Part shown: in pieces, positions 1 to 34,239 of the stretch
Numbering within the stretch: the first letter of the stretch is position 1
Layout: every line of letters starts with the position of its first letter
Source: a virus
Virus record (IMG/VR): IMGVR_UViG_3300026518_000035
Coordinates: 1-34,239 of that record
Strand: one strand, 5' to 3'
Length of the DNA: 34,239 bases
Translations under genes and position numbers: made by a program
The notes under the pieces: model-generated
The model's database searches: none
Told to the model about the DNA's origin: nothing
The model's input: the letters and a program-made list of their open reading frames with translations, nothing else

Positions 1-552
1 CAAAAGCAACCACATTGCACCAGGTGTGGTCATCGCACCCTCTGTCATCTCCCAAATGACAGGAATGATTCCTGATGCTTCATCAAAAACCACAAGCACA
101 TGCTCCTCGTGCGTTCCAGCAAACGCATCAGGGTTCTTTTCAGACCAAGGGACAGCAGAGGCAAACCATGTGTCCGCCTGCTCCTTCAAAGCAAAGCGTG
201 TTGCTGACCATTGGAATAGGTCAGAGTGATAGATGCGCTTGTGCCACTTGGACAGCTCACGCCATGTTTTTGTGGACAACTGTGTTGATGTGTTTGCAGT
301 AACAACAATCTGTGGGTGAGGGCGGGTGCTGATGAACCAGAGGATGAGCCACGATAAGAAGGCAGACTTGCCTACACCATTACCTGAACTCACTGCGACA
401 CGCAGTGCTGTGTTCTCCCCTCCGAGGTGCGTGTTCACGATGTCCATCACATCATTCTGCCATGTATCAGCCCCATCCTCGCCCTCCCACTCAATCATGT
501 GAGCAACGAAACCCTTGAAATCATTCACATATTTGGCTATCTCATGTTCCAT
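1..552 (-). CDS. terL: Terminase large subunit, N-terminal part (partial)
   Basis: The ATPase-nuclease motor that packages phage DNA into the prohead. The 184 visible residues are the N-terminal ATPase half: Walker A SSGNGVGKS at about residues 55-63, the VVTANTSTQLSTKTW segment at about 83-97, and Walker B VLVVFDEAS at about 152-160 with the D-E pair at 157-158. The C-terminal nuclease half lies beyond the left edge. The start ATG at 552 has an AGGGG ribosome site about 8 bases upstream. No stop occurs before the edge and the frame is open to base 1. The probable small terminase gene lies upstream on the same strand, separated by an unusual 673-bp non-coding block. The Walker motifs are seen directly; the name rests on family knowledge. 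Confidence 0.93.
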   Translation of the reverse strand, partial: MEHEIAKYVNDFKGFVAHMIEWEGEDGADTWQNDVMDIVNTHLGGENTALRVAVSSGNGVGKSAFLSWLILWFISTRPHPQIVVTANTSTQLSTKTWRELSKWHKRIYHSDLFQWSATRFALKEQADTWFASAVPWSEKNPDAFAGTHEEHVLVVFDEASGIIPVIWEMTEGAMTTPGAMWLLL

Positions 553-670
553 TCTAATACCCCTACTCCCCGTATGCCATTAAAACCCAGCAGTTTGTGG
601 GCTGCCATTCCAGCACCTGTTTCAAAAGTGGACGGTCAGTCCATGTTATATATCAACAAGTTAGCTGCTT

Positions 671-713
671 GCCATTCCAGCACTTTTCAAAAGTGGAATG
701 ACGCTGGAATGGC
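671..713. repeat. Nested inverted repeat of the GGAATG motif
   Basis: Outer arms GCCATTCCAGC (671-681) and GCTGGAATGGC (703-713) are perfect 11-bp inverted repeats. Between them CACTTTT-C-AAAAGTG forms a second perfect 7-bp inverted repeat, followed by GGAATG. A related structure occurs in block B at 19937-19967 with CCATTCC and GGAATGG arms. The symmetry suggests binding by a dimeric protein; it could also extrude as a cruciform. Confidence 0.8.
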
Positions 714-1203
714 AAAAACCGTTGAAAACTATAAAGAACTAAATCTAATATACTATTATATTCTATTTTGGTGACTGTAACTCTTGCATAAGATATATAT
801 TCTTATAAAAATAGTAGTTATGTTGGAATAACAACCACCGCTCTACCCTATACAGTATTTCTCCAAAATTGCAACCCACCAAGAACTGTTTCCACCAAAG
901 GCTTTCTGCCTGACCTACCTGCCATTCCAGCATCATTCCAGTGATTTTCAAAAGTGGAAGGCTGTCCAAATATATCAATGATAGTAAGGCTCTCTAGCAT
1001 TCCACCATCATTCCACTTTTGATTTTGCCTGGGTTTTTGTGGGTGTGAAACCACTGTTTGTTGTCCTTGAACCATGGCTAATGCCCTTAGTCCCATTGTG
1101 GGTAATGCACTGTTCGCACAATTTTTAGAGACGACCATGTCATACATAAACTTAGTTTTGTGAAAAAGCCACCCCCACCCCAAAAGAGACTCCTTTTTGC
1201 ATG

Positions 1204-1224
1204 CACCACGCACCACGCACCACG
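1204..1224. repeat. Three tandem copies of CACCACG
   Basis: Three contiguous 7-bp copies lie immediately downstream (leftward) of the stop codon of the probable small terminase gene. Short repeats near a small terminase gene can be packaging recognition sites, but nothing else supports that here. Confidence 0.6.
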
Positions 1225-1225
1225 C

Positions 1226-1645
1226 TTACCTGACCGCCTTCAACGCACCAGCCAGCCCGCCGCACGAACCGTGAGCCGCGCCACTCGGTTCGTGCGCCAC
1301 GATGCCCAATTTTGCCTCTTGGATTGCTGCCAGCCGTTCGCGGTTCGTTGCTCCTGAATCAGCCGCCGCGCTCATTGTTGCCGCTTCTAAATGACACGCT
1401 TTTGCTTGTTCATACAGTGCTTGCGCGGTCTCGATTCGCGCCTTTATATGCGGATTATGGGACATACTGAAAACCACATCACCAAGCGAACACCCTAAAC
1501 CTACTGACTCACCCCATGCGCCGCATATATCCGCCAGCGGCATCCCTTCTGACAACATTCGACAAATAGCCCGCTGGTCATTGCGCGTAATCATCGACCG
1601 CGTACGACTCGCCGCCGCATAATCAAAGAACCGAACTTCCACCAT
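1226..1645 (-). CDS. Probable terminase small subunit
   Basis: A 139-residue protein encoded just before large terminase on the same strand. The N-terminal part (about residues 18-45) contains DQRAICRMLSEGMPLADICG, which reads as a helix-turn-helix. It is followed by a helical stretch (about 68-120) with AQALYEQAK and RLAAIQEAKL, the usual small-terminase plan of DNA-binding head plus oligomerising helices. The start ATG at 1645 is chosen because GGGGG precedes it at close spacing. A GTG further upstream at 1708 would run the gene across the promoter at 1695 and is disfavoured. The call rests on layout and position rather than a strong sequence signature; another DNA-binding regulator is possible. 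Confidence 0.5.
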   Translation of the reverse strand: MVEVRFFDYAAASRTRSMITRNDQRAICRMLSEGMPLADICGAWGESVGLGCSLGDVVFSMSHNPHIKARIETAQALYEQAKACHLEAATMSAAADSGATNRERLAAIQEAKLGIVAHEPSGAAHGSCGGLAGALKAVR

Positions 1646-1694
1646 CACACCCCCAAAACCGCAAACAATGCCTATTTTTTGTGCATTCACACCT

Positions 1695-1724
1695 TTGACA
1701 TCTGGCACACACCTTGTTTATACG
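1695..1724 (+). promoter_or_regulatory. Sigma70-type promoter for the rightward small-gene operon
   Basis: A perfect -35 box TTGACA (1695-1700) is followed after 17 bases by TTATAC (1718-1723), or after 18 bases by TATACG. It lies between the leftward small terminase gene and the first rightward gene (ATG 1853), leaving a leader of roughly 120 bases. It is the best consensus-like promoter noticed in the window. Confidence 0.65.
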
Positions 1725-1761
1725 CGCGCGTGGTTACTTATATACCGAAGCCACTTTCAAA

Positions 1762-1823
1762 CATTAAGAAACTGTAATGTTCCATTCATACTCTGCTAAC
1801 ACGCACCCCCTATTGTTTGCCCC
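1762..1823 (+). repeat. Leader repeat, copy 1 (divergent)
   Basis: The first of three related elements ahead of genes in the rightward operon. It shares CATTAAGAAACT-TAATG, CCATTCA, CTAACAC and CCCCCTAT with copies 2 and 3, but the hairpin arms have diverged and a separate GCCGC/GCGGC hairpin follows at 1827-1841. It precedes the gene at 1853. Confidence 0.6.
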
Positions 1824-1852
1824 ACGCCGCAACCAGCGGCAGGGAGAAAACA

Positions 1853-2089
1853 ATGTATCAACACAGCATCAAAACCAAAACCAAAACCAAAGCGCGCCGC
1901 TTTCAACAAAGCCACAAAACAAAGCGCGACCATGTCACAGGTAAAATCGAGCGCGCAATCAATCCGACAGTGACGCACAACAGCCTAAAATCATTCCGCT
2001 TCCGCAATGGTGAAGCTTTCCGCGTGTATCGCGCCGACACTTTCACACAGTACGCGCGCCGCGTATCGCCTTGCATTAAGAAACTTTAA
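1853..2089 (+). CDS. Small basic protein of unknown function
   Basis: A 78-residue protein, first gene of the rightward operon. The N-terminus carries alternating Lys-Thr (KTKTKTKA, encoded by a short AAAACC-type repeat), and the whole chain is rich in Lys, Arg and His. No family was recognised. The charge would suit nucleic acid binding, but that is inference. ATG 1853 is chosen over the in-frame 1817 start because AGGGAG lies about 7 bases before it. The stop codon lies inside leader repeat copy 2, so the repeat and the gene end overlap. Confidence 0.65.
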   Translation: MYQHSIKTKTKTKARRFQQSHKTKRDHVTGKIERAINPTVTHNSLKSFRFRNGEAFRVYRADTFTQYARRVSPCIKKL

Positions 2090-2155
2090 TGAACCATTCA
2101 CGATAATCTAACACCTGCCCCCTATCATTGGGGGGCATCAACTCACCACAAGGGG
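2074..2155 (+). repeat. Leader repeat, copy 2, with hairpin
   Basis: It starts within the last codons of the preceding gene and runs to the ribosome site of the next (ATG 2163). A 47-base stretch is identical to copy 3 at 2854. It includes GATAAT, a possible -10 box, and then a hairpin: TGCCCCC (2116-2122), loop TATCATT, GGGGGGCA (2130-2137). Copy 3 has a shorter stem with both arms shortened together, which supports a selected RNA stem. Confidence 0.75.
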
Positions 2156-2162
2156 CTTCAAT

Positions 2163-2342
2163 ATGTACTACATACAAGACGAAAAAACAGGGTTCTTTTT
2201 GAATCATTCAACGCTAGGCACTTGTTCAACTGGGGACATCAGCATGGCGTGGACAACAGATGACTATGAGAAAGCACACCTGATGCAATACAGGGCGCAA
2301 TCAATCAACAAAAAAGCGGCTTTCATGGTGGTTGAACTATGA
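2163..2342 (+). CDS. Small phage protein of unknown function
   Basis: A 59-residue protein beginning MYYIQDEKTGFF and ending FMVVEL. AAGGGG stands upstream of the ATG, at the end of leader repeat copy 2. Its stop overlaps the next gene's start (ATGA at 2339-2342), so the two are translationally coupled. No family was recognised. The strong ribosome site, leader repeat and coupling support it as a real gene. Confidence 0.7.
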   Translation: MYYIQDEKTGFFLNHSTLGTCSTGDISMAWTTDDYEKAHLMQYRAQSINKKAAFMVVEL

Positions 2343-2473
2343 GCCGCGCCGCTTTTGTCTATCACAGCTACACCACAACACGGGACAGCGTTCAAGCAAC
2401 CGCGCGGCGGTTCAACTTAACCACAGCACAAGCAGCAAAAATCATCAAATTCGCACGCACACGGGGGCTATAG
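2339..2473 (+). CDS. Very small basic protein of unknown function
   Basis: A 44-residue protein, MSRAAFVYHS at the start, with a helical basic tail containing LTTAQAAKIIKFARTRG. The tail resembles a short helix-turn-helix-like segment, but that is only a suggestion. It starts by ATGA overlap with the previous stop and ends 1 base before the next ATG at 2475. Position in a gapless series of start-stop overlaps is the main support. Confidence 0.6.
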   Translation: MSRAAFVYHSYTTTRDSVQATARRFNLTTAQAAKIIKFARTRGL

Positions 2474-2474
2474 A

Positions 2475-2858
2475 ATGGCATATTTCAACGGCAGCACAGC
2501 ACACACACAGGACCAAGCAGCAAAACGGCATATCCTGGACGCGGCGCGGCACTCATGGGATGACAACAACGAAACACCGCCCGCGTCAAACTTTGAACTC
2601 TGCGAACATATCAAACAACGCTTTGACCACGAGGCGCAGCACAACGGTGAGCAAGCGGCTTGCTGTAATTGGTTGCAAGGGCTTGCCTTAAACATTGAGT
2701 TTATGAACCACAACATCCTTGAGCTTGCACAAGATTGGGGCGCGCTACCTGTAAACCCCACAGAAAAACAGCAAGCGCAAATCTTGAAGGGATATTGGGA
2801 CTATATGGCGGCAAAGACACTGCAACTCATGCGCGGCTATCATGTGCCCAAAGATTAA
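2475..2858 (+). CDS. Acidic phage protein of unknown function
   Basis: A 127-residue protein, largely helical by composition, with tryptophan-rich patches (HSWDDNN, GYWDYMAAK). GGGGG lies upstream of the ATG. The stop codon is inside leader repeat copy 3, as the first gene's stop is inside copy 2. No motif or family was recognised and no transmembrane segment is present. Length and gapless packing make coding likely. Confidence 0.7.
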   Translation: MAYFNGSTAHTQDQAAKRHILDAARHSWDDNNETPPASNFELCEHIKQRFDHEAQHNGEQAACCNWLQGLALNIEFMNHNILELAQDWGALPVNPTEKQQAQILKGYWDYMAAKTLQLMRGYHVPKD

Positions 2859-2937
2859 GAAACTTTAATGAACCATTCACGATAATCTAACACCTGCCCC
2901 ATATCATTGGGGCATCAACTCACCACAGGAGAGCACA
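2853..2937 (+). repeat. Leader repeat, copy 3, with shortened hairpin
   Basis: Nearly identical to copy 2 except that the stem is TGCCCC (2895-2900), loop ATATCATT, GGGGCA (2909-2914). One C/G step fewer on each arm is a paired change that preserves the hairpin. It ends in CACAGGAG, the ribosome site for ATG 2940. Confidence 0.75.
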
Positions 2938-2939
2938 AT

Positions 2940-3302
2940 ATGAAAGCACAACTGAAAGAGAACATAGAACATCGTTTGTCTGAATACCATGAGGACTTGA
3001 AAACCGCCGCGCAAGATATTTGTGAGCATGGTTGCGTCAACGGCGTTTCTGGCTTCATTTACTACAGCGAGACAGGGGCGTTTTATAAAGAAAACCGTGA
3101 AGACATAAACGCCTTGCTTGCGTCAATGGCGTATGAGTGCGGCGAAAATATGGATGCAATGGTTCAGCATTTTCGCGGCGTGGACAATACCCGTGAGGAA
3201 ATCTACGAAACGATGAATGGCGGCGAGCAGGATGTGAGCGTGGCGAATGTTCTGGTGTGGGTGGCGGTTGAACATTGGGCGAATCTTTACATTGACGCAT
3301 AA
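2940..3302 (+). CDS. Conserved small phage protein (DUF7222-like)
   Basis: A 120-residue protein. The segment EHGCVNGVSGFIYYSETGAF at about residues 28-47 looks like a recurring phage family; I associate it tentatively with DUF7222, of unknown function. The rest is helical and acidic, ending HWANLYIDA. ATG 2940 is chosen because AGGAG from leader repeat copy 3 precedes it. The stop TAA (3300-3302) is directly followed by a hammerhead ribozyme, so this gene's mRNA would be given a defined 3' end by self-cleavage about 25 bases after the stop. Confidence 0.75.
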   Translation: MKAQLKENIEHRLSEYHEDLKTAAQDICEHGCVNGVSGFIYYSETGAFYKENREDINALLASMAYECGENMDAMVQHFRGVDNTREEIYETMNGGEQDVSVANVLVWVAVEHWANLYIDA

Positions 3303-3304
3303 GA

Positions 3305-3363
3305 GCGGCGAAACCCCTTCGGGGGTCTGCGGTCGGGTGGTTCCCGCCGTACTGATGAGCTAA
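3305..3363 (+). ncRNA. Type II hammerhead ribozyme
   Basis: All conserved core bases are present in order. C11.1 (3309) precedes GAAA (3310-3313). Stem III is A-CCCC (3313-3317), tetraloop TTCG (3318-3321), GGGG-U (3322-3326), five pairs with the required A15.1-U16.1. Cleavage base C17 is 3327 in a GUC triplet. Stem I is U-G-C-G-G (3328-3332) with C-C-G-U-A (3347-3351), an internal loop, then GGG/CCC with a TGGTT loop. The core CTGATGA is 3352-3358 with G10.1 at 3359. The open stem is stem II, making it type II; it is weak (G-C, C-G, then a G-U). It sits between the stop at 3302 and the next ribosome site at 3367. Identification is by eye against the known consensus. Confidence 0.85.
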
Positions 3364-3379
3364 ACCAAAGGGGCAAATG

Positions 3380-3544
3380 ATGGGCGCATATTATATTCAA
3401 CGAAAAAGCGAAGGGAAGCTGGAGACGGTTGACCACTTCAATACACGGCGTGAGGCGCGGGCAATGCTTGCTGAATACCAAATGAGCGACCATGCTGCTT
3501 TATACTATATCAGCACGCGCGCTTGCATGGGGTGGACATGCTGA
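3380..3544 (+). CDS. Conserved very small phage protein
   Basis: A 54-residue protein, MGAYYIQRKS start, with NTRREARAMLAEYQMSD and the ending LYYISTRACMGWTC. The arrangement of an aromatic opening, a helix rich in Arg/Ala and a YYIS-RAC-W ending recurs in small early phage proteins, whose function is unknown to me. Two adjacent ATGs exist (3377 and 3380); 3380 gives better spacing from AAAGGGG (3367-3373). It is the first gene after the hammerhead, so cleavage would give its mRNA a new 5' end about 50 bases upstream. Confidence 0.7.
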   Translation: MGAYYIQRKSEGKLETVDHFNTRREARAMLAEYQMSDHAALYYISTRACMGWTC

Positions 3545-3798
3545 CCCTGAACAACAAGCAATTTGCAGAAACCACGGCGGAACACTCGCCACAGTGTGTG
3601 GGCTATGCCGAGCGCAAGCGTGGTGAAGTCATGCTCTACAACAATGCACACGAGAAAATCGGTGTGATTAACCGCCATAAATGCTTATGCAAGGCAACAC
3701 GCACCGACAAGGGCTATTGGTACTCTTTCGCAACGATTCCAGAAGTCGGCGAATACGACCGCCTGATGCACTACTATGATGATATGGGGCGGCTATAA
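3538..3798 (+). CDS. Small phage protein of unknown function
   Basis: An 86-residue protein starting MLTLNNKQF. It starts by ATGCTGA overlap with the previous stop, with GGGGTGG upstream. The middle has GYAERKRGEVMLYNNAHEK and the end DRLMHYYDDMGRL. Three Cys are present (CVGY, CLC) without a clear metal site. An alternative in-frame ATG at 3523 is less well placed. No family recognised. Confidence 0.65.
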   Translation: MLTLNNKQFAETTAEHSPQCVGYAERKRGEVMLYNNAHEKIGVINRHKCLCKATRTDKGYWYSFATIPEVGEYDRLMHYYDDMGRL

Positions 3799-3799
3799 T

Positions 3800-4051
3800 A
3801 TGTTCGCAGTAAGAGAGACAGACAACACAACCGCAACGCGCGGCGGCTGCATTGCGACCGCAGACGGCACAGGGCTTGATTCAGTCGCCCGCTGCATAGC
3901 ACAGTTGATTAACCTGCCACCGCAGGGCTTTGAGCAACTGAACGCAACACTGGCAGAGCGCGGCGAATACCTGCGGCTTGACCATATACAACTGACCGAT
4001 GCTGCATGCAGTTTTTGGGAAATAAAGAAGCAAAAGGGGAAATGGGCATGA
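3800..4051 (+). CDS. Small phage protein of unknown function
   Basis: An 83-residue protein starting MFAVRETDNT. GGGGCGG lies about 8 bases before the ATG. The middle segment SVARCIAQLINLPPQGFEQL with a following GEYLRL stretch suggests a small alpha/beta fold. The stop overlaps the next start (ATGA at 4048-4051). No recognised domain. Confidence 0.65.
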   Translation: MFAVRETDNTTATRGGCIATADGTGLDSVARCIAQLINLPPQGFEQLNATLAERGEYLRLDHIQLTDAACSFWEIKKQKGKWA

Positions 4052-4524
4052 CTTTACAACTATTAAACGCCAACAATTTACGCACCGCAATTGTGGTTCA
4101 GCGGGCAAGCATGCGCGATTTCGCCCTTACCTTACTACCTGATGGCACGCTAGAAGCGACTGACGGGCAACACATAGCCGCGCTTTTTCCTGAAACCTTC
4201 GCACCAATAGGAAAAACCGTCTTTCTATATCCACGCAAGACAATACCAAAAAGTCAAAAACGCCCTGTGTGGCAGGACTTCGCGGAGATAATCGACCAGC
4301 CACGCACGCAACCACGCGTTGCAGAAGTGGTTAAACATGCGGCAACCGCGCAAGCGAGCTTGCAACCAGTTGCTTGCTTTGGCATGCAGTTGCAGAAGGT
4401 GCTTAGTACCCTACCAAACAACGCACAATATACACTACAGGCGCGGCAAGATGCGGAAAAAATGTTCCTTGTTCTTTACCACAAGCGCGCGGCTATTGTT
4501 TTTTCAGGGGGTGAAGTATGCTGA
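4048..4524 (+). CDS. Unknown phage protein, possible degenerate sliding-clamp-like fold
   Basis: A 158-residue protein starting MTLQLLNANN. The segment LPDGTLEATDGQHIAALF (about residues 30-47) resembles the VATDGHRLA strand-turn of bacterial beta sliding clamps, and the ending MFLVLYHKRAAIVF resembles a terminal clamp strand pair. Between them lies a long linker and a helix (QLQKVLSTLP). A beta clamp has about 370 residues, so this would be a reduced form, and the match is short. ATG 4048 is preferred for its AAAGGGG site and overlap with the previous stop. It could equally be an unrelated small protein. Confidence 0.6.
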   Translation: MTLQLLNANNLRTAIVVQRASMRDFALTLLPDGTLEATDGQHIAALFPETFAPIGKTVFLYPRKTIPKSQKRPVWQDFAEIIDQPRTQPRVAEVVKHAATAQASLQPVACFGMQLQKVLSTLPNNAQYTLQARQDAEKMFLVLYHKRAAIVFSGGEVC

Positions 4525-4751
4525 AAAGAATCGCAAAACTACGCACAGGCAAGTTGCGGCTTGTGCAGGACATCCGCGACTATGTACAGGAGCATGACGA
4601 CTTGCCGCCTGCGTTTATTGAACTTGGTTTTGACCTGATGTACCTGCCGATGACTGCCATGTACACAATACAATCAACCGACGGCTTCACCGCAGCGTCA
4701 CCGCAGCTTTATGATGTTGTGAATGATATGGTTAAGGGGCTTGTTAGGTGA
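4518..4751 (+). CDS. Small phage protein of unknown function
   Basis: A 77-residue protein starting MLKRIAKLRTGK, basic at the N-terminus and then acidic, with LPPAFIELGFDLMYLP in the middle. It starts by ATGCTGA overlap with the preceding stop. No transmembrane segment or known motif. Coupled position is the chief support. Confidence 0.6.
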   Translation: MLKRIAKLRTGKLRLVQDIRDYVQEHDDLPPAFIELGFDLMYLPMTAMYTIQSTDGFTAASPQLYDVVNDMVKGLVR

Positions 4752-4894
4752 GAAAGCCCAACTATATCGCCACCAAAAACCGCGAAGGCGTGCTCGAGTT
4801 TTATTCTAAAGGCGTGCTTGTCTGCTACCAAAAACCACGAGATGAAAAACACGAGGCGCGGCTTGTTAAGCGTTGGCAAGATGATGCAGGATAA
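4748..4894 (+). CDS. Very small basic protein, GTG start
   Basis: A 48-residue protein beginning (V/M)RKPNYIATKNREGVLEFY and ending RLVKRWQDDAG. The GTG at 4748 overlaps the previous stop (GTGA) and AGGGG stands 8 bases upstream. The chain looks like a short beta hairpin followed by a charged helix. No family recognised. Confidence 0.55.
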   Translation: MRKPNYIATKNREGVLEFYSKGVLVCYQKPRDEKHEARLVKRWQDDAG

Positions 4895-4970
4895 AATCAT
4901 CGTTGCCATCATCATAGTGTGGGGGCTTGCTTTCCTACACGATTTAATTCTGAAAATCATGGGGGCTTGA
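4881..4970 (+). CDS. Tiny single-pass membrane protein
   Basis: A 29-residue open frame starting MMQDK, then a continuous hydrophobic run IIVAIIIVWGLAFL (about residues 6-19) long enough for one membrane pass, and a short basic tail ending KIMGA. It overlaps the preceding gene by 14 bases and ends 1 base before the next ATG. The ribosome site is poor. Fit into the gene series and the clean membrane segment make it plausible but not certain. Confidence 0.45.
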   Translation: MMQDKIIVAIIIVWGLAFLHDLILKIMGA

Positions 4971-4971
4971 T

Positions 4972-5220
4972 ATGAAAACATTTATCTACACGGCAGAATA
5001 TAAGAGGAATTGTAAAGTCCTCATCAAGGTTTGGCGCGTCAAACTAAACAATCCCGAAAAGGTGGGTGAGCGTGTGTACACCACTGCATCATGGAAGGGC
5101 GAGGCGGGGAGCGTACACACACTGATAGCAAAGCACGGGAAATTGTCTGCAAAACACTTCAATGGCTATAAAATAAGCCATCCTGACATTAAGGTTATTG
5201 ATTTGGGGTATGTGATATGA
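4972..5220 (+). CDS. Small basic phage protein of unknown function
   Basis: An 82-residue protein starting MKTFIYTAEYKRN. GGGGG precedes the ATG. The sequence alternates hydrophobic and charged residues (KVLIKVWRVKL), suggesting a beta sheet, and contains the ending KVIDLGYVI. The stop overlaps the next ATG (ATGA, 5217-5220). No family recognised. Confidence 0.65.
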   Translation: MKTFIYTAEYKRNCKVLIKVWRVKLNNPEKVGERVYTTASWKGEAGSVHTLIAKHGKLSAKHFNGYKISHPDIKVIDLGYVI

Positions 5221-5699
5221 AAACAGCACTTGAAACACTGAACCTAGAGATGGGTGATTTCAAACTACGGCGGACTGATTCGCGGCGTTATCCAGGTGCA
5301 ACATTTACATGGTACGCGGTGGACTTCGATGGTGAGAGCTACGATGCAGGCGACCCGAACCAAGGGCGCATGACAACCGCTGCAAAACATAGCTTCATCT
5401 TAGGTGCAATTTATGCGGCTTGCCCTGCGATACCTGACTACATAGCAGCACTTGGCGAGGACTTCACCACATGGCATGAGCATGGCGGCGAGCTGCGTTA
5501 TATGTGGGACACGCGGAACAAGCCGAAGAATCCGCAGGACTTACGCGATATGATGTTCAGCCGAGGCTTGCCCTTCTACCCTGATGACTGCTACAAGGGA
5601 CAGGCTCACTGCCTAGCCAAGGCAGGCGCACCCACTTTCATCATCGCCACACTGCTATCCGCACACCATAACAAACCTGCGAAGGAGCAAGCACTATGA
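5217..5699 (+). CDS. Phage protein of unknown function
   Basis: A 160-residue protein starting MKTALETLNLEMGDF, among the largest in the rightward operon. It has TFTWYAVDFDGESYDAGDP at about residues 29-47, a hydrophobic helix SFILGAIYAACPA near 64-76, and a C-terminal hydrophobic helix TFIIATLLSAHH near 140-151. Neither hydrophobic run is long enough to be confident of a membrane pass. Start and stop both overlap neighbours by 4 bases (ATGA and ATGA). No family recognised. Confidence 0.7.
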   Translation: MKTALETLNLEMGDFKLRRTDSRRYPGATFTWYAVDFDGESYDAGDPNQGRMTTAAKHSFILGAIYAACPAIPDYIAALGEDFTTWHEHGGELRYMWDTRNKPKNPQDLRDMMFSRGLPFYPDDCYKGQAHCLAKAGAPTFIIATLLSAHHNKPAKEQAL

Positions 5700-5977
5700 C
5701 ACATGCAGAGCAATTCTTGGACAATTGGCATGCTGAATATGAGGAGACTATGGGCGAGAAATGTGAGCCTAGTTTTGATTCATGCAGGTGCTTCTATTCA
5801 GAAATAAAGAGCATCCCGCACCAGTTGTTTGATGATGGCAGCGTAGTTGTGAACTACCGTGACTGTACGGGCAAGCTGCACTATGTAGCCCTATGCTCTG
5901 CCAGCGAGCTGGACAATGAGTGGGACATGGCGTGGACATGCCATGGACATAGCTACCTGATGCAGCCACTCTTTTAA
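5696..5977 (+). CDS. Small acidic phage protein, last gene of rightward operon
   Basis: A 93-residue protein starting MTHAEQFLDNWHAEYEE. It has five Cys, a C-R-C pair near residues 30-32, and a His-rich end (TCHGHSYLMQPLF). AAGGAG stands about 9 bases before the ATG, which overlaps the previous stop. The 21-bp terminator hairpin begins 20 bases after its stop. No family recognised. Confidence 0.7.
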   Translation: MTHAEQFLDNWHAEYEETMGEKCEPSFDSCRCFYSEIKSIPHQLFDDGSVVVNYRDCTGKLHYVALCSASELDNEWDMAWTCHGHSYLMQPLF

Positions 5978-5996
5978 GCTGCCTGTGCGGCAGTGA

Positions 5997-6044
5997 ACAA
6001 AAAGAAACCCTGCAAGCTTCACGGCTTGCAGGGTTTCTTTTTGT
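5997..6044. terminator. Bidirectional intrinsic terminator between convergent operons
   Basis: Perfect 21-bp arms (5997-6017 and 6024-6044) with a 6-base loop. The stem ends in CTTTTTGT on the plus strand and in the equivalent T-run on the minus strand, so it can stop transcripts from both sides. It lies between the rightward operon (stop 5977) and the leftward replication operon (stop 6019). The leftward gene's stop codon is in the loop. Confidence 0.92.
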
Positions 6045-6417
6045 GTTCAATATATTGTTGCAGCGCGTGTACCTGCAACACCAGCGAGCAAACAACACGC
6101 GCCCACTGCGGTACAGGGGCATTGCCTGTTCGCCACTTATCCAAGCAACTGCGCCCCACACCAAGGAAGCATGCGACTTCCTTCACTTGCCAACCAATGC
6201 CGCGCAATGCGCCCACAGGGTCGGCGACTTCATGGGCGGGATACCTAGCCGCATTTGCTGGCAGTTGGCAGGCGCGACACAACTGGACATACTCAACAAT
6301 CCATTTACGCACTCCGCCCTTTTCCCACAAGCGCGATATATGCAACCGCCGCCGCAGGGCTTCATCTGAAACGAAGCCAGCAGAGTGGCGCAACCTGCGC
6401 CACTCTGCCATGGTCAT
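6019..6417 (-). CDS. Helix-turn-helix DNA-binding protein, probable regulator
   Basis: A 132-residue protein at the end of the leftward operon. The C-terminal third has VKEVACFLGVGRSCLDKWRT (about residues 79-98), a clear helix-turn-helix pattern; the N-terminal part also has a basic helix (EALRRRLHISRLW) that could be a second DNA-binding unit. ATG 6417 is 2 bases after the previous stop; a GTG at 6423 is an in-frame alternative. The last residues (HKKKPCKP) are encoded by one arm of the terminator stem. A phage transcription regulator is the likely role; its target is unknown. Confidence 0.65.
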   Translation of the reverse strand: MTMAEWRRLRHSAGFVSDEALRRRLHISRLWEKGGVRKWIVEYVQLCRACQLPANAARYPAHEVADPVGALRGIGWQVKEVACFLGVGRSCLDKWRTGNAPVPQWARVVCSLVLQVHALQQYIEHKKKPCKP

Positions 6418-6419
6418 GC

Positions 6420-6809
6420 TCACGATTGCAGCCACTTGACCACGCCCGCACGCCCTTGGATATGCGCCTTCCATGCAAAATCCATCTTCTGGATACCAGT
6501 ACAAGCCCCCTTGAACAAGAAAACATCTGCATCAACTTGAACAAGCGTGTAGCCCTTGCCCCCTGCATCATCCAATGAACCAAGCCACTCGACTTGCCCC
6601 ATGCGCATACCCACATTGACCACGGTGGTTGGTCGCACTGGCAAGCATGGTATGCACTTCAACTCAACCCAATGCACCTGCCCTGACTTATCTAAGAACA
6701 TCAAATCTGGAATACCTGGCGTGAACTTGTCTTCAAATCGCTGGTAGAAAGCCTTTCCCTCTTTCAGTTTGCTGGTTACCCATCGCGCCAGTGCGCGCTC
6801 ACTCGCCAT
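6420..6809 (-). CDS. PD-(D/E)XK nuclease, VRR-NUC-like
   Basis: A 129-residue single-domain nuclease. The active-site pattern is visible: an acidic helix (YQRFEDKF, about residues 22-29), GIPD (32-35) and VELK (48-51), giving the D35, E49, K51 set expected of this fold. This arrangement is that of VRR-NUC and related junction or structure-specific nucleases. In a phage such enzymes resolve branched DNA before packaging, or degrade host DNA; the sequence does not decide. ATG 6809 is used because GAGG precedes it; the upstream in-frame TTG is less likely. It overlaps the preceding gene by 11 bases. Confidence 0.75.
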   Translation of the reverse strand: MASERALARWVTSKLKEGKAFYQRFEDKFTPGIPDLMFLDKSGQVHWVELKCIPCLPVRPTTVVNVGMRMGQVEWLGSLDDAGGKGYTLVQVDADVFLFKGACTGIQKMDFAWKAHIQGRAGVVKWLQS

Positions 6810-7284
6810 GTAGGTTTGCCTCAATGTTGATACTGCGTTCCATTACATCATCATAGAAACTGCAAAAACGAACAACACCGTGCCAATGTTTGATTAGCTG
6901 GTCGGTGGTGTTCACATAGTCAAACACCATTTGCTGTAACAAATCTTCAATGCGCTGTACCTCGTGCATGTAGGTTTGCTCCGCTTCTTGGAACTCATGC
7001 ACCGCAGCCATCATTTCAGGCGTTGTTTCAGGTGCTTGGATAGGCACAGGCTTAGGTGTGCTGAAAACCACATCAAAACCATCCACCACCACTGACCCAA
7101 CATACTGCTTAAAGTTCACAGGAAGCTCGCTAAGAGCTTTTCTGGCATCCTTCGGTACGATGGCATCATATACGCGCTCACCAAGCTCTAAACGCGCATT
7201 GTCCAGCACCTTCTTAGCGCCACCAAGCTCGAACGCCACCACACTATCAACAATCTCTCTTTTAATTGTCTCATTCAACCGCAT
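6799..7284 (-). CDS. Conserved phage protein of unknown function
   Basis: A 161-residue protein starting MRLNETIKREIVDSVVAF. The N-terminal half is helical and charged (KKVLDNARLELGERVYDAIV), followed by a Pro-rich short strand region (STPKPVPIQAPETTP) and a long C-terminal helix. The first 60 residues faintly recall a nucleotide-modification-associated phage family (Nmad5), but I cannot confirm that. ATG 7284 follows AAGGAG with ideal spacing; the upstream extension to 7362 would add a spurious hydrophobic stretch inside the preceding gene. Confidence 0.65.
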   Translation of the reverse strand: MRLNETIKREIVDSVVAFELGGAKKVLDNARLELGERVYDAIVPKDARKALSELPVNFKQYVGSVVVDGFDVVFSTPKPVPIQAPETTPEMMAAVHEFQEAEQTYMHEVQRIEDLLQQMVFDYVNTTDQLIKHWHGVVRFCSFYDDVMERSINIEANLHGE

Positions 7285-7639
7285 TATACTTCTCCTTAAC
7301 AACGCCACCACCGCTACAGTACCCACAATCACTACCACCCATCTCATCTTGGCATTCGCCATCGCAGGCTGGGCAATACACTAGCCCATGATTACTCAGC
7401 ATGGTTCGGTATAGCTTACCTGCTGGCGCAGACAGTTTCCAGTCTGGGCTTCGTAGGCGATATATTTCAATACGCTTACCCTTATTCTCACCGCGCACAT
7501 ACTCACCCTTTAGGTACTTGCCGTTAGGTGATAGCATGATGATGCCAATGCTAGGGGATATGCGGGCTGTTACCGTTAGCGTGCGCCCCTGTTCATTTAT
7601 TAGCACTACATTCTGACTTACTTTGTTGTCCTTATTCAT
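7271..7639 (-). CDS. Small protein with DnaJ-like Cys-rich zinc-finger tail
   Basis: A 122-residue protein starting MNKDNKVSQNVVLIN. The N-terminal part is beta-rich. The C-terminus carries CPACDGEC and CGYCSGGG (about residues 89-113), two CxxCxGxx half-motifs like those of the DnaJ zinc-finger repeat, presumably binding one zinc ion. Such short zinc modules are common in phage proteins of unknown role. It overlaps both neighbours (8 bases at its start, 14 at its end). Confidence 0.65.
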   Translation of the reverse strand: MNKDNKVSQNVVLINEQGRTLTVTARISPSIGIIMLSPNGKYLKGEYVRGENKGKRIEIYRLRSPDWKLSAPAGKLYRTMLSNHGLVYCPACDGECQDEMGGSDCGYCSGGGVVKEKYNAVE

Positions 7640-7988
7640 CACTCCCACCGTTGACTATGAAGTCCCTGACCTCATCTAACACGCTCACCATGTCCGACTT
7701 AGTGAAACGGTCTTGTAGAACTGTTAGCGTGCAGCTCCCATCCTCTAGCTTAAGCTCCACCGCAGGTGTCCCATGAATACACACACCGAACCGCATATAT
7801 TCAGGCGTATCATGTACAGGGGTCAGTTCGCTGATTAGGTAAGAGCTGCGTAGCCCATTAGATTCAAGCACGCCTACCTCATGTAGCGACCCTGCATCTA
7901 TTAGCTCACGCTCTCGCCGTGTAACTACTACTCGCCCAACCCTCCCTGAGGGCAGCCGTACTTGTGTGTTGTTCCTGATGGCTTTCAT
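7632..7988 (-). CDS. Small phage protein of unknown function
   Basis: A 118-residue protein starting MKAIRNNTQVRLPSGRVGRV. The N-terminal 55 residues read as a small beta barrel; the C-terminus VSVLDEVRDFIVNG is a helix. The C-terminal half resembles that of the gene at 8556-8849 (SRQEIILALDAVKDWLAKEG), suggesting two related proteins two genes apart. GGAGG lies upstream, and the start overlaps the preceding stop (TAATG). Confidence 0.65.
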   Translation of the reverse strand: MKAIRNNTQVRLPSGRVGRVVVTRRERELIDAGSLHEVGVLESNGLRSSYLISELTPVHDTPEYMRFGVCIHGTPAVELKLEDGSCTLTVLQDRFTKSDMVSVLDEVRDFIVNGGSDE

Positions 7989-8563
7989 TATCTCTTACCT
8001 CCATTATCTTCTAGTTCGTTGTAAACTAGCTTAGCATAGCCTGCAATATCCAGCCAGCTATCTGCATACGCAGCATCACCATTTGTGATTCGTGCTAATT
8101 TGGAGCATATCATATCAATAGCTTCCTGCTGGCTTGGGCTAAGCTCCGCTTGATTTAGTATAACCTTCAATGCTTGGGCTGTGGCTGCTACACCCTTAAA
8201 ATCACCATATACCCTACCGCGCTGTGCTAGTGTATCTGTTACCTTATCATCCTTAATTGCTTCAGGCTCTACCATCGCACCCTCCTTATTTTTATCGTAT
8301 GTAGCTTTAAGCTTATTATATGCTACGCTAGCCGCTGTCTCACAATCTAGGCATATAAATCTGGCATACCATGTGTTCACTACGCCATGTTGGCAGCTAT
8401 GATTACTGCAATGCCCTGATGGCGTAGGCAGCTTAAGCTTCCCTCTTACAAACACGCCACAAGATAGGCATACATCAGCCTTACAGGGGGCTAGGCGGGC
8501 AACCGCCTTTGCAGCGCAGTTGTAGCATACCTTATACCCCATCTTATCATCCTTATTACTCAT
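7988..8563 (-). CDS. Zinc-ribbon protein with DUF6378-like domain
   Basis: A 191-residue, two-part protein. The N-terminus has paired cysteines CYNC (13-16), CLSC (32-35), CSNHSC and CLDC (to about 75), likely two zinc ribbons. The C-terminal part (about 108-185) has TLAQRGRVYGDF, SKLARITNGD and DSWLDIAGYAKLV, a layout I recognise as the phage domain DUF6378, of unknown function. The zinc ribbon could bring the domain to nucleic acid. AGGAGGG lies upstream and the start overlaps the preceding stop. CTAG tetranucleotides are unusually frequent here. Confidence 0.75.
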   Translation of the reverse strand: MSNKDDKMGYKVCYNCAAKAVARLAPCKADVCLSCGVFVRGKLKLPTPSGHCSNHSCQHGVVNTWYARFICLDCETAASVAYNKLKATYDKNKEGAMVEPEAIKDDKVTDTLAQRGRVYGDFKGVAATAQALKVILNQAELSPSQQEAIDMICSKLARITNGDAAYADSWLDIAGYAKLVYNELEDNGGKR

Positions 8564-8849
8564 TATCCCTTCCCTCCTTAGCTAGCCAGTCCTTAACTGC
8601 ATCTAGGGCTAGTATAATCTCCTGCCTAGACGCATAGTCGTGAGTGCTAAGCAGGCACAGTCCAGTCTTCCCACGCTTATATACTTCCTCCAGCGTGAAC
8701 ATAGGCTTACCGTCCACTGCGAACTTGACCCCTATTACCGTGGTATCCACTACAGGCGGCACTAGCCCAACCTTTATGTGCTTTGCAGCCTCTTCCAATT
8801 TTGATACTCTCACTAGCTCTTGCATTTTCTCACTACTACATCTACTCAT
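8556..8849 (-). CDS. Small phage protein of unknown function
   Basis: A 97-residue protein starting MSRCSSEKMQEL. It has a helical start, a beta-rich middle (TTVIGVKFAVDGKPMFTL) and a C-terminal helix with LALDAVKDWLAKEG that parallels the end of the protein encoded at 7632-7988. A shared ancestor or partner-binding helix is possible. AGGAGATAATA precedes the ATG. About 83 bases without a gene separate it from the next gene upstream. Confidence 0.65.
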   Translation of the reverse strand: MSRCSSEKMQELVRVSKLEEAAKHIKVGLVPPVVDTTVIGVKFAVDGKPMFTLEEVYKRGKTGLCLLSTHDYASRQEIILALDAVKDWLAKEGRDNE

Positions 8850-8932
8850 TATTATCTCCTAGCCTTCATTATATATGCTAGCTGGGCATTCATTGCCATG
8901 AATTACCCGTATGCTCTGGAACCCTTACAGGT

Positions 8933-9214
8933 TCAACACTCCAATTTCCACTTGCTGCTCATAATATAATCCACATAACCTTCCGCCTCCTCCCTACCAT
9001 ACGGCTTTATAATCTGCACTAACCTACCCATATTATCTACCACCTTTATCCCATCAACATCATTGCTTAATCTAATCGCATTAGGTATGCAGGCTTTACC
9101 CTTGGGGAACACTATCCATGACTGCTGCCAGTACCTATTCCCGCCCCTGCCGATACACTCCTTCCGATACACCCGAAGGGCATCACCCTTGTTTAGCATC
9201 ACGCCCTTAGTCAT
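8933..9214 (-). CDS. Small basic phage protein of unknown function
   Basis: A 93-residue protein starting MTKGVMLNKGDALRVYRKE. It is beta-rich, with Trp at several positions (YWQQSWIVFPKGKAC, SSKWKLEC). ATG 9214 overlaps the stop of the tiny gene upstream (ATGA); a second ATG at 9199 also has a fair ribosome site. No domain recognised. Confidence 0.6.
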   Translation of the reverse strand: MTKGVMLNKGDALRVYRKECIGRGGNRYWQQSWIVFPKGKACIPNAIRLSNDVDGIKVVDNMGRLVQIIKPYGREEAEGYVDYIMSSKWKLEC

Positions 9215-9321
9215 GCCTGCCGAAGCCTTGCATAATAGGCGCGGGACTTTGCTAACCCTGCCTGCCGCCGCCCCCTTATCTCTCTGTTTCGCAGTCTCAT
9301 GCTCTCTCTAGCATTCCGCAT
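9211..9321 (-). CDS. Tiny arginine-rich protein
   Basis: A 36-residue open frame starting MRNARESMRLRNREIRGRRQ and ending YYARLRQA. About a third of the residues are Arg, and the chain would form one amphipathic helix. GGGGGAG lies just before the ATG, and the stop shares ATGA with the next gene's start. The ribosome site and coupling argue it is translated. The composition suggests nucleic acid binding, which is inference only. Confidence 0.5.
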   Translation of the reverse strand: MRNARESMRLRNREIRGRRQAGLAKSRAYYARLRQA

Positions 9322-9377
9322 AACTCCCCCACTATTTTATTTAACACACCCCGACTTACGCTTATTGACCAGCACCC

Positions 9378-9581
9378 TCATTGACATCTCCATTGATGAC
9401 CTGTGTCGTCATACATTGTCACAAGCGACTGGTGGCTTACTTTGTACAAGTACCCATTCAAGCAAACCTGTGTCAGTGGCGCACTCTCGTAGCCGTGGTC
9501 AAAGAGTGCATGGGCGAACACAATCAACGCCCATGCACTCCATGCAACCACCAACACCCATGGTATCTCACTTCTCATCAT
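9378..9581 (-). CDS. Small membrane-anchored protein
   Basis: A 67-residue protein starting MMRSEIPWVLVVAW. Residues 7-25 (PWVLVVAWSAWALIVFAHA) form one hydrophobic segment, either a signal anchor or an uncleaved signal sequence. The remaining 40 polar residues (two Cys, CLNGYLYKV, TMYDDTGHQWRCQ) would be periplasmic if the N-terminus is inside. Small proteins of this plan are common in phages. The start overlaps the preceding gene's end. Confidence 0.65.
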   Translation of the reverse strand: MMRSEIPWVLVVAWSAWALIVFAHALFDHGYESAPLTQVCLNGYLYKVSHQSLVTMYDDTGHQWRCQ

Positions 9582-9726
9582 GTGGCTCCAGCATCTTGGC
9601 GTACTTCCCCAAGGGCACATTTACCCTATCCCGAAGAACTGTGCGAACCAACTCACAGTCATGTGTTTGTAGAAAATTGGGACGACCAGATAGCTTACCA
9701 CACTTCGGACACTTACGAATTGCCAT
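9568..9726 (-). CDS. Very small zinc-finger protein
   Basis: A 52-residue protein starting MAIRKCPKCGKLSGR. CPKC (6-9) and HDC (near 22-24) form a plausible C2HC zinc site. The tail is a charged helix (LVRTVLRDRVNVPLGKYAKML). ATG 9726 is chosen over an upstream ATG at 9828 because the longer form would read a Cys/Arg-rich shadow of the neighbouring gene. The overlap with that gene is 14 bases. Confidence 0.55.
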   Translation of the reverse strand: MAIRKCPKCGKLSGRPNFLQTHDCELVRTVLRDRVNVPLGKYAKMLEPHDEK

Positions 9727-9961
9727 CGGTGAGCTGATTGATAGCCGCTTCCAGCACTGATGTGATTGGCAGCATCTTGATTGCATACAGCGCCATTGCC
9801 TGCACTGCCTGCTGTGCAGTCTCATCACTCATGCCATCAGGAAACGCGCGTGTGCATAGGCACTTCTCACTGTCTTCTGACTGCGTGACGCAGAAGTATG
9901 CGAATCCTTTGCCTTCTCCTTTGATTGTCACATCAATGCTTCCTTGTTTGTCTTCTGTCAT
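9713..9961 (-). CDS. Small acidic phage protein of unknown function
   Basis: An 82-residue protein starting MTEDKQGSIDVTIKGEG. A beta-rich first half (FAYFCVTQSED) is followed by a helix (ETAQQAVQAMALYAIKMLP). GGAGG lies 5 bases before ATG 9961; an in-frame ATG at 9973 would contain the ribosome site itself. It follows the polymerase gene after about 80 bases. No family recognised. Confidence 0.65.
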   Translation of the reverse strand: MTEDKQGSIDVTIKGEGKGFAYFCVTQSEDSEKCLCTRAFPDGMSDETAQQAVQAMALYAIKMLPITSVLEAAINQLTDGNS

Positions 9962-10040
9962 ATTATCCTCCATGTATTACCTACGCGAACAGTAACGCCA
10001 TAACATTAAGTGTTCATTAAATACGAAGCACCACCTTCTG

Positions 10041-11885
10041 TCATTCCAGATGACCCCAATCATCGCCCATATCTATCTCTGCTAGAAGCGGTACTTTTAG
10101 GTCAGGAAAATCCTCCATCGCCGCCTTCACATCCTGCATAGCTTCCATCCCACCGTCCGCAGGGACAGAGAAATCCAGCTCATCATGCACTGTTAGCATA
10201 GGTGCACCAAGGACATCCAGTAAACCACCCTCATACAGCCGAACCATTGCACACTTCATTATGTCAGCAGAGCTTCCCTGAAAGAGCGCGTTCATCGCTT
10301 TGTGCATCTGCGCTCTCTTTACACCACCACGACCCGCAACGGCTTCAACGGCTTCTTCCCTGCTGCGGAAGCGACCAAGCTCCTGCGAGAGTTCCCAGTT
10401 GCTCGGCTCCCAGAAGGGGAACCTGTGCCTGCGCCCCAAGTATCCGCGCAAGTATCCACGACTCCCTGCCGCCGCTTGGATGGCTGCGCCTGTTGACTGG
10501 ATGTAGGGGGCCATTTTTGCATAGTCAGTCCTGAACGCCTTTGCTTCAGTCACAGTGCAGTGCAATGTCTCAGCGGTTGCTCGGATGCCCTGCCCATACA
10601 ACTGACTAAAGTTCAGTCCCTTCGCCATTTTCCTAGTCAACCCTGTCATGTCAGCTACCACCTGATGGAAATCAGTGGTTGGGTCTTTGGCAAACAGGTC
10701 GCGAACAGCATTTGAACCTTGTCCTTGCGCATAGTGAACAAGCATTCGATATTCCACAGAACTGTAATCAATCTTTGCCCACTTCTCGCCGTCATCGGGG
10801 ATGAACAAGCCGCGTAACATGGGCGCAAATACAGGGTCTCTTGACGGTATGTTCTGTAGGTTTGGTCGCGATGAACTGAACCGCCCTGACACCGTCCCGC
10901 CCTCATCCGAGCGTAGTGGATGGAAGTCGCAGTGGAGCCTGCCTTCATGCAGATAAGACATATACCCATCCACAAATGTGGATTTCATTTTGGCATAACC
11001 ACGAACTTTGACGATTAGTTGAGCCGCCTCCGCAGGGCATGACTCAAGGAACTGTTTAGTGAAGGATGGGTTACCCTTCGCGGTTGTCGGGTACTCCTGA
11101 CCGATGCTCTCAAACAAGCGAATCAAATCGCTCTTAATGTTCACATCGACATGAAACCCTGCTGCCTCGTCTAGGTTCTCTTGCGCAATCACCACACCCT
11201 TGTTAAAAAAGATACGGCAGTCGTGCAGGTGTTCCTCGTTAATGCGAACACCACGAAACTTCATGTCCAAGAGCAGCGGTATCAAGCGGTGCTCAATGCT
11301 GCACACGCGACCTAGCTCTTGCTCCTTGATGATAACCAACTGCTTCTCACGAATACGCAACGGGAGGTCAACATCACCCTTTGCGTATTCTGCAACCAGC
11401 TCAATCGGGGCACGGTATATGTTTGCTCGCTGATTCTGGTCAGGTTTCCCGCCGAAGTTCTTGGCGCAATAATCATACAGGGCATCGCCCTTTTTGCGCT
11501 CACCAAGGTACTTGTCCGCTATGGAATCAAGACTGTACCTGCGTGCATGTTCATCAATGAGTGCTTCTGCAAACTGCACATCAAAAAACGGCGGCTTGAA
11601 TGCCATGCCCTCAGAGCGCAACCATGCAAGGTCATACATGATGTTCGCGCCAACAAGGGTTGCGCCAGTGGTCAGGTTTTTAGCACACCAGCGGCGCAAC
11701 TGTCTGGCAGTGTAGTGCCTGCCATCAATCGGAAAATACCAGCGCCTGCCGTCAGGAACACCCACTGCAATACCTAATATCCTGCCATCATGTCTGTAGT
11801 GCCCTGCACCTTTCTTTTTCAGGTTTGGGTCATAAGTCTCTAAATCAATAGCAATGACTTTCTGGTCAGTTAGGTCAGGTAGCAT
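10041..11885 (-). CDS. DNA polymerase, family A, with 3'-5' exonuclease domain
   Basis: The replicative polymerase of the phage, 614 residues. N-terminal proofreading domain: VIAIDLETYD (D14, E16), LVGANIMYDLAWL and YAKGDVDLPL give the DEDD set. Polymerase domain: motif A KIDYSSVEYRML at about 370-381, motif B RKMAKGLNFSQLYG at about 416-430, motif C TVHDELDF at about 563-570. No 5'-3' exonuclease domain is present, as usual for phage family A enzymes. ATG 11885 has GGGAGG 7 bases upstream, inside the end of the helicase gene, which it overlaps by 11 bases. All catalytic motifs look intact. Confidence 0.95.
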   Translation of the reverse strand: MLPDLTDQKVIAIDLETYDPNLKKKGAGHYRHDGRILGIAVGVPDGRRWYFPIDGRHYTARQLRRWCAKNLTTGATLVGANIMYDLAWLRSEGMAFKPPFFDVQFAEALIDEHARRYSLDSIADKYLGERKKGDALYDYCAKNFGGKPDQNQRANIYRAPIELVAEYAKGDVDLPLRIREKQLVIIKEQELGRVCSIEHRLIPLLLDMKFRGVRINEEHLHDCRIFFNKGVVIAQENLDEAAGFHVDVNIKSDLIRLFESIGQEYPTTAKGNPSFTKQFLESCPAEAAQLIVKVRGYAKMKSTFVDGYMSYLHEGRLHCDFHPLRSDEGGTVSGRFSSSRPNLQNIPSRDPVFAPMLRGLFIPDDGEKWAKIDYSSVEYRMLVHYAQGQGSNAVRDLFAKDPTTDFHQVVADMTGLTRKMAKGLNFSQLYGQGIRATAETLHCTVTEAKAFRTDYAKMAPYIQSTGAAIQAAAGSRGYLRGYLGRRHRFPFWEPSNWELSQELGRFRSREEAVEAVAGRGGVKRAQMHKAMNALFQGSSADIMKCAMVRLYEGGLLDVLGAPMLTVHDELDFSVPADGGMEAMQDVKAAMEDFPDLKVPLLAEIDMGDDWGHLE

Positions 11886-13383
11886 AGCCATACCTCCCTT
11901 GCTGCTCTACATAGTACAGGTTTTTCTTTGCGCGTGTCGTAGCTACATACAAGCACCGCCACTCGTTGTCTGCATCGCAGCCGCCGTTGTCCATAGCAGT
12001 GGTCGAGCGCTTCGATGTGTCCAGTAGTACCGCCACATTGTCCGCCTCGCCGCCCTTAACTGCGTGGATTGTGCCGACAAATATGCGCGGCGTGCCTGTC
12101 ACCTGCTCTTTGTTGGCTAGGCAACGGCGCATGTACTGCACCATTGCAGCATCTGCTCGTGTGAAAACATCAAACCAGTGGTGCAGGAACGCATCACAAC
12201 CAACACCATACTGTGTCACAAGCTGTGATGAATTGAGGGGCGTACTACCATCAAGGACACGCTTACGCGCCCCTCGCTTGTACTGAATGCCCACTGCCAT
12301 GAATGACAGCATGTTATCAATGGCAGTGGGGGTTTCTGTACCGCCTGATGACAAGTTTATTTGTGCCTTAACTGCACGCACTAGGTCTTGGTCAAGGCTG
12401 ATTCCCTCTTTCGAGCGGAAAAGTAAGCCACGCTCAATGAGGTGTTCTTCGTAGCGTTTTAGCAGGTAATTGTTCCGTGCAATGAGCATCCAATCCCCTG
12501 CATCAAGAGGCAGGTCATCAACATCTGCCACTGTTGTGACGCTGCCGCCAACACTGTGTGCTTCCCACTTCTTAGGGACACGGTCATGTATGTTAAGCAG
12601 TATGTCGTTGGCTGCATCGAACACTGCACTCGGTAATCGGTAGCTGTGCTCAAGGACTTCACAATCCCCCGAGAACGACACAAAGTCTTCGTGTGTCGCC
12701 CCAGTAAATCCGAAAATAGCTTGGTCATCATCGCCTGCTGCGATTATCTGATGTGCGGTAGCTCCTAGAACTTCTGCTGCTCGCCACTGTAGCTGCGGCA
12801 TGTCTTGGGCTTCATCGAGGATGAGCAGGTCAAGCGCAGGGGATGTGGTCACCTGCTCCAGCATGTCAGTGAAATCGACCTTGTGCATGTTCTCCTTCCA
12901 CTGCGCCCACCCTCTGTTGATGAACTCACACACCTCCCATGACACGCCTTGGTACTCCTCCCACACTTCCTTTAGGTCACGGCACGCATTCCGTGCAACC
13001 GCACCAATTCGCAGGGCGCAACCGCCATCATCTTCATCTGCATCACGCAGTGATTCCTCTGAATCACCCGAAGGGTTCCTTACCGTTGTCCCAATCCAAT
13101 CAGCAAACGCTCTGTAGTCGCGCCATGTGACAACCTGTGCTTTAGCCACACCGTTCAATCTATAGCAGGCTGAATGGATGGTTGTGAACCACGGCGCATC
13201 ATCTGCGTTTATTCCCAGCGTGGTGCATGTTCGTGTAAGCGCCTCTTGCGCACCTTTTTTGGTGTGTGACATGAACCCGATGCGCTCAATGGGTGTTCCC
13301 GCTGCCACTGCTTCTGCTACTATCTTAATCAACCTAGTTGTTTTGCCGCAACCAGGCGACCCGTAGATGACTTTCTTTGTCAT
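11875..13383 (-). CDS. UvrD/Rep-like superfamily 1 DNA helicase
   Basis: A 502-residue ATP-driven helicase. Motif I GSPGCGKTT (8-16), Ia FMSHTKKGAQEAL (37-49), II LILDEAQD (187-194), III AAGDDDQAIFGF (215-226), IV LEHSYRLP, V GTIHAVKGGEADN (437-449), VI YVATTRAKK (479-487). It is shorter than UvrD (about 720), lacking much of the accessory insertions. Placed directly upstream of the polymerase gene, which it overlaps, it is the likely partner in replication or recombination. AAGGAG precedes the ATG. No DnaB-type helicase is visible in the window. Confidence 0.93.
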   Translation of the reverse strand: MTKKVIYGSPGCGKTTRLIKIVAEAVAAGTPIERIGFMSHTKKGAQEALTRTCTTLGINADDAPWFTTIHSACYRLNGVAKAQVVTWRDYRAFADWIGTTVRNPSGDSEESLRDADEDDGGCALRIGAVARNACRDLKEVWEEYQGVSWEVCEFINRGWAQWKENMHKVDFTDMLEQVTTSPALDLLILDEAQDMPQLQWRAAEVLGATAHQIIAAGDDDQAIFGFTGATHEDFVSFSGDCEVLEHSYRLPSAVFDAANDILLNIHDRVPKKWEAHSVGGSVTTVADVDDLPLDAGDWMLIARNNYLLKRYEEHLIERGLLFRSKEGISLDQDLVRAVKAQINLSSGGTETPTAIDNMLSFMAVGIQYKRGARKRVLDGSTPLNSSQLVTQYGVGCDAFLHHWFDVFTRADAAMVQYMRRCLANKEQVTGTPRIFVGTIHAVKGGEADNVAVLLDTSKRSTTAMDNGGCDADNEWRCLYVATTRAKKNLYYVEQQGRYGYAT

Positions 13384-13384
13384 A

Positions 13385-13747
13385 CTAACTCCTTGCTATA
13401 GCTACTTTTACTATTCCATATAACCGCACTGCTGTGAAAAGCACTCTCGCTCTGCGGTAACCTATGCCATACTTTATTAACTCAATGTGAAACATTGTAT
13501 CAGCCACTTCTCTGCTGTCTGTTGGAGACAGCAGAGAAAGCTCATAGTCATGGACAACGGCTGCCTCCATTGCCCTCCCTGTTGGTGAAATGAATGCAGC
13601 CAGTACCAGTGGCGCGCTCACGCCATCAGTGATGAAACCTTCTGGTACTGTGCTTGTGTGCGATGTGAAATCGGTATGTAGTCGCCACTTCGACCGCTGC
13701 CACCAGTGCCTTGGTGTGATGTGTTCCAAGATAAGAGGTGTTGTCAT
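13385..13747 (-). CDS. DUF1353 family protein
   Basis: A 120-residue protein. The family pattern is visible: VPEGFITDGVSAP (about 34-46), SPTGRAMEAAVVHDYEL (54-70), then a helix with REVADTMFHIELIKYG (79-94) and RRARVLFTAVRLYG. DUF1353 proteins occur in many phages and bacteria; the function is unknown, and the conserved HD and other acidic residues hint at a metal site. It overlaps thymidylate synthase by 4 bases and ends 1 base before the helicase start. Confidence 0.85.
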   Translation of the reverse strand: MTTPLILEHITPRHWWQRSKWRLHTDFTSHTSTVPEGFITDGVSAPLVLAAFISPTGRAMEAAVVHDYELSLLSPTDSREVADTMFHIELIKYGIGYRRARVLFTAVRLYGIVKVAIARS

Positions 13748-14706
13748 CCTTGTGCTATCTCAACGCGAGCCAGTGCAGGGTGGTGTTTGTAGTAGAGCAG
13801 CTTCACATCGTCTGGTGACACACCCTCAAGCCACTCCATAGCAAGCAACGGTGGTGAATCACCCTCAATTTCAACATCAGGTAGCATCATCGGCTCCCGC
13901 TCTGCCTGAATTGCAGCTTGTTCTAATTGGTTCTCATACAAGTGAACATCTGACATGAAGTGTGACAGCTCCCCCGCCACATACCCAGTGGCGTGTGCCA
14001 CAAGTTTCAGGAGTAGTGCAGAACCAAATAGATTCATCGGAACACCTAGCAGTAGGTCGCAGCTTCTTTGGTACATGCTCATGTGCAGTACACGGCTCTG
14101 TTCATCAGGGATGAATCTGTACAGTACATGGCATGGTGGCAGCGCCATCTCATCAAACAGTTCGGGAAACCATGCGTGCATGATGATACGGCGGTCATTG
14201 GGGCTGTTGATAATCTTATCTACACACTCTTTAAGTTGGTCAATATCTTTTGCATAAAAGATATTTCGTGTTTTTTCAGAGGAGGCTACGCAATCATACC
14301 CCAAGTCCAGTAAATGCTCCTCTGTGGTAAAGTCAGGGTCGCCATATTCCAATTCTTTATAGGCGGTTCGTTTACGCCATGTTGCCCCGTAGACTTTACC
14401 CAAGTCATCTGCTCCTTTACGGTAAGGGGAACCCAGCCATGCACTGTTCTCATTGGCATCACTGAACCAGAACCTGCAACCCAATGCAGCGAAATCAGCA
14501 GCATTTTCATAACCACGAATAAAACCCAATACTTCACCAATAGATTGTTTGTAGTAAAGCTGCTTTGTGGTAAGTGCTGGAAACCCATCGCGAAGGTCAT
14601 GCTGTATGACCGCTGATGGGATGAACTTGTCCTTGAGATTTGTCCTGTTTGTTCTCACCACGCCCTTGCTCAAGCACTGCTTGATGATGTCTTGATACTG
14701 TTTCAT
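13744..14706 (-). CDS. thyA: Thymidylate synthase family enzyme
   Basis: A 320-residue enzyme of the thymidylate synthase/hydroxymethylase family, which methylates or hydroxymethylates dUMP using folate. Catalytic Cys192 is in EMALPPCHVLYRF; the phosphate-binding Arg pair is in PNDRRIIMHAWFPE; YQRSCDLLLGVPMNL holds Asn225, the residue that selects uracil rather than cytosine, so a dCMP hydroxymethylase is unlikely. GELSHFMSDVHLYENQLEQ matches the C-terminal core. It is longer than the 264-residue E. coli enzyme, with an insertion near 115-150. It would supply thymidine (or a modified uracil) for phage DNA. Confidence 0.92.
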   Translation of the reverse strand: MKQYQDIIKQCLSKGVVRTNRTNLKDKFIPSAVIQHDLRDGFPALTTKQLYYKQSIGEVLGFIRGYENAADFAALGCRFWFSDANENSAWLGSPYRKGADDLGKVYGATWRKRTAYKELEYGDPDFTTEEHLLDLGYDCVASSEKTRNIFYAKDIDQLKECVDKIINSPNDRRIIMHAWFPELFDEMALPPCHVLYRFIPDEQSRVLHMSMYQRSCDLLLGVPMNLFGSALLLKLVAHATGYVAGELSHFMSDVHLYENQLEQAAIQAEREPMMLPDVEIEGDSPPLLAMEWLEGVSPDDVKLLYYKHHPALARVEIAQG

Positions 14707-14930
14707 TTGCCATCTCCTATGTTGTGTTTATCCAAGTCGCCGCCCTGTAATAAATCCATGAGTATGTCCACCGAGTGCTGTGAGACATACCTGCGAACAG
14801 GTGTCTTTCCTTTGTTGCGCACCTGTAATGTGGGTGTGTCTCCTTCCACTATGTCAATGCGACATAGACGGTGGATGACACGCTTATCCTCGCCAACTTC
14901 ATCGAGGTAGATGCGGTATCGCCGTATCAT
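14703..14930 (-). CDS. Small basic phage protein of unknown function
   Basis: A 75-residue protein starting MIRRYRIYLDEVGEDKRV. It is Arg-rich with a beta-rich first half and the tail VDILMDLLQGGDLDKHN. Its start overlaps the primase stop (TGATG) and its stop overlaps the thymidylate synthase start (ATGA), so it is translationally coupled to both. No family recognised; a small accessory factor of the replication operon. Confidence 0.7.
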   Translation of the reverse strand: MIRRYRIYLDEVGEDKRVIHRLCRIDIVEGDTPTLQVRNKGKTPVRRYVSQHSVDILMDLLQGGDLDKHNIGDGK

Positions 14931-16450
14931 CAGAAGTCCTCCTCATGTTCTGGAATAGTCAACTCACCCTTGCTCACATCCATCTTAACATGCCATAGAT
15001 TGATAGACTTGCCCTCGATAGAGCGTTTCTTTGATTCACAGTCAAATCGTGTACGCATTGTGGCTGTTATCTCATGTGTCTTCATTTCCTTAAAGTTTTT
15101 TCGTTCAAGGAATGCGAGAAACCCGCTCCCACGAAAACACGCAACACTGTTTGCTTCATCATACCAGACACGATTGCCCACCAGTAGGTGCTTGCGCTCA
15201 ACTGTTCTGCGTGAGCCTGATTCACAATACTCGTGCAACAGGTCTGACAACAGCCCCGCAGGGGTCACATCATCGGGCATAGGTATTTCCTTGTAACCGT
15301 TGTCCTCCAGCATGAGGCGTGACAGTTCGTTTTTCCATTCAGTTGCCTTCATTGTGCGAGGCACAACAGACAACGCTTCCATGCAGCGCACTGCGAACTG
15401 TTGCTGGTTGGCGAGCTGCGCCGTGGATAGACGCATGCGCTTGCCGTCCACAACCAGCAGCCAAATAGGTGGTTCTGTCATAATTTTATGGAGGTCACTC
15501 AGTGTGACTGCTGCTCCCTGACCTGAGCCACCTACCCCATACGCGCATGTGTAGCACTTACTTTTATTGCAGTGGTTCTTTAACGGCGGCGTGTCGCAGC
15601 GGTAGAAGTAGTCCTTGCGCTCAAGTGACTTGATAAGTGCTGTCACCTCTGCTGCGGGCAGTGGCGGTTGCATAAAGCTCCTGTTCATGTCCTCCAGTTG
15701 CTTTGCCCACTCGTCTGGATAGCGCAGTCGGCAGTACACACCCAATGAGAACAGTGAATCGTTGCGCACGCCCTCTGGGAATCCTTTCCGTGTGAGCAAA
15801 TCAAGGCATGGGGGCATCCCCTCGAACACATTCTCACCTGAATCACCTGCCGCAATCATTGTCTCAACAGACACCCGTCTGCTTTCACAGAGGGCAACCG
15901 CATCCTCCAGCCCCAATGAATCCCTGTCTTTGATGACATACCTATCTGTGTCCTCGCCACCAAATAAGGGCATGTTCACCCAATTCCCCACATCTTCTTT
16001 TCCCACAAGTTTTTCTTGTTTAGGGAACACCTCACAACCAGCAAAACCAAGCTGTGCTGACCATTCCACAAGTTTTTCACGAACAGTTACAGCGGGTGCT
16101 GGTTCCTTTAAGAATAGGGTCAAGTGCGCTCCGCCTGATTTTGTGCGAAAAACTGTGAGCGGTAGCTTGTTCTCTATGATGCGCTGCTCCAGTGCGTATA
16201 GGTCAAGGTCATAAACATCTATGTCGAGTAGCGCCCACACACATTCATTTGCATCATTGATTGGCACAATCCCAATGCCCTGCTTTCCTTTGATGTGGGA
16301 CAACCACTTATCCACAGTGACTTGCTCATAGACAGTCCTTGCGCGCCCCTGCATTTTACCACTAGGTGAGCGCCCTTGTATCTCAAATATACCGTGCGCC
16401 CTGCTCAGTCCACGGAATAGTTTGAACAACCGCTCTGCAATGTGTATCAT
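14930..16450 (-). CDS. Archaeo-eukaryotic-type DNA primase
   Basis: A 506-residue protein that likely makes primers. The catalytic DxD is LLDIDVYD (D76, D78), and the following SGGAHLTLF (105-113) supplies the basic/His motif of the archaeo-eukaryotic primase fold. The arrangement resembles the primase domain named after TOTE conflict systems and found in phages. Around 283-300 four Cys (C-x8-C-x4-C-x2-C, within CDTPPLKNHCNKSKCYTC) form a zinc or iron-sulfur site. The C-terminal 200 residues are unassigned, and no Walker A helicase motif is seen. ATG 16450 follows GGAGG at 10 bases; an in-frame TTG lies 6 bases upstream. Confidence 0.82.
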   Translation of the reverse strand: MIHIAERLFKLFRGLSRAHGIFEIQGRSPSGKMQGRARTVYEQVTVDKWLSHIKGKQGIGIVPINDANECVWALLDIDVYDLDLYALEQRIIENKLPLTVFRTKSGGAHLTLFLKEPAPAVTVREKLVEWSAQLGFAGCEVFPKQEKLVGKEDVGNWVNMPLFGGEDTDRYVIKDRDSLGLEDAVALCESRRVSVETMIAAGDSGENVFEGMPPCLDLLTRKGFPEGVRNDSLFSLGVYCRLRYPDEWAKQLEDMNRSFMQPPLPAAEVTALIKSLERKDYFYRCDTPPLKNHCNKSKCYTCAYGVGGSGQGAAVTLSDLHKIMTEPPIWLLVVDGKRMRLSTAQLANQQQFAVRCMEALSVVPRTMKATEWKNELSRLMLEDNGYKEIPMPDDVTPAGLLSDLLHEYCESGSRRTVERKHLLVGNRVWYDEANSVACFRGSGFLAFLERKNFKEMKTHEITATMRTRFDCESKKRSIEGKSINLWHVKMDVSKGELTIPEHEEDF

Positions 16451-16474
16451 TCCCAAGTGCCCTCCTCGCTATGG

Positions 16475-16508
16475 AAATGCCCACAAACTAATTGGTTTGT
16501 GGGCATTT
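16475..16508. terminator. Perfect intercistronic hairpin
   Basis: Arms of 14 bp (16475-16488 and 16495-16508) with a 6-base loop lie between the SSB-like gene and the primase gene. On the plus strand the stem is followed by a T-run, a good terminator. On the transcribed minus strand only three T follow, so it is more likely to give partial termination or protect the upstream mRNA. Confidence 0.7.
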
Positions 16509-16522
16509 TTATTTCAGTTAAA

Positions 16523-17254
16523 TCAGAAGTTGTCTTCTTGGAAATCTGCCTGAACAGCAACCTCGCTGGTGAGCGTCTCGCGGAAATCGACAACTGCATC
16601 ATACAGTGCCTTGTCTGCTATGATTCCATCATAGCTTAACTTAACACCCCACCATGAGTTCTGGTCATTGGATTCAGGAACAGTTGTCAGTGTGAACTTC
16701 AACGCAAACAGGTTCACCTTATGCTTCATACAAAGGTTGCGTGCCAGTGACATCAAAGCTTTCGACTTCTTAATCTGCGTTGACTTCATTGTGATAAGCG
16801 CTGGAAAGAAGTCACCGTCATGTTCAGCAACAACATATAGGTAGCGTGTGTCCTCAAGGTATGTTGAACCATCGCCAACCAATAGCCGTGATGAGTTCGG
16901 GTCGCGTGTTGCCCGCAATGCGATGTCTGAATTAACTGCATGTTCACCAACGAAACCACCGCCTTCCTTCCATTCGACAAACTTTCGGTCGAACTTAACC
17001 ACGACAATGGTTACGCCGTCTTCGCCATCAAATAGCTGCTTGGACACGGTGTCAATGAGCATGCCTTCTTCCGCACCTTTAATATAAGCAGCTTGGTCAG
17101 ACTTCTTAACGGCTGGCGACCCCGACTGGAGTACACGCAAGAATGGGATGGCGAATGTTTCTGCATCTGCATTCTCGAACCCCTCAATCTCACCACCCTG
17201 CTGCATGAAGGCAGGTACTGCCTCGTTTACTTGCTTCATCTCTGTCTTTGACAT
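16523..17254 (-). CDS. Conserved phage protein, candidate single-stranded DNA-binding protein
   Basis: A 243-residue protein starting MSKTEMKQVNEAVPAF. The core (about 25-215) is beta-rich with AIPFLRVLQSGSPAVKK and GVTIVVVKFDRKFVEW. The C-terminus ADFQEDNF is acidic and ends in Phe, like the partner-binding tails of T7 gp2.5 and bacterial SSB. Similar proteins sit next to replication genes in other phages. The SSB role is inferred from tail and position; no OB-fold was verified. ATG 17254 follows GGAGAG with good spacing. The intercistronic hairpin follows its stop. Confidence 0.7.
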   Translation of the reverse strand: MSKTEMKQVNEAVPAFMQQGGEIEGFENADAETFAIPFLRVLQSGSPAVKKSDQAAYIKGAEEGMLIDTVSKQLFDGEDGVTIVVVKFDRKFVEWKEGGGFVGEHAVNSDIALRATRDPNSSRLLVGDGSTYLEDTRYLYVVAEHDGDFFPALITMKSTQIKKSKALMSLARNLCMKHKVNLFALKFTLTTVPESNDQNSWWGVKLSYDGIIADKALYDAVVDFRETLTSEVAVQADFQEDNF

Positions 17255-17287
17255 TGTTTTCTCTCCATTTCTCACTTTTATTTTGCG

Positions 17288-17806
17288 CTATTTTAAGACA
17301 GCGCGTTGTCCACGATAAACCCCGAAGAGTTCATCAGGGATTTCATCACACTCAAGTGTACGCTCTTTCACCCACGCCTTGAGTGTGCTGGCATGTACAG
17401 CTTTCTTCTGTTCAGGAAGCGTGTCCATACTTGCCAAGGTTTTTGCTGCTTGCTCTGCAAGGTCATCCTCCCCCATACCGAAGCTAACTGATACAACATT
17501 CTTAATCAGGTCACCGTAACCATTTTCCCGAAGCCAAGAGAATGCTTCTTCCTGTTTCGCCTTAGGGATAGATGCACGAATGTTGTCCTTGATTTCAAGC
17601 TTCTCACCTGATGGGAGCTGTATGCCCATGATGCCACTGTTGTCACAAGCAGTTGGGATGTCCACCTCTATGAGCTGACGATAGTTGGTTTCCATCTGTT
17701 TTAGTTTAGCTCTGGCACGCTCAAGCACATCGCCTTCGCGCTTCATGCGCTCAACAAGCTCGGACAGCAGCTTAACATCACCTTCTGCTGCTGGCTCAGA
17801 TAACAT
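17288..17806 (-). CDS. Conserved phage replication-module protein, coiled-coil N-terminus
   Basis: A 172-residue protein. Residues 10-45 form a coiled coil (ELVERMKREGDVLERARAKL). A conserved-looking body follows with IRASIPKAKQEEAFSWLREN, GYGDLIKNVVSVSF and, at the end, HASTLKAWVKER and ELFGVYRG. I recognise this order from a recurring phage family encoded near replication genes, but know no established function. ATG 17806 is chosen (AAGG 9 bases upstream) over 17815. It overlaps the HU gene by 11 bases. Confidence 0.7.
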   Translation of the reverse strand: MLSEPAAEGDVKLLSELVERMKREGDVLERARAKLKQMETNYRQLIEVDIPTACDNSGIMGIQLPSGEKLEIKDNIRASIPKAKQEEAFSWLRENGYGDLIKNVVSVSFGMGEDDLAEQAAKTLASMDTLPEQKKAVHASTLKAWVKERTLECDEIPDELFGVYRGQRAVLK

Positions 17807-18065
17807 TCTTAGCATCCTTCAACGCCTTGCTTGCTGAGAATGTGGGCGCACGCCGTTGTTTAATCTGCACTGGCTCACCTGTTCGAGGGTTGCGTCCGAT
17901 GCGCGCAGCACGAACTGCCGTGCCAAATCTACCAAAGTCCTTGATAGAGACATCATCTTCACACTCTCTGATGATTTTGAATGTGCATTTGATGATGCGC
18001 ATAGCCTCGGATTTTGAAATCATTGCATCATTCGCCAAGCGGTCTGCAAGTTCTTGTGTGTTCAT
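17796..18065 (-). CDS. HU/IHF family DNA-bending protein
   Basis: An 89-residue protein of standard HU length. Helices at the N-terminus (MNTQELADRLANDAMISKSE) are followed by VSIKDFGRFGTAVRAARIGR, the saddle strand, and the arm GRNPRTGEPVQIKQRRAPTF with the Pro expected at the arm tip, then a C-terminal helix. HU proteins dimerise, bend DNA and can organise replication origins or promoters. GGAGG lies 5 bases before ATG 18065. It is encoded between a SNF2-type helicase and the coiled-coil replication protein. Confidence 0.92.
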   Translation of the reverse strand: MNTQELADRLANDAMISKSEAMRIIKCTFKIIRECEDDVSIKDFGRFGTAVRAARIGRNPRTGEPVQIKQRRAPTFSASKALKDAKNVI

Positions 18066-18110
18066 TGTTTCCTCCTGCTGATTTGATGTGCGAAGTATGG
18101 AGGTCAAACA

Positions 18111-19529
18111 TTAAAGCCACATTAAAGATACATCTTGCGTGATAATGTCCGCAAAGTTCTTTTTCTCAATGAGGGCTGACAGCACTTTCTCATCCACTGT
18201 GTCAGAAGCCACTAGGTCAATGTATCGCACAGTGTTCTTTGTACCATGTCGGTGGTTTCTGTCTTCGGATTGAAGGCGTGTCTCCAGTGAGAAGTCATGT
18301 GAGTAGTACACAGTGGTTTCAGCAGCGGTCAGTGTTAAACCAATTCCTGCTGCATGTGGGTTGGCTACAAAGAAACGGCATGTGCTATCAGATTGCAGTC
18401 GTTGTACTGCTGCATCACGGTCTGCTGCCGTGGTGGCTCCATAGTAACTCACCACTGCGTCCTTACCATACTCCTGCTGGAGAGCCTTTTCGATGGCAAT
18501 TATTTCCTGCGTGAACCTAGCCCACACAATGCACTTACCGTGCACATCACACACAACATCCATCAGCGTACCTATGCGCTTGTTGTCATCAATGGTGTGC
18601 ATGTTGCCGTCGTCATCAGCCACAAAACCACCAACAACCTGCTGGAGGCGGAGCAGTTTAGTGAGAATAAGCTGTGTTTTTATCTCAGCGCCCGCTATCT
18701 CCGCCTTGGTCGTAGCAACCAATGACTTGTAGATGCGTGCTTGCTCCTTACCTAGCTCAACATAGCGCTTGGAGTAAACCTTATCAGGAAGGTCAAGGCA
18801 CTCTTGCTTTAAGCAGCGGTAGCTGTACTTGGCTACTTTGTCTGTCAGCTCCTCCATGTTACGGTAGCCTTTGACACTCTGGAATGTCCTGCCACCCATA
18901 CACATGGGTACAACAACTGCATATCGCGCCCTGAATGCGTAGTAGCTCTTGTGTCCCAATATGCGGTTGTCCAAGAAGGCAAACTGGGAGAACACATCTA
19001 AGGGTGAGTTGGTAACAGGTGTGCCTGTCAGAATCCTACGGCATATGCACAGCTTGCCCAGCTTGATTAACTCCTTGGTACGCTTTGCACCAGGTGTCTT
19101 GATGCGTGATGATTCATCGACAACAATGTATGTCCTGCCCATCTGGCAGAAATTAGTGGCATACATGATTGCTTTCTTTGATGAGAATGCTTCTACATTC
19201 ATCGTGAGTATTGGTAAAACACTTTGCTCTGTGTTGGTAATGAGCATATCCAGTTCACGCCGCGAACGCACACCCATTGTGGATGAGTAGGCAACAGCCA
19301 TGTGTGGGCTATCGCAGTGCTTGTTTAATTCGTCTAGCCAGTTTCGGTGAACGCCATTGGGCGCAATCACAAGCACGCGGTCTATTGCACCTGTTTGGTA
19401 CTGATAGTCAAAGTCCATGATAGTTGTTTTTGTTTTACCAGTGCCTTGTTCCATAAACAAGGCGAAGTTTTTCTGCCCCCGCATTGTGTTGAATGCCTCA
19501 AGCTGATGCTGCATCGGTTTCGTTTTCAT
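18111..19529 (-). CDS. SNF2-type superfamily 2 helicase/translocase
   Basis: A 472-residue ATPase, first gene of the leftward replication operon. QHQLEAF then EQGTGKTKT (27-35, Walker A), VVDESSRIK (136-144, the DExx box), ILTGTPVTNSP (166-176), and in the second lobe CIVWARFTQEI, AAGIGLTLTAAE and QSEDRNHRHG (420-429). These match the SNF2/DEAD-like DNA translocases seen in phage replication modules. ATG 19529 has GGAGG 4 bases upstream; the extension to 19592 runs into block B and is rejected. The role may be origin opening, fork handling or recombination. Confidence 0.92.
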   Translation of the reverse strand: MKTKPMQHQLEAFNTMRGQKNFALFMEQGTGKTKTTIMDFDYQYQTGAIDRVLVIAPNGVHRNWLDELNKHCDSPHMAVAYSSTMGVRSRRELDMLITNTEQSVLPILTMNVEAFSSKKAIMYATNFCQMGRTYIVVDESSRIKTPGAKRTKELIKLGKLCICRRILTGTPVTNSPLDVFSQFAFLDNRILGHKSYYAFRARYAVVVPMCMGGRTFQSVKGYRNMEELTDKVAKYSYRCLKQECLDLPDKVYSKRYVELGKEQARIYKSLVATTKAEIAGAEIKTQLILTKLLRLQQVVGGFVADDDGNMHTIDDNKRIGTLMDVVCDVHGKCIVWARFTQEIIAIEKALQQEYGKDAVVSYYGATTAADRDAAVQRLQSDSTCRFFVANPHAAGIGLTLTAAETTVYYSHDFSLETRLQSEDRNHRHGTKNTVRYIDLVASDTVDEKVLSALIEKKNFADIITQDVSLMWL

Positions 19530-19742
19530 AGTGCCTCCTGATGCCGCAATCATGCAGGGGCATTGTGAAAACCAGGTGAAGCGAGGCAACATTCCAGCAG
19601 GTTGACTAAAGTGGAATGCTGCTGGAATGGGCTAAGTGATTGTTATACAAGTGAGAATCATAGTGCCATTCCACTTTCAAATGAAGGTGGAATGCTGCTG
19701 GAATGTCGGTGCGCAGGGCACTGTTCGGCTTGGAAGCCAATG

Positions 19743-19772
19743 ACTGCAACGGTTTTCCATCGTTGCAGTTTT
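19743..19772 (+). terminator. Hairpin with T-run inside block B
   Basis: ACTGCAACG (19743-19751), 9-base loop, CGTTGCAGT (19761-19769), then TTT. It has the form of a short rightward intrinsic terminator. No equivalent was seen in block A. It might insulate the array from stray transcription or be part of a protein-binding structure. Confidence 0.55.
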
Positions 19773-20009
19773 CTGTGGAATGTGGTATAAGGGTTAGGTG
19801 TGTGGTATCCCTCTGGTTTACTCCTATTTTTATAGAAAATATATTCTTATGTAAGAACTTTAGCTACAAAGTGGAATGTAATAGGTATATTAGTTTTACT
19901 TCCTTATATAAAACAAAAACTTAGGTGCTCATTCTTCCATTCCGACATAATTTTGACGGTGGAATGGCTGCGTGTAAGCCGTTGTTATACCTACAACTTC
20001 CGCTGCCTC

Positions 20010-20072
20010 AAAGTGGAATGTAAAGTGGAATGTTGTATGGCAAAGTGGAATGTTGTATGGCAAAGTGGAATG
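20010..20072 (+). repeat. Four direct AAAGTGGAATG iterons
   Basis: Four copies in direct orientation, starting at 20010, 20022, 20042 and 20062. The last three are spaced exactly 20 bases apart (about two helical turns), with TTGTATGGC between them repeated exactly. They lie about 60-120 bases upstream of the endolysin start, a typical place for activator sites, and the direct array also resembles replication iterons. Confidence 0.85.
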
Positions 20073-20133
20073 CTCACCAACTTAACCTCTTTTTAACATT
20101 GCTCCCCTAACATTGGCGGAAATGGGGGACATC

Positions 20134-20667
20134 ATGCAAAACAAACTGATTGATGAATTGATTAAACGCGAAGGTGGTTATGTGAACGACCCCATAGACG
20201 CTGGTGGCGAAACAAATTATGGAATCACCAAGCGTGTTGCGGAAGCCAACGGCTATGCAGGCAACATGAGGAGTATGCCAATTGAGTTGGCACAGCGAAT
20301 ATACAGGCAGCGGTATTGGGACTTACTTGAATTGGATACTGTGAAAGCTTACTGCCCTGAGATTGTTGAGCGCATGTTTGATATGGGCGTGAACATGGGT
20401 CAGTCACGAGCTGGCTGTTTTCTACAGCGCTCCCTAAATGTATTGAACAAACAAGGCACTGCATGGCGAGACATTACTGTTGATGGTGATGTTGGTAATG
20501 CAACCCTGAGCGCGCTTCACCACTACATGATGGAGCGCGGCGATGGCGCACTGCTCAATGACATGCTCTGCTGCTTGGAGGGAACGCACTACATTGAATC
20601 AGCAGAATGCCGCCCAGCCAATGAGCGCTTTGTCTATGGTTGGTTCAAGAATCGGGTAGCACTGTGA
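20134..20667 (+). CDS. Endolysin, glycoside hydrolase family 108
   Basis: A 177-residue cell-wall lysozyme. The GH108 signature is at the N-terminus: REGGYVNDPIDAGGETNYGI, with catalytic Glu13. The C-terminal part (DGDVGNATLSAL, then ERFVYGWFKNR) matches the peptidoglycan-binding domain usually paired with it. No signal peptide or membrane segment precedes the domain, so export should depend on the holin at 21663-22010. ATG 20134 has GGGGG 5 bases upstream; the in-frame ATG 20122 and TTG 20113 lie in the leader. The gene is first in a rightward series and starts about 60 bases after the iterons. Confidence 0.93.
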   Translation: MQNKLIDELIKREGGYVNDPIDAGGETNYGITKRVAEANGYAGNMRSMPIELAQRIYRQRYWDLLELDTVKAYCPEIVERMFDMGVNMGQSRAGCFLQRSLNVLNKQGTAWRDITVDGDVGNATLSALHHYMMERGDGALLNDMLCCLEGTHYIESAECRPANERFVYGWFKNRVAL

Positions 20668-20825
20668 CTACCTGCTCTTTCTGCGGCAAGCCTGTGCTGG
20701 CTGGGCACACATGCTACTGCCGAACGCGAGAAGGCGCAGAGCGGGAGATAGAGAAGCACCGCAACGCAATCACAATGTACGAGCGTGAGTTGCGTGAAAT
20801 CAAAAACAGGGAGCAGAGGAAATGA
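20664..20825 (+). CDS. Small zinc-finger plus coiled-coil protein, GTG start
   Basis: A 53-residue protein. CSFC (4-7) and CYC (near 17-19) form a compact Cys4-like zinc knuckle; the remainder (GAEREIEKHRNAITMYEREL) is a charged coiled coil. The GTG overlaps the endolysin stop (GTGA). It is not a spanin: there is no lipobox or membrane segment. Function unknown. Confidence 0.6.
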   Translation: MTTCSFCGKPVLAGHTCYCRTREGAEREIEKHRNAITMYERELREIKNREQRK

Positions 20826-20977
20826 GCAATATGAGCTATTGCAGGTTCCAGAACACACTTGAAGATTTGCGTGACTGTGCGGAAAACCTGCACGAAGAAA
20901 TGAGCGATGAGGAACATGCAGCACGACTTCGTCTGATTGAGTTGTGTGAAAGAATTGTAAAATCATGGAATGAATAA
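20822..20977 (+). CDS. Conserved very small phage protein
   Basis: A 51-residue acidic helical protein starting MSNMSYCRFQNTLEDLRDC. MSYCRF-NT-DL-DC openings recur in small phage proteins, whose role is unknown to me. It starts by ATGA overlap with the preceding gene after a GAGGA ribosome site, and its end overlaps the next ATG by 8 bases. Confidence 0.7.
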   Translation: MSNMSYCRFQNTLEDLRDCAENLHEEMSDEEHAARLRLIELCERIVKSWNE

Positions 20978-21338
20978 AATGATGATAGATAGGATTCTAA
21001 AGCGTGCATGCGATGATGATGAAAAACTTGGTATGATACTATCAAACAGAGTAACGCATTGTTTGGGTGATGGAGAAGGCATGGCAATAGCAGAGGTGGC
21101 TTTTGGAGAATTAATTACTGATTTGAAAAAGTGGAAGAGAGGAGTGTATATGAAATGGATAGACATTAACGATGAAGCACCGACCCCAATTCACAAGAAG
21201 AAGATTCTTGGTCACAACGGTGATTACGCCTTTGAATGTGAGTTCAACGGCGCACATTGGTGCAACCTTGGGGGCGAGTCAATACGGTATTGGGCAGAGC
21301 TAGCACCTATCCCAGAAAGGAATAGCGGTGATGAATGA
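20970..21338 (+). CDS. DUF551-like phage protein, possible internal start
   Basis: A 122-residue protein. The C-terminal half MKWIDINDEAPTPIHKKKIL through IRYWAELAPIPE has the layout of DUF551-type phage proteins (WI-xxx-P opening, W-x-P-P close), of unknown function. The N-terminal 60 residues are helical and charged. A near-perfect ribosome site (GAGGAG, 5 bases) precedes an in-frame ATG at 21150, so a 62-residue short form containing only the DUF551-like part is probably also made. Start 20970 overlaps the preceding gene. Confidence 0.65.
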   Translation: MNKMMIDRILKRACDDDEKLGMILSNRVTHCLGDGEGMAIAEVAFGELITDLKKWKRGVYMKWIDINDEAPTPIHKKKILGHNGDYAFECEFNGAHWCNLGGESIRYWAELAPIPERNSGDE

Positions 21339-21711
21339 GCAAGATAAATCACTAGCCCTCGCAAAACTCATGGGGTGGTCAACAAGTTGCGGCAGAGTTC
21401 ACTGTACATTTGAAGACAAGGATGGTTTTTGCGATGGAGTGCTACACCCTTATGCAAAAACAGCAGACGGTCTCGTACAATTCGCAGCTATTCTTTTGAA
21501 ATTTCCTGATGTGGTGAGCAAGTTTGTCTGTACCGAAGGGCACACATACGAGCATGCAACATCCGCTGAACGCTATGAGCGGTATGGTGGAATGTTCCAA
21601 GGTTTTATAACTGCCGAAAAACCCTTCACACAGGAAGCGGTGTTGGACGAGGTGCTGCGGTGCTATGGCCTCTTACCAAAGCCACCACTTACCACGCCAC
21701 CTAGAAAATAG
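21331..21711 (+). CDS. Phage protein of unknown function
   Basis: A 126-residue protein starting MNEQDKSLALAKLMGW, with three Cys in the first half (CGRVHC, FC) and the tail LPKPPLTTPPRK. The opening (LA-LMGW) recurs in small phage proteins. AAAGGAA lies upstream. Its last 49 bases overlap the end of the convergent holin gene, so bases 21663-21711 are coding on both strands. The Pro-rich tail may be a by-product of this overlap. Confidence 0.65.
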   Translation: MNEQDKSLALAKLMGWSTSCGRVHCTFEDKDGFCDGVLHPYAKTADGLVQFAAILLKFPDVVSKFVCTEGHTYEHATSAERYERYGGMFQGFITAEKPFTQEAVLDEVLRCYGLLPKPPLTTPPRK

Positions 21712-22010
21712 AACCCAATAATCACGGTCATTATCTGCCCCAAGGAGAACGCTGTGACAACCTCAAGCACTGGTTTGTATGACATGCCGAAAAGCGAGAG
21801 AAGCAGGGCGGTAACAAAAGCCAGTGAGAACAGTGCAGAGAAAATCAGGGAAAGGTAACGCTGCGCTATTTTGAACGGCTCATACGATTTCAACAGCGCA
21901 AGTTTTGCTTTTGACTTTTCCTCGTCTGTGAACACCAGTGCGTCAACTGCCTTTATACCAGCGTCAATCACATCACTGCTTCCGAATATCTTACCAAGAA
22001 TACCCAACAT
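21663..22010 (-). CDS. Holin, three-transmembrane type
   Basis: A 115-residue membrane protein that would form the lesions releasing the endolysin. An amphipathic N-terminal helical region (DEEKSKAKLALLKSYEPFKIAQRY) precedes two strong hydrophobic segments: LSLIFSALFSLAFVTALLLSLF (about 53-74) and ALG-like LGQIMTVIIGFYFLGGVV (about 90-107). The layout, including FKIAQRYL and GFYF, is that of the phage 3TM holin family. GGGGGG precedes the ATG. It is the last gene of the leftward late series, while its partner endolysin is on the opposite strand. Confidence 0.82.
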   Translation of the reverse strand: MLGILGKIFGSSDVIDAGIKAVDALVFTDEEKSKAKLALLKSYEPFKIAQRYLSLIFSALFSLAFVTALLLSLFGMSYKPVLEVVTAFSLGQIMTVIIGFYFLGGVVSGGFGKRP

Positions 22011-22025
22011 TATTCCCCCCTGTCA

Positions 22026-22409
22026 TCATGGATGAAAAGCCCCTTTTACAAAAACAAGCACCAACCCTGTGATGCCACTGGCAATCAGCGAGGCATACAC
22101 ACTATATTTTGCCACAACAATCCGCATATCGACTTCATTGTCGATGACCTTATCCACCTTAGCATCAAGCTTCTCGTTTGTCTCAATCTTTAGCTCATGT
22201 ATCTGCAACATATTCGCGTGTTTGTGGGATGCCTCACGGAGCTTGGTAATCTCATTATCATGCACATCGTGTAGTTTTCGCAGTGCAGTGAGTTCGGCAA
22301 GCGAATCAGAAATCTTGGTCAGGCACTCTTTAATCTCGGACTGCACCAAGCTCATCCCATCAATCTGCGCTTTCAGGTGTTCCACATCTTTAGCTGTCTG
22401 GTCAGGCAT
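22026..22409 (-). CDS. Coiled-coil protein with C-terminal membrane anchor
   Basis: A 127-residue protein. Residues 1-95 form a long coiled coil (KDVEHLKAQIDGM, LHDVHDNEITKLREASHKHA, HELKIETNEKLDAKVDKVI). A single membrane segment follows near 105-122 (YASLIASGITGLVLVFV). Small membrane-anchored coiled coils are common beside phage holins and may act as holin accessories. ATG 22409 overlaps the previous stop (TGATG) and the gene ends 15 bases before the holin start. No lipobox, so not a clear spanin. Confidence 0.7.
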   Translation of the reverse strand: MPDQTAKDVEHLKAQIDGMSLVQSEIKECLTKISDSLAELTALRKLHDVHDNEITKLREASHKHANMLQIHELKIETNEKLDAKVDKVIDNEVDMRIVVAKYSVYASLIASGITGLVLVFVKGAFHP

Positions 22410-25198
22410 CAGATAGCACCAAACCCAGCAGGTGGAGTAAGCGCCCAACCAGCAGGGTCAAAGACGAAGTTCACAGAGGGGTCGCACTCAATGGTGAACC
22501 CTGTTGACCAAGGTAGCGTACCAACAGTGACAAGGTTCCCAGGATAGGCATCCACGGACTGAACAGACGATGTCGCCATGTCAACGGTAAAGCCAAGCAC
22601 CTGACCGCTAGAAGTAAACCCTGCTGGCAACAAATTGGTAACAGTCCCAGCAGCAATGAAATCAAAGGCTATGATTGTTACAGTAGATGTACTGGAGTAT
22701 GGCACACTCCTCTCAGACAAGGTTATCTCAATAGTCAATCTAGCCTTGATGTTGCCAGACACAAAGTATATGAAGGCAGTCCATCGGGTGACAACATAAG
22801 TGCCACCAGTATTGACTACAACAGGCGTAATAGCCGCTTTATCCAAAGCAGCCTCAAAATAGAGCTTACCTGCCGTGTAGTTTTTAAGGAAACCAGAAGC
22901 GCCCTGCCATGTCACGCCATTAGTGTGAAGCTTGGGCGTGCCGCCAGTGGTTGGTGCGTTGAATAAGCCAACCAGCGTGTGGCGGCTTGTGCTTACCGTG
23001 CCGCCGCTTGCTTGGTACAGCACATTAACATCAGCATTCACAGTTGTGCTGGGCGCAAGCATCGTGGTAACAGCAAGGGCATTGCCTTGGGCATCGAAGG
23101 CTACTGCTCCTGGGTCAACCCATGGCTGGATTGCAGACAGCGGGTGAGCGCCATTCAGGGTAATACTAGGCGTTCCTGGTGTGATTGCTGCACCAGCGCC
23201 ACCGCTCAAGCTTGGGTCTCCATACACACCTGCACTAAACCCTGCTGGCGCAGCATAGGTCAGACTGTTCGCGTCAGTGATTAAATTGACCATCGCCAAT
23301 GTTCCGTTCACGCGGACAGATGGGAACACACCACCAGCCAAGCCATTCAACACAATGCCGCCTAGCTGGTTTACAGGGTCGCCACCCTGCCACACGCCAT
23401 TGTCACGCACCCACATAGACTGCGTCAGCATATCAACAGCAATACCAAACACTTCACCTGCCACCACTGGGTTGCTGGTGTTTGCAGAGATACGGTCAAA
23501 CCAAGTACCAACGCCAGCAGTATCCACCACGCCAAGTGAGTAATCACCAGTACCAACAGCCTTGACCTCAAAGTAAGCGCCACCAAATTGAACTGGAGTC
23601 ATGCCACTAACAGCCACAGATTGAGGGTCGGTCAGTGGTGTAGCACCGCCACGAATGCGGAAGTCTCCGACTACTAAGGCACTTGTTCCGAGACTTGTTC
23701 CAGGCGTGAAGTCCGAGGGCACTGCCTCCGCACCAAAACCTGCATGGAAACCATCAGGTGGTGTGTACTGCAATGAGGCATGGTCAATGTTCAATGTGAC
23801 ACTATCGGCAGCACCGTTGCTGGTTGCAGCCAACAGCACCCCGCTGGCTGGGACAGTGATGGTCACATCAGGAGCATAGTCGCTTGCTGGGTATCCAGCA
23901 AAAACACCATTCTTGCTTATCCATACCTTACCAAGTGTAGCATCAATAGCGAAGCCAACCACATCCGCCGCTGTGAAACCGAGCGTAGTTGCCACCGATG
24001 CAGCCGCGTTCGCCAGTTGATATGTACTCGCAGCTACAAGTGGCGCGAAGGCAAGTACATTGCTTGCCGAACCCGCTGTGTTAGGTAATGAAAGTGCGGT
24101 ATCAACAAGCCCTAACTGCGGTGCGCCAGTGAACTTAGCCTCGAAGTACCACTTGCCAGAAACAACAGGCACGCCGCCAGTAATGAGCGCCGCACCTGCA
24201 CTGGCAGGAAGGTGCACTGTACTCCCTTGAACGGTAACACCAGTGCTCACTGCTCCAGCAGGGTTCAGTGTTTGTGGGTAGACAGGCGGTACGAATGTCG
24301 GCGCAGGTTTGGGATTCACTTGGTCGAAATATCCTTCGGTATACCCTACTGGCGGCGTGTACAGCATAGTGCCTGGCTCTGAGTACACTGTTACAGCAAT
24401 GTCCCCTGACTGAGCACCATGATAGTATGTAGGGAGAAAGGCTGTATTTGCAGCATAGTGAAAGACAGCCCCTGCTTGTGTACCAACAACGACAAACCCT
24501 GTACCTGCATCAAGGTCAAGCGCAAATCCCAACCGCAGGTCATTTGCCAACATCGTCAGACTACTCGTGCGTTGGGACAACGCATTGTATATTGCACTGG
24601 TGCTGATACCTATGTCTTGAAAGAAGCATTCGGTTCCGATGAAGCGACTTGAGGCTGTTTTCAGGTAGCTATCAGGCACAGTAGACACCATTCCAGCGGA
24701 CAGGGTGCTGATACCAATAGCACCAAAAGCTGTACCAAGACTGGCATATGGTGTTGTCTGGAAGGCGGACACGCCTATCTCGAAGTAGTGCTTTCCTGTG
24801 GTTGGCGGGTTCTCACCGAACACGGAGAAATGAGTTTTCCCAGTTGTGCCGCCAGCGATTGTGTACTGTCCCAACTGTGAAGCTCCACGGAATTGAGGAA
24901 TGCCAGCAGGGAAGTTGTGCATGCCATAAGTTCCAACAGACCCTGTGATAGTACCAGTTCCAGCTCCAGCTCCAGCTCCAGCTGGAGCTCCACCAGCCGA
25001 TGTGAGCGCAGACCAGTTCACATTACCTGTGGCAGGGTCAGCTAAGGCGACAAAGGTTTCCTTGGTGTCCACTTGCAGAGCGACCTTGTTCACATCAGCC
25101 GATGTGAGCGCAGCCGCTACTCGGGATGCCTTGTCTGGATAAACAAAGGCGTAAGGTGAGTGAATCTCTGCTGGTGGTAATGATGAATGAAGTGGCAT
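22409..25198 (-). CDS. Tail fibre / receptor-binding protein with SPRY-like repeats
   Basis: A 929-residue extracellular-type protein rich in Gly, Ala, Ser, Thr and Val. At least four SPRY/B30.2-like units follow one another: each has a GKxYFE opening strand (KHYFEIGVS, GKWYFEAKF, AYFEVKAVG, KLYFEAALD), a VxGFAxDxxxxxVWxxxNG core (VVGFAIDATLGKVWISKNG, VFGIAVDMLTQSMWVRDNG) and a YTPPxGFxxG close. Between units 3 and 4 lies an Ig-like module (TPSITLNGAHPLSAI). Near residues 73-88 is a Gly/Ala run (GAGAGAG). Such domains bind protein or sugar surfaces, so host recognition is the likely job. GAGG lies upstream. Confidence 0.82.
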   Translation of the reverse strand: MPLHSSLPPAEIHSPYAFVYPDKASRVAAALTSADVNKVALQVDTKETFVALADPATGNVNWSALTSAGGAPAGAGAGAGTGTITGSVGTYGMHNFPAGIPQFRGASQLGQYTIAGGTTGKTHFSVFGENPPTTGKHYFEIGVSAFQTTPYASLGTAFGAIGISTLSAGMVSTVPDSYLKTASSRFIGTECFFQDIGISTSAIYNALSQRTSSLTMLANDLRLGFALDLDAGTGFVVVGTQAGAVFHYAANTAFLPTYYHGAQSGDIAVTVYSEPGTMLYTPPVGYTEGYFDQVNPKPAPTFVPPVYPQTLNPAGAVSTGVTVQGSTVHLPASAGAALITGGVPVVSGKWYFEAKFTGAPQLGLVDTALSLPNTAGSASNVLAFAPLVAASTYQLANAAASVATTLGFTAADVVGFAIDATLGKVWISKNGVFAGYPASDYAPDVTITVPASGVLLAATSNGAADSVTLNIDHASLQYTPPDGFHAGFGAEAVPSDFTPGTSLGTSALVVGDFRIRGGATPLTDPQSVAVSGMTPVQFGGAYFEVKAVGTGDYSLGVVDTAGVGTWFDRISANTSNPVVAGEVFGIAVDMLTQSMWVRDNGVWQGGDPVNQLGGIVLNGLAGGVFPSVRVNGTLAMVNLITDANSLTYAAPAGFSAGVYGDPSLSGGAGAAITPGTPSITLNGAHPLSAIQPWVDPGAVAFDAQGNALAVTTMLAPSTTVNADVNVLYQASGGTVSTSRHTLVGLFNAPTTGGTPKLHTNGVTWQGASGFLKNYTAGKLYFEAALDKAAITPVVVNTGGTYVVTRWTAFIYFVSGNIKARLTIEITLSERSVPYSSTSTVTIIAFDFIAAGTVTNLLPAGFTSSGQVLGFTVDMATSSVQSVDAYPGNLVTVGTLPWSTGFTIECDPSVNFVFDPAGWALTPPAGFGAI

Positions 25199-25199
25199 A

Positions 25200-25493
25200 T
25201 CAACCTCGTAAACCTAAATATGTAGCAGTGTCTAACGGCATTGTCGAAACATGCAAACCAATCCTGACTGAGCTACTGTCCCATGAGACCTGCGCCACGG
25301 CAATGTAATCACCCGCTGGCAGGGCTGCAGGGGCTGCGTACATGCCAGCAGTAATCTCAACAAATGCTGGCGATGCAACAACAGCACCTGACATGTCAAG
25401 AACCTTACCAGTGACAGCGCCCAGTGGTTCACCAAACACCTTAATGAAGAATTGCTCATCACTGAACAAACTGGACTGCCTGTAGCTGCACAT
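25200..25493 (-). CDS. Small virion-associated protein of unknown function
   Basis: A 97-residue beta-rich protein starting MCSYRQSSLFSDEQFFIKVF. GAVTGKVLDMSGAVVASPAF and GMYAAPAALPAGDYIAVAQ resemble one Ig-like or carbohydrate-module sandwich of the kind found in tail appendages. It overlaps the upstream gene by 35 bases and ends 1 base before the fibre ATG. It may be a connector or accessory of the SPRY fibre. Confidence 0.6.
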   Translation of the reverse strand: MCSYRQSSLFSDEQFFIKVFGEPLGAVTGKVLDMSGAVVASPAFVEITAGMYAAPAALPAGDYIAVAQVSWDSSSVRIGLHVSTMPLDTATYLGLRG

Positions 25494-25980
25494 CGGTCAT
25501 TGCCGACAGCGCAGCTAGCTGCGCTTCAAGCTTCACAAACAAGCCTTGCTTAAACAAAGCGCCATCAAGTAACACCTGCTGAATCTGTGAGGGTGTGTGT
25601 AAGCGTACACCATCAATAGGGGGTATCACAGAGACATCAGAGCAACCAAAGGGAACAACAGGTGGCGAAGAGGGTAGTGTGGAGAGCTGCACGCTACCTA
25701 TCAGGTCAACTTGGCTCTCCACTGAACCGTTATACCAATGGAGCACACCTAAGGCTGACGATGTGAAGCCACCAAGCAATGCTGCTCGGTAGCCACCCAA
25801 TAGGGTGGCGGTTGCCCGCTCAAGAAGAACCTCACGCAAGACAGCGGCACGCTCTGAATCAAGCACGCCCTGGCTTATGGGAGTACCCTCCCAGCGAATA
25901 GACGAGTAAGTGTAACCACTGCCATGCCAGAGGGTAGCAGGATGTCTTCGGCGAAGTATGACGGAGTAATCAACCTGCAT
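25459..25980 (-). CDS. Tail fibre accessory protein, unknown function
   Basis: A 173-residue protein starting MQVDYSVILRRRHPATLWHG. The C-terminal part (IQQVLLDGALFKQGLFVKLEAQLAALSAMTD) is a helix, after a beta-rich middle. An alternating beta head and terminal helix is common in fibre-assembly or fibre-tip proteins, but no family is certain. An upstream in-frame extension to 26247 lies wholly inside the preceding gene and has a Cys/Met-rich composition unlike phage virion proteins; it is rejected. The overlap with the preceding gene is 11 bases. Confidence 0.6.
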   Translation of the reverse strand: MQVDYSVILRRRHPATLWHGSGYTYSSIRWEGTPISQGVLDSERAAVLREVLLERATATLLGGYRAALLGGFTSSALGVLHWYNGSVESQVDLIGSVQLSTLPSSPPVVPFGCSDVSVIPPIDGVRLHTPSQIQQVLLDGALFKQGLFVKLEAQLAALSAMTDVQLQAVQFVQ

Positions 25981-26578
25981 AGGAGATGCTCGCAGTGAAG
26001 TACACATTAGGGCTACCACTGTCATCAGCACGCTGTTCAATGCTGTGCTTGACCCAATGCTGTACTTCCAGCAGTGCGCCAGCCCTCGCAGTGAACACGC
26101 CGCGCAGTAGTGAGTTCCCCTTGTGCCGAACAATGCCATCGAGTAGAACAGTACCATGCGTGTCATCGAATAGGCGCATCTTCCCTGTACCATAAGCCTC
26201 GGCTTCGATGAAGTATGTCCCAGCAGGCAGTATGAAGTCATCGTCAAATAGCGTCACAAGCTTGTAGGGGTCAATCTTCTGGGTAATGGCTCGAATGTTC
26301 CATTTACCCTGCTCAAGGTCGGAACCATCCTCACCGTGTTTCCGTGTGTCGGACAGTGTCATAAACCCACCAGTAAGCAGCGGCATCCAGTCAGATGCCG
26401 CTGCTCCCACCTTACGCCAAGTCCTACCGTTCTTTTGGAAATAAACAGAACCTTGCGGAACAGAACCACTATCAACAGTGCGCGGGTCATCCACACCTGC
26501 ATGGATGTTGACCCGCCCCGACCGCGAACCAGTCGAGAACCCACCGCTGTCTAAAGTGGTTCCTTCCGCAGTAAGCAT
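25970..26578 (-). CDS. Tail fibre protein with C1q/TNF-like C-terminal domain
   Basis: A 202-residue protein. An N-terminal Gly/Ser-rich part with VPQGSVYFQKNGRTWRKVGA (about 40-59) resembles phage fibre attachment repeats. The C-terminal 100 residues (FILPAGTYFIEAEAYGTGKM, MRLFDDTHGTVLLDG, LEVQHWVKHSI) have the jelly-roll pattern of phage fibre C1q-like domains. It starts 3 bases after the preceding stop with a weak ribosome site, suggesting coupling to it. Confidence 0.7.
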   Translation of the reverse strand: MLTAEGTTLDSGGFSTGSRSGRVNIHAGVDDPRTVDSGSVPQGSVYFQKNGRTWRKVGAAASDWMPLLTGGFMTLSDTRKHGEDGSDLEQGKWNIRAITQKIDPYKLVTLFDDDFILPAGTYFIEAEAYGTGKMRLFDDTHGTVLLDGIVRHKGNSLLRGVFTARAGALLEVQHWVKHSIEQRADDSGSPNVYFTASISYAG

Positions 26579-26580
26579 TG

Positions 26581-27834
26581 TTATGCAGTCAACCGAGTTG
26601 CAACAATGTCACAAGGGTTGGTTGATGAGAAGGTCAAGTCCAAGGACTGCGTTGCCCCTGCACCATTCAATGCAACATCAAGGGACAGACCTGCAATCTC
26701 TGTACCCATCTCGAACTCATCACCAGCATTCCACTTACGCACAGTAGCACTTGTAGTGGCTGTTCCGTTGTGAGAAGCCTTGACTACAGCGGAGAATACT
26801 GAACCACTGACCGTATCAAATACGGACATCATCCAAGACACAACACGCGCATCACGGCAAAGCACAGTATCCACAATAGAAGCATTAACCCCTGCGACCG
26901 AACTGCGTTTGACAGCAGTGTCTAACTGCAACTGCAAACTGTTGACGGCGGCAGCTACCTTGGTGTCCAACTCAACGATAGCACCCCGCAATGATGCACT
27001 AGCAGATGTCACATAAGTGCCAGCAATGGGAGTCATAGTGCCATTGGCGTTCAGACCAGTGCCAGTGACAAGATTACTCGCAGTGGTCTGCGCACTGTTT
27101 GCCGTACTCATAGCACTGTTTGCGGCAGTTTGCACAACCCCAAGTGCAGCATCGAGGTCACCAATAGACACTGCTAGTGATGAACCATTGGTGACAAATA
27201 ATGTGGATGTGTAAGCTGTAGCCACAGTACCTGCAACAGACTTACCAATGAATGCGCGTAAGGCTACTTCCTCAGAGGATGAGTTCTGACCGAACCAGCC
27301 CCATGTCGTACCATCAAAGTTCCACAACTGGCGACCATGTGTTCCGCTGATGATTTCGATGTTGTCACCAGCTTTCTCAACAACAGCAGTGGCGGTCAGT
27401 GTCCAAGCACCCGAAACACCACCAACGACATAAACACCTGGTGAAGCAATACCTGTCAGCAAGACACGGTCAGCGGCAGTAACCATCACGCCATCAAGAG
27501 TATCTGCCACATCCATTGTAGTGACTGCTGCCGCAGTGCTGGCGCTGGTGCTGTCCAATACTAGAGCGGGTTCTAGCCAAGAGTTTGCAGACGCTTGTGA
27601 GGACAGGTCATTCAGGTCAGCAAGGCGTGTCCACGCAGTTAAGCCCGCCCCGCTTTGTTTCTTAATCCATGAGGAGCCGCCATTCACGCCAGTGAACTCA
27701 TAAGTCGAACCGACCGTGGCGTTGATGGTCTCTTGGGAAGTACCAGGCGCTACTGTTCCTGATAAGATTTGACGGTTCGCATCCTCGAAGCCGCCACGCG
27801 ACTTGTTGGGGGAAACCTGATTAAAGATAGCCAT
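26581..27834 (-). CDS. Tail fibre / virion structural protein
   Basis: A 417-residue protein. The N-terminal part has GSTYEFTGVNGGSSWIKKQS. The middle (about 100-175) has DRVLLTGIASPGVYVVGG, AGDNIEIISGTHGRQLWNF and DGTTWGWFG, a module that recurs in phage fibres. From about 230-270 a Ser/Ala/Thr-rich coiled-coil stretch (VQTAANSAMSTANSAQTTAS) would trimerise. The C-terminus is beta-rich. GGAGATTTAATC precedes the ATG. Its downstream neighbours are further fibre genes. Confidence 0.72.
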   Translation of the reverse strand: MAIFNQVSPNKSRGGFEDANRQILSGTVAPGTSQETINATVGSTYEFTGVNGGSSWIKKQSGAGLTAWTRLADLNDLSSQASANSWLEPALVLDSTSASTAAAVTTMDVADTLDGVMVTAADRVLLTGIASPGVYVVGGVSGAWTLTATAVVEKAGDNIEIISGTHGRQLWNFDGTTWGWFGQNSSSEEVALRAFIGKSVAGTVATAYTSTLFVTNGSSLAVSIGDLDAALGVVQTAANSAMSTANSAQTTASNLVTGTGLNANGTMTPIAGTYVTSASASLRGAIVELDTKVAAAVNSLQLQLDTAVKRSSVAGVNASIVDTVLCRDARVVSWMMSVFDTVSGSVFSAVVKASHNGTATTSATVRKWNAGDEFEMGTEIAGLSLDVALNGAGATQSLDLTFSSTNPCDIVATRLTA

Positions 27835-27836
27835 GA

Positions 27837-28103
27837 TTAAATCTCCATTCTTGTTTTTATGATGACATCATATATCTGGCAGGACACCACCGCAGCCTCA
27901 TTATTCACGAAACGCAAGGTGCTGCCATCATACACAACATCCACAAGCAAGGATTCTCCTGTCTCCCCGAATGTGACAATGCTCGCGCCAACAACACACA
28001 AGTCAAATGCACATGCGCGCGAGCCCGTGCGCAACAGCACATGCCGCCTAGCATGACTGCCTACCAACAAGTCAAGGACACCACCACCCTGTATGTCAGG
28101 CAT
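27837..28103 (-). CDS. Small virion-associated protein of unknown function
   Basis: An 88-residue beta-rich protein starting MPDIQGGGVLDLLVGSHARR. ATG 28103 overlaps the preceding stop (ATGCCTGA) and the gene ends 2 bases before the next ATG. A TTG further upstream at 28130 is possible but less likely. No family recognised; position among virion genes suggests a tail component. Confidence 0.6.
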   Translation of the reverse strand: MPDIQGGGVLDLLVGSHARRHVLLRTGSRACAFDLCVVGASIVTFGETGESLLVDVVYDGSTLRFVNNEAAVVSCQIYDVIIKTRMEI

Positions 28104-28278
28104 TGGTGTATGCCATTGTTTCGATAACAAGGTTGCCTATGCGCTTTGTCGTGGTAACACCCCTGATGACTGGCGTACTGCCCATGTAGCGTAGGACTTG
28201 CTGATAACGCCCAACGGTGATGACACCATGGCGCAAGACCGTGGTGTCACGGACATCAATGATACAGAAGCTGTGCAT
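28096..28278 (-). CDS. Very small virion-region protein
   Basis: A 60-residue protein starting MHSFCIIDVRDTTVLRHGVI. It is beta-rich with a basic middle (GVTTTKRIGNLVIET). GAGGTGG lies 7 bases before ATG 28278. It overlaps both neighbours. No family recognised. Confidence 0.55.
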   Translation of the reverse strand: MHSFCIIDVRDTTVLRHGVITVGRYQQVLRYMGSTPVIRGVTTTKRIGNLVIETMAYTNA

Positions 28279-28549
28279 AATCAACCCACCTCGATGTGAA
28301 CAGGTCAGAGTTACTCACCTGCACAGACTTGTTCTGTGCATCAACCCTGCGCACCCGCCATATTGCGTCCGTTTCAGCAGGACTCGCAGTCAAGGCACTA
28401 CCTATGTAGGTAGTGCCGCCAAGCACTACCTTACGCCAAGCGCGGAGCTGCGGTCGGCGAAAAGGCTGTGGGCTTGTTTGCAGCACTACCTGCCTCACAG
28501 CATCTTGGCGTAAGATGTGTACCGTACCTGCTACATTTCGGATTATCAT
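28256..28549 (-). CDS. Small virion-associated protein of unknown function
   Basis: A 97-residue basic protein starting MIIRNVAGTVHILRQDAVRQ, with SPQPFRRPQLRAWRK and DAIWRVRRVDAQNKSV. The start overlaps the preceding stop (ATGATAA). No family recognised; possibly a tail or neck adaptor by position. Confidence 0.6.
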   Translation of the reverse strand: MIIRNVAGTVHILRQDAVRQVVLQTSPQPFRRPQLRAWRKVVLGGTTYIGSALTASPAETDAIWRVRRVDAQNKSVQVSNSDLFTSRWVDYAQLLYH

Positions 28550-28902
28550 CTGGTAACATTAGGGTTGAGTGCAATGTTGCCTTGCCAGATACGCTCAACA
28601 GTTCCATCAGGGAACTCGACTTCAATATCGAACACGCCTGTCTTAAAACTAAGCGCTGATGTCGCTGATGCGCTTAGTTTTAATGTAACCGACCCTGTCA
28701 CAGGGTCATGCACAATGCCGCCATTCACCGTGTTTATGTCCACAACAGGAGAAGAGGAAGACACCTTCTCCCGAACCTGCATACGCCAGACAGCATTTGT
28801 TGTGTCCACTGGGGTAATGCCGTCCGCTTGCATGAAGAAGAAGTTTTTAACCCATGTAGCACCCTGCTCGATGGTATCTATGTCATTGATTACAGCAGCC
28901 AT
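28546..28902 (-). CDS. Conserved phage virion-region protein
   Basis: A 118-residue protein with the pattern IEQGATWVKNFFFMQADGIT, WRMQVREKVSSSSPVVDINT, GGIVHDPVTGSVTLKLSASA and FDIEVEFPDGTVERIWQGNI. This order recurs in small phage structural proteins, usually encoded near tail fibre genes. GAGGAG lies upstream and the start overlaps the giant gene's stop (TAATG). A 14-bp perfect inverted repeat lies inside it at 28643-28683. Confidence 0.72.
   Translation of the reverse strand: MAAVINDIDTIEQGATWVKNFFFMQADGITPVDTTNAVWRMQVREKVSSSSPVVDINTVNGGIVHDPVTGSVTLKLSASATSALSFKTGVFDIEVEFPDGTVERIWQGNIALNPNVTR
28643..28683. repeat. Perfect 14-bp inverted repeat inside a gene
   Basis: Arms TTAAAACTAAGCGC (28643-28656) and GCGCTTAGTTTTAA (28670-28683) with a 13-base loop, all within coding sequence. 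Read leftward (the sense strand) the stem is followed by GACAGG, so it lacks a classic T-tail beyond its own TTTT. It could be an attenuator, a processing site or a remnant. Confidence 0.8.
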
Positions 28903-31900
28903 TACTTGAACTCCTCGTATAAACCGTCCACCAGCCCAGCGGCAGTGTTGCGTTCTGCCACAAGCATATCAATTTTCACGCGCAACGCTTGTGGCGAGAT
29001 ATGTTCACTGTTCCGCATGAGGTGCATAATCTTCTTATTGTACGAGCGAACCCTGCCCATGACGCTTGTTATCCTTGCACGGTACTTGTGAGCCGCTGGA
29101 TGTTCTTTGCGAAGGGTAACAATTTGCTGCAAGTCATGCGACTTGCGCAAGGCTCTCTCTGAACCAACTAGCTTCTGCACAGCGCTGTTCATGTCATACA
29201 AGCGCCCCATGTACCGTGTGTTCTTTGTCTCAAACTCAGGAAAGAATCGCTTGAATGGGGTCATGTCCATGAGCCGCGTACTTGGTTTCACACGGTCAAG
29301 CAGTGGGTTTGCCGCATGGTCAGTGATGCTCAAGGTAATATCTGCGGCAGTACCAAGGTATGAGCGCATGAGAAACTCAACCTTGCGTGGTGATGTCAAG
29401 GTATTCCGCAAGGAATCAGGCGCGAAGGATGGGATGATTGCATCAAAGCCTTTTGCCAAAGCTGTGGATGTTGTGTGCTGGAAAGGGCTTTCTTGTAGGG
29501 TTGGGTAAAGGCTTTCCTGATACATGGGCACAATACTGCGCCCTGTGAACCAGTTGGTGTTTCCTGCCAACTGCACAAGAGGCTTGATGAGCTGAGGTGT
29601 TGGGTTGATGCTCAGAGTGGTAGTCAGAGCAAACAGCAGCCGTTCATTGAGTACCTTAGAGCCGTCATCACCATTCATTGCACCCACCATGCGCTCTGCC
29701 GCTGTGGCAATTAGCCCAAACTCGAAAGGCTTCGGAAGCGCAAAAGGAACCTTGGTGTTTGGTATATAGAAATACCAGTACAAATCCTTCTGCTCATCAG
29801 TGAGTTTCTTGTACTCATCGTTATCGGCATTCATCACTGCGTTCATAGCAGACATGATGAACATGATGCTGCCGACTTTAGCAATGGCGGCTTTGTGTTC
29901 ATCCAAGCCACGACCCAAACGACCCAAGCCTTGGATGCGCGCATTCAGGAATGGAACGGTGTCCAAGAAGAAGCCCACCATCTTGGACTGCCCCCTGCGC
30001 GCAAAGTCCAGTGTATCCAGCGCAAGGAATGCTGCCTCATCCAGTGTGCGGTCACGCGGCTCGCCTGTCTTAGGGTCAACGCCCTTGCCCTCTGCTGCTG
30101 CCTTGAACACAGCAAGGCGTGCTGCGTTCTCAAAGTGTGCTGAGAAGTTGTTGTACCCCTTAACCGCCATGTGCAGCAGGGTCTTGTTGCTCTTAGCTAC
30201 ACTTGATAGGGCAACATCTGAGGACACATCATCATAAGCACCAACACTCGGAAGCGCGCCGTTTGCCCACGCCTTGGCGTAGTTCTCATCCTTGTCAAAG
30301 GATGACTTCCATCCGCGGAGAATGTCTATGTAGGATAGGTTCAGGTCGGTTGTGCCCATGACCGAGAGTGAATCTCGGAAGTGGTTTGCCAACCAGAACG
30401 GCGGTGTCTTGGTGACAAGGTTTGTGAGCAAGGTCTTGGCTTTAATGGCTACCTGCATGAACGCATGTGTGCCGCCGTCCTCATAGGCAGCAAGCCCTCG
30501 TGAATCCCCCAAAGAGCTGATAGCAGTCACCATTGCCTTGTTTTCCGCATCGGCACTCAATGTTCTATAGTGCCGCTCACCATTCATCACGAATGAAATG
30601 TCACGCTTGCCGTTGGGTGCAATAGCAGCAACAACCTCGTGGAATCCGCGCTGTTCTGAAACAGAAAGGTCTCGTGGGTTTAGCCCAAGCTCATTCAGGG
30701 TTGGCGCAATCATCTTCATATCTGCTGAATGGATGGATTGCGCGGAAGCCAGTACCTTCTTGAGTGGGCGCGCCTTACGCCAAACACCATCCCGATACAC
30801 AGGAGCTGCATTGGTGTTCTTCGCCTCATCATCAGTCAGCCAGACATCCTCACCTTGTGGCGTAACATGGTGTGACCGACCAAGCTCATCGCGTTCGAGT
30901 AAGTGCTCTTCTATGTTACGCATGGCGATTGCGTGTGCCGAAGCCTGCATTAGTGCCATGACATTTGACTGCATGTTGGCAACAATGTCACCAACATTGC
31001 GACCTGTTTCACCCTCTGATTGTTTGACCAAACCGTTACCAAAAATAGATGTGTGCGGTTTGGTCACGCTGCCATCTTCTTTGATTCGACTGAGTGGGAT
31101 GTAATTCCCATATTTACGCAGAGCATCCTTTGCATCTGCTGTTATTGCACCTGCATCCACAGCGTACTGCAATTTATTGTCGTCAAACTCATCCAGTTCA
31201 TCCAGCACCTTATTCCAGTTGGCATAGTGTGGACTTGCTTTGCTTACCCGCATGGTTGCTTCATACTCAGACTGTGACAAGAACCCATCTGCACCCACCT
31301 TGTCCATGACAGCGGCTCGCTTGGCGGCGGCGTAGGCGAACATCAGGTCAATGTCACCTTCCACATCACCGAGGATGGCGTTCAAAGAACGCTTACCTTC
31401 AATGCGCTCCACTTCGCCTGAGGCTTTGTTGTACCGTAGCTGCCCACCCTGCACATCAATCAGCATGGTTGCTTGTGAGTGTGCATGGCGGGACATGGTT
31501 GCTGACATATACAGTTTCGAGTTGTCAGCGCGCACACCAGCCCCACGCTTCTGTTTATCTGAGTACAACAGCTCAATGTTGGAATCCTGAATGTTTGCTT
31601 GCAGGGAACGCCAGAAGGCTGAATCAGTTAGGCGCTTACCAGCGGTCTGTAACTCGTCCATCCTTGATTCTGCATAAGTGAGCTTCCGTGCACCAATTTT
31701 GTCCAGTAGTGAGGCATACTCACTTAGTATGGAATCCGACACATCGGCGTAAACACCCTTCTCTTTGGCTTCATCAAAAGCTCTGCGGGCATCGGTCATA
31801 GCCTTCGATGTGTAGTTACTGTATAGCCTGTCCTGCCGTGTGTTGTGCAGTTTTAGGTTGGACAGGCGGCTTGCCGCTACATCATGCAGCTCTGCTGGAG

Positions 31901-34239
31901 TTAGCTCAAACCGCATACCAAATGTGCGCAGAACAGCTTTTACCTTATTGATTAGGTGGTCAACAAACTTACGCAAGGATGCTGTGCCATCTACATAGTT
32001 GGTGACGGCGTATGCTAGGATTTCATCATCCATGTGGATGTCAGGCGTACCAGCAAGCTTTGCTCGCTCATAAGCTTCAAGCGCCCATCCCTCACCGCGA
32101 ACAATGTCAAGGCGAGCCAGCGCATCCTTGCGTGCAGGGGACACATGGCTCAAGGCATAGTGCAATAGCTCGTGCTTCAAGGTCGATTCAATTTCTGCTG
32201 GCGTGTTGTGTGCGGCAACAATGTGAATGGTTCCGTCTGTATCAAACCACCCCTGCGCACCGCCATACAAGTCATCCTCCTCATGCAGGATGACCATACC
32301 GTCACGCATTGCTTTTCTTGCACCAGCCTTGTGTAAGGCTGCGGTAGCCTCTGCCATAGTTGATGAAGCAGCGGAATGGCTTCTGGGCACACTCTTGCGG
32401 GATTCCTCCCACCCCCACCGCATAATGCCATTGAGTACAGCTTTCGGTGACATATCACCGTGTGCCACCAGCTCCCCGCCGTTCATGTATCTGATTGACA
32501 CAGGCATGTACTTTATGCCTGCCGCAGCGGCAGCGGCAATGCGGTGGTTCCCCTCCGCGATGTATGCCTCACCTCGGTGATTAACAAGTACCAGAGGAGG
32601 CTCCTCAATCACTTCCCCAGCAGCCAGCCTAAAGTATTTACCACTCGATGGGTTGTCACGATACGCTTCCTCACCTGCTAGTCCCTTGGCAGCGGCCAAG
32701 GTGCTGAGTGACACCATTGGGTTCCTCTCTCCTGTGAAGTACCCTGTTATAGAACCCTGCATCATGTTGTCTGATGCCATGGCAGCTTCCTGCTTACTTG
32801 CAAGCCAATCACCGTTAGGGATGTCTGACACAAAAGCGTATTGGGGAGACTTTGCAAGTACCGTGATAGCAGCGTCATTTGCATAAAATGTTGGTGGGCG
32901 TGTTGATGTACTGCTGGCGTACTCGCCACGGCGTTTGATAGCATCAAACCATGCAGAACCCTTGGAGAACAAGATGTCCCCATCATCAGGATGACCGTAT
33001 GGTGCAGCCTCAATGAAGTCATCAGCCTCCTTGTCCAGCGCAAGCTCCTCCGCCACCATCTTCTCGTGCTGCGCGTTGATTCCTGCTGGCGTGTAGACTG
33101 CATCAGCTCCTTGCTCAATGGCTTCGTACAATTCCTGTACAGAGTGTTCGCCGATGTAACCTGCTTCCCACGCAGCCTCCGCCATATCGTCTGCACTCAC
33201 TGCGCCCTTACCTAGATGACCCAATGGTGTCCTGATGTTGCCTTCTGGTGGGTATGATTCGGCGAACTGCTTGAACTCACCTGCATACTCACTTCCTTTC
33301 TTGGTGGAAACACCACCTCGCTTACGAATGAATGTGTGCAGGTCATCTTCCTCAGTGTTAACCATGAGCCGCGTCCTTGCTGCCACACGAGCGCGCTCAC
33401 TACGCAGAGCAGCAGTCCGAGATGCCGCATTCGCAATAAGATGCTCTGCATACTCAACACCCGCCTTGGTCAGTGGTTTGGTGTTGTATGTGCGCCCCTT
33501 GCGTGTACGCAGTACACCATCCTTAAACTGATAGCCCTCAGAAACAAGCCGCTCAACTTCTGCTTTGCGCGTAACACCCGCCCCTTTTCGCAGAGGCTTC
33601 TCCAACGCCGCTTTCAGGGTCTTGGTGCGACCATTAGGTTTGTCGTCAAAGAAACCGTCATAGGTTTGCTTGGCAGGTTCTGGTTCCACGGTTTGCTTGG
33701 CAGGTTCTGGTTCCACGGCTTGCTTGGCAGGTTCTGGTTCCAGTAAGCCCATGGCTGCGTTATATGCGTCAGTGTACTCTGGTGCAGGAACATAGCCCTG
33801 AGCCACAGCATCATCATAGGTTTTGACTGTCGCCTTGGCTTGTTGGACTTCTTTCGATTCCAAGGAAACTTTCTGCTTCTGTTCTGCCAAAAACTCTTGT
33901 GGTGATTGTGGTTTTACAGTTTCGACAGGCACAAGCGCCTTGGCTTTATCATACTCTGCCTGATGTTCTGGTGTGAGGGTAAAGCCCTGAGCCACAGCAT
34001 CATCATAGGTTTTGACTGTCGCCTTGGCTTGTTGGACTTCTTTCGATTCCAAGGAAACTTTCTGCTTCTGTTCTGCCAAAAACTCTTGTGGTGATTGTGG
34101 TTTTACAGTTTCGACAGGCACAAGCGCCTTGGCTTTATCATACTCTGCCTGATGTTCTGGTGTGAGGGTAAAGCCCTGAGCCACAGCATCATCATAGGTT
34201 TTGACTGTCGCCTTGGCTTGTTGGACTTCTTTCGATTCC
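28902..34239 (-). CDS. Giant polyvalent virion protein (5' end beyond window)
   Basis: At least 1,778 residues; no stop before the right edge, so the true start is outside. Counting from the ATG at 34184: two full 63-residue repeats (1-126), EPEPAKQ repeats near 150-175, a ParB/sulfiredoxin-like segment LVNHRGEAYIAEGNHRIAAA at about 525-545, and a zinc-peptidase motif KHELLHYAL (about 667-675) with DDEILAYAV near 717 as a candidate third ligand. The C-terminal 500 residues (NHFRDSLSVMG, TVPFLNARIQGLGRLG) resemble a large-polyvalent-protein-associated region (LPD38-like). Such proteins are packaged in podovirus-like particles and ejected with the DNA. Domain names are by eye. Confidence 0.8.
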   Translation of the reverse strand, partial: ESKEVQQAKATVKTYDDAVAQGFTLTPEHQAEYDKAKALVPVETVKPQSPQEFLAEQKQKVSLESKEVQQAKATVKTYDDAVAQGFTLTPEHQAEYDKAKALVPVETVKPQSPQEFLAEQKQKVSLESKEVQQAKATVKTYDDAVAQGYVPAPEYTDAYNAAMGLLEPEPAKQAVEPEPAKQTVEPEPAKQTYDGFFDDKPNGRTKTLKAALEKPLRKGAGVTRKAEVERLVSEGYQFKDGVLRTRKGRTYNTKPLTKAGVEYAEHLIANAASRTAALRSERARVAARTRLMVNTEEDDLHTFIRKRGGVSTKKGSEYAGEFKQFAESYPPEGNIRTPLGHLGKGAVSADDMAEAAWEAGYIGEHSVQELYEAIEQGADAVYTPAGINAQHEKMVAEELALDKEADDFIEAAPYGHPDDGDILFSKGSAWFDAIKRRGEYASSTSTRPPTFYANDAAITVLAKSPQYAFVSDIPNGDWLASKQEAAMASDNMMQGSITGYFTGERNPMVSLSTLAAAKGLAGEEAYRDNPSSGKYFRLAAGEVIEEPPLVLVNHRGEAYIAEGNHRIAAAAAAGIKYMPVSIRYMNGGELVAHGDMSPKAVLNGIMRWGWEESRKSVPRSHSAASSTMAEATAALHKAGARKAMRDGMVILHEEDDLYGGAQGWFDTDGTIHIVAAHNTPAEIESTLKHELLHYALSHVSPARKDALARLDIVRGEGWALEAYERAKLAGTPDIHMDDEILAYAVTNYVDGTASLRKFVDHLINKVKAVLRTFGMRFELTPAELHDVAASRLSNLKLHNTRQDRLYSNYTSKAMTDARRAFDEAKEKGVYADVSDSILSEYASLLDKIGARKLTYAESRMDELQTAGKRLTDSAFWRSLQANIQDSNIELLYSDKQKRGAGVRADNSKLYMSATMSRHAHSQATMLIDVQGGQLRYNKASGEVERIEGKRSLNAILGDVEGDIDLMFAYAAAKRAAVMDKVGADGFLSQSEYEATMRVSKASPHYANWNKVLDELDEFDDNKLQYAVDAGAITADAKDALRKYGNYIPLSRIKEDGSVTKPHTSIFGNGLVKQSEGETGRNVGDIVANMQSNVMALMQASAHAIAMRNIEEHLLERDELGRSHHVTPQGEDVWLTDDEAKNTNAAPVYRDGVWRKARPLKKVLASAQSIHSADMKMIAPTLNELGLNPRDLSVSEQRGFHEVVAAIAPNGKRDISFVMNGERHYRTLSADAENKAMVTAISSLGDSRGLAAYEDGGTHAFMQVAIKAKTLLTNLVTKTPPFWLANHFRDSLSVMGTTDLNLSYIDILRGWKSSFDKDENYAKAWANGALPSVGAYDDVSSDVALSSVAKSNKTLLHMAVKGYNNFSAHFENAARLAVFKAAAEGKGVDPKTGEPRDRTLDEAAFLALDTLDFARRGQSKMVGFFLDTVPFLNARIQGLGRLGRGLDEHKAAIAKVGSIMFIMSAMNAVMNADNDEYKKLTDEQKDLYWYFYIPNTKVPFALPKPFEFGLIATAAERMVGAMNGDDGSKVLNERLLFALTTTLSINPTPQLIKPLVQLAGNTNWFTGRSIVPMYQESLYPTLQESPFQHTTSTALAKGFDAIIPSFAPDSLRNTLTSPRKVEFLMRSYLGTAADITLSITDHAANPLLDRVKPSTRLMDMTPFKRFFPEFETKNTRYMGRLYDMNSAVQKLVGSERALRKSHDLQQIVTLRKEHPAAHKYRARITSVMGRVRSYNKKIMHLMRNSEHISPQALRVKIDMLVAERNTAAGLVDGLYEEFK
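33663..33742. repeat. 27-bp tandem repeat encoding EPEPAKQ units
   Basis: Three copies of a 9-residue unit (VEPEPAKQ plus Thr or Ala) encoded by near-identical 27-bp DNA. It lies just inside the 189-bp repeat region and forms an acidic Pro-rich linker. Confidence 0.8.
33794..34239. repeat. Perfect 189-bp tandem repeat in the giant gene
   Basis: Copy boundaries at 33794, 33983 and 34172; two full copies appear identical base for base and a third begins and is cut by the window edge. Each encodes 63 residues (from YDDAVAQGF to ESKEVQQAKATVK). The preceding unit toward the C-terminus (YVPAPEYTDAYNAAMGLL) is a diverged cousin. Identity at DNA level implies recent expansion, and also a risk that copy number was collapsed in assembly. 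Confidence 0.95.

Follow-up and report, generated by a model that had tools for sequence, protein, structure and literature searches.

A predicted type II hammerhead ribozyme between two genes of an uncharacterised phage and the placement of its relatives in phage operons

Type II hammerhead ribozymes were reported in 2011 (Perreault et al., PMC3088659), along with their pseudoknot, their gene-flanking copies in prophages and their cleavage both in vitro and in E. coli, and the purpose of the phage hammerheads was left open at that description. In the stretch of viral DNA analyzed here (IMG/VR record IMGVR_UViG_3300026518_000035, 34,239 nt, called the window below), an initial annotation made from the letters alone had placed such a ribozyme in the spacer between two genes. 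The questions raised by this locus are whether the element belongs to the type II family and what cutting at this site would do to the mRNA.

When the region 3200-3460 was compared with all of Rfam by cmscan, the single match was Hammerhead_II (RF02276) at 3306-3370 on the plus strand, covering the full model (1-66) with 33.3 bits (E 2.7e-5 for 261 bp and all of Rfam), and Hammerhead_II alone gave an E-value of 8.2e-7 against the whole 34-kb record. The Infernal search that had been suggested as a check of the annotation has returned one match at the expected place, though below the RF02276 gathering cut-off of 37 bits, which is a curation threshold and not a biochemical feature. Because the score is 3.7 bits short of this cut-off, a whole-record scan at the gathering threshold is silent on the hammerhead. 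In the Rfam alignment, stem III is shorter than in the model and a few insertions of 1-2 nt are present. The RF02276 scan found no second Hammerhead_II copy in the 34-kb record and no match in 14 control genomes. Members below the cut-off also occur elsewhere, three of the eight copies parsed in the phages Daudau and Paedore being absent from the Rfam gathering list. A structural parser demanding the core, at least four pairs in stem III and at least three in stem I detected no type II hammerhead in 6.0 Mb of shuffled sequence and one doubtful match in 1.1 Mb of phage DNA selected without regard to hammerheads. Minimum free energy was set aside as evidence for the hammerhead (z -0.9). The score, the intact core and the covariation of relatives and pseudoknot described below support the assignment of the element at 3306-3370 to the type II hammerheads, at the site where it had been proposed.

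The features of the locus are as follows.
2940..3302, plus strand: upstream gene, 120 aa, phrog_27501 / phrog_2543
3307..3309, plus strand: 5' strand of stem II, GGC (sequence, Rfam alignment, relatives' lengths); pairs C3309-G3359, G3308-C3360 and the wobble G3307-U3361
3310..3313, plus strand: core G12, A13, A14 and A15.1, GAAA (sequence, Rfam alignment)
3313..3326, plus strand: stem III, five pairs (A-U, then four C-G) between strands A3313-C3317 and G3322-U3326, UUCG loop 3318-3321, -8.6 kcal/mol
3327, plus strand: C17, with predicted cleavage after GUC, between C3327 and U3328 (hammerhead rule on the matched core)
3328..3351, plus strand: stem I with the 5-nt loop UGGUU at 3338-3342 (sequence, Rfam alignment, folding); pairs U3328-A3351, G-U, C-G, G-C, G-C, then bulged U3333, C3334-G3346 and three G-C
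3338..3342, plus strand: pseudoknot strand 1, loop I UGGUU, potentially pairing with 3363-3367
3352..3358, plus strand: core CUGAUGA, C3 to A9 (sequence, Rfam alignment)
3359..3361, plus strand: 3' strand of stem II, GCU (sequence, Rfam alignment, relatives)
3363..3367, plus strand: second strand of the pseudoknot, AACCA, directly preceding the Shine-Dalgarno (SD) core
3367..3373, plus strand: SD AAAGGGG of the downstream gene, with A3367 common to the pseudoknot (sequence)
3377..3544, plus strand: downstream gene, 55 aa, phrog_4939
5997-6044: inverted repeat of 21 bp, perfect and ending in A/T runs, where two gene blocks converge; likely a bidirectional terminator

The spacer reads, from 5' to 3', GGC-GAAA, CCCC-UUCG-GGGG-U, C, a 24-nt stem-loop, CUGAUGA-GCU, AACCA and AAAGGGG, which is the type II order (CGAAA, stem III, UC, stem I, CUGAUGA-G), in which loops close stems I and III and stem II is the open one. 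The invariant core, the three stems around it and the UH cleavage dinucleotide were each tested and are all present, and the core (CUGAUGA, GAAA, the pair A3313-U3326 or A15.1-U16.1, and C3327) has no substitution at all. The earlier description was accurate in that all conserved core positions (C3309-GAAA, GUC, CUGAUGA and G3359) and a five-pair stem III with a UUCG loop and an A-U closing pair were recognized, while stem I, given there as eight pairs, has nine pairs with the bulged U3333. Stem II had been called weak, and it does have about three pairs, two Watson-Crick and one G-U, but this is not unusual. Among the matches listed, the number of stem II pairs in 205 distinct phage relatives is 2 (7 relatives), 3 (88), 4 (96), 5 (11) and 6 (3), so that 184 of the 205 have three or four. 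The second pair is GC, AT, TA or CG in these listed relatives and the third is mostly GC, also AT, TA and GU. A stem II of no more than two pairs is common in type II hammerheads (Perreault et al., PMC3088659), and the short stem II read from the letters of this phage is normal for its relatives.

Loop I UGGUU and the tail AACCA can form five Watson-Crick pairs, and this potential pseudoknot is a feature of most RF02276 members. At least four such pairs were found in 80% of 106 relatives with a long stem I among the matches listed, vs 42% when the tails were swapped between members, and compensatory versions (TTAGCCT/AGGCTAA, TGCCCT/AGGGCA and GGCT/AGCC) occur in relatives; for relatives with a short stem I among the same matches, no pseudoknot signal above swapped tails was obtained. 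The UGGUU/AACCA pairing had been missed; because the strand at 3363-3367 belongs to the element, the hammerhead extends to 3367. The pseudoknot governs the speed of type II cleavage and is needed for fast cutting (Perreault et al. 2011, PMC3088659).

Both genes flanking the hammerhead are real phage genes. In the spacer 3303-3376, 64 nt separate the stop (3302) from the SD and 74 nt separate it from the first ATG (3377), in place of the 77 bases first given, and a second ATG, at 3380, lies at a more favourable distance from the SD than the first. In Synechococcus phage S-CBP4, a homologue of the 55-aa downstream gene belongs to an early region and precedes the RNA polymerase gene, and the block 2163-5977 (plus strand) that carries both genes is compact, consists of small genes and is opposed to a replication block on the other strand. 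These genes had been called early, and the compact block of small genes and the S-CBP4 homologue fit early expression, but a search for a convincing promoter of the block found none. The inverted repeat at 5997-6044 closes the plus-strand unit that contains the hammerhead. In the preceding gap (2859-2939), a hairpin TGCCCC-ATATCATT-GGGGCA lies at 2894-2913 (plus strand) without a U-run, and is possibly a processing or stabilising element.

Relatives were collected by one degenerate pattern scan of viral contigs (at least 120 stretches), in which parts of stem II and of the core were fixed for at least one copy per locus, and about 240 type II hammerheads were parsed among the matches listed. 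Since stems I and III must reach a minimum length to be parsed, the pairing percentages of these two stems are not independent evidence. For 232 hammerheads among the matches listed, some of whose loci are near-duplicates, both a stop codon upstream and an SD with a start downstream were found in 79%, vs 21% for random same-strand and 12% for antisense positions. Among these matches the median distance is 5 nt between the stop and CGAAA and 35 nt between CTGA and the start; the corresponding distances in this phage are 6 and 25 nt, on the sense strand. The position between cistrons, as first annotated, thus agrees with the placement of about 230 relatives, and the hammerhead of this phage, judged by its sequence context, fits the family rule of stop, ribozyme and SD in sense orientation. 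Several copies per operon are frequent but not universal in phage hammerheads: among the matches listed, all copies were on the same strand in 48 of 48 multi-copy loci, the most copies in any locus were 11 (one 7.5-kb locus), and 69 of 117 other parsed loci, many of them fragments, had a single copy, as does this phage. Locus L080, from one phage contig, holds eleven type II hammerheads on one strand in 5 kb (2226-7187, plus strand), about one per 0.5 kb, and would be a better system than this phage for studying operon cutting.

By blastn against phage records, only the hammerhead itself was matched, in the Streptomyces phages Daudau (NC_054668), Paedore (NC_054671) and phiScoe1. With Daudau and Paedore the identity is 79-89% over 54-67 nt, including an identical stem III and UUCG loop, and loop I UGGUU is the same as that of Daudau; their hammerheads likewise follow a stop directly and precede a start, whereas they have several copies in one gene block and unrelated flanking genes. 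According to the depositors' gene tables, all eight parsed copies in the two phages start 1-13 nt after an annotated stop, and in one case the copy and the next annotated start share 4 nt. The records of both phages carry no RNA annotation for these several hammerheads between annotated genes. A pattern search for near-identical hammerheads found none.

The novelty of site and role had been overstated, since gene-flanking type II copies and mRNA processing were published in 2011, when the cutting of long phage transcripts into gene-length mRNAs was already proposed (PMC3088659). The element shares with the published RF02276 members (PMC3088659) the core, the permutation, the short stem II, the pseudoknot between loop I and the 3' tail and an intercistronic site in a phage, and differs in its score below the cut-off, its shorter stem III and its small insertions. 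In the triple hammerhead of A. tumefaciens ardA (PMC3088659), which also flanks phage-related genes and is thought to give gene-length mRNAs, three copies surround ardA whereas one copy lies here between unnamed genes, and its own cleavage was seen in E. coli whereas cleavage in this phage is predicted. In HHphage of the haloviruses HF1/HF2 (PMC3088659), a hammerhead in the early region lies 13 nt upstream of a start codon and the 5' end of a transcript was mapped close to the site of cleavage (Perreault et al. 2011), although the core is a variant one, the virus is archaeal and the gene is the first of its transcript. The present hammerhead is therefore a new example, in an uncharacterised phage, of an element already described, and the quantified placement rule is a modest addition; no later paper on this rule was found in the literature searched, mostly without subscription journals. 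The tight spacing of stop, ribozyme and SD and the uniform strand in more than 100 phage contigs argue for an action on the mRNA between cistrons.

We consider it likely that the RNA cleaves itself after C3327 during transcription and so splits the polycistronic mRNA between cistrons, with a hairpin on each new end. Stems III and I would form first, and the cut would follow as soon as CUGAUGA, stem II and the pseudoknot of loop I with the 3' tail have emerged, before or as the SD core (3370-3373) is made, parting the upstream cistron or cistrons from the gene 3377-3544 and later genes. The type II order keeps stem III upstream and stem I downstream, so that the upstream mRNA would close with stem III, a hairpin capped by C(UUCG)G, and bear a 2',3'-cyclic phosphate, and the downstream mRNA would start with a 5'-OH on the base-paired stem I hairpin, followed by the SD. 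In bacteria, hairpins and paired 5'-OH ends hold back 3' exonucleases as well as the 5'-monophosphate-dependent RNase E, and decay that depends on a 5'-monophosphate (RNase E/RppH) acts poorly on a 5'-OH end. Because both new ends would be hairpins and the 5'-OH a poor decay substrate, the two mRNA halves could have separate lifetimes. As a compact single-copy case, this phage is one in which a single point mutation could reveal the effect of the cut on both flanking genes.

The timing of the cut would matter for this splitting of the mRNA. In transcript folding, the growing RNA up to 3368 folds into stems III and I, whereas for the finished 81-nt RNA at equilibrium a misfold pairing CCCCUU (3314-3319) with AAGGGG (3368-3373) reaches -30.7 kcal/mol vs -23.1 for the hammerhead, the pseudoknot being excluded from the calculation. 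Since the misfold wins once the SD is complete, cleavage must be fast and beat refolding, or else the uncut RNA would hide the SD. A decayed or misfolding remnant with the shape of a hammerhead, inactive and serving only as an intercistronic hairpin, is an unlikely alternative. The score under the Rfam cut-off and the alternative minimum free energy fold, which destroys stem III, speak for it, as do the single copy and the distance of the nearest DNA polymerases, which are about 43% identical. Of the 18 consensus hammerheads assayed in the study of 2011, 4 showed no activity (PMC3088659). However, the unsubstituted core, a stem II and pseudoknot that match the family pattern, the co-transcriptional intermediates with stems III and I, and the other genuine-looking members under the cut-off in Daudau and Paedore all stand against a remnant. 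Single-protein scans found no close relatives of the phage, whether by the upstream gene or the DNA polymerase in viral contigs or by the DNA polymerase in genome contigs. The DNA polymerase alignment gave 80 loci with identity up to about 43%, in which the parser found no convincing hammerhead; a parser match in locus L206 was dismissed for its poor stem III.

The same complementarity could instead mean that the ribozyme cuts in order to turn on downstream translation, the uncut CCCCUU strand hiding the SD and cleavage freeing it permanently. The match to the SD is perfect, the predicted pairing of the SD with the 5' fragment is 0.73 in the uncut RNA and its predicted openness is 0.20 before cleavage and 0.77 in the 3' product, but these figures come from folding without pseudoknot or kinetics. 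Moreover, in 175 relatives among the matches listed, SD pairing with the 5' fragment is 0.081 vs 0.092 with swapped fragments, and the duplex falls slightly short of the strength expected by chance, which rules out SD sequestration as a family trait. This phage is an outlier, in which a GC-rich stem III could produce the match by accident, and the complementarity is probably accidental because the relatives show no excess over chance. We regard this switch as somewhat less probable even than the remnant, and the same low estimate applies to the combined proposal that type II hammerheads are general phage operon punctuation (at about 5 nt from the preceding stop and about 35 nt from the following start, with as many as 11 in 5 kb) and that here the cut also removes CCCCUU as an irreversible on-switch.

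It is very improbable that the cut serves RNA circularisation, splicing through ligation of the ends, or mobility of gene cassettes between hammerheads. Hammerheads can ligate, others serve RNA circles and retrozymes, as mentioned in PMC7761336 and PMC4918200, and the hammerhead is all that this phage shares with the Streptomyces phages, the flanks being unrelated; but one copy in the record leaves no second copy to bound a circle or cassette, Perreault et al. (2011) sought spliced or circular products and found none (PMC3088659), and the near-identity is explicable by constraint, the nearest neighbour being 11 edits away with a family median of 10 among the matches listed. Bacterial spacers often contain G-C hairpins capped by UUCG, and CCCC-UUCG-GGGG could be a terminator or processing hairpin with the rest coincidence, but this is scarcely credible given the E-value per record, the parser's silence on shuffled sequence and the precise fit to the placement rule, and stem III as a terminator is ruled out by the lack of a U-run and by its absence from the terminator scan.

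Two other features of the record were observed. The minus strand carries at 5971-5998 one CRISPR repeat of type I-F (matching Rfam CRISPR-DR4 with 42.9 bits, above the cut-off), in that orientation just after a strong terminator, and no second CRISPR-DR4 copy was found in the record. Near-identical repeats occur in I-F arrays of Gammaproteobacteria, e.g. Erwinia, Pectobacterium and Vibrio, and the repeat resembles the solitary repeat units acting as RNA anti-CRISPRs (Racr, PMC10651486). Near the contig end, an ORF of 1760 codons (28902-34184, minus strand) starts with near-identical repeats (AQGFTLTPEHQAEYDKAKALVPVETVKPQSPQEFLAEQ... and EPEPAKQ units).
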